A stretch of DNA of 64,000 bases, from assembly GCF_000166335.1 (NCBI RefSeq), contig NC_014657.1:984501-1048500 (forward strand), given 5' to 3'. The position numbers were made by a program, and so were the translations under genes. Below the pieces are notes generated by a model. It was not told the DNA's origin. It did no database searches and saw nothing but the letters and a program-made list of their open reading frames with translations. This DNA is from Caldicellulosiruptor owensensis OL (GTDB taxonomy: Bacteria > Bacillota > Thermoanaerobacteria > Caldicellulosiruptorales > Caldicellulosiruptoraceae). Shown here one piece after another: positions 1-64,000 of the stretch (positions are counted from its first letter, which is position 1; each line of letters starts with the position of its first letter).

Positions 1-2
1 AT

Positions 3-137
3 GCAGTGAAAAGAAGAGCTGATTTGCTTATCTCATTTTCAAAACTCACTTTTCCTCATCAGCTTTTTAGAGTTTTACTTTATGAACAGATTTACAGAGG
101 ATTGTCGATTATTTATGGGACAAAGTACCATAAATAA
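3..137 (+). CDS. C-terminal end of an unidentified protein (truncated by window edge)
   Basis: An open frame runs from the window edge to a TAA at 135-137 and gives the last 44 residues of a protein. The tail is basic and aromatic, with [16 protein letters not shown] and IIYGTKYHK as recognisable stretches. I do not recognise the family. The frame ends exactly where a strong terminator hairpin begins, which supports its being the true end of a plus-strand gene converging on argB. Too little is present to propose a function. Confidence 0.45.
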
Positions 138-178
138 ACGGGGCTATGGTCAAAAAAGGATAAAGCCCCGTTTATTTA
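131..178. terminator. Bidirectional intrinsic terminator
   Basis: A perfect 15-bp inverted repeat lies at 131-145 and 164-178. It has a GC-rich core (CGGGGCT/AGCCCCG), AT-rich flanks that give a U-tract in both directions, and an 18-nt loop. It sits between the plus-strand gene ending at 137 and argB ending at 197, so it probably stops both. Confidence 0.85.
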
Positions 179-196
179 CACTGACATACATAATTT

Positions 197-1090
197 TTAC
201 AGATGAATCATTGTTCCAATGCCTTTATCTGTGAATATCTCAAGTAAAATACAGTGGGGAATTCTTCCATCAAGGATGTGTGTACGATTGACACCGTGCT
301 TTAGTGCGTCTATGCATCCTAACACCTTTGGAATCATCCCGCCATCAATCTTTCCTTCGTCAATCATCTTCAAAACTTCATCAGCACTTATTGCTGAGAT
401 TATTTCCTTGCTATTTTTATCATATTTTAATCCTTCAACATCTGTCATAAACATTAGCTTTTCAGCCTTTATTGCCTTTGCAATCTCAGCCGCCACAGTA
501 TCTGCGTTAATATTGTAACTTGTGCCATCTTCCCCAACACCAATTGGTGCAACAACAGGTATATATTCATCTTTGGCAAGCATTTCTAAAACCTTTGCGT
601 TTATTGACACGACCTCTCCCACATAACCTAAATCAATTTTTTCCCCATTTACATATTCATAATGTTTTCGTGCTTGAATTAAATTTCCATCAATTCCGCA
701 AATACCTATTGCCTTTCCCCCTTTTTGGTTTAGCATTGATACAAGTTCTTTGTTTGTCTTTCCTACCAGAACCATTTGAGCAACTTCCATGGTTTGCATA
801 TCTGTTACTCTGAGCCCATTGACAAACTGACTTTCAACATTGAGCTTCTTGAGGACTGAATTTATGTCAGGTCCACCGCCATGAACAACTATTGGATTTA
901 CACCAATGTATTTGAGCAAAGTTATGTCTTCCATAACCCAGTTTTTAAGCTTTTCATTTATCATAGCATTCCCGCCATATTTTATTACAACAGTCTTACC
1001 ATAGAGCTTTTGTATGTAGGGAAGAGCTTCTATTAATATGCTTGCTTTTTCAATCAGAGTATCCATTTCTTCGTACATATAAACCGTCAT
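197..1090 (-). CDS. argB: Acetylglutamate kinase
   Basis: This enzyme phosphorylates N-acetyl-L-glutamate, the second step of the acetylated arginine pathway, in the cytosol. The amino-acid kinase fold is clear: [10 protein letters not shown] near residue 35 (phosphate-binding Lys and Gly pair), the VVHGGGP loop, and a late [11 protein letters not shown] segment. The N-terminal helix before the core ([13 protein letters not shown]) and the C-terminal [10 protein letters not shown] match the arginine-inhibitable class of the family, so feedback inhibition by arginine is likely; that is inference from family knowledge. The gene lies 16 nt after argC and ends before a strong terminator. The start is uncertain: Met1, Met5 (1078) and Met9 (1066) are all possible, and the purine-rich GAAGGG stretch directly abuts Met1. 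Confidence 0.95.
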
Positions 1091-1106
1091 CCCTTCATTT
1101 TATTTT

Positions 1107-2141
1107 TTAAAAATATTCTCCCACCATTATAAGTCCCATTTTTTCATCAAGAGAAAATTTTATATTCATATTTTGAATTGCCTGGCCGGCAGCACCTTTT
1201 ATGAGATTGTCAATGCATGAGATTATGATAACCCTGTTTGTCTTCTTATCAATCTCAAATCCAATGTCCACAAAGTTTGTTCCTCTTACGTACTTTAGCT
1301 CAGGTAGTTCATCTTCAAAAATACGAACAAAGTATTCGTCTTTGTAGAATTCATTGTAGATTTCAACAAGGTCGTTTTTATCAATCTTTTTTATAAGGTT
1401 TGCATATATAGTTGACAGTATTCCTCTTTTTACAGGCAGAAGATGTGGTGTAAATGATAAATTCAAATCTTCGCCAAATAGCAAACTGCACTTCTCTTCA
1501 ATTTCGCTTGTATGTCTATGTTTTGCAACTGAATATGCTTTGAAATTTTCATCAAGTTCGCAAAAACTATATGCAAAGTCAGATTTTTTACCAGCTCCAG
1601 AAACACCTGACTTTGAATCTATTATAATACTGTTTTTGTCTACGAGCTTATTTTTCAAAAGAGGAGCAAGCCCTAATATTGCACTTGTTGGGTAACATCC
1701 TGGATTTCCAACAATCTGAGCCTTTTTAATCTCCTCTCTATTTATTTCACAAAGACCGTAAGCACTTTTTTGTAAAAGCTCAGGATATTTGTGCTGACTA
1801 TAATCTTTTGCATATCTTTGCAGATCTTTGTATCTAAAATCAGCACTTAAATCAATCACAATCTTGCCAAGGTCATATCCTATTTTGACATATTCCTGTG
1901 AAATACCGTGTGGCAAAGCACAAAATATCACATCTGCCTCTTCTATGGCTTCTCTATTAAATTCCTCAAATACAAGATTTGAAACCTTTTTAAACTGAGG
2001 ATTTGTTTTCTCAATTGAAAGCTGATTGCTACTTGAAGATATCACAGATATAATTTCCACTTCAGGGTGCTTTAACAAGAGCCGAATGAGCTCTAATCCC
2101 ACATATCCTGACGCTCCTATAATGCTTGCTTTTATCAACTT
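1107..2141 (-). CDS. argC: N-acetyl-gamma-glutamyl-phosphate reductase
   Basis: It reduces N-acetylglutamyl phosphate to the semialdehyde with NADPH, the third step of arginine synthesis. The N-terminal Rossmann motif is IIGASGYVG; the catalytic Cys lies in the NPGCYPTSA segment, and the later HRHTSEIEE and HLLPVKRG stretches are typical of ArgC. The longest frame opens at 2219, but its first 24 residues are unlike ArgC. I prefer the TTG at 2141, which reads MIKASIIGASG and has GAGGAG 9 nt upstream; the ATG at 2147 touches that ribosome site directly. The protein is then 344 residues, normal for the family. The gene is first in an argC-argB pair; no argJ, argD or argF is visible nearby. Confidence 0.94.
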   Translation of the reverse strand, partial: KLIKASIIGASGYVGLELIRLLLKHPEVEIISVISSSSNQLSIEKTNPQFKKVSNLVFEEFNREAIEEADVIFCALPHGISQEYVKIGYDLGKIVIDLSADFRYKDLQRYAKDYSQHKYPELLQKSAYGLCEINREEIKKAQIVGNPGCYPTSAILGLAPLLKNKLVDKNSIIIDSKSGVSGAGKKSDFAYSFCELDENFKAYSVAKHRHTSEIEEKCSLLFGEDLNLSFTPHLLPVKRGILSTIYANLIKKIDKNDLVEIYNEFYKDEYFVRIFEDELPELKYVRGTNFVDIGFEIDKKTNRVIIISCIDNLIKGAAGQAIQNMNIKFSLDEKMGLIMVGEYF

Positions 2142-2190
2142 GGTCATCTCCTCTTTGTTATTTAAAGTATTGTTTTTGACTATGCAAATA

Positions 2191-2219
2191 ATTATACACC
2201 ACGGTGCATAAAAATACAA
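2191..2219 (-). promoter_or_regulatory. argC promoter with ARG-box-like operator
   Basis: On the minus strand a perfect -10 TATAAT (2191-2196) is preceded by a 17-bp spacer and a weak -35 TTGTAT (2214-2219). The sequence TGTATTTTTATGCA (2205-2218) overlaps the -35 and matches the known ArgR half-site palindrome TGAAT-N4-ATTCA at 12 of 14 positions. Repression by an ArgR/AhrC-type protein is inferred. Confidence 0.6.
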
Positions 2220-2239
2220 TACATTGGCAAATATTTAAA

Positions 2240-2268
2240 TTGATTTGTTCGACAAAATGGGGTATTAT
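2240..2268 (+). promoter_or_regulatory. Probable sigma-A promoter for the amidase gene
   Basis: TTGATT (2240-2245) and TATTAT (2263-2268) are separated by 17 bp and lie about 35 bp before the amidase start. They match the sigma-A consensus at 4 and 5 of 6 positions. The site is back to back with the argC promoter. Confidence 0.45.
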
Positions 2269-2303
2269 ATACCTATAAATTACATTTTTTGCGGGGTAGT
2301 TCT

Positions 2304-4418
2304 GTGATGAACAAAATAAAAAACTTGGTAGCAGGGATTACAATATTTTTATTGATTTTTATTTCTGCTTTTGCAGCCACCTCATACAAACTCTATGTTG
2401 ATGGTAAGCTGATTTCTTCAGTTAAAATTTTAGAAAGCAAAGGCAATGTTTACCTTGCACTTGCTGACTTTTTCAAGTTAAAAGGATTTAGCGTTTCTTA
2501 TAATTCAAAATCTAAATCTATCTTAGCCAAAAAGTCTAAGGATACATATCAGTTCTATGTTGACAAGGCGTTTTATTATTACAACAGAAACAAGAAAACT
2601 CTTTCAGCCAAAGTTTTTATAAGTGGTGGTAAATCTTATATTTTAGCAAAAGATATGGCTTTGATTTTTGGTTACCTCTTTCAAATTGATAAAATAAAAA
2701 AGATGGTAAGTTTGAGTACAAAAAAGTTACAGGTTTCCCAGTCAAGTTCTTCAAAAAAGCAACCATTAAGTGCTTTGACCTCAAGAAGCAGTTTGCCAAG
2801 AACTGTGCAGGAGACAAATTATATTACTGACATAAAGTATACCATAGAAAATAATAAGTTTATACTGATTGTTTCGGCAACCCAAACTTTGTCTTATAAG
2901 ACCTACAAACTTTTTAATCCTGATAGGATAGTTTTGGATGTTTTAAATAGTATTGATAATTTACAAAATAATAGAATAGAAATAAATAAAAATGGCGTCT
3001 TTAGAATAAGACATGCACAAAATATTGATTCAAGTGGCAACAAATTTTCGCGCATTGTAATAGATTATGATTCAAGTTTGATAAAGGATTACAAGGTAAT
3101 AAACCAGGGCAACCTAATCAAAATTGAAATAGATTTACCAAAAGTTATGGAGTCAAAGACAAATATTGACAGTAGCGAAGATTATCAAAATCCAGGTTCT
3201 CAAAATTCAATTGCTTCTCCTTCTCAAATATATATGATTCAAAAAATAGATGTTATACCTTCTGATGGCTTTACTCTTGCCCAAATTGAAATTAGTCCGA
3301 CAGTTGTAAGTGATATTTACAGAGCTGATGAGTCTTTTGTGGTTTTGAATTTGAAGGGAGCCCAATTTTCGGTTCAAAATAATAATCTTTACCAAGTAAA
3401 CGATGGTAGAGTGGATTTTTATGTTCTTTCAAACATTGATCAGGATAATAGCCAGATTATCTTTTCGTCGAAGGCAAAGGTTTTTGTTTTAAACAAACTT
3501 GATGGAAAGTTAGAAGTGGTGTTTGCTGACCAGTATTCAAGCTTAAGACTAAATCCGCCCTCAAGCCTTGTTTTGAGTTCGCCTTTTGTCTCTCAGATAA
3601 ACTATTTTTACGACCAGAGCAGCAACACAATAAGACTTGAGAGCCAATATCCTATCACCATTGCAGACGATGTGTATTCTTTGCAGGGCTCAGTCGTGAC
3701 TGCTGTATATTCTGTTTATCAGCAGGACAAGTGCATTGTTTACATCCAAATTAATCCTAACTACATAGCAAACATAAGCAAAGGTGGAAGTAATATTACA
3801 ATAAGTTTTTCACAAAAATTACAAAAACCACAAAAGAAATTGAAGATATTCATTGACCCTGGTCATGGGGGGTCTGACCCAGGTGCTATATACACCAAAG
3901 TGGTAGATGGCAAAAAGGTAACTTATAATGAGAAAGATTTTAATTTAGATATTTCATTAAGACTTAAGGAAAAGCTCAAAAACCGTGGCTATGAAGTTTA
4001 TATGTCGCGTGAAAAAGATGAATTTGTAGATCTTTATGACAGAACAAAGATGGCAAATAGTTTAAATGCAGATTTGTTTATTTCCATTCACAACAACGCA
4101 ATTGATAATTCATCTGTGCGTGGAACAATGGTTTTGTATAAAGAGAAACAGCAAAATGGAATCATTCCAGACAAGCAGTTTGCCCAGATAGTACTTGACA
4201 GCATAGTCAAACAGGTTGACACACAGAACAAGGGTATTGTGGAAAGACCTAACTTGGCTGTGCTGAGAACTTCCACTATGCCTGCTGTGCTGGTTGAAGT
4301 TGCATTTGGGACAAACCCTCAAGATTTGGACCTTCTTTTGAGCGATAGTTTTAAAGATGCAGTTGCAAAGGCTATAGCTGATGCTGTTGAGTATATAAAT
4401 ACAAATTACAACAAATGA
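2304..4418 (+). CDS. Secreted N-acetylmuramoyl-L-alanine amidase with N-terminal stalk/AMIN region
   Basis: It cleaves the amide bond between muramic acid and the peptide stem of peptidoglycan outside the cell. The order is: a signal peptide (a hydrophobic run ending in SAFAA), a copper-amine-oxidase-N-like stalk domain (YKLYVDGK..YLALADFF), a long beta-rich region that includes AMIN-like segments, and an Amidase_3 catalytic domain over about the last 193 residues. Zinc ligands and the catalytic Glu are visible as DPGHGG, NEKDFN, SIHNNA and VEVAFGTN. TTG (2289), GTG (2304) and ATG (2307) are alternative starts; GTG has GGGG 7 nt upstream. It is monocistronic, between a divergent arg operon and a terminator. 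A role in daughter-cell separation is likely but not shown. Confidence 0.9.
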   Translation: MMNKIKNLVAGITIFLLIFISAFAATSYKLYVDGKLISSVKILESKGNVYLALADFFKLKGFSVSYNSKSKSILAKKSKDTYQFYVDKAFYYYNRNKKTLSAKVFISGGKSYILAKDMALIFGYLFQIDKIKKMVSLSTKKLQVSQSSSSKKQPLSALTSRSSLPRTVQETNYITDIKYTIENNKFILIVSATQTLSYKTYKLFNPDRIVLDVLNSIDNLQNNRIEINKNGVFRIRHAQNIDSSGNKFSRIVIDYDSSLIKDYKVINQGNLIKIEIDLPKVMESKTNIDSSEDYQNPGSQNSIASPSQIYMIQKIDVIPSDGFTLAQIEISPTVVSDIYRADESFVVLNLKGAQFSVQNNNLYQVNDGRVDFYVLSNIDQDNSQIIFSSKAKVFVLNKLDGKLEVVFADQYSSLRLNPPSSLVLSSPFVSQINYFYDQSSNTIRLESQYPITIADDVYSLQGSVVTAVYSVYQQDKCIVYIQINPNYIANISKGGSNITISFSQKLQKPQKKLKIFIDPGHGGSDPGAIYTKVVDGKKVTYNEKDFNLDISLRLKEKLKNRGYEVYMSREKDEFVDLYDRTKMANSLNADLFISIHNNAIDNSSVRGTMVLYKEKQQNGIIPDKQFAQIVLDSIVKQVDTQNKGIVERPNLAVLRTSTMPAVLVEVAFGTNPQDLDLLLSDSFKDAVAKAIADAVEYINTNYNK

Positions 4419-4434
4419 AGAATTGTCCAATAAT

Positions 4435-4477
4435 AAAAAGAGGGATGGGGAAGTAAAACTTTTACCCATCCCTTTTA
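4435..4477. terminator. Bidirectional terminator between convergent genes
   Basis: AAAAGAGGGATGGG and CCCATCCCTTTT form a stem around a short loop containing AAGTAAAACTTTTA. U-tracts are available in both directions. It serves the amidase (plus) and the HAD phosphatase (minus), whose stop codon lies inside the right part of the structure. Confidence 0.8.
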
Positions 4478-5316
4478 ATTATGAACCTTTCAATAGCTTC
4501 AGCAACTGCACCTTCATTATTTGTTCTGGAGGTTACAAACTTTGCAGCTTTTTTTACTTCCTTCGGTGCATTTGCAACTGCCACGCTTATACCAGAGATT
4601 TTAAACATTCCAACGTCGTTGAAGTTATCGCCAATTGATATCAATTCTTCAGATGAGATATTTTTAAAATTCATAAATTGCAAAAGAGCTTTCTCTTTTG
4701 ATGCATCATTGCTCAAAACTTCTAAAAAACCATATTCTTTGTTGTCTGATGCATAGTAGAGAATAATATTGCAGTTGGTCTCAAGGGTTTTAAGGATTTC
4801 TTTAATCTCTTTAAGTTTTTCGTATTTGCCTACAATTCCAATGTGGCTAATAGGATATTCTAAAAACTTTAAAAGCTTTTCTGCTGGGTATGTAGGTTTA
4901 AATTGTTTGCGGCCGTTTACAAAGTTTAAAAAATAATTGTCGTGATTTGTTCTTTCTTTATAAATCATGTGAAAATCTTGGTCATATCCCAGTACGATAT
5001 AATAGTCTATGTCAAAATGATTATTATCAAGAAACTCAATTAATACTTTCTTCTGACGTTCTGTAAGATAATTTTTTATGATGGGAGGAAAATCAGGATT
5101 TTCAAAAACATAAACGCCATTTGCCGAGATTAGTGAACATGGCAAATTCAGGTCTTTTGTAATTTTAAAGGCCGAAGCACCTCTTCCTGTACAAAGTACT
5201 ATTTCAATTTTATACTTTTCTACAGCAATTTTTAAAAACTCCTTGTTTATTTGAGGAATACAACCTGCATCATTTAAAAGGGTTCCATCAATATCCAGCG
5301 CAATTAATTTTATCAA
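4462..5316 (-). CDS. Cof-type HAD-IIB phosphatase
   Basis: This is a cytosolic phosphatase of the haloacid dehalogenase superfamily, Cof/IIB subgroup, which usually acts on sugar phosphates or nucleotide-like phosphates; the substrate cannot be told from sequence. Motif I is DIDGTLL (Asp8 nucleophile, Asp10 acid), motif II is the CTGRG stretch, and motif IV is GDNFNDVGMF near residue 238. Its length of 284 residues fits the family. The start is a TTG with GAAGGTGA about 8 nt upstream. It stands alone, convergent with the amidase and divergent from the ech cluster. Confidence 0.88.
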   Translation of the reverse strand: MIKLIALDIDGTLLNDAGCIPQINKEFLKIAVEKYKIEIVLCTGRGASAFKITKDLNLPCSLISANGVYVFENPDFPPIIKNYLTERQKKVLIEFLDNNHFDIDYYIVLGYDQDFHMIYKERTNHDNYFLNFVNGRKQFKPTYPAEKLLKFLEYPISHIGIVGKYEKLKEIKEILKTLETNCNIILYYASDNKEYGFLEVLSNDASKEKALLQFMNFKNISSEELISIGDNFNDVGMFKISGISVAVANAPKEVKKAAKFVTSRTNNEGAVAEAIERFIIKRDG

Positions 5317-5409
5317 GACTGATCACCTTCTTTTAAAATATTGAACAAAAAATAGCAGCTATTTTTCAAGTATTCTGGAGTTTGTTAACAAATTAACTTT
5401 TGCATACTG

Positions 5410-5438
5410 TATACAAGACAAAGATTATATGTTATAAT
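5410..5438 (+). promoter_or_regulatory. Promoter of the ech-hyp gene array
   Basis: A perfect TATAAT (5433-5438) has an extended TGT just before it and a TATACA -35 element (5410-5415) at 17 bp. It is 54 bp upstream of echA, and no equally good promoter was found in the tight gaps that follow. Confidence 0.6.
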
Positions 5439-5491
5439 CTTTAATAGCAATAGTTTATCATCACAAATAGAAAGGGGCAAGGAAGAAACTG

Positions 5492-7402
5492 ATGGTGAAC
5501 ATCTATTTACTCCTAATATTTTTACCCATGATAGCAGCACTTTTTATTCTTCTTATTAACAATAGCAATTTTAGAAAAGCTATTGTTTTTTTGATGTCTG
5601 CAGTGTTAATTAGCGCAAGTATCTACTCTATTTCACAGGGTGACAGGTTACTGAGACTTTCGCATTCTTTAAATTTTGCACTTGAATATCTCATAACATT
5701 TGCCGACTATTTTCTGTTAGCAATCATTTTTTTGATTGGTACAAAACTTAAAAACAAGCTCATTAGCCTTCTTGCCATTTTGCAGTTTGTTTTTATGTTT
5801 GTGTTTGAATTTAAAGTAGGGAAATTAGAAGTTGAAAATATATTTTTTGTTGATCATTTGAGCTTTATTATGCTTCTTTTAATAAACATAATAGGACCGC
5901 TGATTGCAATATTTGCACTTTCTTATATGGATGAGCATGAGAAACACCTTCATCTTGAAAAGAGCAGACAGAATATATTTTTTGCAATAATCATGCTATT
6001 TTTAGGTGCAATGAACGGTCTTGTAATTTCGAACAACATATTGTGGGTATACTTTTTCTGGGAGATTACCACACTCTGTTCGTTTTTACTAATTTCTCAT
6101 GACCAGAATGAAGAGAGCATTAAAAATGCAACAAGAGCTCTTCTTTTAAATTCGATAGGTGGGCTTAGCTTTGTTATAGGTATAATATTTATGTACTATA
6201 AATCTGGCACAGTTGCTTTGAATGAAATTATATCTTCACAAGACAGCAGTATTTTGATGATACCAATTGCATTTTTAGCACTTGCAGCATTTACAAAGTC
6301 TGCGCAGATGCCATTCCAGAGCTGGCTACTTGGTGCTATGGTGGCACCAACACCTGTGTCTGCCCTGCTTCACTCAAGCACAATGGTAAAAGCAGGTGTT
6401 TATCTGGTTTTGAGATTATCACCGGTATTTATTGATACATGGCTGTCAAAAATAGTTGCGGTGGCAGGTGCTTTTACTTTTGTGTCAGCAGCACTTTTAG
6501 CCATCTTTCAGTCAAATGCAAAAAGAGTGTTGGCATACTCAACAATTTCTAACTTGGGTCTTATAATTGCATTGTCTTCCATAGCAAATGTGTATGCGAT
6601 ATATGCAGCTGCACTTTTGATAGTTTTGCATGGTGTGTCTAAAGCGCTTTTGTTCTTGTGCGTTGGTTCAATAGAACAGGGTATAGGTTCCCGAAACATA
6701 GAGGATATGGACGGAATCAAGTATAAAATGCCAATTGTTGCTTTCTTGACTCTTTTGGGAAGCGTGTCAATGCTACTTCCTCCGTTTGGCGTTTTAATTA
6801 CAAAATGGATTGCTATTGAGGTGTCAACTCAAAACATTGTGGCAATGCTTGAAATAATCTTGGGAAGTGCTTTTACGGTTGTTTTCTGGACAAAGTTTAT
6901 AGGCAAGATTCTTTCTGATGGAAAGGATAAAAATAAGATAGAAAAATTTGAATTTGTAAAGCATATTCCGTTGATGACTATTTCAATACTGGTAGTTTTG
7001 GTAAGCATCTTTTTGATACAGTTTACAAATACATTTGTTGTGCCGTTTTTCAAATCTTCATTTGCAAGGTATTCAGGAGTTAGCAGCAGCAATATAAAAG
7101 AATTGTATGTGAAAGATTTCTTTGGATTTAATCCGGTTGTATTTTTTGGTGTACTGATAGCAGCAGTTGTTCTGGGAGCTCTAATATATAGGTTATTTAA
7201 GCCAAAAAGATATGTGCCTGTGTATATGTCATGTGAAAACTCGGACAATTTTGGTTTCAGAGGCGAAAAAGATAAAGTTGTGCCGTTTGAATTCAAAAAT
7301 TATTATTTTGAGACACTGACAAATGAGGAAACAGTAACACTTATTGTAAATGTGCTTTCAATGGCATTAATCGCAATAATGTTTGGGGTGATTTTGAAGT
7401 GA
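5492..7402 (+). CDS. echA: Ech hydrogenase subunit A (NuoL/MrpA-like ion pump)
   Basis: This is the large integral-membrane ion-translocating subunit of the energy-converting hydrogenase, homologous to complex I NuoL and Mrp antiporter subunits. About 14 or more hydrophobic segments are evident. The family core has the buried Glu in WEITTLCSFLLI, the Lys of AFTKSAQMPFQSWL, and APTPVSALLHSSTMVKAGVYL. It couples electron flow from ferredoxin to protons with H+ or Na+ export. The start ATG follows AAAGGGGCAAGGAAG. It overlaps echB by 4 nt and opens the cluster. The long lateral helix and last helix typical of NuoL are not evident; 636 residues fits EchA. Confidence 0.92.
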   Translation: MVNIYLLLIFLPMIAALFILLINNSNFRKAIVFLMSAVLISASIYSISQGDRLLRLSHSLNFALEYLITFADYFLLAIIFLIGTKLKNKLISLLAILQFVFMFVFEFKVGKLEVENIFFVDHLSFIMLLLINIIGPLIAIFALSYMDEHEKHLHLEKSRQNIFFAIIMLFLGAMNGLVISNNILWVYFFWEITTLCSFLLISHDQNEESIKNATRALLLNSIGGLSFVIGIIFMYYKSGTVALNEIISSQDSSILMIPIAFLALAAFTKSAQMPFQSWLLGAMVAPTPVSALLHSSTMVKAGVYLVLRLSPVFIDTWLSKIVAVAGAFTFVSAALLAIFQSNAKRVLAYSTISNLGLIIALSSIANVYAIYAAALLIVLHGVSKALLFLCVGSIEQGIGSRNIEDMDGIKYKMPIVAFLTLLGSVSMLLPPFGVLITKWIAIEVSTQNIVAMLEIILGSAFTVVFWTKFIGKILSDGKDKNKIEKFEFVKHIPLMTISILVVLVSIFLIQFTNTFVVPFFKSSFARYSGVSSSNIKELYVKDFFGFNPVVFFGVLIAAVVLGALIYRLFKPKRYVPVYMSCENSDNFGFRGEKDKVVPFEFKNYYFETLTNEETVTLIVNVLSMALIAIMFGVILK

Positions 7403-8259
7403 AAGAAATATGGATTACACTGGCAACTGTCATAGTTGCACCTTTAGTTGGTGGAGTTATAACAGGAATTGATAGAAAAATAACTGCGCGAATGCAAAAC
7501 AGGTTTGGACCGCCTATTCTGCAGCCTTTTTATGATCTTTCTAAACTATTTTCAAAAGAGACCATTGTTGTTTCGAACACTCAGATTTTGTATGCATTTT
7601 TGTTCTTGGTATTTAACATTGTTGCAGTTGTGATGTTTGTGCTTAAGATGGACCTTCTTTTGATTTTATTTATTCTTGCATTTGCTACAACAGCGCTCAT
7701 TCTTGGAGCAATGGCAACAAATTCGCCATATTCAAGGATAGGCGCTCACAGGGAATTGATATCTGTACTTGCATATGAGCCTGTTTTAATTGCTATGATA
7801 GTAGCAATTTACTTTGTAACTGGGAGTTTCAATATAGAAGATATTTTGAAACACAATAGCTTGTTGATATTAGATTTGCCATTTATCTTCGTAGCATTTA
7901 GCTATGTTTTGACTATTAAACTGCGAAAATCTCCGTTTGATTTGTCAACCTCACACCATGGACATCAGGAACTTGTAAAAGGTATTACAACAGAGTTTTC
8001 AGGACCTGTTCTTGGCTTGATTGAGCTTGGTCACTGGTACGAGCTCGTACTTTTACTTCTTTTTGTATGGCTATTTTTTGCAAAAAATATCTTTGTAGCA
8101 ATAACAGCAATTTTAATTTGCTACTTTTTAGAGATTGTGATTGACAATATCTCAGCAAGGCTTACATGGAAGATAATGCTACAGCTTACTTGGTCAGTAG
8201 CATTTGGTTTTGCGCTTGTCAATCTCATTTGGGTATATATAAAGTATAGGTTATTATAA
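7399..8259 (+). CDS. echB: Ech hydrogenase subunit B (NuoH-like)
   Basis: This membrane subunit connects the peripheral hydrogenase arm to the ion pump and is homologous to complex I NuoH. Family landmarks are GIDRKITARMQNRFGPP near the N-terminus, the SRIGAHRELISVLAYEP loop, and RKSPFDLSTSHHGHQELVKG, which corresponds to the quinone-cavity loop of NuoH but here faces the [NiFe] module. About eight transmembrane segments are visible in 286 residues. Its GTG start overlaps the echA stop, which implies translational coupling. The family assignment is secure; the ion carried is not known. Confidence 0.93.
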   Translation: MKEIWITLATVIVAPLVGGVITGIDRKITARMQNRFGPPILQPFYDLSKLFSKETIVVSNTQILYAFLFLVFNIVAVVMFVLKMDLLLILFILAFATTALILGAMATNSPYSRIGAHRELISVLAYEPVLIAMIVAIYFVTGSFNIEDILKHNSLLILDLPFIFVAFSYVLTIKLRKSPFDLSTSHHGHQELVKGITTEFSGPVLGLIELGHWYELVLLLLFVWLFFAKNIFVAITAILICYFLEIVIDNISARLTWKIMLQLTWSVAFGFALVNLIWVYIKYRLL

Positions 8260-8281
8260 AAAACAGGGGTGAAAATAAAAA

Positions 8282-8746
8282 GTGTTATTCAGAAAAGCAT
8301 TGAAAAAGTCTCCATGGATTGTTCACTATGATTGTAACAGCTGCAACGGCTGTGATATAGAAATACTGGCAACGTTAACACCTGTATATGACGTCGAGAG
8401 ATTTGGAATTATAAATGTAGGTAATCCAAAACATGCTGATATATTGGTTGTGTCAGGTTCTGTTAACCATAGAAATGCAAGAGTTTTAAAGACAATATAT
8501 GAGCAGATGCCACATCCAAAAGCTGTTGTAGCCATTGGAGCATGTGCGTGTTCTGGAGGGATATTCAAAGAATGTTACAATACCCTTGGTGGTGCTGATA
8601 CAGTTGTTCCTGTTGATGTATATGTTCCTGGCTGTGCTCCGCGACCAGAAGCTATCATGGAAGGAATCTTAAAAGCTGCACAGCTTTTAGAAGAGAAGAA
8701 AAAGAATATGAAAAAGGGTGAGATTTTGAATGTTGCAAAATCTTAA
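8282..8746 (+). CDS. echC: Ech hydrogenase small subunit C (NuoB-like)
   Basis: This small hydrogenase subunit carries the proximal [4Fe-4S] cluster next to the [NiFe] site and is homologous to NuoB. Cys18, Cys21 and Cys24 occur in YDCNSCNGCD, and further ligands lie in GACACSGG and VPGCAPRP. Its 154 residues fit short Ech-type small subunits; there is no Tat signal or medial/distal cluster domain as in uptake hydrogenases, so it is cytoplasmic. The start is GTG, with GGGGTGA upstream. It overlaps echD by 17 nt. Confidence 0.94.
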   Translation: MLFRKALKKSPWIVHYDCNSCNGCDIEILATLTPVYDVERFGIINVGNPKHADILVVSGSVNHRNARVLKTIYEQMPHPKAVVAIGACACSGGIFKECYNTLGGADTVVPVDVYVPGCAPRPEAIMEGILKAAQLLEEKKKNMKKGEILNVAKS

Positions 8747-9101
8747 AGAACTTCAGAAAGAGGATTTAAGGAAAGAAGTTTTAGCCTTAAAAGCAGATGG
8801 GTATAGATTTGTCACATCAACATGTGTTGATTTGGGCGATGGAAGATTTGATATAATCTATCACTTTGATAAGGATTACCAACTAACAAATATAAGGGTT
8901 ACTATAACGGCTGAGGAAAAAGTTCCTTCTATTTCAGATATATATTTTGCGGCTGTGTTTGTTGAAAATGAGATAAAAGATTTGTTTGGCATAGAATTTG
9001 AAAATCTTTTGATTGATTATGAAGGGAAGTTTATGATAACAGATGAATTAGAATCTCCTATGCGCAAAAAGCCAGCGGTAAAAGTAAAGAAAGGAGAGTA
9101 A
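8730..9101 (+). CDS. echD: Ech hydrogenase subunit D (NuoC-like)
   Basis: This small soluble subunit of 123 residues is homologous to the NuoC (30-kDa) family of complex I. The C-terminal block VPSISDIYFAAVFVENEIKDLFGIEFENL matches the NuoC signature (ENEIKDLFGI). It has no cofactor motifs and probably bridges the large subunit and the membrane arm. It begins inside the end of echC, which suggests coupled translation, and ends 7 nt before echE. Confidence 0.9.
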   Translation: MLQNLKELQKEDLRKEVLALKADGYRFVTSTCVDLGDGRFDIIYHFDKDYQLTNIRVTITAEEKVPSISDIYFAAVFVENEIKDLFGIEFENLLIDYEGKFMITDELESPMRKKPAVKVKKGE

Positions 9102-9108
9102 GAAAGCT

Positions 9109-10188
9109 TTGGGCAAAAGAACAATAGTTCCGTTTGGTCCACAGCATCCTGTTTTGCCGGAACCTCTGCAGCTTAGGCTTGTTTTAGAGGACGAAAAAGT
9201 TGTTGAAGCGATACCTGCAATAGGTTATGTTCATAGAGGACTTGAAAAGCTTGCTGAGGAAAAGGATATAAATCAAAACATATATGTGGTTGAGAGAGTT
9301 TGTGGTATATGCAGTTTTCAGCAGGCTTTGGCTTATTGCCAGGGAATTGAAGAGCTAATGGGCATTGAAGTGCCCGACAGAGCAAAATACTTGAGAGTAA
9401 TTTGGGCAGAGCTTCACAGGCTTCACAGCCACCATTTGTGGCTTGGGCTATTGGCTGATGCTTTCGGGTTTGAGAGCCTTTTTATGCAGTGCTGGAGAAA
9501 TAGAGAGCTTGTGATGGACCTTATGGAAGCAACAGCAGGTTCAAGAGTTATAATTTCCACAAATATAATTGGTGGGGTTAGAAGAGATATAGACCTTGAT
9601 AAGCAAAAGTTTATTTTAAATAACCTTGCAAAATTGGAAGAGGAGCTAAAGAAAATAGAAGGTTCGTTTTTGAACGATTATACAGTCAAGAAAAGACTTG
9701 TAGGTGTAGGTGTTTTAACCAAGCAAGAAGCTTACGAGCTTGGCTGTGTAGGACCAATGGCAAGAGCAAGCGGTATAAAGATGGACCTGCGAACCCTTGG
9801 GTATGCAGCATATGGTGAACTTTACTTTGAACCTGTTGTGGAAAATGACGGGGACTGCTATGCAAGACTGAAAGTGAGACTTCGCGAGTGCTATCAGTCA
9901 ATTGACCTTATTCGTCAGGCTATATTTAAGATGCCAGAAGGTGAGATTTCAACGCCGGTTAAAGGATTTCCAAACGGTGAGGTTATTTCAAGGGTTGAAC
10001 AGCCACGAGGAGAAGATGTATATTATATAAAGGCAAACGGGACAAAGAACTTAGAAAGACTCAGAATCAGAACACCAACATTTGCAAATATTCCTGCGCT
10101 AATTAAAATGCTTCAGGGCGTGGATTTTGCAGATGTTCCGATGCTTGTTTTGACAATTGATCCATGTATTTCGTGTACCGAAAGGTAA
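9109..10188 (+). CDS. echE: Ech hydrogenase large subunit E ([NiFe] catalytic subunit)
   Basis: This catalytic subunit binds the [NiFe](CN)2CO centre and is homologous to NuoD. The L1 motif RVCGICS (Cys65, Cys68) and L2 motif DPCISCTER (Cys353, Cys356) supply the four nickel ligands. The protein stops three residues after the last Cys, so there is no C-terminal extension to be removed by a maturation endopeptidase; this is known for Ech- and CooH-type enzymes. Consistently, no hycI-like protease gene is present in the cluster. The start is TTG at 9109 with AAAGGAGAG upstream. At 359 residues it is the expected size. Confidence 0.95.
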   Translation: MGKRTIVPFGPQHPVLPEPLQLRLVLEDEKVVEAIPAIGYVHRGLEKLAEEKDINQNIYVVERVCGICSFQQALAYCQGIEELMGIEVPDRAKYLRVIWAELHRLHSHHLWLGLLADAFGFESLFMQCWRNRELVMDLMEATAGSRVIISTNIIGGVRRDIDLDKQKFILNNLAKLEEELKKIEGSFLNDYTVKKRLVGVGVLTKQEAYELGCVGPMARASGIKMDLRTLGYAAYGELYFEPVVENDGDCYARLKVRLRECYQSIDLIRQAIFKMPEGEISTPVKGFPNGEVISRVEQPRGEDVYYIKANGTKNLERLRIRTPTFANIPALIKMLQGVDFADVPMLVLTIDPCISCTER

Positions 10189-10217
10189 AAAAGTTTTTGT
10201 AAAAGAGGGATGGTAAA

Positions 10218-10598
10218 ATGTTTGGGATGCTTAGAAATGTTTTAGATAACCTGTTTTCAAAGCCTGCAACAAGGCTTTACCCGAAGGAAAAGAGGCCATT
10301 TTTTAAAGATACAAGAGGAAGCCTTGAAATAGAGATAGAGAAATGTATCTTTTGTGGTATTTGCCAGAGAAAATGTCCTTCAAATGCGATAGTAGTGGAT
10401 AGAAATTCAAGGACATGGCAGCTAAATCAGTACAAGTGCATCCTCTGCAATGTATGTGTTGAGTCCTGTCCTAAAAAGTGTTTAATTTCAAAAGAGCAAT
10501 TTAACGTTCCAACCACTTATAAAGAATTTTACATCAAAAAGCAGGAAGTAAAAGATGAGGTGCAGCCAAAGGCACAGGCTGCTGCAACTAAAGGTTAA
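10218..10598 (+). CDS. echF: Ech hydrogenase ferredoxin-like subunit F (NuoI-like)
   Basis: This electron-input subunit has two [4Fe-4S] clusters and is homologous to NuoI. Ligands are Cys43, 46, 49 and 53 (CIFCGICQRKCP) and Cys74, 77, 80 and 84 (CILCNVCVESCP). It likely takes electrons from reduced ferredoxin and passes them to EchC. The C-terminal 25 residues are Lys/Gln/Ala rich and look disordered. It follows echE by 29 nt and completes the echABCDEF set. Confidence 0.93.
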   Translation: MFGMLRNVLDNLFSKPATRLYPKEKRPFFKDTRGSLEIEIEKCIFCGICQRKCPSNAIVVDRNSRTWQLNQYKCILCNVCVESCPKKCLISKEQFNVPTTYKEFYIKKQEVKDEVQPKAQAAATKG

Positions 10599-10605
10599 AT
10601 AGGAG

Positions 10606-10626
10606 ACTTTGGCTAAAGCCCAAAGT
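10606..10626 (+). other. Small hairpin between echF and hypA
   Basis: ACTTTGGC and GCCCAAAGT flank a TAAA loop, giving an 8-bp stem with one bulged C. No U-tract follows, so it is not a classical terminator. It may mark RNA processing or set the relative level of structural and maturation genes; this is speculative. Confidence 0.4.
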
Positions 10627-10649
10627 ACAATAGGAAGGAAAATGATAAA

Positions 10650-10991
10650 ATGCATGAGTATTTTGTTACACAGCAGCTTGTAAAGATTGCAGAAGATGAA
10701 TTGAAAGATGTCAGTTTTAAAAGGGTGACAAGAATTAAAGTTGTAGTTGGGGAGCTTAGCGGAATTATTGACGAGTCGCTGAAATTTTATTTTGACATCC
10801 TAACAAAAGGAACAATCTTAGAAGGTGCAGAACTCAAAATAATTACTAAAAAGGCTCTTTTGTACTGTCAAAAATGCGGTGAATATTTTGAAAGAACAAA
10901 AGATTTTACCTGTCCAAAATGTTTGTCGTTAGGTAAACTTACTGAACATGGTAAGGAATTTTATATTGAGTCTATAGAGGTAGATGATTAA
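10650..10991 (+). CDS. hypA: Hydrogenase nickel incorporation protein HypA
   Basis: HypA helps insert nickel into the hydrogenase large subunit. The N-terminus MHEYF has the conserved His2 nickel ligand. A zinc ribbon is formed by Cys73, Cys76 (CQKC), Cys88 and Cys91 (CPKC). At 113 residues it is the normal size. GGAAGGAAAA lies just upstream of the ATG. It overlaps hypB by 8 nt. Its place directly behind echF indicates that it serves the Ech enzyme, the only hydrogenase visible here. Confidence 0.94.
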   Translation: MHEYFVTQQLVKIAEDELKDVSFKRVTRIKVVVGELSGIIDESLKFYFDILTKGTILEGAELKIITKKALLYCQKCGEYFERTKDFTCPKCLSLGKLTEHGKEFYIESIEVDD

Positions 10992-11655
10992 GATGGAGAT
11001 AAAGGTAATAAAAAATATTTTAGAGCGGAATCAAAACGCAGCCGACAATATAAGAAGGTTAGCAGATGAAAATAAATGGTATATTATGAATGTGATGGGG
11101 TCACCTGGTGCAGGTAAGACATCTTTCATTAAGTGCATGATAGAAAATCTTAAAGATACATTTAACATTGCAGTGATTGAAGGTGATGTTGCATCAACAA
11201 TTGATGCCGAGCAAATTGCAAGCTATGGAGTTAAAGTTTTGCAGATAAACACAGGTGGTGCTTGCCATTTAGTTGCAGACAGTATTGCAGAAGCAATAGA
11301 TACTCTTAACCTTTTACCCAAAACAGTAATCTTTGTTGAAAACATTGGCAATCTCATCTGTCCATCTTCGTTTGATTTGGGAGAAACCTTGAGAGTTGTT
11401 GTATCTTCTGCTGCAGAGGGTGATGACAAGCCATATAAATATCCTATAATGTTTGAAAAAGCTGATATTGTTGTTCTATCAAAGATTGATATAGTGGACG
11501 CCATTGGTTTTGATATGCAAAGATACAAAAAGGGTTTAGAAGCTATAAAAGACAAAGATTTAAAACTGTTTGAGGTATCGTTCAGGACAAAGGAAGGTGT
11601 GGAAGGTCTCATTGATTACTTTTATACTCTTTTAGATCCATATTTCAAAAAGTAG
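10984..11655 (+). CDS. hypB: Hydrogenase maturation GTPase HypB
   Basis: HypB is a SIMIBI-class GTPase that delivers nickel with HypA. The P-loop GSPGAGKT is at 39-46 and the GTPase-domain metal site is visible as GGACHL (Cys94, His95) with Cys126 in NLICPSSF. The N-terminal CxxCGC nickel site and the His-rich storage stretch found in some HypB proteins are both absent, so this is the minimal form. The start may be ATG 10984 or ATG 10993; the second gives a longer gap to the GAGG at 10977. Confidence 0.94.
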   Translation: MIKMEIKVIKNILERNQNAADNIRRLADENKWYIMNVMGSPGAGKTSFIKCMIENLKDTFNIAVIEGDVASTIDAEQIASYGVKVLQINTGGACHLVADSIAEAIDTLNLLPKTVIFVENIGNLICPSSFDLGETLRVVVSSAAEGDDKPYKYPIMFEKADIVVLSKIDIVDAIGFDMQRYKKGLEAIKDKDLKLFEVSFRTKEGVEGLIDYFYTLLDPYFKK

Positions 11656-11667
11656 GGGAAAATGCTT

Positions 11668-13935
11668 ATGAAAAGGTACAGATTTATATTCAAGGGGCTT
11701 GTGCAAGGGGTCGGTTTCCGACCCTTTATTTATAGTATTGCAAGAAAACTTGGACTTACCGGGTTCGTTAAGAATACTGGCGAAGGCGTTTTGGCAGAGT
11801 TTCAAGGGGATACAACTTCAGAGCAAATAACACAGTATATTATAGCCAATCTTCCTAAAAATGCTTATTTGGAAAAAATAGAGGTTTATGAGATTGAACG
11901 TGTAGAGAGTGAAAAAGGGTTTTGTATTGTTGCAAGTGAAAAAAATAGGATTTCAACAGTTCTGCCTTATGACTTAGGGATGTGTGAGGATTGTAGAAGA
12001 GAATTTTATGACAAATCTCACAGACACTATCACAATGTATTTATTAGCTGTACAAACTGCGGACCAAGGTACACAATTATTGAGACTTTACCGTATGATA
12101 GAGAAAATACATCTATGAAGCAATTTAAGTTTTGCAATGAATGCGAAAGGGAGTACTCTACTCCAAGCAATAGAAGATTCAATGCACAGTCAACAACCTG
12201 CCCAGTATGTGGACCAAGACTTTTTCTTTTTTCATTTGCTGAAAAAAAACATATCCATGGAGAGGCAATTGAACTTTTAGATTTTGTTTCTCAAAAAATT
12301 TTAGAGGGATATATAGTTGCAACAAAAGGAATAGGCGGCTTTCACTTGGTGTGTGATCCGTACAATGAAACTATAGTCAAAAGACTATTTGAAAGCAAAA
12401 GACGAGAAGGCAAGCCTTTAGCACTTGTTGCTCGGGACATTGAAGTAGTAAAAAAATATTGCCATGTCAATAAGATGGAAGAAGATATTTTTTCTTCTCC
12501 ACGATGTCCTATAATTCTTTTTGAAAAAAAGACTGAGCATTTTTCGCACGTGAATGGCAATCTTCACACCCTTGGTATAATGAGGGCCTACACCCCTATT
12601 TTGGACTATATCCTGAAAAAAACTGGCAGAGACTTTTTAATTGCAACCTCTGCCAACCTTTCAGGAATCCCAATGATTATTGACGAAGGCGAGGCTATTC
12701 AAAAACTTGAGGGTATCTGTGACTATGTGCTCTATCACAACAGGAAAATAGTTCGAAGGTGCGATGATAGTGTTGGGTTTGTTGTAAAAGATAAGTTTGT
12801 ACTGACAAGACCGGGAAGAGGTTTTGCTCCTCTGAGACTAAAACTTTCTTCAACACAATTTGTAGAGAAAAATATATTAGCGTTAGGAGGTCATGAAAAG
12901 GCTACAGTTGCTTTAAAAAAAGACGATGAGGTTATTGTAAGTCAATACCTGGGTGACCTTGACACAAAAGAGTATATAGACTTTTACAAGTCTGCGCTAA
13001 GTGACCTGCTTCTTCTTTACAACTTAGAATATGATTATATTGCCTGTGATTTGCACAAAAACTATTTTTCAACCGTCCTTGCCGAGGATATTGCCCTAAA
13101 AAATAGCAAAAAAATTGTGTATGTTCAGCATCATATAGCTCATGTATTTTCATGCATGCTTGAAAATAATTTAGATAGCTGTATAGGCTTTGCATTTGAC
13201 GGAACAGGCTTGGGATTGGATGGGAACATATGGGGAAGTGAAGGATTTCTAATTGATAAAAGCAATGTGAAAAGGGTATTTCATTTGAAATACTATCCTT
13301 TAGTGGGCGGAGAAAAATCTATAAAAGAACCTGTGAGACTGGCATACTATTTTGCATATGAAATTGATAAAAGCTTTGCAGAGGAATATTTTGCAAATTC
13401 TAATTTTCTTTCAAAAATTGTAAAGGCAGCAAGGTTACTGAATTACCCTCTTTGCTCAAGTTTTGGAAGGATATTTGATGTTGTTGGTGTGCTTTTAAGG
13501 TGTGGTGAGAAAAATAATTTTGAAGCACAGATTCCAATGGTTTTAGAAAGTATTGCTGATAAGACAGAAGAAGGGTTTTATGATTTTGTTATGAATTTTG
13601 AACATGAAATTGAAATAGATATTGTGTATATACTACAACAAATCATTAATGATATAAAAAGAAAGGCTGACAGAAGCTTGATTTCTGCGAAATTTCACAA
13701 CACCGTTGCAAAAATAGTTGTTGAAGTGGCAAAGAGGTTGAGAGAAAATTATAATAAAGACGTTGTAGTACTATCTGGTGGAGTATTCCAAAACAGACTT
13801 TTGCTTGAAAAGGCAGTGTCTATGCTTGAGAAAGAGCACTTTAAGGTGTATTTTAATTCTTTTTTCCCTATAAACGATGGGGGAATTTCAGCTGGACAAG
13901 TATATTATACAATCCAATTATTAAAAAATTGTTAA
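11668..13935 (+). CDS. hypF: Carbamoyltransferase HypF
   Basis: HypF uses carbamoyl phosphate and ATP to carbamoylate the C-terminal Cys of HypE, the first step in making the cyanide ligands. Domains in order: acylphosphatase (QGVGFRPF with the catalytic Arg), two zinc-finger pairs with eight Cys (CEDC, CTNC, CNEC, CPVC), a YrdC-like domain (roughly residues 200-385) and a Kae1-like domain at the C-terminus (HHIAHVFSCM, FDGTGLGLDG, SGGVFQNRLL). About 755 residues is full length. ATG 11668 is preferred over 11662 because the GGGG site is then 9-10 nt away. Confidence 0.95.
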   Translation: MKRYRFIFKGLVQGVGFRPFIYSIARKLGLTGFVKNTGEGVLAEFQGDTTSEQITQYIIANLPKNAYLEKIEVYEIERVESEKGFCIVASEKNRISTVLPYDLGMCEDCRREFYDKSHRHYHNVFISCTNCGPRYTIIETLPYDRENTSMKQFKFCNECEREYSTPSNRRFNAQSTTCPVCGPRLFLFSFAEKKHIHGEAIELLDFVSQKILEGYIVATKGIGGFHLVCDPYNETIVKRLFESKRREGKPLALVARDIEVVKKYCHVNKMEEDIFSSPRCPIILFEKKTEHFSHVNGNLHTLGIMRAYTPILDYILKKTGRDFLIATSANLSGIPMIIDEGEAIQKLEGICDYVLYHNRKIVRRCDDSVGFVVKDKFVLTRPGRGFAPLRLKLSSTQFVEKNILALGGHEKATVALKKDDEVIVSQYLGDLDTKEYIDFYKSALSDLLLLYNLEYDYIACDLHKNYFSTVLAEDIALKNSKKIVYVQHHIAHVFSCMLENNLDSCIGFAFDGTGLGLDGNIWGSEGFLIDKSNVKRVFHLKYYPLVGGEKSIKEPVRLAYYFAYEIDKSFAEEYFANSNFLSKIVKAARLLNYPLCSSFGRIFDVVGVLLRCGEKNNFEAQIPMVLESIADKTEEGFYDFVMNFEHEIEIDIVYILQQIINDIKRKADRSLISAKFHNTVAKIVVEVAKRLRENYNKDVVVLSGGVFQNRLLLEKAVSMLEKEHFKVYFNSFFPINDGGISAGQVYYTIQLLKNC

Positions 13936-13950
13936 GGGAGTTTTAAAAAT

Positions 13951-14178
13951 ATGTGTTTAGGCTATCCTGCAAAAGTGATTGAAGTTTTAGAAGGTGGCAA
14001 GAAAGCTATTGTTGACTATTTAGGTTTGAAGAAAACTGTAAATGTGTCTCTCATAAAAGAGCTTGCTGAGGGTGATTATTTACTTATTCACTCAGGAGTT
14101 GCAATTGAAAAAATAGATGAAAAAGAAGCCGAGGAAATAGAAAAACTTTTTGGTGAGGTAAGAAATGCAAACTCTTGA
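13951..14178 (+). CDS. hypC: Hydrogenase assembly chaperone HypC
   Basis: This small chaperone carries the Fe(CN)2CO unit together with HypD and hands it to the large subunit. The essential Cys2 is in the N-terminal MCLGYPAKV. At 75 residues it is the usual size. It overlaps hypD by 14 nt. With one hydrogenase in the window, a single HypC dedicated to EchE is expected. Confidence 0.94.
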   Translation: MCLGYPAKVIEVLEGGKKAIVDYLGLKKTVNVSLIKELAEGDYLLIHSGVAIEKIDEKEAEEIEKLFGEVRNANS

Positions 14179-15220
14179 AGCTGTAAATGCTATTGTTAAC
14201 ACAATAAAAAACAACATTGAAAAGATTGGCAGGCAGCTAAGAATAATTGAGGTGTGTGGCACCCATACTGTTTCAATTTACCGAAACGGTTTTCATACTC
14301 TTTTTAAAGGATATATAGATTTTATTTCAGGTCCTGGCTGCCCAGTTTGCGTAACTCATGAAGGGTATATAGATAATCTCATTGAGCTTGCAAAAATGAA
14401 CTATACTATCTACACTTTTGGAGACCTACTGAAAGTTCCAGGAAAGAATATGTCTTTAGCTGAGGCAAAAGCAGAAGGCGCCAAAATTAAAATTATGTAC
14501 TCACCGGTTGATGCTGTTGAGAATATCTCTGCAGATGAAGAAGCAATAATTGCTGCAGTGGGGTTTGAGACAACAGTTCCAGCCTTTGCTCTGAGCTTGG
14601 AAAAGGTATTGGAAAAGGATTTGAAGAATGTCAAGTTTGCATGTGAGCTCAAAACCATTGACCAGCCGCTAAAAGTTCTCTTAAAAGACCACATAAAAGT
14701 GGATGGACTTATCCTGCCAGGACATGTTGCAACAATCTTGGGTGTTGATGGATTTAAGTTTGTTGAGGAATTTAAGCTTCCTTCTGTTATATCTGGATTT
14801 GAAAAGTATGATATTCTGTTTTCTTTGCTAAGTTTAACACAAAGTATCTTAAATAATGATTTTACAGTAAAAAATGAATACAAGAGAGTTGTAAAAAAAG
14901 AGGGTAACACAGTTGCTAAAAGGTATATTGAGAGGTTTTTTGAAAGAACTGATGCGTATTTTAGAGGACTTGGCTTGATTGAGGGGGGTGGGTTGAGACT
15001 TAAAAGTGAGTATTCTGCTTTTTCAGTCCAGCTTAAATATGAATATGAAAGTTTATTTAATTCTGCTTGCAGATGTACAGATGTGCTCACAGGCAAATTA
15101 AAGCCCTTTGAATGTCCTCTTTTTGAAAAGGTGTGCACACCTCAGACACCAAAGGGTGCGTGTATGGTATCGCAAGAAGGTTCTTGCAATGCATACTTTA
15201 GATATGGGAAGTGGAAATGA
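14165..15220 (+). CDS. hypD: Hydrogenase maturation protein HypD
   Basis: HypD is the [4Fe-4S] scaffold on which Fe(CN)2CO is assembled with HypC. Conserved blocks seen are EVCGTHT (catalytic Cys region), SGPGCPVCVT, GFETTVPAFA and the C-terminal Cys-rich part with ligands in CRCTDVL, CPLFEKVC, GACMVS and GSCNAY. Its 351 residues match the family. It shares bases with hypC upstream and hypE downstream. Confidence 0.94.
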   Translation: MQTLEAVNAIVNTIKNNIEKIGRQLRIIEVCGTHTVSIYRNGFHTLFKGYIDFISGPGCPVCVTHEGYIDNLIELAKMNYTIYTFGDLLKVPGKNMSLAEAKAEGAKIKIMYSPVDAVENISADEEAIIAAVGFETTVPAFALSLEKVLEKDLKNVKFACELKTIDQPLKVLLKDHIKVDGLILPGHVATILGVDGFKFVEEFKLPSVISGFEKYDILFSLLSLTQSILNNDFTVKNEYKRVVKKEGNTVAKRYIERFFERTDAYFRGLGLIEGGGLRLKSEYSAFSVQLKYEYESLFNSACRCTDVLTGKLKPFECPLFEKVCTPQTPKGACMVSQEGSCNAYFRYGKWK

Positions 15221-16218
15221 TGAGGACTATTCGCAAGGAACATGGCAATGGAGGAAAACAGACATATGAGCTGATTGACGGCCTTTTCAAGCCAATATTT
15301 GGTTCTGAAATATTGAAAAGCGGTGATGATTCAACAGTATTTTCTTTAAAAGGTATGAAAGTGGGAATATCAACAGATTCATTTGTAGTAAAGCCATATT
15401 TTTTTAAAGGAGGAGATATTGGAAAGCTTTCGGTATGTGGGACAGTAAATGATTTAGCTGTTGCAGGACTTGAACCAAAATATATTACCATTTCTTTTGT
15501 AATCGAAGAAGGATTTTCAATGGATGATTTAGAGAAGATCACAAGATCAGCAAAGGAATATGCAGATTTAGCGAAGGTTGAGATTGTTGCAGGGGATACA
15601 AAGGTGGTAGAAAAAGGTGCGGCAGATGGAATATTTATAAATACAACCGGGTTGGGAATTGCAAAAGATGCCAAAAAAATGCCTTCGATTTCAAAGATAA
15701 AAAGTGGTCAAGTTGTGATTGTCAGTGGGGATATAGGAAGACACGGAGCGTGCATATATTCTCACAATGAAGACCTTGGGTTTGAAGACAGGATAGAATC
15801 CGATTGTGGGCTTTTGTTAGATGTAATTTCAGAGCTGATGCAAGAGGTAGATGTTGCGTACATGAAAGACCTTACAAGAGGTGGGCTTGCCACAGCTTTG
15901 AATGAGATTGTCCAAAAGTCTGGCTTTGATATAAAAGTTGAGGAAGAAAAGATACCTGTGGCAGATGAGGTAAAAGCTCTGTGCGATATTCTGGGGCTGG
16001 ATAGTTATTATCTTGCTTGTGAAGGTAGGTTTGTTGCGATTGTAAATAGGGATGAAAAAGAAAAAGCTATTGAGATTTTGAAAAAATACAATAAGTGTGC
16101 ATGTGATATTGGAACTGTAGAAGAGGGTATGGAAAAGAGAGTATATCTGTCAACCACCTTTGGCGGCATGAGAATTTTGGACATGCTTTATTATGAGATG
16201 TTACCAAGGATTTGCTAA
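15217..16218 (+). CDS. hypE: Hydrogenase maturation protein HypE
   Basis: HypE is an AIR-synthase-fold enzyme that dehydrates the carbamoyl group on its own C-terminal Cys to thiocyanate. The protein ends in LPRIC, so the acceptor Cys is the last residue, as the mechanism needs. N-terminal HGNGGKQT and SGDDST, and the later DLTRGGLATALNE, are family hallmarks. I place the start at the ATG overlapping the hypD stop (ATGA); a GTG 6 nt earlier is possible. It completes hypABFCDE. Confidence 0.95.
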   Translation: MMRTIRKEHGNGGKQTYELIDGLFKPIFGSEILKSGDDSTVFSLKGMKVGISTDSFVVKPYFFKGGDIGKLSVCGTVNDLAVAGLEPKYITISFVIEEGFSMDDLEKITRSAKEYADLAKVEIVAGDTKVVEKGAADGIFINTTGLGIAKDAKKMPSISKIKSGQVVIVSGDIGRHGACIYSHNEDLGFEDRIESDCGLLLDVISELMQEVDVAYMKDLTRGGLATALNEIVQKSGFDIKVEEEKIPVADEVKALCDILGLDSYYLACEGRFVAIVNRDEKEKAIEILKKYNKCACDIGTVEEGMEKRVYLSTTFGGMRILDMLYYEMLPRIC

Positions 16219-16257
16219 GAAGAATTTGTGACGGGGATGAGGGTGAAAGGAATGTGC

Positions 16258-16941
16258 ATGACGGTACCTTTGAGTTTTGTCAACAGGAAAACAAACATCT
16301 TTGTTGGGACGGCGGGAAGTGGCAAAAGTGAGATAGCTCTGAATGTTTCTTTAGAGCTTGGGGAGTTTTTCAACGTGAATTTAATCGATGCAGATGTAAT
16401 AAATTTTTATTATAACCTGAGAAGTATTAAGCATATTATTGCGAATAAAAATATAAATTTTATTTCCACACACTTTGATGACAAAAGCATAGACCTTCCG
16501 GTTCTTTCTGGCAGGGTTTTTGAAGTGCTGAGCAGTTCAAACGGAGTTAACATAATAGATGTTGGTGGCGATGAGCTTGGCAGTAGAGTTGTTGGCCAGT
16601 TCAAGGAGCTGCTTGACAAAAAAGGGTACAGTGTTTTTTATGTTGCCAACATATACAGGCCGTTCAATTCAAACGAGGAAGAGATCTTACAGAATATGCA
16701 AGAAATTGAAAGAATTCTGGGAATGAACATTACAGCTATTATAAATAATTCTCATCTTCTTTCAGAAACAAAGCCAGAAGATATTATAAGAAGCCTCAAA
16801 ATTATCCAAAACGTAGCTGACAAAAAAGATATTCCCTATATTCTTACTGTGGTAGAAGAAAATCTATTTGAAGAGGAGCTTTTAGAAGAAATAAAAAAAT
16901 ATTCTCTTGTATATGCCATTAAAAGGTATATAATAAGATAA
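16258..16941 (+). CDS. P-loop ATPase of unknown function linked to the 2-oxoacid oxidoreductase genes
   Basis: A nucleotide-binding protein of about 227 residues. A Walker A motif, GTAGSGKSE, lies near the N-terminus, followed by NLIDADVINFYYNLR and VNIIDVGGDELG, an arrangement resembling MinD/CobQ-like ATPases. The C-terminal half is predicted alpha/beta without further motifs I know. It starts 39 nt after hypE and ends 24 nt before the ferredoxin-like subunit, so it is co-transcribed with them. ATG 16258 is chosen because AAAGGA lies 6 nt upstream; starts at 16228 and 16252 are possible. A role in assembling or regulating the oxidoreductase is only a guess from position. Confidence 0.75.
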   Translation: MTVPLSFVNRKTNIFVGTAGSGKSEIALNVSLELGEFFNVNLIDADVINFYYNLRSIKHIIANKNINFISTHFDDKSIDLPVLSGRVFEVLSSSNGVNIIDVGGDELGSRVVGQFKELLDKKGYSVFYVANIYRPFNSNEEEILQNMQEIERILGMNITAIINNSHLLSETKPEDIIRSLKIIQNVADKKDIPYILTVVEENLFEEELLEEIKKYSLVYAIKRYIIR

Positions 16942-16965
16942 GAAGCCATTTTGGAGGTTGAAAAG

Positions 16966-17169
16966 TTGAAACTCAAAATCGAGTATGATAAGTGCAAAAG
17001 TTGTGGACTTTGTGTGGAAATCTGTCCCAAAAAAATCTTGTATATAGACAGGAGCAGAATAAACAAAAAAGGGTATAACCCTGTTGAAGTAAAAGACCAA
17101 AACTCATGTATTGGCTGTGGAAGCTGCTATAAGATTTGTCCTGATATAGTGTTTGAGGTAGGTGAGTAA
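16966..17169 (+). CDS. Ferredoxin-like delta subunit of 2-oxoacid:ferredoxin oxidoreductase
   Basis: A 67-residue two-cluster ferredoxin protein with CKSCGLCVEICP and CIGCGSCYKICP. It is the delta-type electron-transfer subunit of four-subunit VOR/KOR enzymes and passes electrons from the TPP site to free ferredoxin. The TTG at 16966 is chosen because GGAGG lies 8 nt before it; the longer frame from 16951 would place the ribosome site inside the gene. It is 3 nt from the alpha-subunit gene. Confidence 0.88.
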   Translation: MKLKIEYDKCKSCGLCVEICPKKILYIDRSRINKKGYNPVEVKDQNSCIGCGSCYKICPDIVFEVGE

Positions 17170-17172
17170 ACT

Positions 17173-18225
17173 TTGAAAATTCTTATGAAAGGAAATGAAG
17201 CCATTGCTGAAGCAGCACTAAGGGCTGGCTGTGAATGTTTTTTTGGGTATCCAATCACACCTCAGACAGAACTTCTGCAGTATATGGCTAAAAAGCTTTT
17301 AAAAAGTGGTGGTGTGTTTATCCAGGCAGAGAGCGAAGTTGGAGCAATTAACATGGCATATGGTGCATCAAGCTGTGGCAAGCGGGTTATGACATCATCA
17401 TCTGGACCGGGGATAAGCTTAAAACAAGAAGGTATATCATATTTAGCAGGTGCAGAACTTCCATGCGTGATTGTAAACATTATGAGAGGTGGACCGGGGC
17501 TTGGTAATATAAATGCTGCCCAGTCTGATTATCTTCAGGCCACAAAAGGTGGCGGACATGGAGATTATAAGGTGATAGTGTTTGCTCCATCTTCTGTGCA
17601 AGAAGCGGTTGAGCTTACAATGAAGGCTTTTGACCTTGCAGACAAGTACCGAAACCCTGTTATGATTTTAGGTGATGGAATGCTTGGACAGATGATGGAG
17701 GTTGTTGAGTTCGACGATAGCTATCAACCACAAAAGGTAGAAAAGCCATGGGCGGTGACGGGTGATAGGAAGAGGGAAAAAAGGGTAACAAATTCGCTTT
17801 ATATTGTTCCAGAGGAACTAGAAAAGCATAATTTAAAGCTAAGGGAGAAATATAAAAAAATAAAAGAAAACGAAGTAATGGTTGAAGAGTACTTGGCAGA
17901 CGATGCGAGGGTTATTTTTGTTTCATTTGGAATGTGTGCAAGAATTGTAAAAAGTGCTGTAAACAGGTTAAGACAAGGTGGCGAGAAGGTTGGGCTTGTA
18001 AGGCCAATTACGCTTTGGCCATTTCCAGAAAATGAGCTAAAAAGTTATGCCTCAAAAGAGGAAGTAGAATTTTTTATTGACATTGAGATGAATTTGGGAC
18101 AGATGCTTGAGGATGTTAAGCTTTCTGTGGAAGGGAAAAAAACAGTACATTTTTATGGAAGAACAGGTGGCATGGTTCCCACAATTCAGGAAATAATGGA
18201 TTTTTATTATTCTCTTAAAAAGTAG
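17173..18225 (+). CDS. vorB: 2-oxoacid:ferredoxin oxidoreductase alpha subunit (VorB type)
   Basis: It oxidatively decarboxylates 2-oxoacids to acyl-CoA with ferredoxin as acceptor. The N-terminal pyrimidine-binding region (GYPITPQTE, FIQAESEVGAINMAYGAS, SSSGPGISLKQEG) and the NPVMILGDGMLGQMME block match alpha subunits usually named VorB (branched-chain 2-oxoacids) or KorA (2-oxoglutarate); sequence alone does not settle the substrate. It starts at TTG 17173, and an in-frame ATG is four codons on. Gene order delta-alpha-beta-gamma is standard. Confidence 0.88.
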   Translation: MKILMKGNEAIAEAALRAGCECFFGYPITPQTELLQYMAKKLLKSGGVFIQAESEVGAINMAYGASSCGKRVMTSSSGPGISLKQEGISYLAGAELPCVIVNIMRGGPGLGNINAAQSDYLQATKGGGHGDYKVIVFAPSSVQEAVELTMKAFDLADKYRNPVMILGDGMLGQMMEVVEFDDSYQPQKVEKPWAVTGDRKREKRVTNSLYIVPEELEKHNLKLREKYKKIKENEVMVEEYLADDARVIFVSFGMCARIVKSAVNRLRQGGEKVGLVRPITLWPFPENELKSYASKEEVEFFIDIEMNLGQMLEDVKLSVEGKKTVHFYGRTGGMVPTIQEIMDFYYSLKK

Positions 18226-18255
18226 GTAGTAGATTACACCAAATTTGAGAGGAAG

Positions 18256-19005
18256 ATGATTAGGATGGGGTTCAAAAGACCAGAGTGTTTGACAAAAGAG
18301 AGTATGCATTATTGCCCAGGGTGCGGTCACGGAATCATTCACAGATTGATTGCTGAGGTCATTGACGAGGATTACAAAGAGAATAAAATAATAGGTGTTG
18401 CACCTGTTGGCTGTGCAGTTTTTATATATGACTATTTTAATTTTGACTTTGTGGCAGCAGCTCATGGGAGAGCCACAGCCGCTGCAACTGGTGTAAAAAG
18501 GAGTATTCCAGACGCTCTTGTGTTTTCATATCAAGGCGACGGGGACATTGCAGCCATCGGAACATCTGAGGTCATACATGCAGCAACCCGAGGGGAAAAT
18601 TTTACAGCTATATTTGTCAACAACGGAGTTTATGCTATGACAGGTGGCCAGATGGCTCCGACAACAATTCCTGGACAGGTGACAGTTTCATCTCCATATG
18701 GACGTGACCCAAAAGTACAAGGTTATCATATAAAACTTTGTGAAATGCTTGTGCCACTTGATGGTGTTGCCTTTGTTGCAAGAACTTCAATACATAATTT
18801 GAAGAATATTGAGTTTACGAAAAAAGCGATAAAAAGAGCTTTTGAACTTCAGATGAACAATGAAGGCTTTTCCATTATAGAAGTGCTCTCAAACTGCCCT
18901 ACAAACTGGGGACTTTCGCCTTGTGAGAGTATGAAGAGAATAGAAAATGAGGTACTAAAATACTACAGTTTGGGAATTTTTAAGGATAAAGGCAGGGGAA
19001 TTTGA
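18256..19005 (+). CDS. 2-oxoacid:ferredoxin oxidoreductase beta subunit (TPP-binding)
   Basis: This subunit binds thiamine pyrophosphate and an [4Fe-4S] cluster. The CPGCGHG motif near residue 20 gives cluster ligands, and GDGDIAAIGTSE followed by FVNNGVYAMTGGQ is the TPP/Mg motif. At 249 residues it is normal for the VOR/KOR beta chain. The start may be ATG 18256 or ATG 18265. Its stop overlaps the start region of the gamma gene, which implies coupling. Confidence 0.88.
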   Translation: MIRMGFKRPECLTKESMHYCPGCGHGIIHRLIAEVIDEDYKENKIIGVAPVGCAVFIYDYFNFDFVAAAHGRATAAATGVKRSIPDALVFSYQGDGDIAAIGTSEVIHAATRGENFTAIFVNNGVYAMTGGQMAPTTIPGQVTVSSPYGRDPKVQGYHIKLCEMLVPLDGVAFVARTSIHNLKNIEFTKKAIKRAFELQMNNEGFSIIEVLSNCPTNWGLSPCESMKRIENEVLKYYSLGIFKDKGRGI

Positions 19006-19007
19006 AG

Positions 19008-19547
19008 ATGACAGAGGAGATTTTAATTGCAGGATTTGGTGGCCAGGGTGTTCTTTTTTTAGGCCAGGTATTTGCTCATCTTGGAATGAAAAAGGGGTTT
19101 AATGTGTCATGGCTTCCGTCGTACGGACCTGAAATGAGGGGTGGGACAGCAAACTGCAGTGTTATAATCTCAAGTGATATGATTGGTTCTCCAGTTGTGT
19201 TTAATCCTGATACATTATTTGTTTTAAATAAACCATCGCTTGAAAAATTTGAACCTGCAATAAAGAGAAGTGGGCTTTTACTTGTAAACAGTTCTCTTGT
19301 AGATATCTGTGCAAATAGAAAAGATGTAAATGTTCATTATATTCCGGCAACTGAGATTGCTTCAAGTGTAGGGAATGTTCGAGTTACAAACATCGTAATG
19401 TTTGGCGCATATTTGGCAATAAAGCAGAACTTTTCATTTGACGAGGCAAAAGATGTATTGAGAGAGTTTTCAAAAACCGAAGAAATTTATAATTTAAACT
19501 GTTTGGCTCTTGAAAAGGGCTTTGAAGCAATTGCTACACGGGGGTAA
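19008..19547 (+). CDS. 2-oxoacid:ferredoxin oxidoreductase gamma subunit
   Basis: This is the gamma domain of the oxidoreductase (POR/KOR gamma family). Diagnostic features are the N-terminal ILIAGFGGQGVLFLGQVFA and SYGPEMRGGTANCSVIIS. Length is about 179 residues. ATG 19008 is preferred, with AGGGG about 9 nt upstream; a TTG two codons earlier overlaps the beta stop. The four subunits together supply reduced ferredoxin, the substrate of Ech encoded upstream in the same array. Confidence 0.9.
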   Translation: MTEEILIAGFGGQGVLFLGQVFAHLGMKKGFNVSWLPSYGPEMRGGTANCSVIISSDMIGSPVVFNPDTLFVLNKPSLEKFEPAIKRSGLLLVNSSLVDICANRKDVNVHYIPATEIASSVGNVRVTNIVMFGAYLAIKQNFSFDEAKDVLREFSKTEEIYNLNCLALEKGFEAIATRG

Positions 19548-19555
19548 AATTTGAG

Positions 19556-20932
19556 GTGAGAAGGTATATATTAATTGGGATTGTAGTAGTGCTTTTGATA
19601 GCAAGCACAGTTTTGGGATATAGTCTTTATAACAATGTTACAAAAGTTCTTGACACAGATAGGATTTATAAGGGTGTTTATGTTGAGGGTGTTCATTTGG
19701 GTGGACTTACCACAGAAGAAGCTCTTGAGCTTTTAAAAAAGACCTATTTTGAGCCACTGCAGAACAAAAAAATTGAAGTTATAGTTGAAGACAAAAGCTA
19801 TTTTCTTGAGTATTCTTCTCTTGGAATAAAGATGGATATAGACAAGGCAGTAGAAAAGGCATATTCAATTGGCAGAAAGGGCAACCTTGCAACACGGTTT
19901 AAAGAGATAAAAAAGGTTTATGAAAATCCAGTTATAATAAGACTTAATTTTGAGTATGACCAAGATAAACTCAAAAAGTTTGTAGATGAGCTTTTCAAGA
20001 TATACTATCAATCGCCTGTTAATGCGAATATCAAAAAAGTAGGAGACCAGTTTGTTATAACTCCAGAGAGAATAGGGAAAAAACTTGATTATGGCTATCT
20101 TTTGAATAAATTAAAAGATATGATTAAAAACAAGCAAGAGGGCAAGGTTTATGCAAAGTTTTTAGAGATAGTTCCGCGAATCACAGCAAGTGAGCTTTCG
20201 AAGGTAAAAGAAATAATAGGATCGTTTACCACAAAGTTTGATAGTTCAAATGTTGCAAGAAGCGAAAATATAAGGGTGGCTGCGCAAAAGATAAATGGTA
20301 GGTTAGTGATGCCGGGCGAAATATTTTCGCTGTCAAAGGCAATTGGACCTGTAACAGTTGAGAATGGTTTCAAAATTGCAAAAGTAATTGTCAATAATGA
20401 GTTTGTAGACGGTGTCGGTGGCGGGCTTTGTCAAATAGCAACCACTATGTACAATGCAGTTTTGATGGCTCAGCTGAAGGTTGTGGAAAGAGCACCACAT
20501 TCAGCTCTAATTTCGTATGTGCCACCTGGCAGGGATGCAACAATTGCTTCAGGTTCAATAGATTTTAAATTCAAGAACACTACAGATGCGCCAATCTATG
20601 TTGAAAGTTATACTTCCAAAAATACTGTGACAGTCAACCTCTATGGCAAAAACAATCATAAGGCTGAAATTGTGAAATTCGAATCGGAAATAATTGAAAA
20701 GGTACCTTATAAAAAAGTCTACAAAAATGATCCAACACTTCCTCAAGGAGTAGAAAAGCTTTCCAATAAACCCCAGAATGGCTTGAAGGTAAAGACATAT
20801 ATGCTTATTTATAAAGATGGCAGGTTAATAGAAAAGAAGTTTTTGTCTTATGACTATTATAAACCTGTAAATGCTGTGATACTGGTTGGAACAAAAGCAA
20901 AAGAGACTGTCTCTTCATCTGTTTATGAGTAA
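19556..20932 (+). CDS. VanW family envelope protein with peptidoglycan-binding-like domain
   Basis: A membrane-anchored, outward-facing protein of unknown biochemical function. It has an N-terminal transmembrane helix (residues about 4-22), a PG_binding_4-type region (GVYVEGVHLGGLTTEEALELL, residues 40-210), a VanW domain (FTTKFDSSNVARSENIR through GVGGGLCQIATTMYNAVL, APHSALISYVPPGRDAT), and a short C-terminal G5-like tail. The start is GTG, with GGGG 10 nt upstream. It is 9 nt after the gamma subunit gene, so it is probably read through from the array, though its role is unrelated to hydrogen metabolism. Confidence 0.85.
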   Translation: MRRYILIGIVVVLLIASTVLGYSLYNNVTKVLDTDRIYKGVYVEGVHLGGLTTEEALELLKKTYFEPLQNKKIEVIVEDKSYFLEYSSLGIKMDIDKAVEKAYSIGRKGNLATRFKEIKKVYENPVIIRLNFEYDQDKLKKFVDELFKIYYQSPVNANIKKVGDQFVITPERIGKKLDYGYLLNKLKDMIKNKQEGKVYAKFLEIVPRITASELSKVKEIIGSFTTKFDSSNVARSENIRVAAQKINGRLVMPGEIFSLSKAIGPVTVENGFKIAKVIVNNEFVDGVGGGLCQIATTMYNAVLMAQLKVVERAPHSALISYVPPGRDATIASGSIDFKFKNTTDAPIYVESYTSKNTVTVNLYGKNNHKAEIVKFESEIIEKVPYKKVYKNDPTLPQGVEKLSNKPQNGLKVKTYMLIYKDGRLIEKKFLSYDYYKPVNAVILVGTKAKETVSSSVYE

Positions 20933-20949
20933 GGGGAGAGGATAAGAAA

Positions 20950-21615
20950 ATGGACATTTATGAAAAGACATTAGAGTGTCCTGTATGCGGCAGCCCAATC
21001 AAAGCACCGTTTGTGAAAAGTTCAGCAATTTATGTAGAGAGCAGGGATACTGACCTTTGTGTTTACTACAAGGGCGTCAATCCTCTTTTGTATGATGTTA
21101 TTGTCTGCGGGGAATGTGGTTATGCAGCGCTTAGCAAAAATTTTGGAAAACTTACAAAATGGGATGTAGAATCATTAAAAGAAAAGGTTGCTTCAAAATG
21201 GGTAAAAAGGGAGATTCCATTTGAAAGAACTGTAGATGATGCCATTACATTGTATAAGCTTGCTTTGATTACAGCAACATCTAAAAGAAAGGTTAATAAA
21301 TATGAGGTTGCAGGAATTTTACTAAGAATTTCATGGCTCTACAGGCTAAGTCAAGATAAGGAAAAGGAACTTGAATTTCAAAAGCTTGCTCTTCAAACGT
21401 ATAAGGATGCATTTGAACATGAGGAAGGATCAGTAGAGGAAATAGATTTAGCGACAGTCATGTATTTGATAGGTGAACTTTCAAGACGAATAGGTGAGAT
21501 TGACGAAGCAAGAAAATGGTTTTCAAGACTTATATCAAGCAAAGAAGCTCGAAACAATCCTCACATTCTTGAACTTGCAAGAGACCAGATCCAGTTTATA
21601 AAAGATACAGAATAA
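20950..21615 (+). CDS. DUF2225 protein with zinc-ribbon-like Cys pairs
   Basis: The N-terminus has two Cys pairs, CPVCGSP (residues 10-13) and CGECGYAA (about 55-58), a likely zinc ribbon. The rest is helical with TPR-like spacing (ATVMYLIGELSRRIGEIDEARKWFSRLI). This architecture is the DUF2225 family, common in Firmicutes and of unknown function. GGGGAGAGG precedes the ATG. It is 18 nt after the VanW gene and is the last member of the long plus-strand array. Confidence 0.82.
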   Translation: MDIYEKTLECPVCGSPIKAPFVKSSAIYVESRDTDLCVYYKGVNPLLYDVIVCGECGYAALSKNFGKLTKWDVESLKEKVASKWVKREIPFERTVDDAITLYKLALITATSKRKVNKYEVAGILLRISWLYRLSQDKEKELEFQKLALQTYKDAFEHEEGSVEEIDLATVMYLIGELSRRIGEIDEARKWFSRLISSKEARNNPHILELARDQIQFIKDTE

Positions 21616-21643
21616 AATGCCAGAAAAATTGATGAAAGAAATA

Positions 21644-21652
21644 TGATATAAT
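21644..21652 (+). promoter_or_regulatory. Extended -10 promoter of the coiled-coil gene
   Basis: TGA-TATAAT (21644-21652) is an extended -10 element with no matching -35 at 16-18 bp. It lies 36 bp before the ATG at 21689, which has AGGAGG 8 nt upstream. Confidence 0.4.
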
Positions 21653-21688
21653 TTTCCTATAAAATTTGAAAACTCAGGAGGTCAAAAA

Positions 21689-22288
21689 ATGCCAGAAAAT
21701 GATATTTTACAAGCTATAGTTGCAAATCTTGAAAAGATTAATGGAAGACTTGAAGTTATCGAGGAAAGATTAAATAAGGTTGAGCAAAGACTTGACAAGA
21801 TTGAACAAAGGCTTGACAAAGTTGAGCAAAGGCTTGACAAAGTTGAGCAAAGGCTTGACAAGGTTGAGCAAAGGCTTGACAAGGTTGAGCAGAGGCTTGA
21901 CAAGGTTGAGCAGAGGCTTGACAAGGTTGAGCAGAGGCTTGACAAGGTTGAGCAAAGGCTTGATATGGTTGAGCAAAGGCTTGACAAAGTTGAGCAAAGA
22001 GTTGCAAAACTTGAGCAAGATGTTCAGGTTATTAAACAAGATATTGTTATATTAGAAGAAAGTAACAAAGAACTGACAAGAAGAATGAATGCTGTATATG
22101 ACCAGGTTGCATTCTTGACAGAATTTCGAACAGAGATGATTATGTTCAGAGATGAGGTGTACAAGAGATTTGACAATTTAGAGCAGCAGACAGGAAGATT
22201 GAAAGAAGGGTTTGAATATTTACGTGACATGACAGTTGAGCATGAAATTGATATTCGGTTTTTGAAAAAAGTTGTAAGAGCTTCATAG
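21689..22288 (+). CDS. Heptad-repeat coiled-coil protein
   Basis: A 199-residue protein made almost wholly of a predicted long parallel coiled coil. Residues 31-100 are ten near-identical heptads of the form VEQRLDK (one starts with Ile, one ends in Met), flanked by degenerate heptads on both sides (EERLNK, VEQRVAK, LEQDVQV). Residues 120-199 are less regular but still helical. There is no signal peptide or membrane segment. Similar short coiled-coil proteins in thermophilic Firmicutes have no assigned function. It is monocistronic, with AGGAGG before the ATG and a strong terminator after. Confidence 0.75.
   Translation: MPENDILQAIVANLEKINGRLEVIEERLNKVEQRLDKIEQRLDKVEQRLDKVEQRLDKVEQRLDKVEQRLDKVEQRLDKVEQRLDKVEQRLDMVEQRLDKVEQRVAKLEQDVQVIKQDIVILEESNKELTRRMNAVYDQVAFLTEFRTEMIMFRDEVYKRFDNLEQQTGRLKEGFEYLRDMTVEHEIDIRFLKKVVRAS
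21779..22000 (+). repeat. 21-bp tandem repeat encoding VEQRLDK heptads
   Basis: Ten consecutive copies of a 21-bp unit with CTTGA at positions 21791, 21812, 21833 and so on every 21 bp to 21980. Two subtypes are interspersed: GAGCAAAGG and GAGCAGAGG, the latter in three adjacent copies, which suggests recent local duplication. Because 21 is a multiple of three, copy-number change keeps the frame. Confidence 0.95.
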
Positions 22289-22318
22289 TTTATATAGAGA
22301 GCTTCATAGTTTATATAG
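22277..22318 (+). repeat. 21-bp tandem duplication spanning the stop codon
   Basis: Two perfect copies of a 21-bp unit beginning AGAGCTTCATAG lie at 22277-22297 and 22298-22318. The first includes the last codons and stop of the coiled-coil gene. The second copy is just outside and in the same frame relative to the stop. Confidence 0.9.
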
Positions 22319-22342
22319 AAAGTAATTAAAAGCATGAAAGGT

Positions 22343-22369
22343 CAAAAGAGGGGGAATTCCCCTCTTTTG
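22343..22369. terminator. Bidirectional terminator
   Basis: CAAAAGAGGGG and CCCCTCTTTTG are nearly contiguous around GAATT, followed by TTTTA. It serves the coiled-coil gene (plus) and the ArsR-type regulator (minus). Confidence 0.85.
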
Positions 22370-22371
22370 TT

Positions 22372-23286
22372 TTATACTTCCTCATAAAATATTCGAAACT
22401 TTATATCCTGGTCGTAGTTTCCAAAATTTCTTCCAAAAAGAGTAACTCCTCCAATGTTCTTTGCGTTATCAGGTACAGCAACTCTGAACCTTATTTCGTT
22501 TTTGGACTCAATATCAATATCTTTTATAGTAACATTAGAAATTTTAAATCCATCTATATATGTTCCATCTTCTGAAACTGAAAGAAGTTTTAAAAGACCA
22601 TATTGATTCCAGTTAGGAAACCACCAGTCAGGTGTAAAAATTCCTTTAGTCTCTCCTCCAAAATCCCCTGGGCTTGTCCAGTAACCAAGCTCAACTCCAT
22701 TTAAGTAAAAGTATATATCTGAAGGCCAGTTTTCACTAACACCCGGGGCTTCTGAAGAAATTTCAAATGAAATCTGAATTTCAATAGCTTTTTGATTTTG
22801 ACGCAAAAAATTGGGGATTATATATTCTACATAACCCTTTGTAAACCAGATAATATCACAGTTAACATGTTCAGGATGAGCAAAATATTTGGGGTCATCC
22901 ACCTCTCCGATTAACTTGTCTTTTGTAGCAAGTCCGCAGGTTGGATAAACCTCAAAGATAGAATAATTACCGACTTTGATTTCGCACTCATATAATTTTT
23001 GAGGATGTTTTGTGACAATGTTAATAATTATCTTGTCTTCAACAAGACGGCAAATCTTTTGATTGCCATGTTTTCCTGCAGCTGCACTGATTGTAACAAT
23101 CCCAGCAGCAATTAGCTTTTTCATGTGCTGAGTAACTGCGCCATTTGTGAGTCCAAGTTTTTGTGCAATTTCGTTCATATTCATTTCGCGATGTTTGCTC
23201 AGAAGGTTTATAATCTCTAATCTTGCATCAGACGCTAAGGCTTCAAAAAGTATTTTTGCTTCTTTGAGATTGTCTATTTGTTTCAT
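22372..23286 (-). CDS. ArsR-type winged-helix regulator with large C-terminal sensor-like domain
   Basis: A DNA-binding regulator. Residues 1-85 form an ArsR/HTH_20 winged helix (LFEALASDARLEIINLL, MNEIAQKLGLTNGAVTQHMKKL, AGIVTI). ArsR proteins are normally about 100 residues; here about 200 more follow, rich in aromatic and beta-strand residues (YWTSPGDFGGETKG, TPDWWFPNWNQYG), which could bind a carbohydrate. No metal-binding Cys box is seen in the HTH. AAAGGTGG lies 9 nt before the ATG. Because it diverges from the arabinan/sugar genes, it is the best candidate for their local regulator; this is inference from position. Confidence 0.8.
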   Translation of the reverse strand: MKQIDNLKEAKILFEALASDARLEIINLLSKHREMNMNEIAQKLGLTNGAVTQHMKKLIAAGIVTISAAAGKHGNQKICRLVEDKIIINIVTKHPQKLYECEIKVGNYSIFEVYPTCGLATKDKLIGEVDDPKYFAHPEHVNCDIIWFTKGYVEYIIPNFLRQNQKAIEIQISFEISSEAPGVSENWPSDIYFYLNGVELGYWTSPGDFGGETKGIFTPDWWFPNWNQYGLLKLLSVSEDGTYIDGFKISNVTIKDIDIESKNEIRFRVAVPDNAKNIGGVTLFGRNFGNYDQDIKFRIFYEEV

Positions 23287-23421
23287 GATTTTTAATCCAC
23301 CTTTTTTGTAGTTTTGAACATTTTTATTTTAGCTGGTTTTAAAATAATTTGCAAGAAGGAAGCAGTAATGTGTAAAAATAAATTGATTTTTAAATGTTTA
23401 AAATAAATTTGGCTATATTAA

Positions 23422-23437
23422 CTTGTACGTGTACAAG
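23422..23437. promoter_or_regulatory. Operator-like palindrome CTTGTAC-GT-GTACAAG
   Basis: Two perfect 7-bp arms separated by GT. It resembles, but is 2 bp longer than, the TTGTACGTACAA core bound by Bacillus AraR. It lies 26 bp upstream of the -35 of the plus-strand promoter at 23464, and about 135 bp upstream of the divergent regulator start. The binding protein is unknown: AraR-like or the adjacent ArsR-type protein. Confidence 0.5.
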
Positions 23438-23463
23438 ATTTATAAAAAAATTAAAAAAACAAC

Positions 23464-23492
23464 TTGATTTTTTTGATAACTGTATATATAAT
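23464..23492 (+). promoter_or_regulatory. Strong sigma-A-like promoter facing the sugar genes
   Basis: TTGATT (23464-23469), a 17-bp spacer and a perfect TATAAT (23487-23492). The next intact plus-strand gene is the sugar-binding protein about 2 kb away, beyond an insertion sequence. Confidence 0.6.
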
Positions 23493-23830
23493 TAAGTTCA
23501 GAGAAAAATTAATGTAAAATATTTTAGTAATAACTAAATAAAATTAACAAAAGTCATTAAAAAACGCACAATGAGAGTAAAATTAAAATAGCATTTGCGA
23601 AATGGTTGGTGATTGAAGGTAAGAGATGCCAATACTAACATGAGATACGATCAAGATACAAAAAGAAAAGCAAAATGGCAATCAAATATTATCAATGCAA
23701 ACAAAAATAATCAGCAACAAACATATGATAAAAATTCACAAGCTTAAAAAAGACAATAGTATCCTAAACCTTCTATCTTCTTGGTTTTAGAAGGTTAAGT
23801 AAAAAAAGCTATAAATTTTTTGTAGGTTAG

Positions 23831-25379
23831 AGATTCAAAAACTGGAGTTTTAAGCGATAAGTTTTTTGAGTTTGTTAAGCTTTTTGATAGTTAATTTAGA
23901 ACAATAGAGTTTGATATTGTGAGCAAGGATAAACAAAAGTGAGTAAGTAATTGCAGAAAGTAAAAAAATCAGAGAAGATAGAAATATGGTCATAAGTACA
24001 GATGACATCGGAGCCCATATAGGATTTTAGGTGATAAATAGTCTGCTCTACAGCGACACGTTTATTGTAGAGGTCTAAAAACTCTTGAGAATTTCTGTTG
24101 ATACATGGAAAAGAGCGAAAATCGTCAGGGTAAGTGTAGACTATTGCTGCCAGATTTAGAGAAAGTAACAAGGCTTAAGGGCAAGGCAAATGTGTTTGCC
24201 ATCTTTGTAAGAAGACATAGGATAAGTCCATTTAAGACGGACAGAACGATTTTTACCCTGACATTTGCCTTCAGGCTTAATAAGGTTGATTGAACTTTTT
24301 GCAGATAGGGACACCATCTTCAGATATAACGATATTAGGGCTTGATGTAGGTGTAGTATTTTTAGAGGCTCTTGGATTTAGAGGGATAATGATTTTGGAG
24401 AAGTTAAAAGTGTTTTTTAAAGTTGAAGATGTTATGTGTATCCAAGGCACTGTCAGCGATGAAAGTGGAGAAATTTTTGGGAATGTAAGAGAATAGAGTT
24501 TCGAGCGAAGGAAATAAAGCAAAAGAAGTCAGAGATAGCCTTTGCTTCTTAAGGGTCAGTAGAAGTGGAATCAGAGTCAAACAGAGGTACTAAAGCCAAA
24601 GGAATACCGAGAGCGCTTATGATGACAGCGAATTTTAAAGCCCAGCAGAAATGGTCATTTACAAACATAAGGCGGATATTAGTAAAAAGCTATTTACAGT
24701 TTTAGGCAAAGAAGAATAGACAAGAGAGTAGATTTTATCAGAGGACAGCTGCGGGTTAGCTTTTGAGGTATTTTTCAGCAGTAGATGAATGAATTTAGGG
24801 TTATTTTCACGGACCTTTAGGACAATACCAGTTGTATAGAAGATTAAGATTGAAGCAAGTTCAGGGCATTGTTGAATAGAAACATTGTGTGCATGGATAG
24901 AGATGTTTTGGAAAAGTTTTTGGATTTCGCTGTTAAAGATTATCTTGATGCGCGAGAAGGTTGAAATAGATGGAACATTGCCAAAAAGAATTACAGAAAG
25001 AGCGAAGTTCATGGCAGTATAAGAAGTACAGCGCGAAGCTGGGTAAGGGTATTGAGTTTGAGTAATTTTTGGACAAAAAAGCAAAGGAGCATAGATTCTA
25101 AGGAGAAGCATCTATGCTTATCAAAGTATTTGTAGTAGGCATTGTAGAAAGAAGAAGGTATGTAGTTTGATAAGTCGATGAATTTATTGAACAAGCCCAA
25201 GAGGGTATCAAGAGTTATAGAGAGCCGAAGCCTTTAGGTGGGAGAATAGATTCTGGTAAAGAAAGTTGTTTAGGTTTGTTGTTTAACATTTTGGATCCCC
25301 TCCTCATAGTAGAAAATTTGTTTTATATAATCATATTTTACTACAACTATGAGGAGGGAGACCAGACTTTTTTGAATCT
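23831..25379 (-). mobile_element. Degenerate insertion sequence, about 1.55 kb
   Basis: The left end AGATTCAAAAACTGG (from 23831) and the reverse complement of the right end, AGATTCAAAAAAGTCTGG (ending 25379), are imperfect terminal inverted repeats sharing the outer 11 bp. Between them is one broken minus-strand transposase. A 13-bp perfect inverted repeat (25298-25310 and 25346-25358, CCCTCCTCATAGT) lies between the transposase start and the right end and may block incoming transcription. No clear target-site duplication is seen. Family naming (IS4/IS1182-like DDE group) is tentative. Confidence 0.65.
23896..25289 (-). pseudogene. Frameshifted DDE-type transposase
   Basis: Pieces of one transposase of roughly 465 codons lie in order on the minus strand but in different frames. 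They are: an N-terminal MLNNKPKQ segment starting at 25289; LGLFNKFIDLS through SMLLCFFVQKLLKLNTLTQLRAVLL (about 25215-25010); VPSISTFSR through SSLPKT (about 24975-24680); FSKIIIPLNPRASKNT and EDGVPICKKF (about 24405-24295); and TYPDDFRSFP to YNKRVAVEQTIYHLKSYMG (about 24137-24010). At least four frame breaks are needed to join them. The expected first catalytic Asp appears as Tyr in IFYTTGIV (codon TAT). It cannot make a working enzyme. Confidence 0.8.
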
Positions 25380-25393
25380 TTATAAAGCTTGAT

Positions 25394-25412
25394 AACGCTC
25401 ATATTGAGCGTT
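25394..25412. promoter_or_regulatory. Palindrome AACGCTCA-TAT-TGAGCGTT
   Basis: Perfect 8-bp arms with a 3-bp centre, just outside the insertion sequence and about 120 bp before the sugar-binding protein gene. It could be an operator or an RNA hairpin in the leader; no U-tract follows. Confidence 0.45.
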
Positions 25413-25532
25413 TCTGCAAAAGGCTAAATAAAATTAACAGGAAAGGAGGAATGTAGAAGTGACATAGATAAACTAAATATGACAAAATTAGAGCTGAATA
25501 TTAGTAAAAAACTAGTAAAGGAGGAAAGGAAC

Positions 25533-26834
25533 ATGAAAAAATAATAAGCAAAAAACTTTTGAGCATTTTTTTTGGCTTTGCTATTTTCATTGAGTATAGC
25601 GTTGAGTTCTGTTAAAAAAACAGAGGCTGCTACTTCAACAACAATAAAATTTTGGACGTTTCAGAGTTTGCATATTCAATTTTGGCAAGATGTTGTAAAT
25701 AGATGGAACAAGACTCATCCCAATACTCAAATAAAGCTTGATGCCGTGGCTTATCCTTATGAAGATATGCACACAAAATTATTAGTGGCTCTTCAATCAG
25801 GAGTTGGAGCTCCAGATCTAGTTGATATTGAGATAAACAAATTTGCAAATTTCTTAAAAGGTACACCTCAATTAGTTGAACTAAATGATTTAGTAAATGA
25901 TGTAAAAGACAAATTTATCCAAGCTCGATTACAGATATACTCTAAGAATGGTAAAATATATGGCTTGGATTATCATGTTGGGGCAGAAGTAATGTATTAT
26001 AATACAGAATTGACTAAGAAAGCTGGAGTTGATATTGATAAAATTGTTACATGGGATGATTATGTAAAAGCAGGTCAGCAAATAGTGAAGAAAACAGGAA
26101 AATGGATGACGACTATAGAAACAACAGATTTATGGTCTTATTGGCCACTTATATCTCAACAAAAATCTGATTTCTTCGATGAAAAAGGGAATGTTATAGC
26201 TAACAATGATATAAACGTCAAAACACTACAATTTTTACAAGATTTAGTTTACAAATATAAAATAGCAATTCCAGCACCTGGTGGAAATCATCATTCAGAA
26301 ACATATTGGGGCTTTATGAATAAAGGTGGAGCAGCGTCAGTTTGGATGCCAATTTGGTATATGGGAAGATTTACCGATTATATGAAAGATTTGAAAGGGA
26401 AAATAGCAATCAGACCTATGCCAGTTTTCAAAAAAGGTGATTTTAGATCAGCAGGTATGGGTGGAACTGGAACAGCAATTCCTAAGCAATCAAAGAAGGT
26501 AGCTATTACAAAACAACTTCTCAAGTTTGGGAAGGTTGATAGAGAATCTCAAATAAAAATTTGGACAATATTAGGTTTTGATCCTTGCCGTTGGGATGTT
26601 TGGAGCGACTCTGCAATGAAACAAGACAATAAGTATGCTCAATATTTTACAAATGGAAAAGGCATATTTAATACTTTGTTACAAATCAAGGATGAAATTT
26701 ATCCAGTTCACATTAGCGAGAAAACTCCACTTTGTGCGGATTTGCTTAGGAAAAATGTGATGTATGATGTTATAGTTAAGAAAAAATCACCGAAAGAGGT
26801 ATTAGACAATCTTGCAAAAGAATTGAAAAAGTAA
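25533..26834 (+). CDS. Sugar ABC transporter substrate-binding protein (signal peptide out of frame in this sequence)
   Basis: An extracellular family-1 solute-binding protein that would deliver an oligosaccharide to the two permeases downstream. The native start is clearly ATG 25533: AAAGGAGG lies 8 nt before it. As written, the frame hits TAA after three codons and further stops at 25545 and 25560, then is open from 25563 to the end. Adding one A to the A6 run at 25536-25541 and removing one T from the T8 run at 25566-25573 restores a classical signal peptide (MKKIISKKLLSIFLALLF, then SIALSS). The uninterrupted frame starts at TTG 25572. The mature part shows KFWTFQSLHIQFW, DLVDIEINKFANF and WMPIWYMG, typical of sugar-binding proteins. 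The substrate is probably arabino-oligosaccharide, from context. Confidence 0.8.
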
Positions 26835-26875
26835 TAGATAATTAGCTTTAATTGGAGATTAATTGCGGTAATTTT

Positions 26876-26918
26876 TGCGAGCCAGGGAGTAGGGAAATTT
26901 AGTATTCCCTGGTTCGCA
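26876..26918 (+). other. Stable mRNA hairpin between binding protein and permease genes
   Basis: TGCGAGCCAGGGAGTA (26876-26891) pairs over 16 positions, two of them G-U, with TATTCCCTGGTTCGCA (26903-26918), around an 11-nt loop. No run of U follows directly. Such hairpins are known to protect upstream binding-protein mRNA and lower permease expression. Confidence 0.7.
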
Positions 26919-26950
26919 TATATTTGAATATAGTGGAGGTTGAAAAATTT

Positions 26951-27850
26951 ATGAGAGAAAAGAAAATTAGATATTTTTTTCATTCGCAGGAAATAGCACC
27001 TTACATATTTGTATTGCCTTTTATTATTTCAGTGGTGCTTTTCTTTATCTATCCAGTAGTAGATATATTTCGTTTGAGTTTCTATAAAACAGAAGGGATA
27101 GGATTAAGTAAATATGTAGGTTTTGAGAACTACAAAAATTTATTAACAGACCAACATTTTTTAACAGCTTTATGGAACAATACACGCTATACTTTTTGGA
27201 CTCTACTTATCTTAATTCCATTACCCATTATTGTTGCAGTCTTTTTGAACAATAAAAATATACCATTTCGAACCTTCTTTAGAAGTGCGTTATTTATTCC
27301 AGCACTTACATCAATTGTTGTTGCAGGTGTGATTTTTAGATTGATTTTTGCTGATACAGATACTGCTCTAATGAATCAATTTGTTCATTTGTTTGGGATT
27401 AAGACCCAGAAATGGTTGTTTGGTAGACATACGGCTATGTTTGTAATGGTATTGGTCGCAACATGGAGATGGTTAGGTGTTAATGTTGTCTATTTTCTTT
27501 CTGGTTTACAAAGCATTCCTGATGAATTGTATGAAGCTGCGGAGATTGACGGTGCAAATAGTATTCAAAAATTCTTCAAAATAACATTGCCTATGTTGAG
27601 ACCAGTGACAATATATGTGTTAACGATTAGTATTTATGGTGGATATGCAATGTTTGCAGAAAGTTATATATTTTGGCAAAATCATTCGCCAGGTGATATT
27701 GGACTAACAATGGTGGGTTATTTATATAGTCAATCTTTTGAAATGTTTAATATGGGATATGCTGCTGCAATTGGTGTTTGCCTAATTATTCTTGTGTTTG
27801 TGATTAATATATTGCAGTTAAAGATTTTTGGCTTGTTTAGGGAGGAATAA
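26951..27850 (+). CDS. Sugar ABC transporter permease (UgpA/LacF-like)
   Basis: An integral-membrane permease with six predicted helices. The binding-protein-dependent transport signature is seen as DELYEAAEIDGANSIQKFFKITLPML (the EAA loop that contacts the ATPase). ATG 26951 is chosen because GTGGAGG is well spaced before it; the frame is open from 26924. It pairs with the next gene as the heterodimeric permease of a CUT1-type system. No ATP-binding subunit gene is present here, so a shared MsmK-like ATPase elsewhere is likely. Confidence 0.9.
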   Translation: MREKKIRYFFHSQEIAPYIFVLPFIISVVLFFIYPVVDIFRLSFYKTEGIGLSKYVGFENYKNLLTDQHFLTALWNNTRYTFWTLLILIPLPIIVAVFLNNKNIPFRTFFRSALFIPALTSIVVAGVIFRLIFADTDTALMNQFVHLFGIKTQKWLFGRHTAMFVMVLVATWRWLGVNVVYFLSGLQSIPDELYEAAEIDGANSIQKFFKITLPMLRPVTIYVLTISIYGGYAMFAESYIFWQNHSPGDIGLTMVGYLYSQSFEMFNMGYAAAIGVCLIILVFVINILQLKIFGLFREE

Positions 27851-27853
27851 AAA

Positions 27854-28702
27854 ATGGTGAAAAGTAATACTATCAGAATTATTGGCATTATTTCAATTTT
27901 TCTATTTCTTATAATAATTTCTATTACTACATTATTACCTCTTATATTTTTAGTTATAGCTTCTTTTAAACCTGCAATTGAGTTGTTTAGGTTTGGATTA
28001 AGTTTTAATATTGATATTTCAAAGTTAACTTTAAAAAACTATGAATTTATTTTTAGTAGAGAAGGTAGTCGATTTACAACTTGGTTTTTTAATAGTATCA
28101 AAATTACAGTAGTGTATGTAATTATTTCTCTTTTCTTCTCATCTATGGTTGGCTATGCGCTAGGAGTATACCACTTTAAAGGAAAAAGGATTCTCTTTTA
28201 CATGGTACTTTTTACAATGATGCTACCTATTGAGTTATTGATTCTTCCATTATATAAAGAAATGGTGTATTTTAAATTGATTGATACATGTGGGGGGGTT
28301 ATATTGCCGTTTGCAGTATCTCCAATGGCAGTTTTCTTCTTTAGACAATATGCAAGCACATTACCAAAAGAATTAATGGACAGTGCGAGAATAGATGGGT
28401 GTAGCGAGTATAGAATTTATTTTCAGATAATGATGCCGCTCATGTTGCCAGCAATCGGGGCAATGGTAATTTTATTGGGAATGAATAGTTGGAACAGCTT
28501 CATTTGGCCATTAATTGTTTTGAGAAGTGAAGAAAAGTTTACTTTGCCTATTGGACTAAGTGCTTTATTAACACCTTATGGCAATGATTATGAAACATTG
28601 ATCGCAGGTTCAGTAGTATCTATCTTACCTGTGTTAATATTGTTTATATTTAACCAAAGAGCTTTTATATCAGGGTTAACATTAGGAGGAATTAAAGGTT
28701 AA
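27854..28702 (+). CDS. Sugar ABC transporter permease (UgpE/LacG-like)
   Basis: The second permease of the CUT1 system, 282 residues, with six predicted helices. The EAA-type loop is PKELMDSARIDGCSEYRIYFQIMMPLM. The gene begins 3 nt after the first permease, with GGGAGGA as ribosome site. Cys in the EAA loop and the FNQRAFISGLTLGGIKG tail are normal for the family. Confidence 0.9.
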   Translation: MVKSNTIRIIGIISIFLFLIIISITTLLPLIFLVIASFKPAIELFRFGLSFNIDISKLTLKNYEFIFSREGSRFTTWFFNSIKITVVYVIISLFFSSMVGYALGVYHFKGKRILFYMVLFTMMLPIELLILPLYKEMVYFKLIDTCGGVILPFAVSPMAVFFFRQYASTLPKELMDSARIDGCSEYRIYFQIMMPLMLPAIGAMVILLGMNSWNSFIWPLIVLRSEEKFTLPIGLSALLTPYGNDYETLIAGSVVSILPVLILFIFNQRAFISGLTLGGIKG

Positions 28703-28740
28703 AAATATTTATTTTTAGAAAAGATGGAGAGGTTTTTACA

Positions 28741-30219
28741 ATGTCTAAAAAAATGTTTTTTAGTTGTTGGATTTTAATGGTTTGTAGTTTGCTTGCTATA
28801 CTTTCAAACATCATAGCCTTTTCTTCAGTAGTTAAAAAAAATATCCTAGTTCAAAATATTAAAGTAACTTACCCCAAAGCACCTCTAAAAATAACCTTAT
28901 ATGATTTATCAATTATAAACGATGAAAAGAAGTGGACAGTCAACAATGTTCATGACCCTGCAATTATCAAAGCTGATAACGGATGGTACTATATATACTC
29001 TACTGATGTAAAAGTTGGAGGTGTGCCAAAACCAGGAATACAAATTCGAAAATCAAAAGATTTGATTCACTGGCAGTTTGTTGGATATGTATTCAATGGA
29101 AAAGATTATGTTTATGGTGGTATTCCAAAAGGCGCTTATGAGTGGACCCAGGCAACAAATCTTTGGGCTCCAGATATAAAAAAGATGAATGGTAAATACT
29201 ATCTTTATTATGCTGCGTCTCAATTTGGAAAGAATCAATCGTATATTGGTTTAGCCACAGCTACAAATCCAGAAGGACCATGGAAAGACGAAGGTGAAGT
29301 TATAAAAACAAAACAGGGTGATGTTGTCAACGCAATTGACCCATGCCTTACATTTGATGCAAATGGTCAGCCTTGGCTTGTGTATGGTTCTTTCTTTGGG
29401 GGAATATATATAATCAAGATTGATAAAAAAACAGGCAAGCCCGCTGAAAAAGGGTTTGGAAAGCTTATTGCAAGAAGAGATATGAGTGTTCAAGATGCAA
29501 TCGAAGGTCCGTATATCATTTACAATCCAAAGTTTAAAAAGTATTATCTTTTTGTCTCATATGATTCTTTATTCACTGATTATAATGTCAGAGTTGGAAG
29601 GGCTGACAAGATTACAGGACCATATGTCGATTATAATGGAAAGTTTATGACTGATATTGAATCTCCCCCTTCTGAAGTTGGAACTAAGATTTTGGGCGGT
29701 TACCATTTCGAAAATGATGATGGTTGGATTGCACCAGGACACAACTCTATCTTGATAGATGGAAATGATTATTATATAATCCATCATGCAAGAGGAGCTT
29801 TGGATAAAAACTGGCCTTATCTACATGTACGAAAAATCCTGTGGACAGATGATGGATGGCCTGTTGTATCACCTGAGAGATATGCGGGCGAAAAAGAACA
29901 GGTTCTGTCTAAAGACTTGGTTGTGGGTATTTGGGAAAGGATAGTGCTTGATCCGTATGATTATCTCCAGTCAGAGCCAGTAAAAATTACTCTTCTTAAG
30001 AGTGGAAAGATAAATTCTGAAAATAGTAGCGACTTTTGGACATTTGTTTCACCAAATACAATAAAACTAAACTGGTGCAAAGATAAAACCAAAAAGATTT
30101 ATGAAGTTGAAACTGTCAAGGTCATACCAGCATGGGATTGGGAGAGCTGGAAGCCAACCTTGGTCTTCACTGGTCTTAGCAACAAAGGAATTGCGGTTTG
30201 GGGGAAGAAAGTAAAATAA
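28741..30219 (+). CDS. Secreted GH43 arabinanase (arabinan endo-1,5-alpha-L-arabinosidase)
   Basis: It hydrolyses alpha-1,5-linked arabinan outside the cell. Residues 1-28 are a signal peptide or membrane anchor. The five-bladed propeller has the three catalytic acids in the family positions: Asp72 (VHDPAII), Asp200 (AIDPCLTF) and Glu255 (AIEGPYII); NLWAPDI is also typical. A C-terminal lipocalin-like/beta domain follows (residues about 390-492: VGIWERIVLDPYD, TGLSNKGIAVWGKK), as in AbnB-like arabinanases. It lies 38 nt after the permease and before the GH51 gene, so products would be imported and then debranched inside the cell. Confidence 0.9.
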   Translation: MSKKMFFSCWILMVCSLLAILSNIIAFSSVVKKNILVQNIKVTYPKAPLKITLYDLSIINDEKKWTVNNVHDPAIIKADNGWYYIYSTDVKVGGVPKPGIQIRKSKDLIHWQFVGYVFNGKDYVYGGIPKGAYEWTQATNLWAPDIKKMNGKYYLYYAASQFGKNQSYIGLATATNPEGPWKDEGEVIKTKQGDVVNAIDPCLTFDANGQPWLVYGSFFGGIYIIKIDKKTGKPAEKGFGKLIARRDMSVQDAIEGPYIIYNPKFKKYYLFVSYDSLFTDYNVRVGRADKITGPYVDYNGKFMTDIESPPSEVGTKILGGYHFENDDGWIAPGHNSILIDGNDYYIIHHARGALDKNWPYLHVRKILWTDDGWPVVSPERYAGEKEQVLSKDLVVGIWERIVLDPYDYLQSEPVKITLLKSGKINSENSSDFWTFVSPNTIKLNWCKDKTKKIYEVETVKVIPAWDWESWKPTLVFTGLSNKGIAVWGKKVK

Positions 30220-30228
30220 AGAGCTTGT

Positions 30229-30273
30229 AAAGAGTCATACGAGTTTAAAAAAGTTTGCGGGGTATGACTCTTT
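30229..30273 (+). other. Long-armed hairpin between GH43 and GH51 genes
   Basis: AAAGAGTCATAC (30229-30240) and GTATGACTCTTT (30262-30273) are perfect 12-bp arms around a 21-nt loop. The sequence after it is GAAAATAAA, not a U-tract, so it is a poor terminator; it may be a processing or stability element. Confidence 0.55.
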
Positions 30274-30319
30274 GAAAATAAATGCCGAAAATAAATTTAA
30301 AATCATTACTAAACTTTAA

Positions 30320-31855
<1,536 letters not shown>

Positions 31856-31874
31856 TTGTGTTCACTTAGCAAGC

Positions 31875-31916
31875 AAGACAGCTTCTTAAAGAGTATAAAA
31901 TTTAAGAAGCTGTCTT
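31875..31916 (+). terminator. Intrinsic terminator after abfA
   Basis: A perfect 16-bp stem, AAGACAGCTTCTTAAA with TTTAAGAAGCTGTCTT, around a 10-nt loop, followed by ATTTGTTTT. Confidence 0.9.
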
Positions 31917-31929
31917 ATTTGTTTTATAA

Positions 31930-31960
31930 AATCTAATAGAAATTTCAAAATTATTAGATT
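31930..31960. promoter_or_regulatory. Inverted repeat AATCTAATA/TATTAGATT upstream of the GH4 gene
   Basis: Perfect 9-bp arms with a 13-bp spacer lie 60-90 bp before the GH4 start. It is either an operator for a dimeric regulator or a weak hairpin; no other copy was noticed in the window. Confidence 0.4.
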
Positions 31961-32022
31961 CAACTACAGTAGCCGAAAAGTTAAAATAAAGAATAAATTC
32001 ATTAATGGAAGGAGATGAGGGT

Positions 32023-33339
32023 ATGCTCAAAATAGCTATCATAGGTGCAGGAAGTGGAGTTTTCACAAGAAACCTGGTAAGAGACATTTTGTCGTACCCA
32101 GAGTTAAGAGACTCTACAATAGCGCTTATGGACATTGATAGTATAAGGCTTGAATTTATGAAAAAAGCTTTGCAAAAACTCATTGATCAGGAAAAGTATC
32201 CAACCAAACTTGAAGCCACAACTGATAGAAAAGAAGCTCTAAAAGGTGCAAAATATGTGATTGTCACAATACAAGTTGGAGGTTTAAAACCTTACGAATA
32301 TGACATTTACATTCCTCTAAAATATGGTGTAAAACAGGCAGTTGGTGATACAATAGGTCCAGGTGGGGTTTTCAGGGCTCTTAGAACAATACCAGTTTTG
32401 CTTGACATTGCAAAGGACATGGGAGAGCTGTGTCCAGATGCTCTTCTTCTTAACTATGTAAATCCAATGGCAATGAACTGCTGGGCGTTAAATAAAGCTA
32501 CGAATATAAAAAATGTAGGGCTTTGTCATAGTGTTCAAGGAACTGCAGAATTTTTAGCAAAGATTATTGGTGCAAAGATGGAAGAGATTTCATACTTATG
32601 TGCAGGTATAAACCACATGGCATGGTTTTTAAAATTTGAGTGGAATGGGAAAGATGCATATCCTCTTATAAGGGAAAAAGCAAATGATCCAGAAATCTAT
32701 ACGCAGGATGTTACTAAATTCGAGATATTAAAGCATTTTGGGTATTATGTTTCAGAGTCAAGTTTTCACATGTCTGAATATGTTCCCTATTTTCGAAAGA
32801 GCGACGATTGGATAAATAGAATCCATAAAACCCATTCATGGCACAAAGAACATTACAATGGCATGTATCTACACTGTTGCTTGGATGCTGCAAAAACATT
32901 ACTTGAAGACCTGAAGAAGATGGCAGAGGCAGACTATATTGATCCGAAAAGAAGTAACGAATACTGTGCAACTATCATTCATTCAATAGAGACAAATACG
33001 CCAAGCGTAATAAATGGTAATGTTGAGAACAAGGGGTTGATAACAAATCTACCTGAAGGATGCTGCGTAGAAGTACCATGTTTGGTTGACAGAAATGGTA
33101 TTCAGCCAACTTATGTTGGAAATCTTCCACCACAGCTTGCAGCTTTAAACAGAACAAATATAAATGTTCAAGAGCTTGCTGTAATTGCTGCTTTGACAGG
33201 TGATAGGGAGGCAGTCTATCATGCGATTATGATGGACCCTCTCACAAGTGCTGTTTTGGATTTAGACCAACTACGTCAGATGGTTGATGAGATGTTTGAA
33301 GCTGAAAAAGAATGGCTGCCAGATGGGTTTTATAGGTAA
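32023..33339 (+). CDS. GH4 family NAD/Mn-dependent glycosidase, alpha-galactosidase type
   Basis: GH4 enzymes cleave glycosides by a redox mechanism with NAD and a divalent metal. The N-terminal Rossmann fold reads IAIIGAGSGVF; metal and substrate residues lie in NPMAMNCWA, GLCHSVQGT and INHMAWF. The CHSV tetrapeptide is the form found in MelA-type alpha-galactosidases, in contrast to CHE/CHG/CDMP/CNVP in other GH4 classes; this is family knowledge, not a test. ATG 32023 (438 residues) is preferred because GGAAGGAGATGAG covers the earlier ATG at 32005. It stands alone between terminators, downstream of the arabinan operon. It may serve side-chain galactose of pectin or mannan. Confidence 0.87.
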   Translation: MLKIAIIGAGSGVFTRNLVRDILSYPELRDSTIALMDIDSIRLEFMKKALQKLIDQEKYPTKLEATTDRKEALKGAKYVIVTIQVGGLKPYEYDIYIPLKYGVKQAVGDTIGPGGVFRALRTIPVLLDIAKDMGELCPDALLLNYVNPMAMNCWALNKATNIKNVGLCHSVQGTAEFLAKIIGAKMEEISYLCAGINHMAWFLKFEWNGKDAYPLIREKANDPEIYTQDVTKFEILKHFGYYVSESSFHMSEYVPYFRKSDDWINRIHKTHSWHKEHYNGMYLHCCLDAAKTLLEDLKKMAEADYIDPKRSNEYCATIIHSIETNTPSVINGNVENKGLITNLPEGCCVEVPCLVDRNGIQPTYVGNLPPQLAALNRTNINVQELAVIAALTGDREAVYHAIMMDPLTSAVLDLDQLRQMVDEMFEAEKEWLPDGFYR

Positions 33340-33367
33340 TTTTGATTAAAATAGCAATCAAAATCAA

Positions 33368-33432
33368 AAAGGGCTTTGCACGCATAAGAAACTCAAAAAT
33401 CCTATGTTTCTATAAACCTTGCAAAGCCCTTT
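33368..33432. terminator. Bidirectional terminator with compound stem
   Basis: AAAGGGCTTTGCA (33368-33380) pairs perfectly with TGCAAAGCCCTTT (33420-33432); an inner AAGAAAC/GTTTCT stem folds the loop. It serves the GH4 gene (plus) and the GNAT gene (minus), whose stop is at its edge. Confidence 0.8.
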
Positions 33433-33916
33433 AATTTTCTTCATTATACTCTTTACATAAAAGTGCTCTAATATACCCATTTTCATTTGATGTTGACACA
33501 ATATAAAATCCTCTTGCATAATAGAATCGAACAAGGTCGCGCACCTTTGAAGCTGTGTGAAGATAAACCTTTTTGACCCCAAGTTCTTTTAATCTTTCAT
33601 CTACCACCTTCATAAGAGCTTTTCCAACACCGTTATTTTGATAGTTGAGCCTTACTCCAAACCTGCTTATATATGCCGTTTTGTCAGGGAATATTTCCAC
33701 TCTGATAGTACCTACAATTATTCCATCCATAAAAGCAACATAAACCTCTTTTGTGTCGATATCCCTTTTTATATCCTCTTCTGTTTCGTTTACAGCTGCA
33801 TTTTTGGCAGGGTCAATACCTGCAAGCTCACAATACTTTGTAAATGCCTCTTTTGTTATTTCTTTTATAGCTTTGATATCATCATAGGTTGCTCTTCGAA
33901 CAACAAATTCCATCAT
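33431..33916 (-). CDS. GNAT family N-acetyltransferase
   Basis: An acetyl-CoA-dependent acetyltransferase of 161 residues. The acetyl-CoA-binding motif A is ISRFGVRLNYQNNGVGKALMKVVDERLKE, with pyrophosphate loop QNNGVG. KVYLHTASKVRDLVRFYYARGF is motif B. The substrate is unknown; a Ala-rich insertion after the first helix (ELAGIDPAKNAAVNETEED) is unusual in length. AGGAGGAAG precedes the ATG. It diverges from ruvC. Confidence 0.85.
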   Translation of the reverse strand: MMEFVVRRATYDDIKAIKEITKEAFTKYCELAGIDPAKNAAVNETEEDIKRDIDTKEVYVAFMDGIIVGTIRVEIFPDKTAYISRFGVRLNYQNNGVGKALMKVVDERLKELGVKKVYLHTASKVRDLVRFYYARGFYIVSTSNENGYIRALLCKEYNEEN

Positions 33917-34074
33917 ATATCTTCCTCCTTCAATGCATAATTATAAATTAAAAAGAATAAAAATGCAAGCATATATTTTGTGGATAAAAAATTTAAATTG
34001 TGCTAAAATGAATAAAGAATCAATGTTTGTAGAAATTAAAGATTAGAAATATCAAAGAAGGGATTTGAGAGAAG

Positions 34075-34575
34075 TTGCGAGTGCTTGGTATTGACCCTGG
34101 AATTGCGCTGACTGGTTATGGAATTATAGAGTCTAAAAATGGGTCAGAGTTTAAAGTAATCGACTATGGTAAAATAGAAACTTCGAACTGTCTCAAGAAG
34201 TCGATGAGATTTTTACATCTTCATACTGAGCTTTGTAGCATAATTTCGCTGTACCAGCCTGATGTTGTTGCAATTGAAGAACTTTTTTTCAACAAAAATT
34301 CCAAAACTGCCATTACAATTGGTGAAGCAAGAGGTGTGATTATTCTCACATGTATTCAGAATAGCCTGAGCGTTTATGAATATACTCCTCTTCAGATAAA
34401 ACAATCGATAACTGGATATGGTAGAGCAGATAAAGTTCAAATACAGAAGATGGTCAAAAGTTTGCTTGGTCTTCCTGAGATTCCAAAACCAGATGATGTT
34501 GCAGATGCTTTGGCTGTTGCAGTGTGTCATATACTGTCAAGCTCTTCGGTACTTTATCAGGAGGATGAAATATGA
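34075..34575 (+). CDS. ruvC: Holliday junction resolvase RuvC
   Basis: This endonuclease cuts Holliday junctions symmetrically after RuvAB branch migration. Four acidic catalytic residues are visible: Asp7 (GIDPG), Glu (IEELFF), and two Asp in KPDDVADALAVA. The start is TTG 34075. At 166 residues it is normal. It overlaps ruvA by 4 nt and heads the ruvC-ruvA-ruvB-queH unit. Confidence 0.95.
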   Translation: MRVLGIDPGIALTGYGIIESKNGSEFKVIDYGKIETSNCLKKSMRFLHLHTELCSIISLYQPDVVAIEELFFNKNSKTAITIGEARGVIILTCIQNSLSVYEYTPLQIKQSITGYGRADKVQIQKMVKSLLGLPEIPKPDDVADALAVAVCHILSSSSVLYQEDEI

Positions 34576-35165
34576 TAGATTCTATTGTGGGAACCATCCA
34601 AGAGGTATTTAGTAACTATGTTATCCTCAATTATAACAATTTATACATAAAAATACATTGTAATGGCGCAAAATTTTCTGAATTTTTAGGCAAAGAAAAG
34701 AGAGTGTATGTTAGCCTAAAGTTTAATGAAAATTTATCAGAGCTTGAATGTTATGGTTTTTTGACAAGAGAGGAAAGAGAACTTTTTTTAAAGCTTCAGA
34801 AGGTAACTGGTGTTGGTAGCAAATTAGCTCTTCAGATTCTCGCCTCAATAGACTTTCAAGAGCTTATTGTTGAGATTGCAAAGGGAAATGTGGCAAGACT
34901 TGAGAAGGTAAAAGGAATTGGAAAAAAAACTGCAAGCAGGATAATTCTTGAACTCAAAGAGACACTCAAAAAAGAGTTTAAAGTGGCTGCCACTACAGGT
35001 AAAGAAGAAAAAACTTACGAAAAACTTGAAGAAATCTCTTTAGCACTTTTATCCTTGGGGTATGACATTGATGAAGTCAACCAGGTTCTTTCATCCGGAG
35101 ATTTTTCTGAACTTTCTTTGGAAGATGGGATAAAACTTGCTTTGAAAAAGTTATCAAAGATTTGA
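34572..35165 (+). CDS. ruvA: Holliday junction DNA helicase subunit RuvA
   Basis: RuvA binds the four-way junction as a tetramer and loads RuvB. An N-terminal OB fold is followed by two helix-hairpin-helix motifs, LQKVTGVGSKLALQIL and LEKVKGIGKKTASRIILEL, and a C-terminal RuvB-binding domain after a KEEKTYEK linker. Its 197 residues are full length. The ATG overlaps the ruvC stop. Confidence 0.95.
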   Translation: MIDSIVGTIQEVFSNYVILNYNNLYIKIHCNGAKFSEFLGKEKRVYVSLKFNENLSELECYGFLTREERELFLKLQKVTGVGSKLALQILASIDFQELIVEIAKGNVARLEKVKGIGKKTASRIILELKETLKKEFKVAATTGKEEKTYEKLEEISLALLSLGYDIDEVNQVLSSGDFSELSLEDGIKLALKKLSKI

Positions 35166-35196
35166 GAAAAAACAATTCAAAGAGGAATGAAATAAA

Positions 35197-36213
35197 ATGG
35201 GAAGACTGCTTGACAATAAATTTTCTGTTGAAGATGTTCATGAGGAATCATTAAGACCAAAGACACTTGAAGATTATATAGGTCAGCAAAAAGTGAAAGA
35301 AAAAGTAAAAATTTTTATTGAAGCTGCCAAAAAAAGAAAAGAACCTCTTGACCATGTACTCTTATATGGTCCGCCTGGTCTTGGAAAAACGACCTTGGCA
35401 AACATTATTGCAAATGAGATGGGAGTTGATATAAAAGTAACATCTGGCCCTGCAATAGAAAGAGCAGGCGACCTGGTTGCTATTCTTACAAATATTGGTG
35501 AAAATAATATTTTATTCATTGATGAAATTCACAGATTGAACAGGACAATCGAAGAGGTTTTATATCCTGCAATGGAAGACAAAAAGGTTGATATTGTGAT
35601 TGGCAAAGGTCCGTCTGCAAAGACCATAAGATTGACTTTACCACCTTTTACACTCATTGGAGCAACAACAAGGGCAGGTCTTTTGTCATCACCACTAAGG
35701 GACAGGTTTGGAATAATAGAAAGACTTGACTATTACACAGTTGAAGAGCTTAGCCAGATTGTTATGAGATCTGCCAGCATTTTAAAGTGCGATATAGAAA
35801 AAGAAGCATGCATAGAGATTGCAAAGCGCTCAAGAGGAACTCCGAGAGTTGCAAACAGGCTACTTAGAAGACTTAGAGATTATGCTATGGTAAAGTACAC
35901 AGGAAGTATAACATATGAGGTTGCCAAGAATGGACTTGAGATGTTTGAGGTGGACGAATATGGACTTGACCTTGTGGACAGAAACATATTAGAAGCAATA
36001 GTTTACAAATTTAGCGGAGGACCTGTTGGACTTTCTACAATTGCAGCTGCCATTGGAGAAGATGAAGGGACAATTGAAGATATCTATGAACCTTATTTGA
36101 TTCAAGAAGGCTTTTTAGTAAAAACAGCGCGAGGAAGAGTTGCAACTCAAAAAGCCATAAATCACATAGCAAAGATAAAGTTTAGGCTCAAAGGGAGCGG
36201 TGATAAAAGATGA
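35197..36213 (+). CDS. ruvB: Holliday junction branch migration ATPase RuvB
   Basis: RuvB is the AAA+ motor of branch migration. Walker A is GPPGLGKTT, Walker B is LFIDEIHRL, sensor I is GATTRAG, the arginine finger lies in SPLRDRFG, and the winged helix is at the C-terminus ([26 protein letters not shown]). At 338 residues it is normal. It overlaps queH by 4 nt. Confidence 0.96.
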
Positions 36214-36785
36214 GGTTACTTATGCACACATGCTGTGGCCCTTGTAGTGTGTACCCTTTGGAAAAGCTAAGTGAAGAGGGACATGAAGTTTTTGGGCTTT
36301 TTTTTAATCCGAACATTCATCCTTATACGGAATTTAAAAACAGATTAGATTCAGCAAAGCTTTTTTATGACCTGCGCGGTAAAAAACTTATTGTTATAGA
36401 AGAGTACCCTTTGGAAGAGTTTTTGCGCAGCTGCGCTTTTAGAGAAAATGCAAGGTGTATTTATTGTTATTCTGTAAGGTTAGAAAGAACTGCTTTGGTT
36501 GCCAAAAAAAGTGGGTTTGATGCCTTTACGACCTCTCTTTTGGTAAGTCCTTATCAAAAGCATGAACTTATAAAAGAACTTGGAACAGCCATTTCAAAAA
36601 AGTACAATATTGAGTTTTATTATAGAGATTTCAGAGAAGGATTTAGAGAAGGAAGGCAAAAAGCAAGAGAAATAGGACTTTATATGCAAAAGTATTGCGG
36701 TTGCATTTACAGTGAAAAAGAGAGGTTTTACAAAGAAGCAAAACAAAAAGACACAAAGGGTTTTGAGGAAAATTTGCTATTGTAA
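36210..36785 (+). CDS. queH: Epoxyqueuosine reductase QueH
   Basis: QueH reduces epoxyqueuosine to queuosine in tRNA anticodons and is the non-QueG enzyme (formerly DUF208). Metal/cluster Cys are seen in [10 protein letters not shown] near the N-terminus, CIYCYSVR in the middle and YCGCIYSE near residue 166. [11 protein letters not shown] and [13 protein letters not shown] are family blocks. It is 191 residues long, translationally coupled to ruvB. Its stop overlaps the -35 of the rplU promoter. Confidence 0.9.
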
Positions 36786-36808
36786 TGGGCAATATTCAAT
36801 GCTATAAT
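36780..36808 (+). promoter_or_regulatory. rplU operon promoter
   Basis: TTGTAA (36780-36785) and a perfect TATAAT (36803-36808) with a 17-bp spacer. It lies about 105 bp before rplU, leaving room for the L21 leader RNA. Confidence 0.7.
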
Positions 36809-36814
36809 ATTGAG

Positions 36815-36900
36815 TGTTGTTTTATGAGCGCTCGCAAAGGGTAAATGCTCCCGTAGCGGCGTGCAAGCAGAATTTAAAAAATTTCTTAAAAGCAGGAGGT
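36815..36900 (+). ncRNA. Ribosomal protein L21 leader RNA
   Basis: An about 85-nt GC-rich island in an AT-rich genome lies between the rplU promoter and the start codon. It contains GAGCGCTCGCAAAGGG, ATGCTCCCGTAGCGGC and GTGCAAGCAG, which I recognise as the pattern of the Firmicute L21 leader. It is thought to allow autogenous control of rplU-prp-rpmA. Recognition is by eye; a covariance-model search was not possible. Confidence 0.65.
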
Positions 36901-36912
36901 ATGGAAAAGAGG

Positions 36913-37224
36913 ATGTATGCAATAATTGAGACAGGTGGGAAGCAATATAAAGTACAAGAGGGCGATGTTTTAAAGGTTGAAAAACTGAAAGCTGATGTTG
37001 ACTCTGTGGTAAAGATTGACAAGGTATTAGCAATTTCGTCCAACGATGGTTTTGTTGTTGGAAAGCCATATGTAGATGGCGCATATGTTGAAGCGAAGGT
37101 TTTGGAACATGCAAAGGATAAGAAAATCATAGTATTTACTTACAAATCAAAAACAGGTTATCACAGAAAACTTGGACATCGCCAGTGGTATACAAAGATT
37201 CAGATAACGAAAATAGCAAAGTAA
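36913..37224 (+). CDS. rplU: 50S ribosomal protein L21
   Basis: A large-subunit protein that contacts 23S rRNA and L20. It reads [18 protein letters not shown] at the start and ends with the signature [24 protein letters not shown] 36913 gives the usual 103 residues; the frame is open from 36814 but this upstream part is the leader RNA, and ATG 36901 touches AGGAGG. It is first in rplU-prp-rpmA. Confidence 0.96.
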
Positions 37225-37243
37225 GTAAGTTAAATTATCAACC

Positions 37244-37585
37244 ATGATTGAAGCTACTTTTTTGAAATCACGAAAGAAAGGGTATTATAAAATAACTGTA
37301 AAAGGACACAGCCATTTTGCTCCAAAAGGTAAAGACATAGTTTGCAGTGCCGTCTCTTCAATAGTACTTGCAAATGTGAATGGCTGTATTGAGATATTGA
37401 AAGCTGAGCATTTGTTAGAACAAAAAGAAGGCTATTTAGAGTTTGAAGTGCTAAATAACAATGAAGAAGTAACAAAGGGCTGTTCACTTCTTCTTCAAAC
37501 GGCATGTTTAGCTTTAAAAGAGATAGAATCTCAGTATCCAAAATATGTTAAAGTGGAGGTGAAAGAAGATGAAGCTAATATTTGA
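37244..37585 (+). CDS. prp: Ribosomal-processing cysteine protease Prp
   Basis: Prp removes the N-terminal extension of L27 in Firmicutes and relatives. The catalytic His22 (VKGHSHFA) and Cys34 (DIVCSAVSS) are at the canonical positions. Its 113 residues fit the YsxB/DUF464 family. It lies between rplU and rpmA, overlapping rpmA by 17 nt, so protease and substrate are made together. Confidence 0.94.
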
Positions 37586-37868
37586 TATTCAGCTTTTTGC
37601 ACATAAGAAAGCTGGTGGTTCAACAAGAAACGGAAGAGATAGCGAGTCAAAAAGACTTGGTGTTAAAAGGTCAGACGGTCAGTTTGTTTTAGCAGGAAAC
37701 ATTTTAGTAAGACAGAGAGGAACCAAATTCCACCCTGGTAAAAATGTTGGTCGTGGTGGAGATGATACTCTTTTTGCTTTAGTTACAGGTTATGTAAAGT
37801 TTGAAAACAAGAGAGGCAAAAAAGTTGTATCTGTAATTCCAGCTGAAGAAATGGTTGCTGTTCAATAA
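37569..37868 (+). CDS. rpmA: 50S ribosomal protein L27 (precursor)
   Basis: L27 reaches the peptidyl transferase centre. This form begins [17 protein letters not shown]: the first ten residues, ending in FDIQLF, are the extension that Prp cuts before AHKKAGG. The Gly/Arg-rich [22 protein letters not shown] block is diagnostic. At 99 residues it is normal. A terminator follows. Confidence 0.96.
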
Positions 37869-37894
37869 AAATCTATGATGGTTTAATGCTTTTC

Positions 37895-37937
37895 AAAAAG
37901 AGGCAAACTGACAAAAGAGGTTTGTCTCTTTTTTTGT
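37895..37937 (+). terminator. Terminator between rpmA and obg
   Basis: AAAAAGAGGCAAAC pairs with GTTTGTCTCTTTTT (one G-U), followed by a U-rich tail. It separates the ribosomal protein operon from obg, probably with partial read-through. Confidence 0.8.
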
Positions 37938-37972
37938 ATCTTTTAGTTGTTCTTAAAAGAGGTGAGATTTTC

Positions 37973-39256
37973 ATGTTTGTGGACATAGCAAAAATTTTCG
38001 TCAAAGCAGGAGACGGTGGAGATGGCATAGTTGCGTTCAGACGTGAAAAGTATGTCCCAGCAGGAGGTCCTGCAGGTGGCGATGGCGGGAAAGGCGGAGA
38101 TGTCATTTTTGTTGCTGACAGGGAACTAAATACCTTGCTTGACTTTAAATACAAGAGACATTACAAGGCACAAAACGGAGAGCGTGGAGGACCTAACAAT
38201 ATGCATGGAAAAGATGGTGAAGATTTGATAATAAAGGTTCCTGTTGGAACTGTGATAAAAGATGCTGAAACTGGTGAGATAATTGCTGACCTTTCACGCG
38301 AGGGCGACAGAGCAATTGTTGCACATGGTGGTAGAGGTGGCAGAGGAAATGCTCATTTTGCAACAGCCACAAGGCAAGTTCCAAGGTTTGCTGAGGTTGG
38401 GGAGAAAGGGGACGAGCTTTGGGTAATTTTGGAACTAAAAGTCTTGGCAGATGTTGGGCTTATCGGCTATCCCAATGTTGGGAAGTCAACCTTCTTGTCT
38501 GTTGCAACAAACGCAAGACCTGAGATAGCAAACTATCCGTTTACAACAAAGTATCCAAACCTTGGAATTGTATATATCAGCGAGGGTGAAAGCTTTGTAT
38601 TGGCAGACATACCAGGGCTTATTGAAGGTGCAAGCGAAGGTGCAGGTCTTGGACATCAGTTTTTGAGACATGTTGAAAGGACAAAAGTTTTGATTCATAT
38701 TGTTGATGTGTCGGGAAGTGAAGGAAGGGAGCCTGTTGAAGATTTTATAAAAATCAATGAGGAGCTTAAAAAATACAGTCCTGAGCTTGCCCAAAAGCCT
38801 CAAATTGTTGCGGCAAACAAGATGGACCTTCCTGATGCACAGGCATATTTTGAGCTTTTCAAGGAAGAGATTGAAAAGATGGGATATGAAGTTTATCCTG
38901 TCTCTGCTGTAACTGGTATGGGCGTGAGAGAGGTTTTGAAGAGGGCTTATGAAATTTTAAAGGAGCAAAAGAAAAGTGAAAGTGAACAAGAAGATACAAA
39001 ACCACGCACATTTGTGTATTATAAAAAGAAGGATATAAAACCGTTGACTATAAGAAAAGAAAATGGGATTTATGTTATAGAAGGAACAGTTGTAGAAAAA
39101 GTTGCAAGAAATATAGTTTTAAATGACCATGACTCATTCAGATATTTTCAAAATTTCTTAAACAAACTTGGAGTATTTGACAAACTGAGGGAAATGGGCA
39201 TCAAGGATGGCGACATTGTGAGGATACTTGATGTTGAGTTTGAATATTATGAATAA
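37973..39256 (+). CDS. obg: GTPase Obg/CgtA
   Basis: A ribosome-associated GTPase needed for 50S maturation. The glycine-rich Obg fold occupies the first 158 residues (KAGDGGDGIVAFRREKYVP, GGRGGRGNAHF). The G domain has GYPNVGKST, DIPGLIEGA and NKMD. A C-terminal OCT domain is present (IRKENGIYVIEGTVVEK to the end). ATG 37973 gives 427 residues and has AAAGAGGTGAG upstream; the open frame from 37886 runs back through the terminator and is not real. Confidence 0.96.
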   Translation: MFVDIAKIFVKAGDGGDGIVAFRREKYVPAGGPAGGDGGKGGDVIFVADRELNTLLDFKYKRHYKAQNGERGGPNNMHGKDGEDLIIKVPVGTVIKDAETGEIIADLSREGDRAIVAHGGRGGRGNAHFATATRQVPRFAEVGEKGDELWVILELKVLADVGLIGYPNVGKSTFLSVATNARPEIANYPFTTKYPNLGIVYISEGESFVLADIPGLIEGASEGAGLGHQFLRHVERTKVLIHIVDVSGSEGREPVEDFIKINEELKKYSPELAQKPQIVAANKMDLPDAQAYFELFKEEIEKMGYEVYPVSAVTGMGVREVLKRAYEILKEQKKSESEQEDTKPRTFVYYKKKDIKPLTIRKENGIYVIEGTVVEKVARNIVLNDHDSFRYFQNFLNKLGVFDKLREMGIKDGDIVRILDVEFEYYE

Positions 39257-39364
39257 GTTTTAGATTTATCATAAAATTGGATATAGACAAAACAGCAAAA
39301 ATGGGTTAAAATAATTGTCAAGCAAAAAGAAACTATAAAAAGGTTTGGAGGTTATCTTTTCTAA

Positions 39365-39550
39365 ATGGAGTGCATCAATTGTGGGAACTGCAAGGTAGGT
39401 AATACCACATACTTTTGTTTTAAGGAAAACGGGTTTGTGGTAGATGTATCAAAGCAGAAGGTTGTTGAGAAGGTAAGAAGCGGTTGGAAAAAGGGGGATC
39501 CGGAATACGAGAAACAACGGCGCAGGTCTCGAAAAGAAGTAGAGGTATAA
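39365..39550 (+). CDS. Small Cys-rich protein of unknown function
   Basis: A 61-residue reading frame. The N-terminus has Cys3, Cys6, Cys9 and Cys18 (ECINCGNCK, YFCF), which could bind zinc. The C-terminal half is highly charged (KKGDPEYEKQRRRSRKEVEV) and could contact nucleic acid. GGAGG lies 13-14 nt before the ATG, an in-frame TAA directly precedes it, and a clean terminator follows 8 nt after the stop. These make a real gene likely. I do not recognise the family. It sits between obg and yhbY, so a ribosome-linked role is possible. Confidence 0.65.
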   Translation: MECINCGNCKVGNTTYFCFKENGFVVDVSKQKVVEKVRSGWKKGDPEYEKQRRRSRKEVEV

Positions 39551-39557
39551 AAAATGC

Positions 39558-39590
39558 CGGCAGAAAGGAACTTGCCTTTCTGCCGTTTTA
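39558..39590 (+). terminator. Terminator after the small Cys-rich gene
   Basis: CGGCAGAAAGG and CCTTTCTGCCG form an 11-bp perfect stem with a 6-nt loop, followed by TTTTAGTTT. Confidence 0.88.
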
Positions 39591-39637
39591 GTTTATATTC
39601 CAAAAAAATTTAGTTTTTAAAAGGGGTGAAAAGTATC

Positions 39638-39925
39638 TTGCTAACATCTAAGCAAAGAGCAAGACTCAGGAGTATGGCAAATACAATGGATGCAATTGTT
39701 CGAATTGGCAAGGAAGGAATTACAGAAAGAGTCCTAAAACAAATAGATGAAGCACTTTCTGCAAGAGAACTTATAAAAATTGCCCTTGAGAAGAATTGTG
39801 AGATAGAGCCAAAACAGGCTATAGCTCATATATGTGAAAAACTAAACGCAGAGCCTGTACAGGTGATAGGCAGAAAGATTGTAATTTATAGAATGTCTGA
39901 AGAAAATCCAAGAATTCAGATTTAA
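39638..39925 (+). CDS. yhbY: YhbY/CRM-domain RNA-binding protein
   Basis: A small CRM-domain protein that binds pre-50S particles. The fold is IF3-C-like, with LTSKQRARLRSMANTMDAIVRIGKEG at the start and the GxxG-type loop GKEG. TTG 39638 gives 95 residues and puts the AAGGGGTG site 8-9 nt upstream; a GTG at 39626 is the alternative. The next region holds the SAM riboswitch. Confidence 0.88.
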   Translation: MLTSKQRARLRSMANTMDAIVRIGKEGITERVLKQIDEALSARELIKIALEKNCEIEPKQAIAHICEKLNAEPVQVIGRKIVIYRMSEENPRIQI

Positions 39926-39995
39926 AAAGTAGAGTATTGACCAATATAATTATTAGTGATATAATCAAAACAACAAAATTGAATATCAAAAAATT

Positions 39996-40182
39996 ACTTC
40001 TTATCAAGAGTGGCGGAGGGACTGGCCCAATGAAGCCCGGCAACCGGAAAAAGGAAAATTTAATTCCTTTTTCTTGGTGCCAATTCCAGCAGGTATTTTT
40101 TTAAAATACCTGGCAGATAAGAAGTAAGAAGATTTTGAAAAAAAGTCTTCTTGTAGCTTATCTGCAGGAAGGCTATTTTTTT
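39996..40182 (+). promoter_or_regulatory. SAM-I (S-box) riboswitch with terminator
   Basis: The aptamer runs from ACTTCTTATC (39996-40005) to its P1 partner GATAAGAAGT (40116-40125). Core S-box elements are all visible: AAGAGTGGCGGAGGGACTGG, CCCAATGAAGCCCGGCAACC, GGTGCCAATTCCAGCAGG and CCTGGCAGATAAG. CCTGGCAGATAAG (40109-40121) can alternatively pair with CTTATCTGCAGG (40157-40168) as antiterminator. When SAM holds P1 closed, a TAGCTT/AAGGCTA hairpin with a U7 tract (40154-40182) can form. Methionine limitation should therefore raise metY expression. Confidence 0.95.
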
Positions 40183-40193
40183 ATCTTTTTTGA

Positions 40194-41513
<1,320 letters not shown>

Positions 41514-41543
41514 AATAGTTTTTAAGCTGACATCTCGAGTAGC

Positions 41544-41603
41544 AATGAAAGATTGCTCCAAAAATTCAAGGTTTGTAAATATGAAGTGGAGCAATCTTTC
41601 ATT
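41544..41603 (+). terminator. Strong hairpin between metY and metX
   Basis: AATGAAAGATTGCTCCA and TGGAGCAATCTTTCATT are perfect 17-bp arms with a 26-nt loop, followed by TTTAATTAAT. It resembles an intrinsic terminator placed inside the metY-metX unit; partial termination or an mRNA stability role is possible. Confidence 0.65.
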
Positions 41604-41636
41604 TTAATTAATATTTTTGGTGGGGGTATCGAAAAG

Positions 41637-42782
41637 TTGGAAAAATTTGAGTTCTGGGAAGAGGGTTACAAAAAATTTGTACGATTTGCTCACAACAAGG
41701 ATTTTGTATTAGAAAGTGGAAAAACATTTGGACCAATCACAGTTGCATATGAAGTCTATGGAGAAATAAATAAAGAAAAGAATAATATCATCCTTATAAC
41801 CCATGCATTGACAGGCGACTCTCATGTTGCAAAGCATTCAGAAGACGACCCTAAACCTGGGTGGTGGGACAAGTTTGTCGGCCCTGGCAAGATGATTGAC
41901 ACAAATAAATATTTTGTAATATGTTCAAATGTGTTCGGAGGCTGTCAGGGGACAACAGGTCCTTCTTCTATTGACCCTGAGACAGGAAAACCTTATGGTG
42001 CTAGGTTTCCTATAATAACTATAAAAGATATGGTAAACGTTCAGAAAAAGCTTTTAGATGCTCTAAAGATAGACCATATACTGTGTGTTGTTGGCGGTTC
42101 TATGGGTGGTATGCAGGCATTGGAGTGGGCTGTGAGCTACCCGGATTTTATGGACGGAGTTATAAACATTGCATCACCGCTAAAACTTAATGCTCAGTCC
42201 ATTGCTTTCAATGAAGTTATGAGAAGAGCTATCATGGCAGACCCAAACTGGCACGGTGGGGACTACTATGACAAGACAGGACCTTCTCAGGGACTTTCAA
42301 TTGCCAGAATGCTTGGTATGATAACATACCAGTCTGACAAGTTAATGGACAGAAAGTTTAATCGTCGAATGAAAGACCCTGTTGAGAGCTTTTTTGAGTC
42401 GTTTAACACCGAGTTTGAAGTTGAAAGTTATTTGCACTATCAGGGTATGAAACTTGTTCAGAGGTTTGATGCAAACACGTATCTTTATCTCACACGCGCA
42501 ATGGATCTTTATGATTTGGGAAGAACATATGGCAGCGAAGAGGAAGCTTTGAAAAGAATAAAAGCAAAATTTTTGTTAATTGCTATAACTTCTGATATAC
42601 TTTTCCCACTATCTCAGATGAGATATATGAGAGACAAGCTTTTAGAAGCTGGAGTTGACCTTGTTTATAAAGAAATTGAGTCTGATTATGGTCACGACTC
42701 TTTTTTGGTGGAAGAGGATAAGTACAGGAATATTATATCTGAATTTTTAGAATTACTATATAACAAGGAGATGATAAGATGA
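41637..42782 (+). CDS. metX: Homoserine O-acetyltransferase
   Basis: An alpha/beta-hydrolase enzyme that acetylates homoserine, supplying MetY. The nucleophile elbow is GGSMGGMQ; ITHALTGDSH, GPGKMIDTNKYFVICSNVFGGCQGTTGP and the C-terminal DYGHDSFLVE (catalytic His) are diagnostic. TTG 41637 (about 381 residues) is chosen because GGTGGGGGT is 9 nt upstream; the open frame from 41553 begins inside a hairpin. It overlaps the next gene by 4 nt. Confidence 0.93.
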   Translation: MEKFEFWEEGYKKFVRFAHNKDFVLESGKTFGPITVAYEVYGEINKEKNNIILITHALTGDSHVAKHSEDDPKPGWWDKFVGPGKMIDTNKYFVICSNVFGGCQGTTGPSSIDPETGKPYGARFPIITIKDMVNVQKKLLDALKIDHILCVVGGSMGGMQALEWAVSYPDFMDGVINIASPLKLNAQSIAFNEVMRRAIMADPNWHGGDYYDKTGPSQGLSIARMLGMITYQSDKLMDRKFNRRMKDPVESFFESFNTEFEVESYLHYQGMKLVQRFDANTYLYLTRAMDLYDLGRTYGSEEEALKRIKAKFLLIAITSDILFPLSQMRYMRDKLLEAGVDLVYKEIESDYGHDSFLVEEDKYRNIISEFLELLYNKEMIR

Positions 42783-43501
42783 TATTAAATATCTTGGGGG
42801 CAAGAGGACCTTATCCGGCAAAAGGTGAGCCTACATCAGGGTATCTTTTGATGACAAAAGAGGCTAATATATTGATAGAGTGTGGAAGTGGAGTTTTGAC
42901 AAGGCTTTTGAATTTTATTTCTTTTGATGATATTTCTTTTATCATCTGTAGTCACCTTCATGCTGACCACACAAGCGATTTGGGAGTTTTAAGGTACTAT
43001 CTTGCATCAAGAGGGAAAGAGATAGACCTTTATATTCCATCTGAGCCAAAAGAGGAGTATAATTTGATAAGAAAAGGAGTGTACAGGGTCAAGGAAATAG
43101 AAAATAATATGGAAATAGAAATAGGAAATCTCTCAATCAAGTTTTTAGAAGGTCAGCATCCTTATAAAAGCTTTGCCGTTAGAATTGAAGAAGATGGCAA
43201 GATTTTTGGATTCTCAGGTGATACAGGATTTAAAGAAGAGTTGATAGAATTTTTCAAGGATGCAGATCTGCTTTTGCTAAACGCAGCATACACAGACAAG
43301 GAAGTTGAGAAAATTGAACCTGAAAAGAGATTCCATTTGAGTCCAAAACAGGCAGCTGAAATTGCCAAAAAAGCAAATGCTAAGCTTCTTGTTTTAACAC
43401 ATATAAAGCCTGAATGCAACGAAAAAGAACATCTTATGTCTGCAAAGGATGTTTTTGAAAACATTGTTCTTGGAACTAATACGCAGGTAATAGAATTTTA
43501 A
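42779..43501 (+). CDS. Metallo-beta-lactamase-fold hydrolase
   Basis: A 240-residue MBL-fold protein related to RNase Z and phosphodiesterase-like hydrolases. Metal ligands are seen in SHLHADHTSD, GQHPYKS, SGDTGF and the late LTHIKP. No extra domains or signal peptide are visible. The ATGA overlap with metX shows co-translation. The substrate is unknown; the methionine-operon position does not by itself reveal it. Confidence 0.85.
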   Translation: MILNILGARGPYPAKGEPTSGYLLMTKEANILIECGSGVLTRLLNFISFDDISFIICSHLHADHTSDLGVLRYYLASRGKEIDLYIPSEPKEEYNLIRKGVYRVKEIENNMEIEIGNLSIKFLEGQHPYKSFAVRIEEDGKIFGFSGDTGFKEELIEFFKDADLLLLNAAYTDKEVEKIEPEKRFHLSPKQAAEIAKKANAKLLVLTHIKPECNEKEHLMSAKDVFENIVLGTNTQVIEF

Positions 43502-43529
43502 TGTAAAAAATTAGTAGAGGATATTAAGA

Positions 43530-44423
43530 ATGTTTGCAGATGCTCATAATGATACTTTAACTACTGCATTTTTAAAAGGTGAAAATCTTTTTAAAAATTC
43601 CTGCCAGTTTGACTTTGAAAGAGCAAAAAGCATTGGCTTGAAACTTCAGTATATGGCAATATGGCAAGACACACGTCAAACAGGCATTGATTTTTTGAAA
43701 AATGCCTTTTATTTTTTGGATAGAATAAAAGAATACAAAATAAACAATGTGGCTTTGAGCAAAAGAATAGAAGATGGTATGATAAATATTTTACTTTCAA
43801 TTGAAGATATTTCATTTATAAATGACACATATGATATAGAAGTATTGAAACAAAAAGGGGTAAAAAGTGCAACACTTTCCTGGAATCACGAAAATAAACT
43901 TTGCGGTGGTGCATATTCAGATAAAGGTTTGACAAGTATCGGCCAAGAAGTTTTAAAAAAGCTAATTGAAGAAAACTTTATCATAGACCTTGCACACGCC
44001 TCAAAGAAGACTTTTTTTGATGTTGTAAAGCACCTAAATAAACCTTTTATTGTGAGTCATTCTAATTGTTTTAGCTTATGTCCACACCTGCGAAATCTTA
44101 CAGATGAGCAGATAAAAATTGTAAGAGATTTTAATGGTATAATAGGAATTAATTTTTATTCTCCATTTGTTAAAGATAAAGGTAAAGCTAATTTGAATGA
44201 TGTTCTAAGGCACATAGCATATATTGCAGAGCTAATTGGTACACAGTACATTTCGTTTGGGTCTGATTTTGATGGGGCAGACAAATTTCCAGAAGGCTTG
44301 AGAGATGTTGAAGATTTGCCAAATATAAAAGTGGAACTCGGAAAATTGGGGTTTTCAGAGAAAGAAATTGAGAATATTTGCTATTTAAACCTTGTGAGGT
44401 TTACAGAAAAATTTTTAAAATGA
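43530..44423 (+). CDS. Membrane-dipeptidase family (M19) zinc peptidase
   Basis: A cytosolic dipeptidase of the renal dipeptidase family. Zinc ligands are in DAHNDTL near the N-terminus, IEDIS, VSHSNC and the C-terminal FGSDFDG. No signal peptide is seen, so bacterial use is likely on imported or turnover dipeptides. It is 297 residues, at the short end of the family. It lies 28 nt after the MBL gene and ends the metY unit. Confidence 0.9.
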   Translation: MFADAHNDTLTTAFLKGENLFKNSCQFDFERAKSIGLKLQYMAIWQDTRQTGIDFLKNAFYFLDRIKEYKINNVALSKRIEDGMINILLSIEDISFINDTYDIEVLKQKGVKSATLSWNHENKLCGGAYSDKGLTSIGQEVLKKLIEENFIIDLAHASKKTFFDVVKHLNKPFIVSHSNCFSLCPHLRNLTDEQIKIVRDFNGIIGINFYSPFVKDKGKANLNDVLRHIAYIAELIGTQYISFGSDFDGADKFPEGLRDVEDLPNIKVELGKLGFSEKEIENICYLNLVRFTEKFLK

Positions 44424-44486
44424 AATTTTAGCAGCTGCATCTTGCGTTTTTGATTAAAAAATTCTCAGTTTTATGTACCAGTACTA

Positions 44487-44515
44487 TTGAAAAATGCATA
44501 TAAATATGATATAGT
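44487..44515 (+). promoter_or_regulatory. Promoter for the aminotransferase gene
   Basis: TTGAAA (44487-44492) and TATAGT (44510-44515) with a 17-bp spacer, 38 bp before the ATG. Confidence 0.6.
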
Positions 44516-44552
44516 ATTGCAAAAATGATTTGAAGGAGAGAAGCAATAAAAA

Positions 44553-45746
44553 ATGAAATATTCTCAAAAGGCACTGAATATTTCAGCGTCACCAACACTT
44601 GCCATCGATAGTCTTGCAAAAAAGTTAAAAGAAGCTGGTGAAAACGTAATTGGATTTGGTGCTGGTGAGCCTGATTTTGATACTCCGGATAATATTAAGT
44701 ATGCTGCAATTTCAGCTATTGTAAAAGGGTATACAAAATACACACCAGTTGCGGGGATTAGCTGTTTAAAAGAAGCTGTTGCAAAGTATTACAAGGAGAA
44801 TTATGCAGTAGATTATTCTCCAGATGAAGTAGTTGTTTCAAATGGTGCAAAGCATGCACTTATGAACGTCTTTTTTGCACTTTTAAACGAGGGTGATGAG
44901 GTACTTTTACCATCTCCATATTGGGTTACATATCCTGAGCTTATAAAGCTTGCAGGTGGGAAGGTAGTTGTTGTTCCAACAACAAAAGAAAAGAGTTACA
45001 AAATAACAGTATCTGATATTGAAAAGTATACTACCTCAAAAACAAAGGCACTTGTATTAAATTCACCTTCAAATCCCACCGGTATGGTCTATGCATATGA
45101 AGAGCTCAAACAAATTGTTGAATTTTGTATTGAAAGGGAAATATTTATTATTTCTGATGAAATATATGATAAATTGATTTATGATGGTAAAAAGCATGTA
45201 TCAGCGGCATCAATAAGTGAAAAAGCAAAAGAGTTTGTAGTTGTTGTAAACGGTGTTTCAAAATCATATGCGATGACAGGATGGAGAATTGGTTATACCC
45301 TTTCAAACAAGGAACTTGCAAAGATTATGTCAAACCTTCAGAGCCACACAACCTCAAACCCAAATTCAATTGCTCAGTACGCTGCGTATGAAGCACTGGT
45401 AGGTCCACAGGATAGCGTAAAAAAGATGATATGCGAATTTGAAAAGAGAAGAGACTTAATTTATAGCCTTGTAAATGAAATCAAGTTTTTGTCTGCACTA
45501 AAACCCGAAGGTGCATTTTATATTTGGGTTGACATATCAGCTACTGTTGGGAAAAGGTTCGAAGACAAATTAATAGACTCGGCAAACACGTTTGCAAAAC
45601 TTCTTTTAGAGAATGAAAAGGTGGCTGTGGTTCCAAGTGAAGGATTTGGGATGGAAAATCATGTAAGACTTTCATATGCAACATCTGAGGGGAATATAAG
45701 AGAAGGGCTTGAAAGAATCAAGAGGTTTGTTGAAAAACTAAGTTAG
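44553..45746 (+). CDS. aspC: Aspartate aminotransferase (class I, subgroup I-gamma)
   Basis: A PLP-dependent transaminase that interconverts aspartate and oxaloacetate with glutamate/2-oxoglutarate. Lys237 in VSKSYAMTGWRIGY binds PLP; NSPSNPTGMVY, SDEIYDKLIY and the C-terminal HVRLSYA arginine complete the site. It is 397 residues long. AAGGAGAG lies upstream. Prephenate or other amino acids may also be substrates in this subgroup. Confidence 0.92.
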   Translation: MKYSQKALNISASPTLAIDSLAKKLKEAGENVIGFGAGEPDFDTPDNIKYAAISAIVKGYTKYTPVAGISCLKEAVAKYYKENYAVDYSPDEVVVSNGAKHALMNVFFALLNEGDEVLLPSPYWVTYPELIKLAGGKVVVVPTTKEKSYKITVSDIEKYTTSKTKALVLNSPSNPTGMVYAYEELKQIVEFCIEREIFIISDEIYDKLIYDGKKHVSAASISEKAKEFVVVVNGVSKSYAMTGWRIGYTLSNKELAKIMSNLQSHTTSNPNSIAQYAAYEALVGPQDSVKKMICEFEKRRDLIYSLVNEIKFLSALKPEGAFYIWVDISATVGKRFEDKLIDSANTFAKLLLENEKVAVVPSEGFGMENHVRLSYATSEGNIREGLERIKRFVEKLS

Positions 45747-45800
45747 TAGTATAATATATGGTATCAAATGCTAATTGACAGAATGGGGATGTGAAATAAG

Positions 45801-47231
45801 GTGAACGATATTTATGAGACACCACTAAATTCAAGATATGCGAGCGATGAGATGAAGAGACTTTTTTCAAACGATACACGTTTTAAACTTTGGCGCAAAC
45901 TTTGGATTGCACTGGCAGAGGCACAAAAAGAGCTTGGTCTTGATATTACAGATGAGCAGATTGAAGAGATGAAAAGATATGCAGAGGATATAAACTATGA
46001 GGTAGCAAGACAAAAGGAGAAAGAACTTAGGCACGATGTGATGGCGCATATCCATGCGTTTGGCGAGCAGGCCAAAAAGGCAAGACCAATAATTCATCTT
46101 GGTGCAACAAGCTGTTTTGTTACAGACAATGCAGATATTATCATTATGTATGAAGCATTAAAACTTATCAGAAAAAAACTTGTAAACTGCATAAAGGTTT
46201 TGTCCGACTTTGCTCTAAAGTATAAAGATATGCCTACACTTGGATTTACGCATTTTCAGCCTGCACAGCTGACAACTGTTGGCAAAAGAGCTATGCTCTG
46301 GGTTCAGGATTTGGTTATGGATTTAGAGTTTTTAGAGTATGTTTTAGACCATACTTATCTGAGAGGAGTCAAGGGAACAACTGGTACTCAAGCAAGCTTT
46401 ATGGCACTTTTTAATGGTGATGAAGAAAAGGTAAAGATGCTTGACAAGCTTGTATGCAAAAAGATGGGGTTTGAAAAAAGTTTTCCACTAACATCACAAA
46501 CGTATCCCAGAAAATATGATTTTTTGGTCTTGTCGGTTTTAGCTTCAATTGCACAGAGCAGTTACAAGTTTGCAAACGATATAAGACTTTTACAGCATTT
46601 GAAGGAAATTGAAGAACCATTTGAAAAAACTCAAGTTGGTTCATCTGCAATGGCCTATAAGCGAAATCCAATGAGAAGTGAAAGGATATGTGCCTTAGCA
46701 AGATATGTTATGGTGAATATTCAAAATCCACTGTTTACAGCATCTGTTCAGTGGCTTGAAAGGACGTTAGATGACTCAGCAAACAGAAGAATATCAATTC
46801 CGGAAGCGTTTTTAGCAGTGGATAGCATTTTAAATCTTTATCACAATGTTGCAAGTGGGCTTGTTGTGTATGAAAAGATGATAGAAAGGCATATACAAAG
46901 TGAGCTTCCTTTTATGGCAACAGAAAATATATTGATGGAAGCTGTAAAGCGTGGCGGTGACAGGCAGGATTTGCACGAGAGAATAAGAAAGTATTCCATG
47001 GAAGCAGGAAGAAATGTCAAAGAGTTTGGGAAAGAAAATAATCTTATAGAACTTATTTCAAATGACCCAAGTTTTAAACTTTCAAAAGAAGAAATTGAAG
47101 CTATTTTAGACCCCAAAAAATTTGTGGGAAGGGCTCCTTCACAAGTACAAGAATACTATGATGAGTATGTAAAGCCTATATTGGAGAGGTATAAAGATGA
47201 ACTTGGCTTTGAGTCTCAAGTGAACCTATAA
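45801..47231 (+). CDS. purB: Adenylosuccinate lyase
   Basis: It carries out two fumarate eliminations in purine synthesis (SAICAR to AICAR; adenylosuccinate to AMP). Family blocks are [17 protein letters not shown], the mobile loop [17 protein letters not shown] with catalytic Ser, and [10 protein letters not shown]. It is 476 residues long with a GTG start and ATAAGGTG context. A terminator follows, shared with the convergent reverse gyrase gene. Confidence 0.95.
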
Positions 47232-47241
47232 GAAGTGGAAA

Positions 47242-47263
47242 GGGGGCAAAAAGCCCCCAATTT
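47242..47263. terminator. Bidirectional terminator between purB and reverse gyrase
   Basis: GGGGGC-AAAAA-GCCCCC followed by AATTTTGTTTTT on the plus strand and by CCTTTTCC on the minus strand. Confidence 0.8.
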
Positions 47264-47274
47264 TGTTTTTGGAG

Positions 47275-50643
<3,369 letters not shown>

Positions 50644-50740
50644 CCAGCACTCCTCCTGTTTTTTTAAGATTTTAATTAGCTCTTCTATTTTTCAATAATA
50701 CTAAGTGGAACAGCAAAATTCAATACTGCAAAAAAAATAA

Positions 50741-50774
50741 GCTGCCCAAAACACAAATACTGTTTTGTGGCAGC
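50741..50774 (-). terminator. Terminator of the asd-dapA-dapB-ACT operon
   Basis: GCTGCC and GGCAGC with an inner AAAACA/TGTTTT stem; on the minus strand it is followed by TTATTTTTTTT. Confidence 0.8.
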
Positions 50775-50786
50775 ATGTAGGTAAGT

Positions 50787-51254
50787 TTATTTTAAATCAA
50801 ACCTTTCTTTTATAATCTGAACAGCTTTTTCCTCGTCTTTCTGGTCAATCAAATATGATATGTCAACCTCACTTGTTGTTACCATCTTAAGTTCAACACC
50901 TGCTTCAGCTAAAGTGGTGAAAAGTGATGCTGCAACGCCGGGAATGTCTTTCATTGCCTCACCAAAGATAGAAAGCTTGCTCAAGCCCGATACGATATCA
51001 ATTCTCAGGTGAGGAATCTCTTTTTTGAACTTGCTGAGTGCTGATATTGCCTTTGGTACATTTTCTTCGTCAAGGCTAAATGATAAATTTATACTTCCTT
51101 TATAGGGTGCAGTTTGGCTTATCATATCAATATTTATTCCATGGTTTGCCACTTCATTAAAAATGGAGGCTATTAGGTCAATTTTGTTAGGAACATTGTC
51201 AAGGCTTATCATGGCAACGTTCTGGGTGACATTTAAATTTGTCACAGGCTTCAA
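50787..51254 (-). CDS. Stand-alone tandem ACT-domain protein, aspartokinase regulatory-domain-like
   Basis: A 155-residue protein with two ACT domains (VAMISLDNVPNKIDLIASIFNEVANHGINIDMISQ; LSIFGEAMKDIPGVAASLFTTLAEAGVELKMVTTSEVDISYLI). The second closely resembles the C-terminal allosteric domain of aspartate kinase, but no kinase domain is present. It ends the asd-dapA-dapB operon. It may be a lysine/threonine-sensing partner of a separate kinase, or the product of a split kinase gene with an internal start fixed as a gene. The start is TTG 51254 or GTG 51248; the preceding ribosome site is weak. Confidence 0.85.
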   Translation of the reverse strand: MKPVTNLNVTQNVAMISLDNVPNKIDLIASIFNEVANHGINIDMISQTAPYKGSINLSFSLDEENVPKAISALSKFKKEIPHLRIDIVSGLSKLSIFGEAMKDIPGVAASLFTTLAEAGVELKMVTTSEVDISYLIDQKDEEKAVQIIKERFDLK

Positions 51255-51266
51255 ATTTAAAACACC

Positions 51267-52025
51267 TCACATTGAGTTAATCAAATCTTTCATATTATAT
51301 ATACCCGGATTTTTACCTAACATAAACATTGCAGCTTTAATTGCTCCGTTTGCAAAAATTTCTTTTGAGAGTGCTGTATGCTTTATCTCAATAATCTCAT
51401 CAGGGCCGGCAAAAATAACACTGTGTTCACCTACAATTGTTCCACCGCGTATTGATGCAATACCAATTTCATTTTGTTGTCTTTTCTTTCTTCTTGTGTG
51501 TCTATCATAGATGTACTCATAAGAATTATTTGCAATTTCATTTATTGCATCAGCAAGCATCAGGGCTGTACCAGAAGGTGAATCTATTTTCTGGTTGTGA
51601 TGTTTTTCAATGATTTCAATATCAAATGAAGGACCAAGAGCTTTATAAGCCTTTTGAATGAGCTCTGCAACAAGATTTACTCCCAAAGACATATTGGCAG
51701 ACCAGAAAATAGGAATTTGTTTTGAATATTCTAAAATTTTAACTTTCTGGTCAGATGTAAATCCTGTTGTTGCTATTACAACTGGTTTGTTTTTCTGCTT
51801 TGCAAACTCAAGAATTTTCATTGTTGCTTCAGGGAGAGAAAAGTCAATTATGACATCAAAGTTTTCTATAACTTCCTCTGGACTTTGGTAAACAGGGTAG
51901 TCAAAGTTTTTGGCTGTGTTTAAGTCAACTCCTGCAACAATCTTGATATTGTCATAATTTTTAGAGACCTTGCTCACAACCTGACCCATTTTACCATTGC
52001 AGCCATTAAGTAAGATGCTAATCAT
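51267..52025 (-). CDS. dapB: 4-hydroxy-tetrahydrodipicolinate reductase
   Basis: The second committed step to diaminopimelate and lysine, NAD(P)H dependent. The N-terminus ILLNGCNGKMGQ is the nucleotide fold; IIEKHHNQKIDSPSGTA is the catalytic signature with the His pair and Lys. It has 252 residues. It lies 37 nt after dapA and 12 nt before the ACT gene, all on the minus strand. Confidence 0.95.
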   Translation of the reverse strand: MISILLNGCNGKMGQVVSKVSKNYDNIKIVAGVDLNTAKNFDYPVYQSPEEVIENFDVIIDFSLPEATMKILEFAKQKNKPVVIATTGFTSDQKVKILEYSKQIPIFWSANMSLGVNLVAELIQKAYKALGPSFDIEIIEKHHNQKIDSPSGTALMLADAINEIANNSYEYIYDRHTRRKKRQQNEIGIASIRGGTIVGEHSVIFAGPDEIIEIKHTALSKEIFANGAIKAAMFMLGKNPGIYNMKDLINSM

Positions 52026-52062
52026 TTGTGTCTCACATCCAATCCTTGTTATTATTTTATTC

Positions 52063-52950
52063 TCATTCTTTTATCAAAATGCCATAATCAACAAGTGCTT
52101 TTTTAAGAATTTCCCTGTTCTTTTCTGTCATGGAAACAAGCGGCAATCTTGGTTTTCCAACATTAAATCCCATCATGTTCATAGCTTCTTTTACAGGAAT
52201 CGGGTTTACCTCAATAAAGAGTGCTTTAATAATAGGAAGAAGCTTTAGCTGAAGCTGTCTTGCTTTTTCAATTTCACCGTTTAAGAAATATTCAACAATG
52301 TCATGTGTTTCATCAGGTAGTATATTTGCCAGCACTGAAATAACACCTATTCCACCCACAGAGAGAATGGGTACTATCTGGTCATCATTTCCAGAATAGA
52401 TATCAATTTCAGGACAGAGCATAGCAATTTCAGCAACCTGTGTGATGTTGCCACTTGCTTCTTTTATCGCTTTTATGTTTGGCAGTGTTGCAAGTTCTTT
52501 CATGGTTTCAGGCAAGACATTTAGCCCTGTCCTTGATGGCACGTTATACACTATAACTGGAATAGAAACAGACTCGCTTATTGCTTTAAAATGTTCAATC
52601 AAACCTTTTTGTGTAGTTTTGTTGTAATATGGTGTTACATGCAAAAGACCATCTGCGCCAAGCTCCTGTGCTTTTTTGGAAAGATAAACTGCATGTTTTG
52701 TATGATTGCTACCAACACCAGCAATAACAGGTTTTCTACCAGCTACCCTGTCAATTACAAATCTGATTACTTCTAAATGTTCGTCATCTGGCATTGTTGA
52801 AGGCTCTCCAGTTGTACCACATACAATAATTGCATCTGTCTTGTGCTCTAAGTGAAAGTCAACAAGCCTTCCAAGAGTTTCAAAGTCTACACTTTCCTCG
52901 TCTTTGAAAGGTGTGACTAAGGCAACACCTGAACCTTTGAAAAGAGACAT
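52063..52950 (-). CDS. dapA: 4-hydroxy-tetrahydrodipicolinate synthase
   Basis: A class I aldolase condensing pyruvate with aspartate semialdehyde. The Schiff-base Lys163 is in AIKEASGN, Tyr135 in YNVPSRTG, and CGTTGEPSTM is the pyruvate-site block. At 295 residues it is standard. It lies between asd and dapB under the lysine riboswitch. Confidence 0.96.
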   Translation of the reverse strand: MSLFKGSGVALVTPFKDEESVDFETLGRLVDFHLEHKTDAIIVCGTTGEPSTMPDDEHLEVIRFVIDRVAGRKPVIAGVGSNHTKHAVYLSKKAQELGADGLLHVTPYYNKTTQKGLIEHFKAISESVSIPVIVYNVPSRTGLNVLPETMKELATLPNIKAIKEASGNITQVAEIAMLCPEIDIYSGNDDQIVPILSVGGIGVISVLANILPDETHDIVEYFLNGEIEKARQLQLKLLPIIKALFIEVNPIPVKEAMNMMGFNVGKPRLPLVSMTEKNREILKKALVDYGILIKE

Positions 52951-53005
52951 AGCAAATAGACCCTCCCAGTTTATTTAAACTTTTCTAATTATAACCGCTC
53001 TTAAA

Positions 53006-54007
53006 TTAACTAAAGAAATATTCTATTACCTTTTCAGCAATCTGAACAGCATTTGTTGCTGCTCCTTTTCTTATATTGTCTGCAACAACCCACAGATTAA
53101 CTCCACTTTCGACAGATTCATCTCTTCTTATTCTTCCAACATATACTTCATCTTTTCCGGAAACGTAAATTGGCATTGGATATAAAAGGTTTTCAGGATC
53201 ATCCTGTACAACAACTCCTGGAGCATTCTTTAGAATTTCTCTTAACTCTTCTAAATCAAACTGTTTTTCGAATTCTACATTTATTGATTCACTGTGACCG
53301 TTAAACACAGGTACCCTCACAGTTGTTGCAGTAATCTTTATAGAGTCGTCATGTAAAATCTTTTTTGTCTCGTTTATCATTTTCATTTCTTCTTTTGTAT
53401 ATCCGTTTTCTAAAAATACATCAATATGAGGAATAACATTTCCTGCAATTGGGTATGGAAACTTCTTTGGCGGAGCACCTTTTAATCCTTCTTCTAAATC
53501 CAAATATCCTTGATATCCTGCACCTGAAACTGCCTGGTATGTTGAGTACACAATCCTCTTTATTTTATACCTGTCATGCAGAGGTTTTAAAACAACAACT
53601 GCCTGTATTGTTGAACAGTTTGGATTTGCAATAATTCCCTTGTGCCATTTTATATCTTCGGGGTTTACCTCCGGTACAACAAGAGGAACGTCTTTTTCCA
53701 TACGCCATGCACTTGAATTGTCAATCACAATACACCCTTTCGATGCAGCAATTGGAGCAAAGTGAAGAGATGTTGAAGCGCCGGCAGAGAACAAAGCAAT
53801 GTCAATGCCCCTGTCAAATGAGTCTTCTTTTAACTCTTCAACTGTGTATTCTTTTCCCATAAACTCAACTTTTTTCCCTGCTGACCTGCTTGATGCAAAG
53901 AGGAAATATTCTTCAACCGGCAATTTTCTCTCTTCCAAGACCTTTAAAAATGTTCTTCCAACCATACCTGTTGCGCCAACTATTGCCATTCTAATTTTCT
54001 TTGACAC
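53006..54007 (-). CDS. asd: Aspartate-semialdehyde dehydrogenase
   Basis: It makes aspartate semialdehyde, precursor of lysine, threonine and methionine. The N-terminal VGATGMVGRTF binds NADP; the catalytic Cys131 is in ANPNCSTIQ; the C-terminal NGHSESINVEF and RIRRDESVESGVNLWVVADN regions fit. It is 333 residues, GTG start, with AGAGGAGG 11 nt upstream. It is the first gene behind the lysine riboswitch. Confidence 0.95.
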   Translation of the reverse strand: MSKKIRMAIVGATGMVGRTFLKVLEERKLPVEEYFLFASSRSAGKKVEFMGKEYTVEELKEDSFDRGIDIALFSAGASTSLHFAPIAASKGCIVIDNSSAWRMEKDVPLVVPEVNPEDIKWHKGIIANPNCSTIQAVVVLKPLHDRYKIKRIVYSTYQAVSGAGYQGYLDLEEGLKGAPPKKFPYPIAGNVIPHIDVFLENGYTKEEMKMINETKKILHDDSIKITATTVRVPVFNGHSESINVEFEKQFDLEELREILKNAPGVVVQDDPENLLYPMPIYVSGKDEVYVGRIRRDESVESGVNLWVVADNIRKGAATNAVQIAEKVIEYFFS

Positions 54008-54064
54008 TTTACTGTAAACCTCCTCTTCAAAAATTGAAATTGTGCTTTAATGTATTTGTAAAAC

Positions 54065-54092
54065 TAAAAAAAGCTGGTTTTCGAGCCAGCTT
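54065..54092 (-). terminator. Lysine-riboswitch-controlled terminator
   Basis: On the minus strand AAGCTGG-CTCGAAAA-CCAGCTT followed by TTTTT. It lies between the aptamer and asd and abuts the 17-bp hairpin at 54093-54133. Confidence 0.85.
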
Positions 54093-54319
54093 CTGTTAAT
54101 ATATTGTATATTAGCCATACAATATATTAACAGATAGCGCTCCACCAATTTTACAATTGGTGACAGTTGCATGGATATTCTCCATGCACCCAGGGAAGTT
54201 TCCAAGAAGAAAGAAACTCCCTTCGGCGTCTTTTCCTTTCAGCAGGTTTCATCTGTGTCTTCTTTCACATCCGCCTGCCTACTCTTAAAAGACGCGCCTC
54301 TATCTATTAATATATTATG
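54093..54319 (-). promoter_or_regulatory. Lysine riboswitch (L-box) upstream of asd
   Basis: Read on the minus strand, the region contains the lysine aptamer core: GAGGCGCG, AAGAGTA, GACGCCGAAGGGAG, CCCTGGGTGCATGG and CAACTGTCACC, flanked by a long P1 (54300-54319 with 54119-54137). Directly downstream a perfect 17-bp hairpin (54093-54109 with 54117-54133) reuses the 3-prime P1 strand, so it competes with aptamer closure. The RNA then leads into the terminator at 54065-54092. Lysine binding should lower asd-dapA-dapB-ACT transcription. Confidence 0.93.
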
Positions 54320-54345
54320 AACTATTCACTTATGGTGTTTATTTA

Positions 54346-54375
54346 ATAATACCATTAAGATTCTTTGTATGTCAA
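54346..54375 (-). promoter_or_regulatory. Promoter of the lysine operon
   Basis: On the minus strand a perfect TTGACA (54370-54375) and TATTAT (54346-54351) with an 18-bp spacer, about 30 bp upstream of the aptamer. Confidence 0.75.
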
Positions 54376-54409
54376 ATTTTTTTGAAGGGCTAAGAACTAT
54401 TTTTGGGTG

Positions 54410-54418
54410 TGATATAAT
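54410..54418 (+). promoter_or_regulatory. Extended -10 promoter upstream of ispF and the nurA-herA genes
   Basis: TGA-TATAAT at 54410-54418 without a good -35 at standard distance. It is 137 bp before ispF and faces the plus-strand cluster. Confidence 0.4.
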
Positions 54419-54554
54419 TTAAAATATGATAGTGCTAAAAAGATAATGAGAAAAAATAAAGATGAAACTGCAGGATTTTATAAAATGGACATAATTGAAC
54501 TCAAGTAATATAAAAAATGAAACATTAAAAATAATATTTGAAAGGAGAGCTCAG

Positions 54555-55028
54555 ATGTTCAAAGTAGGAATTGGCTATGATGTTCACAGATTTGCTGAGG
54601 GAAGAAAACTCATATTAGGTGGTGTTGAAATACCTTTTGAAAAGGGTCTTCTGGGGCATTCAGATGCAGATGTTTTAGTCCATGCGATAATTGACGCTAT
54701 TCTTGGTGCTATAGGCGAAAATGATATTGGAAGACTTTTTCCAGATAGCAATCCCGAGTATAAAGATATCTGTAGTTTGATTCTTCTTAAGGAGGTTGCA
54801 AGGATTTTGGAGAACAAAAATATGAAAATTGTAAATATAGATTCTACGATAGTTGCCCAAAGACCAAAAATTTCTCCCTATGCTAATGATATGAAGAATA
54901 AAATTGCAGATTGCCTAAGGATTAATTCTACTCAAGTAAATATAAAAGGAAAAACAACAGAAGGACTTGGATTCGAAGGAAGAGAAGAAGGTATTTCAGC
55001 GTATGCAGTTGTTTTAATTTGCGAATAA
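54555..55028 (+). CDS. ispF: 2-C-methyl-D-erythritol 2,4-cyclodiphosphate synthase
   Basis: This MEP-pathway enzyme forms the cyclodiphosphate intermediate of isoprenoid synthesis. The zinc ligands are in GYDVHRF and [30 protein letters not shown] is the C-terminal signature. ATG 54555 with GAAAGGAG upstream gives 157 residues; an open frame from 54495 has no ribosome site. It lies 73 nt before nurA, and may share its transcript. Confidence 0.95.
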
Positions 55029-55101
55029 ATGTTTGATAAAATGATAGAAGTGAGGTATAATTTAGATATATACTGACAAATAATTTTTTGGATGTGATAG
55101 T

Positions 55102-56277
55102 GTGTTAGATATTTACAGATTATCAGCACAAATTAATGAAAAGAAAGAGGTTTTAGAAAAAAATAATAAAGAATTAAAAACGCAAATTGGAAATATTATT
55201 TCTTTTTTAAATTCTGCAGACAAAGAGAAAATTCAAAATGTTTTAGCTAAAATTCCTCGCAAAGATGAAAAGAATGAGATTTTATTTTGTCTTCCTTACT
55301 ATAGCAATTATAATGAGTTTTTGAATCCAAAAAGGTGTCTTTTAAATACTCAGTATCAGGTTTTTGCAGTAGACGGTAGTAATACAGAAATAGACAGACA
55401 TATTCAAATCCCTTATTATATATTGAATATTGCCTGCATCTTTATTGAATACAATGAAAAAGATAGCAAATTTGAATATCAAACTTTTCCTTATATATAC
55501 TTCGACCAAGAGATATATTCTTCCAAAGATGAGGCTACAATTAAAAATTCTTCTGAGATATCACAAGAGCGCCAGCAGAAAGAATTTGAGATCATCTTAG
55601 AATATATAGAAAATAGTAGTAATCAGACAGATAAGCTTAAAATAGTGCTTTACGATGGAAATCTAATTGACTGGACTCAGGACAGACAAAATATCAGATT
55701 CGGTAGAAAAGCAAATTCCTCCCTGGAAAAAATATTTCTTTTAGCAGAGCAAAAAGAGATAGCTATATGTGGCTTTATTTCGTATCCCAAAAATGCTATA
55801 ATTTCTAACATTTATAGAATATTTACATGTGAAAAAACAAAGATTGGCTGTAGAGAATGTGAAAGAGAACGAAAAAGAGAATGCGAAAAGGTAGGCAGAA
55901 TAAGAGATATTATTTTATTTTCAAAGCTGGGCAAAGGAGAGCATTCCCAAGTGTTTTATACCTTGGGTAGAGCTTTTGATGAGTTTGAAAAGACAGATAT
56001 AGGATTTGTATATTTGAATACAGGTTACGAGATAGCGCGAATAGAATTTCCTCTTTACATTGCCAATAATAAAGAGTGGCTTGAAAATGTAATAGGTGCA
56101 ATTTATCATCAGTGTCAACTTGGTTTTGGTTATCCAATATCTTTGACTCATGCTCATGAATTTTCTGTTATATCTAAGGATGATAGGATTGTTGTAGAAA
56201 CTTTGATGTCAGGTTTTGAAGATAATATTGTGCACTATTCAGCAAAGAAAAACAACAAAATTCAAAAAATTGTATAA
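55102..56277 (+). CDS. nurA: NurA-family 5'-3' nuclease
   Basis: NurA is the nuclease partner of HerA in DNA end resection, known mainly from archaea and some thermophilic bacteria. The RNase H-like core shows Asp91 in FAVDGS, a second acidic strand at IVLYDGNL (Asp185), and late HAHEFS. The N-terminal 30 residues are coiled coil. A Cys cluster at 243-261 (Cys243, 250, 253 and 261) lies in a basic insert (RECERERKREC) and may bind a metal. At 391 residues it is a normal NurA. It starts a five-gene run with small gaps (17, 7, 26 and 26 nt). The start codon is GTG at 55102. Confidence 0.88.
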   Translation: MLDIYRLSAQINEKKEVLEKNNKELKTQIGNIISFLNSADKEKIQNVLAKIPRKDEKNEILFCLPYYSNYNEFLNPKRCLLNTQYQVFAVDGSNTEIDRHIQIPYYILNIACIFIEYNEKDSKFEYQTFPYIYFDQEIYSSKDEATIKNSSEISQERQQKEFEIILEYIENSSNQTDKLKIVLYDGNLIDWTQDRQNIRFGRKANSSLEKIFLLAEQKEIAICGFISYPKNAIISNIYRIFTCEKTKIGCRECERERKRECEKVGRIRDIILFSKLGKGEHSQVFYTLGRAFDEFEKTDIGFVYLNTGYEIARIEFPLYIANNKEWLENVIGAIYHQCQLGFGYPISLTHAHEFSVISKDDRIVVETLMSGFEDNIVHYSAKKNNKIQKIV

Positions 56278-56294
56278 AAGGAGTAGTATTCAAG

Positions 56295-56888
56295 ATGGTG
56301 GTTGGAGAGATAATAGATGTCTCTTTTACTCAGCTTACATGTGAGGCAAAAGATTTAAACAATGTACCTACTCCAGGGAAATTTATAAAGTTTCACTTGG
56401 ATGATTATACAGTTATTGGTTGTGTTATAAGATATGATATAGGCAGTATCTCTGAGGGAGGGTATCCAAGAGCTTTATGGAAATCTCCAGAAGAGATAAA
56501 GAGTCAGTATCCACAGATTGATCAGATTTTGAAAGCTTATTTTAAGTGTGTTGTTCTTGGTTACATAGTAGAGGATAAGTATGTTGGGTGTCTTCCCGAC
56601 AGAAGTATAAGACTTCACAGTTTAGTTGAACCGGCAAATGAAAGAGAAATTCTTCTTGCTACGCAAAATGGTCTTTTTCTAAATTCGGTGCTAAAAACAA
56701 AGGATGTTGATATTGCTGAGGTTGTTCCATGGATGCTTTTTTTTGCATATATTGCAAGAGGAAAAGATTATCACTATTTGGAACAGATGGGAAAGGCTTT
56801 AAATGCTTATTTAAAATATGACCTGAATCTTCTTGAGCCTATAATTGAGAGATTAGAAAATCTAATAATGACAGTACAGGAAAGGTGA
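56295..56888 (+). CDS. Uncharacterised protein with HAS-barrel-like N-terminus, between nurA and herA
   Basis: A 197-residue protein. Residues 1-50 (VGEIIDVSFTQLTCEAKD, VPTPGKFIKFHLDDYTVIGCVIR) look like the small beta-barrel found at the N-terminus of HerA and ATP synthase subunits. Residues 55-115 include a mixed segment (PRALWKSPEEIKSQYPQI) and VGCLPDRSIRLHSLV; the C-terminal third is helical. No catalytic motif is visible. It is 17 nt after nurA and 7 nt before herA, so it is very probably a component or adaptor of the same complex. The assignment is from pattern and position, not from a known family name. Confidence 0.75.
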   Translation: MVVGEIIDVSFTQLTCEAKDLNNVPTPGKFIKFHLDDYTVIGCVIRYDIGSISEGGYPRALWKSPEEIKSQYPQIDQILKAYFKCVVLGYIVEDKYVGCLPDRSIRLHSLVEPANEREILLATQNGLFLNSVLKTKDVDIAEVVPWMLFFAYIARGKDYHYLEQMGKALNAYLKYDLNLLEPIIERLENLIMTVQER

Positions 56889-56895
56889 TTGAGAT

Positions 56896-58560
56896 ATGTC
56901 AGGCAGTATATATGAAGAAAACAAAATTGGCAAAATCATAGGTGGTTCTTACTCTGAAGGTCTTGCAATAAAGGTAGAAGATGATTCTGTGGTAGAAAAT
57001 ACAAGAATAGGTGCAATTCTCGTCAGTCAAACAGAAAAAAGAAAGTATTATTGTATGCTTACTGACATGGTAATAGAAGGTATGAATAAACAGGCATTGT
57101 CAGAACTTCCGCGAGGAAACTCAAGCTCGCTTTTGAGCAGGATTACAAGAGGAACCTCTATTTATAATGTGTTCAAGGCACAACCAGTTCTTTCATATGA
57201 CCTTGAAGAAAAGAAAAATCAGCCGATAAGAAACATACCACCTCATGCTTCAAGTGTCAGAAGAGCTACGTATGATGATATTTCAGATGTATTTGGGAGT
57301 TTCGAAAAAAATCCAAAACGTTTTTTTCCAGTTGGAAGTGTTCTTGACATGGATGAAAGTTCAACAGTATGCATCGATATGGAAAGATTTATTGAACGAA
57401 GCAGTGGCATTTACGGGAGGACTGGAACTGGAAAATCGTTTATTGCAAGATTGATAATGGCTGGAATTATACTCTGCGATAAAGCTTCACTTCTCATTTT
57501 TGATGCTCATTCAGACCATGGACCTGATCTTGTTGACGAAGAAAACAGACATGTTAAAGGTCTGAAAAGTCTTTTTGGAAGTAAAGTCCAGATAATGACA
57601 ATTGAAAATTCCTCATCAATGGCAGGTATTTTGCCGATTGAGATTGATGTTAGAGATGTTGAGATCGAGGATATTTTATCAATTGCAGAAGAGCTAAAAC
57701 TCAATGAGACAGCACAACAGGTTATGATTGCACTTAAAAACAGGTTAGAAACAGAAGGTAAACACTGGCTTGAAGAGATACTTGTAAATGGTGAAGACTT
57801 AGCAGAAAGGTTTAAAGACAGTGAAGCTGTTGTCAACAGAAGTTCACTTTTAGCGCTTATTAGAAAACTTTCTGTGTTAAAAGAATTGCCCTACCTTAAA
57901 TACGGCAGACGACCTGGTACAAACTCAATTGATGTTATTTTGAATTATCTTCAAAGAGGTATTAGCGTTGATATAACATTTAGCAAAAGTGATAAATTAC
58001 TTCATTATCTTTTTGTTACAAATGTATTATCAAGACGTATTTACCATAGATACATGGAGATGTATGAAAAATATGCTTCAAACAAGCAAAAGTATCCTTC
58101 TCCAAGGCCACTTGTGATTGCAATTGAAGAAGCACACAGATTTTTATCGCCCGATGTTGCAAAACAGACAATATTTGGAACAATAGCAAGAGAGATGAGA
58201 AAAGCAAAGGTAAGCCTTATGTGTATAGACCAGAGACCTTCTCAGATAGACAGTGAGATTGCATCACAAATTGGAACAAGAGTTATTTTATCTCTTTCTG
58301 ATGAAGCTGACATTGCTAGTGCACTTGCTGGTATGAAGAACAGCAAACAGCTAAGATCAATTATAGAGTCACTTGATTCAAAACAGCAGGCTTTATTGAT
58401 AGGTCATGCAGTCCCTATGCCAATTGCAATAAAGACAAGAGGGTATGATAATAGCTTTTATGATTTTGTTTCAATTTATGCCCAAAAACATGAGGTGGAC
58501 GAAAAGTACGAAAAAACGATAGAGGTATCTAAGAAGTGGCTTGATGAGATGGGCTATTAA
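56896..58560 (+). CDS. herA: HerA-type hexameric DNA translocase
   Basis: HerA is a FtsK-like ATPase that drives NurA on DNA ends. The N-terminal HAS barrel (residues about 8-100) is followed by Walker A GRTGTGKS (174-181), the IFDAHSDHG strand, Walker B LVIAIEEAHRF (Glu411-412), a sensor/Q-like MCIDQRPSQID and a C-terminal GHAVPMPIAIKTR strand that closes the ring. It is 554 residues, typical for HerA. GTGATTGAGAT lies upstream of the ATG. In archaea herA and nurA flank mre11 and rad50, as here. Confidence 0.92.
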   Translation: MSGSIYEENKIGKIIGGSYSEGLAIKVEDDSVVENTRIGAILVSQTEKRKYYCMLTDMVIEGMNKQALSELPRGNSSSLLSRITRGTSIYNVFKAQPVLSYDLEEKKNQPIRNIPPHASSVRRATYDDISDVFGSFEKNPKRFFPVGSVLDMDESSTVCIDMERFIERSSGIYGRTGTGKSFIARLIMAGIILCDKASLLIFDAHSDHGPDLVDEENRHVKGLKSLFGSKVQIMTIENSSSMAGILPIEIDVRDVEIEDILSIAEELKLNETAQQVMIALKNRLETEGKHWLEEILVNGEDLAERFKDSEAVVNRSSLLALIRKLSVLKELPYLKYGRRPGTNSIDVILNYLQRGISVDITFSKSDKLLHYLFVTNVLSRRIYHRYMEMYEKYASNKQKYPSPRPLVIAIEEAHRFLSPDVAKQTIFGTIAREMRKAKVSLMCIDQRPSQIDSEIASQIGTRVILSLSDEADIASALAGMKNSKQLRSIIESLDSKQQALLIGHAVPMPIAIKTRGYDNSFYDFVSIYAQKHEVDEKYEKTIEVSKKWLDEMGY

Positions 58561-58586
58561 AAATTTTTCTAAAGAGGGATAATAAA

Positions 58587-59849
58587 ATGGCAATAAGAGG
58601 AGTTCATACAGCTGATCTTCATTTTGGTGTAACAACTTACAGCCGCGAAACCCCGGATGGGCTTGGCTCACGTGTACATGATTTTTTCAAAACATTTGAC
58701 AGGATACTGGAGTTTATACGAGAAAACAGTATTGATCTTTTGCTTATAACAGGCGATATTTTTAAAGACAGAGAACCAAACTCTACGCTGAGGAATATGT
58801 TTTACAAGAGGGTTGTGGATATTTCAAAAGGAGGCGTTTTGGTGGCAATAGTGCCAGGCAATCATGATATGCATCCGTTTGAGACAAAAGATCATTCTGT
58901 GAAGGTTTTTGAAATATTCGACCAGCCAAACATTGTTGTGATGGACAGACCTTTTGAAACCAGAGAATTTGAAATAAGAGGTGAAAAGCTTCGCATTGTG
59001 GCTGTGCCATACCTTTATCTTGAAAGGTTTGTGGATGAGACATTTCCTCAAAAGACAGAAGAGATTGATATGATAGCAGCCAATTTTTTTGAGAAAAAAC
59101 TAAGCCAGGTTTTGGACTCTTCAGAAGATAATATTCCTACAATTCTTGCAGGACATTTTACTGTAGTAGAGGCGCAGATTGGCAGTGAAAGATCAATTAT
59201 GCTTGGCAAAGACATAAAAGTGCCTCTTTCTTGCCTTTTAAATCCAAAGTTAAAATTTGTTGCGCTGGGTCACATTCATAAACCTCAAATTTTGCATGCA
59301 GCAAACCCTACTGTGTTGTATTGTGGCTCGCCTGACAGGATAGATTTTTCTGAAGCAAACGACAGCAAGGGGTTTGTTGTGTTTGAGATAGACAAAGATG
59401 ATTTTAGGTTTGAGTTTCAACCAGTTAAGGTAAGACCTTTTTGCCAGTTGGAGATTGATGTGTTTGAAGACGAAGTAGAAAATCTCACCAAAAAGCTTCT
59501 TGACAAAATAGAAGAGAAAATACAAGTGTTTGAGCAAAATACTTCAAATAGTATTCAGGTGTCGGTTGTAAAGCTCATAATAAAAACTCAAAGTTTGATA
59601 AAAGAAAAGATTGATGTTGGACTTGTTGAAAGGTTTTTGAGAGACAGATGTTTTGTTTTAGCGCCTATCGAAATTGAGGTAGTTGACTCAAAGAAAGATT
59701 TTAGAATTGCTGAGGTTGATGAAAAGTCAGACCCTGTTGATGCATTTGAAAAGTTTTTATCAGCAAGCCAGAAATACAGGGGTATAGAGAATAAAGATAA
59801 GGTTGTATCAGAATTTAAAAAGCTTTTGTATGAAGTTCAGGAAAAATGA
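58587..59849 (+). CDS. mre11: Mre11/SbcD-type DNA repair nuclease
   Basis: A Mn-dependent phosphodiesterase that processes DNA ends with Rad50. Five phosphoesterase motifs are in order: HTADLHFG, TGDIFKDRE, VPGNHDMHP, AGHFT and GHIHKPQ. HTADLHFG is closer to archaeal Mre11 than the HTSDWHLG usual in SbcD. The C-terminal 130 residues form the capping and Rad50-binding parts. At 420 residues it is normal. It lies 26 nt after herA. Confidence 0.93.
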   Translation: MAIRGVHTADLHFGVTTYSRETPDGLGSRVHDFFKTFDRILEFIRENSIDLLLITGDIFKDREPNSTLRNMFYKRVVDISKGGVLVAIVPGNHDMHPFETKDHSVKVFEIFDQPNIVVMDRPFETREFEIRGEKLRIVAVPYLYLERFVDETFPQKTEEIDMIAANFFEKKLSQVLDSSEDNIPTILAGHFTVVEAQIGSERSIMLGKDIKVPLSCLLNPKLKFVALGHIHKPQILHAANPTVLYCGSPDRIDFSEANDSKGFVVFEIDKDDFRFEFQPVKVRPFCQLEIDVFEDEVENLTKKLLDKIEEKIQVFEQNTSNSIQVSVVKLIIKTQSLIKEKIDVGLVERFLRDRCFVLAPIEIEVVDSKKDFRIAEVDEKSDPVDAFEKFLSASQKYRGIENKDKVVSEFKKLLYEVQEK

Positions 59850-59876
59850 AAGCACAGCAAGAGGTGGGGATGATAT

Positions 59877-62450
59877 TTGAGACCTCTTTTTTTGAGGGTT
59901 GAAAATTTCAAATCATACAAGGATACTCAGAACGAGATTGATTTTAGCAATATAAAAGTAGCTTGTATAATAGGTAAAAACGGCAATGGAAAATCTTCTA
60001 TTGCAGAGGCAATTGCCTGGGCACTTTTTGGCGAGTTTGAAAGACTTCAAACAGGAAAACGAGGAAAAGTTGCAGAAACAGAGTATATAAACTCACATAG
60101 GGATTATATGCAGGTTGAATTTGAATTTGAGTTGAATAAGACCATATATAAAGTTGTGAGAAGACTTGACAGGAAAGGAAAAAAGTATCTTTCACTCTTT
60201 GTTAAAAAAGGAGACAGTCTTATACCTATAAATGAAGCAACTTACACCCAGACTCAAGTAAAGCTTCAGAATATTTTGGGAATAGATTTTAACGTCTTTT
60301 TGCACTCAGCATATCTTTCTCAAAAACGAACAGAAGATTTTTTGCTGTCATCCCCTGAAGACAGGCGTGAAGTTCTTGCGAAGATATTGAACTTGAGTGT
60401 TTATGACAGGATAAACGAGCTTGCGAAAGAAAAACGAAAAGAAATAAAGGTTTTGCTGGATATAAAGAACAGAGAAATAGACGAAGAAAATAAGATTTTG
60501 TCAGAGGAAGAGTCTATAAAATCTTTAGTGGCTGATTTGGAAAAGAAGAGAATCACAATAGAAGCTGAATTAAACGGTTTGAGAAATAGACTAAATGCCT
60601 TTATTTCGCAGAGGTCTGAAATAGAACAAAAACTTGATATATTAAATCAGAAAAAGAATGAAATGATAGAACTTCAAAGAAAAGCTGATGAGATAAGGTA
60701 TAAGTTTGATGCTGCGAGAAAAGAGCTTTTAAAAATTGAAGAAAAGTTAAAGGAAGAAGATAAGATAACTGCAATGGTTAAAGAGTACGAGATGATAAAA
60801 GAAAAGGTTGAACTTAAGAGAAAGGATTATGAAAAGTATCTTGAGCTCAAAAACAAAATGGTTTTATGTGAAAGGGATATAAAAAACAAAATAGATCAGA
60901 AAAAGATATTTGAAAAAAATATTGAAGAGAGTAATTTACAGCTGAATAAAGAAACTTCTGAGATTTCAAAGTATGAGGAAGAGATGAAAAAAGTGGAGGT
61001 AGAAATTTCGAAGGTCGAAAATGAGCTGGGAAAAGTAAAGCAGTATAAACAGGAACAAGAGAAAAAAAGAGAGGAAATAGTAAAACATGAAAAATTGTTG
61101 GAGGTAGTGGAGAACAAATTAAAAGAACTTGCTTCAAGTTACAGACTTATAGAGGCAAATCAGGGAAGGTGCCCAGTATGCTTGCGTCAAATTAATGGTC
61201 AGGAAGAAAAAGAACATATAAAAAATGAAATTGCAGCCCAGGGAAAAGAATTTAAACAAAGAAGAGATAGTTTGACCAAAAAACTTGAAATTCTGAGAAA
61301 AGAGTTTTCTGAGCTTGAAGAAAAGATAAAAAATGAAGAAATTCTGAGGACAAGAGAAAAGAAGCTTCACGGAATGTTAGAAAATCTTAAGGCTAAGATA
61401 GACCAAAAAACACAAAATATTTCAAATTTACAAAATTCAATAGTTCAGGTAACCCAAAGCATAAAGTTTTGTGAAGAAGAAATAGAAAGGTTAAAAGAAG
61501 AGATGACATACCTAAAAAGAGAAATTTCCATTTTGAGTTTTGATGAGAATTACTACACCCAGCTTTTGCAAAGAGAAAAAGAACTTGAAATATATCAGAG
61601 ACTTTTTAGCGAGCTTACTGTGAACAAGGTGAAAGCTGAGAATTTAAAAAAGGGGATACTTGAGTATCAAGAACAGGAAAAAGAGATTTTGAAAAAGGTT
61701 GAGGATTTAAAGCATGAGATAGCAAATTTATCTACTTTTGCGCATGCTGTGATGCTTGAAAAGGTAAAGTCAGATATTCTGACCTGTGAAAGTAAGATAA
61801 AAAATCTTCAAGAAAGTCTCAATTCTGTTTTAAAAGAATTGGGAATCCTTGAGCAGAAACTAAATCAGATTGAAGAGGCAAAAGAGAAGCTCTCAAGGCT
61901 TGAAAGTGAAATAGAAGAGATGAAAAAAAAGATTGAAATATACGATATAATAATAGATATCACCGGGCCTGATGGAATAAAAAACGAGATAATTGCAAAT
62001 ACATTACCGCAAATAAGAGATGAGGCAAACAAATTTTTAAAGATCCTGACAAATGGAGCATTTTCAATAGACTTTAAAACTCAAAGAGAAACAACATCTG
62101 GCAAAACAATAGAGACCCTTCAAATAGAGATCTCTGATGCAAGTGGGACAAGAAACTATGAACTTTTTTCAGGTGGTGAGCTTTTCAGGATAAATTTTGC
62201 GATAAGAATAGCTCTTTCAAAAGTTTTGCTTAAAAGATCGGGTGCTTCCATAAGAATGCTGATTTTAGACGAAGGATTTGGTTCTCAGGATGAAGAGGGT
62301 AAAGACCACATTGTCGAGTGTCTGAATAGAATCAAAGACCAGTTTGACACTATACTTGTTATAACACACATTGAAGATTTAATGGATGCCTTTGACCAGA
62401 AGATTATTGTTAAAAAAGATATGGAAGGTTCTAAAATTTTTGTTGTATAA
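59877..62450 (+). CDS. rad50: Rad50/SbcC-type SMC-like ATPase
   Basis: The ATP-driven clamp partner of Mre11. Walker A is IIGKNGNGKSS; the Q-loop is at LHSAYLSQKRTEDFLL; two long coiled coils flank a zinc hook, CPVC (Cys432, Cys435), at mid-protein. The signature FSGGELFRINFAI and Walker B MLILDEGFGSQDEEGKD close the site. At 857 residues it is in the archaeal Rad50 range and shorter than E. coli SbcC. The start is TTG 59877 with GAGGTGGGGATG upstream. Confidence 0.94.
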   Translation: MRPLFLRVENFKSYKDTQNEIDFSNIKVACIIGKNGNGKSSIAEAIAWALFGEFERLQTGKRGKVAETEYINSHRDYMQVEFEFELNKTIYKVVRRLDRKGKKYLSLFVKKGDSLIPINEATYTQTQVKLQNILGIDFNVFLHSAYLSQKRTEDFLLSSPEDRREVLAKILNLSVYDRINELAKEKRKEIKVLLDIKNREIDEENKILSEEESIKSLVADLEKKRITIEAELNGLRNRLNAFISQRSEIEQKLDILNQKKNEMIELQRKADEIRYKFDAARKELLKIEEKLKEEDKITAMVKEYEMIKEKVELKRKDYEKYLELKNKMVLCERDIKNKIDQKKIFEKNIEESNLQLNKETSEISKYEEEMKKVEVEISKVENELGKVKQYKQEQEKKREEIVKHEKLLEVVENKLKELASSYRLIEANQGRCPVCLRQINGQEEKEHIKNEIAAQGKEFKQRRDSLTKKLEILRKEFSELEEKIKNEEILRTREKKLHGMLENLKAKIDQKTQNISNLQNSIVQVTQSIKFCEEEIERLKEEMTYLKREISILSFDENYYTQLLQREKELEIYQRLFSELTVNKVKAENLKKGILEYQEQEKEILKKVEDLKHEIANLSTFAHAVMLEKVKSDILTCESKIKNLQESLNSVLKELGILEQKLNQIEEAKEKLSRLESEIEEMKKKIEIYDIIIDITGPDGIKNEIIANTLPQIRDEANKFLKILTNGAFSIDFKTQRETTSGKTIETLQIEISDASGTRNYELFSGGELFRINFAIRIALSKVLLKRSGASIRMLILDEGFGSQDEEGKDHIVECLNRIKDQFDTILVITHIEDLMDAFDQKIIVKKDMEGSKIFVV

Positions 62451-62500
62451 TATTAAAGTATTTCTTTGAAATAAACGATGAACAAGGAGGTAAAAGTTTA

Positions 62501-62842
62501 ATGGCAAAAAATAGATTTCCTGGGCTTGGTGGTGGTTTTAATATAAATCAGCTCCAGAAACAGGCAAAAAAGATGCAAGAGGAAATAGAAAAATTGCAGG
62601 AGGAATTAAATCAAAAAGAGATTGAGGTAAGCAGCGGCGGTGGTGCTGTCAAAGTTATTATCAATGGTAAAAAAGAGGTAAAAAGTATTCAGATATTACC
62701 CGAGGTTGTTGACCCTGAAGATATAGAAACTTTACAGGATTTGATAGTTGCATGTGTAAATGAAGCTATAAGAAAGGTTGATAAGATGGTAGAAGAAGAG
62801 ATGCAAAAAGTTACAGGGTTTGGTATCCCAGGTCTTTTTTAA
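62501..62842 (+). CDS. YbaB/EbfC nucleoid-associated protein
   Basis: A small DNA-binding dimer usually encoded with recR. Residues 1-20 carry FPGLGGGFN; the QLQKQAKKMQEEIEKLQEELNQKEIEVSSGGGAVKVIINGKKEV block is diagnostic. It has 113 residues. AAGGAGG is 11 nt before the ATG. It lies 50 nt after rad50 and 18 nt before recR. Confidence 0.93.
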   Translation: MAKNRFPGLGGGFNINQLQKQAKKMQEEIEKLQEELNQKEIEVSSGGGAVKVIINGKKEVKSIQILPEVVDPEDIETLQDLIVACVNEAIRKVDKMVEEEMQKVTGFGIPGLF

Positions 62843-62860
62843 AACGAGGTTGAGATAAAG

Positions 62861-63460
62861 ATGCAGAATAAAGAAACTTCTATATCAAAACTCGTTCAGC
62901 AGCTTGAAAAGCTTCCAGGTATTGGTCAGAAGACCGCCCAGAGACTTGCGTTTTACATCATAAATATGAAAACTGAAGATGTCAAAGCACTTGCTGATGC
63001 TATCTTGAGTGCTAAAATTAGCACAAAACTATGCAAGGTATGCTGTAACTTTACAGAAGAAGAAGTATGTCCTATATGTAAAGATGAAAAGAGAGATAGA
63101 AGTGTTATATGTGTTGTAGAAGAACCACAGGATGTTGCAGCGCTTGAAAGAGTAAAGGAATATAAAGGACTTTACCATGTGCTCCACGGTGCAATATCCC
63201 CGCTCAAAGGTAAATACCCTGAACAGCTTACAATTGATGTTCTGTTAAAGAGACTTTCTGACCCAGCAATAAAAGAGGTTATAATTGCTACAAATCCTGA
63301 TGTTGACGGTGAAGCAACAGCCTCCTACTTAGCGCGGCTTATAAAACCAATGGGTATCAAGGTTACAAGAATTGCCAGGGGTATTCCTGTTGGCGGTGAT
63401 ATCGAGTACGCTGATGAGGTTACAATTCTCAAAGCAATAGAAGGAAGAAGAGAAATTTAG
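62861..63460 (+). CDS. recR: Recombination mediator RecR
   Basis: RecR forms a ring clamp and, with RecFO, loads RecA at gaps. It has an N-terminal HhH ([17 protein letters not shown]), a four-Cys zinc finger ([19 protein letters not shown]), a toprim core ([26 protein letters not shown]) and a Walker-like C-terminus ([17 protein letters not shown]). Its 199 residues are standard. Its position directly behind the HerA-NurA-Mre11-Rad50 genes clusters two steps of recombinational repair. Confidence 0.96.
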
Positions 63461-63533
63461 TAGTATATTAAATAAAATATTGGTGCATAATATATAAAAG
63501 AAGCTTTGTAGACGAGGTAAACTGTAAATTAAT

Positions 63534-63782
63534 ATGAATGTGGATATTTTAAATGCAGTATCAAATCAATTTGCAGATGAAGTAAACAAAGAGATGAATA
63601 TACAAATAAGAAATGACTATGAACCCCTACTTAGATACGTAAAAGGTTTGCTTGCATCAGCAAACACCCTTTTTAATTTCGCTTCTGATCAAGACCTTAT
63701 AGAGATAGCTATTTATCAGCAAATTCTTGCTGAAAAATGGTTAAACTACCTGTATAAGATTTTCAAACAGAACCCTCACTAA
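63534..63782 (+). CDS. YaaL/DUF2508 family small protein
   Basis: An 82-residue helical protein with no catalytic motif. The recR-yaaL-bofA order is conserved in Firmicutes, and this protein (QNPH end, LLASANTLFNFASDQDLIEIAIYQQILAEKWLNYLYK core) fits DUF2508. Function is unknown. It is followed by a terminator. Confidence 0.75.
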   Translation: MNVDILNAVSNQFADEVNKEMNIQIRNDYEPLLRYVKGLLASANTLFNFASDQDLIEIAIYQQILAEKWLNYLYKIFKQNPH

Positions 63783-63800
63783 AAAAGAGGGTTCTTTTTG
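63769..63800 (+). terminator. Terminator after yaaL
   Basis: AGAACCCTC and GAGGGTTCT form a 9-bp stem with a 9-nt loop, followed by TTTTTG; the left arm overlaps the last codons of the gene. Confidence 0.88.
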
Positions 63801-63855
63801 TTTACGGTTTGACATAAATTATATTTAGGAAAACCAAATTTAAGGTGATCTAAAT

Positions 63856-64000
63856 ATGAAACTTTTTGATTTAGTTATAAGATTCATTCTTACAACATGC
63901 TTCATTATCCTTTTTAATCTCTTGTGTGAACCGTATGGTATTCATATTGGATTTAACATAATAAACCTTGCAATTGGAACTTTAATAGGATTTCCCGGTT
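63856..64000 (+). CDS. bofA: BofA-like membrane protein, N-terminal part (cut by window end)
   Basis: The first 48 residues of a small membrane protein: a first helix (LVIRFILTTCFIILFNLL) and the motif IGFNIINLAIGTLIGFPG, typical of BofA, the inhibitor of pro-sigma-K processing in sporulating Firmicutes. AAGGTGATC lies 9 nt before the ATG. The rest lies beyond the window. Gene order behind recR and yaaL supports the call. Confidence 0.78.
   Translation, partial: MKLFDLVIRFILTTCFIILFNLLCEPYGIHIGFNIINLAIGTLIGFPG

Follow-up and report, generated by a model that had tools for sequence, protein, structure and literature searches.

A free HAS-barrel protein as a probable third component of the bacterial HerA–NurA system in a putative DNA-end-processing operon of Caldicellulosiruptor owensensis

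Results and discussion

The chromosome of C. owensensis (a single contig of 2.43 Mb) carries, within the 64000-nucleotide stretch analysed (the window), an operon of five open genes on the plus strand in the order nurA-P2-herA-mre11-rad50, of which the second encodes a small, stand-alone protein with the predicted fold of a HAS-barrel. We consider, with somewhat better than even confidence, that this is a chromosomal DNA-end-processing operon, probably SOS-regulated, of a bacterial HerA–NurA lineage that has three dedicated proteins and not two. The operon kind is known; what is probably new is the conserved third component of HerA–NurA, for which P2 is, on the sequence analyses below, a probable third subunit.

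The operon contains five conserved genes

The original prediction had described four intact genes in one plus-strand run with gaps of 7–26 nt, ending next to ybaB-recR. The four enzyme genes are indeed intact and all on the plus strand, and ybaB and recR follow directly downstream (Table 1), but P2 had been missed: it occupies the 618 nt that separate nurA from herA if it is ignored, and once it is counted the gaps along the five genes are 17, 7, 26 and 27 nt respectively.

Table 1. Coordinates of the operon, its regulatory elements and its downstream neighbours (positions in the window)
Feature	Description	Position	Strand	Basis
LexA (DinR)-like box	CGAATAAATGTTTG; overlaps both the -35 element and the stop codon of ispF	55022..55035	+	
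Promoter	sigma-70-type, TTGATA-17-TATAAT, for the operon	55033..55061	+	11/12 consensus positions
nurA	nuclease, 391 aa, long Cys4 type	55102..56277	+	PF09376 over cut-off, motifs
NurA Cys4 cluster	CX6CX2CX7C, residues 243-261; predicted zinc knuckle	55828..55884	+	
P2	stand-alone HAS-barrel protein, 197 aa	56295..56888	+	PF09378 in homologues, AF2 model, structural matches
herA	hexameric DNA translocase, 554 aa	56896..58560	+	PF01935, motifs
mre11/sbcD	nuclease, 420 aa	58587..59849	+	TIGR00619 over cut-off, all motifs
rad50/sbcC	ATPase, 857 aa	59877..62450	+	PF13476 over cut-off, motifs
ybaB	nucleoid-associated protein, downstream neighbour	62501..62842	+	TIGR00103
recR	recombination mediator, downstream neighbour	62861..63460	+	TIGR00615

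The same five-gene order was found at every same-genus locus compared and in the sister genus, at ten loci from two further genera of the class (at one of which, the draft locus L037, nurA, mre11 and rad50 are broken up) and in four further Bacillota genera. Since this order recurs across genera, the P2 gene is not a chance open frame. The dN/dS values against same-genus relatives were ~0.1 for all operon genes (0.07–0.12) and 0.08–0.11 for P2 itself, indicating that all of them, P2 included, are under strong purifying selection. P2 was encoded separately from herA at all of the loci compared. A candidate P2–HerA fusion, a 769-aa open frame, was rejected, the frame being 207 aa in the longer locus.

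The predicted fold of P2 resembles the HAS-barrel of HerA

The C. owensensis P2 protein gave no Pfam, NCBIfam or PADLOC match (apart from one meaningless NCBIfam match with an E-value of 0.12). A profile built from its relatives in the class detected homologues in Cyanobacteria, Chloroflexota, Calditrichota and Chloroherpetonaceae, and six of the ten P2 homologues scanned passed the gathering score of the HAS-barrel family PF09378 (27.5–32.5 bits compared with 25.2), three more matching it below the cut-off with E-values of 0.0026 or better; the C. owensensis copy itself does not reach this threshold. An AlphaFold2 model of P2, made from an alignment of two sequences only (pLDDT 82, pTM 0.77), showed a barrel at residues 1–113, with strands at 4–9, 13–18, 30–35, 38–49, 81–92 and 95–97, followed by a helical tail (residues 116–196). 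When this model was compared with the PDB using Foldseek, the best 50 of 52 matches (E-values up to 0.001) were members of the HerA family or a TdpA relative, and the matches listed included archaeal HerA (4d2i) and the Thermococcus kodakarensis HerA–NurA complex (9x1l). The TM-scores against HerA were ~0.4, reflecting a match to the N-terminal domain inside long chains with the helical tail largely unmatched. Profile comparison of P2 with HerA by hhalign gave no signal, and because no sequence similarity between the two was found, the shared fold rests on the Pfam matches of the relatives together with the model. The predicted fold thus supports membership of P2 in the HAS-barrel family. HerA has a barrel of its own at approximately residues 10–123, where PF09378 was matched in relatives only, and its strand order resembles that of P2 in a low-confidence model (pLDDT 64) used for strand order only. 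With a free barrel in P2 and another in HerA, the system would hold HAS-barrels both in cis and in trans.

The four enzymes are complete, and NurA carries a cysteine cluster

Complete motifs had been predicted for all four enzymes, and this was borne out. NurA matched PF09376 with 50.1 bits (cut-off 21) and contains the motifs DGS, DGN and HAH, with D91, R157, E161, D185, E310, R313, E315 and H352 conserved; a sequence comparison with solved NurA structures gave no match close enough. HerA matched PF01935 (E-value 2.9e-34) with a Walker A motif GRTGTGKS and a catalytic glutamate in IEEAH, so that, judged by these sequence features, HerA and NurA belong to the HerA–NurA type of DNA-end-processing machine. 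Mre11 scored 111 bits with TIGR00619 (cut-off 77.65) and has the motifs DLH, GDIF, GNHD and GHIH. For Rad50, PF13476 was matched with an E-value of 1.5e-23 and TIGR00618 with 238 bits, under its cut-off of 478.5, and the motifs GKNGNGKS, SGGE and LILDE were found with a zinc hook, CPVC, at residues 432–435. By their phosphoesterase motifs and by the ABC ATPase, zinc hook and signature respectively, the two are assigned to the Mre11–Rad50/SbcCD family.

NurA also contains four cysteine residues (243, 250, 253 and 261) whose arrangement looks like a zinc knuckle. They were invariant in 12 of 12 Bacillota NurA sequences and, with varied spacing, were retained in 13 of the 14 genomes that had been selected for their HerA, one of these being a Clostridia MAG already in the Bacillota NurA alignment. 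The cluster was missing from the Chloroherpetonaceae copy and from the second NurA paralogue of some cyanobacteria.

P2 occurs with one branch of HerA

P2 was found in 16 of 399 genomes of the phylum and the same HerA branch in exactly those 16, which represent 6 of 267 genera; four of the six genera were absent from both sets used for building the profiles. The p-values of a Fisher test on this co-occurrence are over-optimistic, as the genomes are related. NurA of any kind was present in 72 of the 399 genomes, 56 of them without a P2 match, and the NurA frames without P2 were mostly shorter (~311–348 compared with ~390–424 aa). When 14 genomes from five bacterial groups were picked solely by their HerA, both P2 and NurA were present in 14/14, with herA, P2 and nurA mostly far apart. 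The trio pattern is thus repeated in Bacillota, Cyanobacteria, Chloroflexota, Calditrichota and on the Chlorobi side. We tentatively propose, at a little under even confidence, that a large bacterial branch of HerA–NurA, covering approximately five phyla, forms a three-protein complex in which the free HAS-barrel, set between the crown of HerA and the zinc-knuckle NurA, may act as a gate or as a second ring.

HerA falls within a bacterial clade and the operon does not follow reverse gyrase

The operon had been read as a thermophily-linked repair island, possibly transferred from archaea. Linkage of rad50-mre11 to nurA-herA is typical of hyperthermophilic archaea (PMC2288612). Furthermore, a gene for reverse gyrase (TIGR01054, 1120 bits) lies on the opposite strand with its end 4.46 kb upstream of nurA, in agreement with the predicted distance of 4 kb, and it is found near the operon throughout the genus. 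Trees had been suggested for all four proteins; the one built, for HerA, placed the protein in a bacterial clade with Bacillota, Cyanobacteria, Chloroflexota and Calditrichota (support 100/97), and the two archaeal rows and the three rows of defence HerA fell outside it. A row on a very long branch (L052) and three other rows were left out of this tree. Forcing Caldicellulosiruptor HerA together with archaeal HerA cost 58.5 log units and was rejected (AU p ~1e-93); the two archaeal rows were taken from structure alignments, and the depth of this test of origin is limited because they are partial sequences. The closest solved structures of Mre11 were SbcD from Thermotoga maritima and Escherichia coli, and those of Rad50 were mixed, with Methanocaldococcus jannaschii and T. 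maritima first, and hence equivocal.

Among the 37 genomes of the class, a full reverse gyrase was confined to 13, namely all 12 of the genus and one genome that has no operon, and the remaining operon-bearing genomes of the class have no full reverse gyrase; the two do not, therefore, co-occur across the class. The HerA–P2–NurA trio is also carried by the cyanobacteria Moorena and Symplocastrum, which are presumably mesophilic. Transfer from archaea thus fails for HerA and the link with thermophily does not hold, which makes a thermophily-linked island acquired from archaea very improbable. An ancient inter-domain transfer before this HerA clade spread is possible.

A conserved LexA-like box and repair genes surround the operon

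A search near the operon for a perfect Bacillus subtilis-type SOS box found none. Comparison of the upstream regions of the loci located a box with one mismatch, which agrees at 13 of 14 positions with CGAACRNRYGTTYG, which we take to be the classical LexA (DinR) consensus. The box lies partly inside coding sequence, at the end of ispF, and is identical (CGAATAAATGTTTG) in all nine same-genus loci examined, C. owensensis included, and in the sister genus. Genome-wide, the box pattern with a pyrimidine (C or T) at position 5 has two matches, the other of which lies inside a coding gene, and similar sites are carried by the lexA promoters, GAATGTATGTTTT in the genus and AGAACTAATGTTTG in the related genus g6. 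The promoter is conserved in the nine same-genus loci, and the sister genus keeps the box alone. As the box is conserved, resembles the sites at lexA promoters and is rare in the genome, control of the operon by the SOS (LexA) response is likely.

In the genus, ispF precedes the operon and ybaB-recR comes after it, and the sister genus has the latter pair in the same place. The arrangement in g6 is cinA-recA-recX-nurA-P2-herA-mre11-rad50-rny-ymdB. The recA-recX or recR neighbours and the LexA-like box strengthen the original reading as a repair module, and DNA-end processing is the most likely role of the HerA–NurA–Mre11–Rad50 module as judged from its gene content and surroundings. They also bear on whether HerA–NurA might instead be an antiviral machine that degrades double-stranded DNA, with P2 as a sensor or regulator. 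The HerA protein scores up to 111.6 bits with the HerA models of PADLOC, and it matches these and the NCBIfam antiphage HerA approximately as well as archaeal repair HerA; Sir2–HerA and DUF4297–HerA provide models for such a task, and one has been suggested for T. kodakarensis HerA–NurA, which cuts both strands, by its authors, who doubt resection (PMC12977600). However, the chromosomal synteny is stable across the genus, mre11-rad50 are within the operon, selection on it is strongly purifying and the LexA-like box stands at its promoter. No defence partner genes or island were found among the neighbours (recA, recX, cinA, rny, ymdB, ybaB and recR), and PADLOC gave no match for NurA or P2. We regard the antiviral reading as quite unlikely.

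The arrangement in g6 also concerns the role of P2. A free barrel with the fold of the HerA N-terminus could cap or mimic the HerA crown, and P2 is encoded apart from herA throughout, as would suit an assembly or loading factor for HerA rings at DNA ends, or a competitive inhibitor that would keep NurA's HAS docking site occupied until there is damage. In g6, however, nurA/P2 and P2/herA each overlap by 4 nt, and this translational coupling on both sides of P2 favours production of P2 and its partners in roughly matched amounts; a role as loading factor or inhibitor is in our judgement unlikely, and a subunit is the reading we prefer.

A proposed model for a three-protein machine

As a subunit, P2 would supply HAS-barrels in trans, plus the helical tail, and its position would most likely be the interface between the HerA crown and NurA, where it may serve as an adaptor or gate; the NurA Cys4 knuckle may belong to the same HerA crown/NurA/P2 interface. 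In the model we envisage, Mre11–Rad50 would recognize and clean the broken DNA end, a HerA hexamer would pump duplex DNA via its crown of HAS-barrels into a dimer of NurA, the NurA dimer would trim the 5' strand, and the 3' tail would be passed to RecFOR–RecA.

The original prediction had the archaeal-type system doing the job usually done by RecBCD/AddAB. The addAB search proposed with it detected no canonical AddA across the genus (g2, g4 and g5 each have one). However, two adjacent genes of C. owensensis encode a divergent AddAB-like pair (882 and 955 aa), in which the 955-aa protein has UvrD and PD-(D/E)XK domains and scores 170 bits to AddA, and a substitution for AddAB is not supported. 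A RecBCD/AddAB-like enzyme may thus exist in this organism, and the pair could, from its sequence, perform resection.

Comparison with known systems

The HerA–NurA–Mre11–Rad50 operon of the archaea Saccharolobus, Pyrococcus and Thermococcus likewise has the four enzymes in one operon and a HAS-barrel at the HerA N-terminus, whereas the operon described here adds a free HAS-barrel gene, the NurA Cys4 cluster, a separate bacterial HerA clade and a RecA/RecR/LexA context. The systems of Deinococcus radiodurans and Thermus (HepA) share the bacterial HerA translocase, NurA and the HAS-barrel docking site (PMC9960219, PMC5448004), but are described as two components without P2, which the C. owensensis branch has. 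In D. radiodurans the HAS-barrels of HerA mediate NurA binding, and deletions of herA or nurA in D. radiodurans and Thermus had modest effects or even improved resistance (PMC9960219); Deinococcus is reportedly without Mre11–Rad50 (PMC12977600). The nearest published gene order is nurA-hepA-sbcD-sbcC of Oceanithermus (PMC5448004). The Sir2–HerA and DUF4297–HerA antiphage complexes, whose HerA chains rank near the top of the structural matches to P2, also combine a HerA hexamer with a partner enzyme, but the enzymes are others and the context is defence, compared with repair for the C. owensensis operon. The HAS-barrel domain PF09378 is itself already known and the relatives of P2 belong to it by score; P2 differs from its known uses in standing alone as a protein, in having a helical tail that is conserved and in being tied to one HerA branch. 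No paper on a free HAS-barrel partner of HerA–NurA was found in the literature searched, and Iyer et al. 2004, on the FtsK–HerA superfamily, might mention one.

How DNA ends are opened in bacteria without RecBCD/AddAB, or with only a divergent form of it, is poorly known. HerA and NurA have been reported from Cyanobacteria and Firmicutes (PMC8708640) and are said to be present in only a few bacteria (PMC9960219), and publications treat the bacterial system as a two-part one, studied in a few lineages; the 72 genomes with NurA found here come from one phylum. A third subunit is directly open to structural and genetic tests in hosts that are culturable and non-pathogenic, namely Caldicellulosiruptor, Thermoanaerobacter and cyanobacteria. 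If the three-protein reading is true, the published two-component HerA–NurA of bacteria would describe one branch only.

Additional loci

The two neighbouring genes at L047, in the genome from which the window derives, are a divergent AddAB-like pair, the first member (882 aa) carrying UvrD_C and the second (955 aa) UvrD and PD-(D/E)XK; a pair resembling it (1041 and 1073 aa) was observed at L057. Other genera of the class contained a nurA-herA-mre11 cluster of a second kind, lacking the stand-alone HAS-barrel protein P2, in which the last gene encoded a Rad50-like protein that was short, at only about 431-486 aa. At L037, from one g6 draft genome, P2 and herA were intact and nurA, mre11 and rad50 were in fragments, reflecting either sequencing error or decay. 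A full reverse gyrase was detected in a single genome of g5, a genus otherwise without this enzyme.

Coordinates of the additional loci
Feature	Location	Basis
Second-kind nurA-herA-mre11 cluster, without P2	L048 3306-8591; also L049-L051	
Full reverse gyrase	G023 (class g5), contig C18:41326-44640	
AddAB-like gene pair, side by side	L047 3376-8910, corresponding to about 261.4-266.9 kb of the genome from which the window derives	Domains UvrD_C, UvrD, PD-(D/E)XK

Cyanobacteria (L199-L202) had a second NurA paralogue of 402-431 aa without the four-cysteine cluster. Some genomes of the class (L053, L055, L056 and L059) encoded an additional NurA (457-490 aa) together with a different HerA (690-702 aa), possibly constituting a defence pair.
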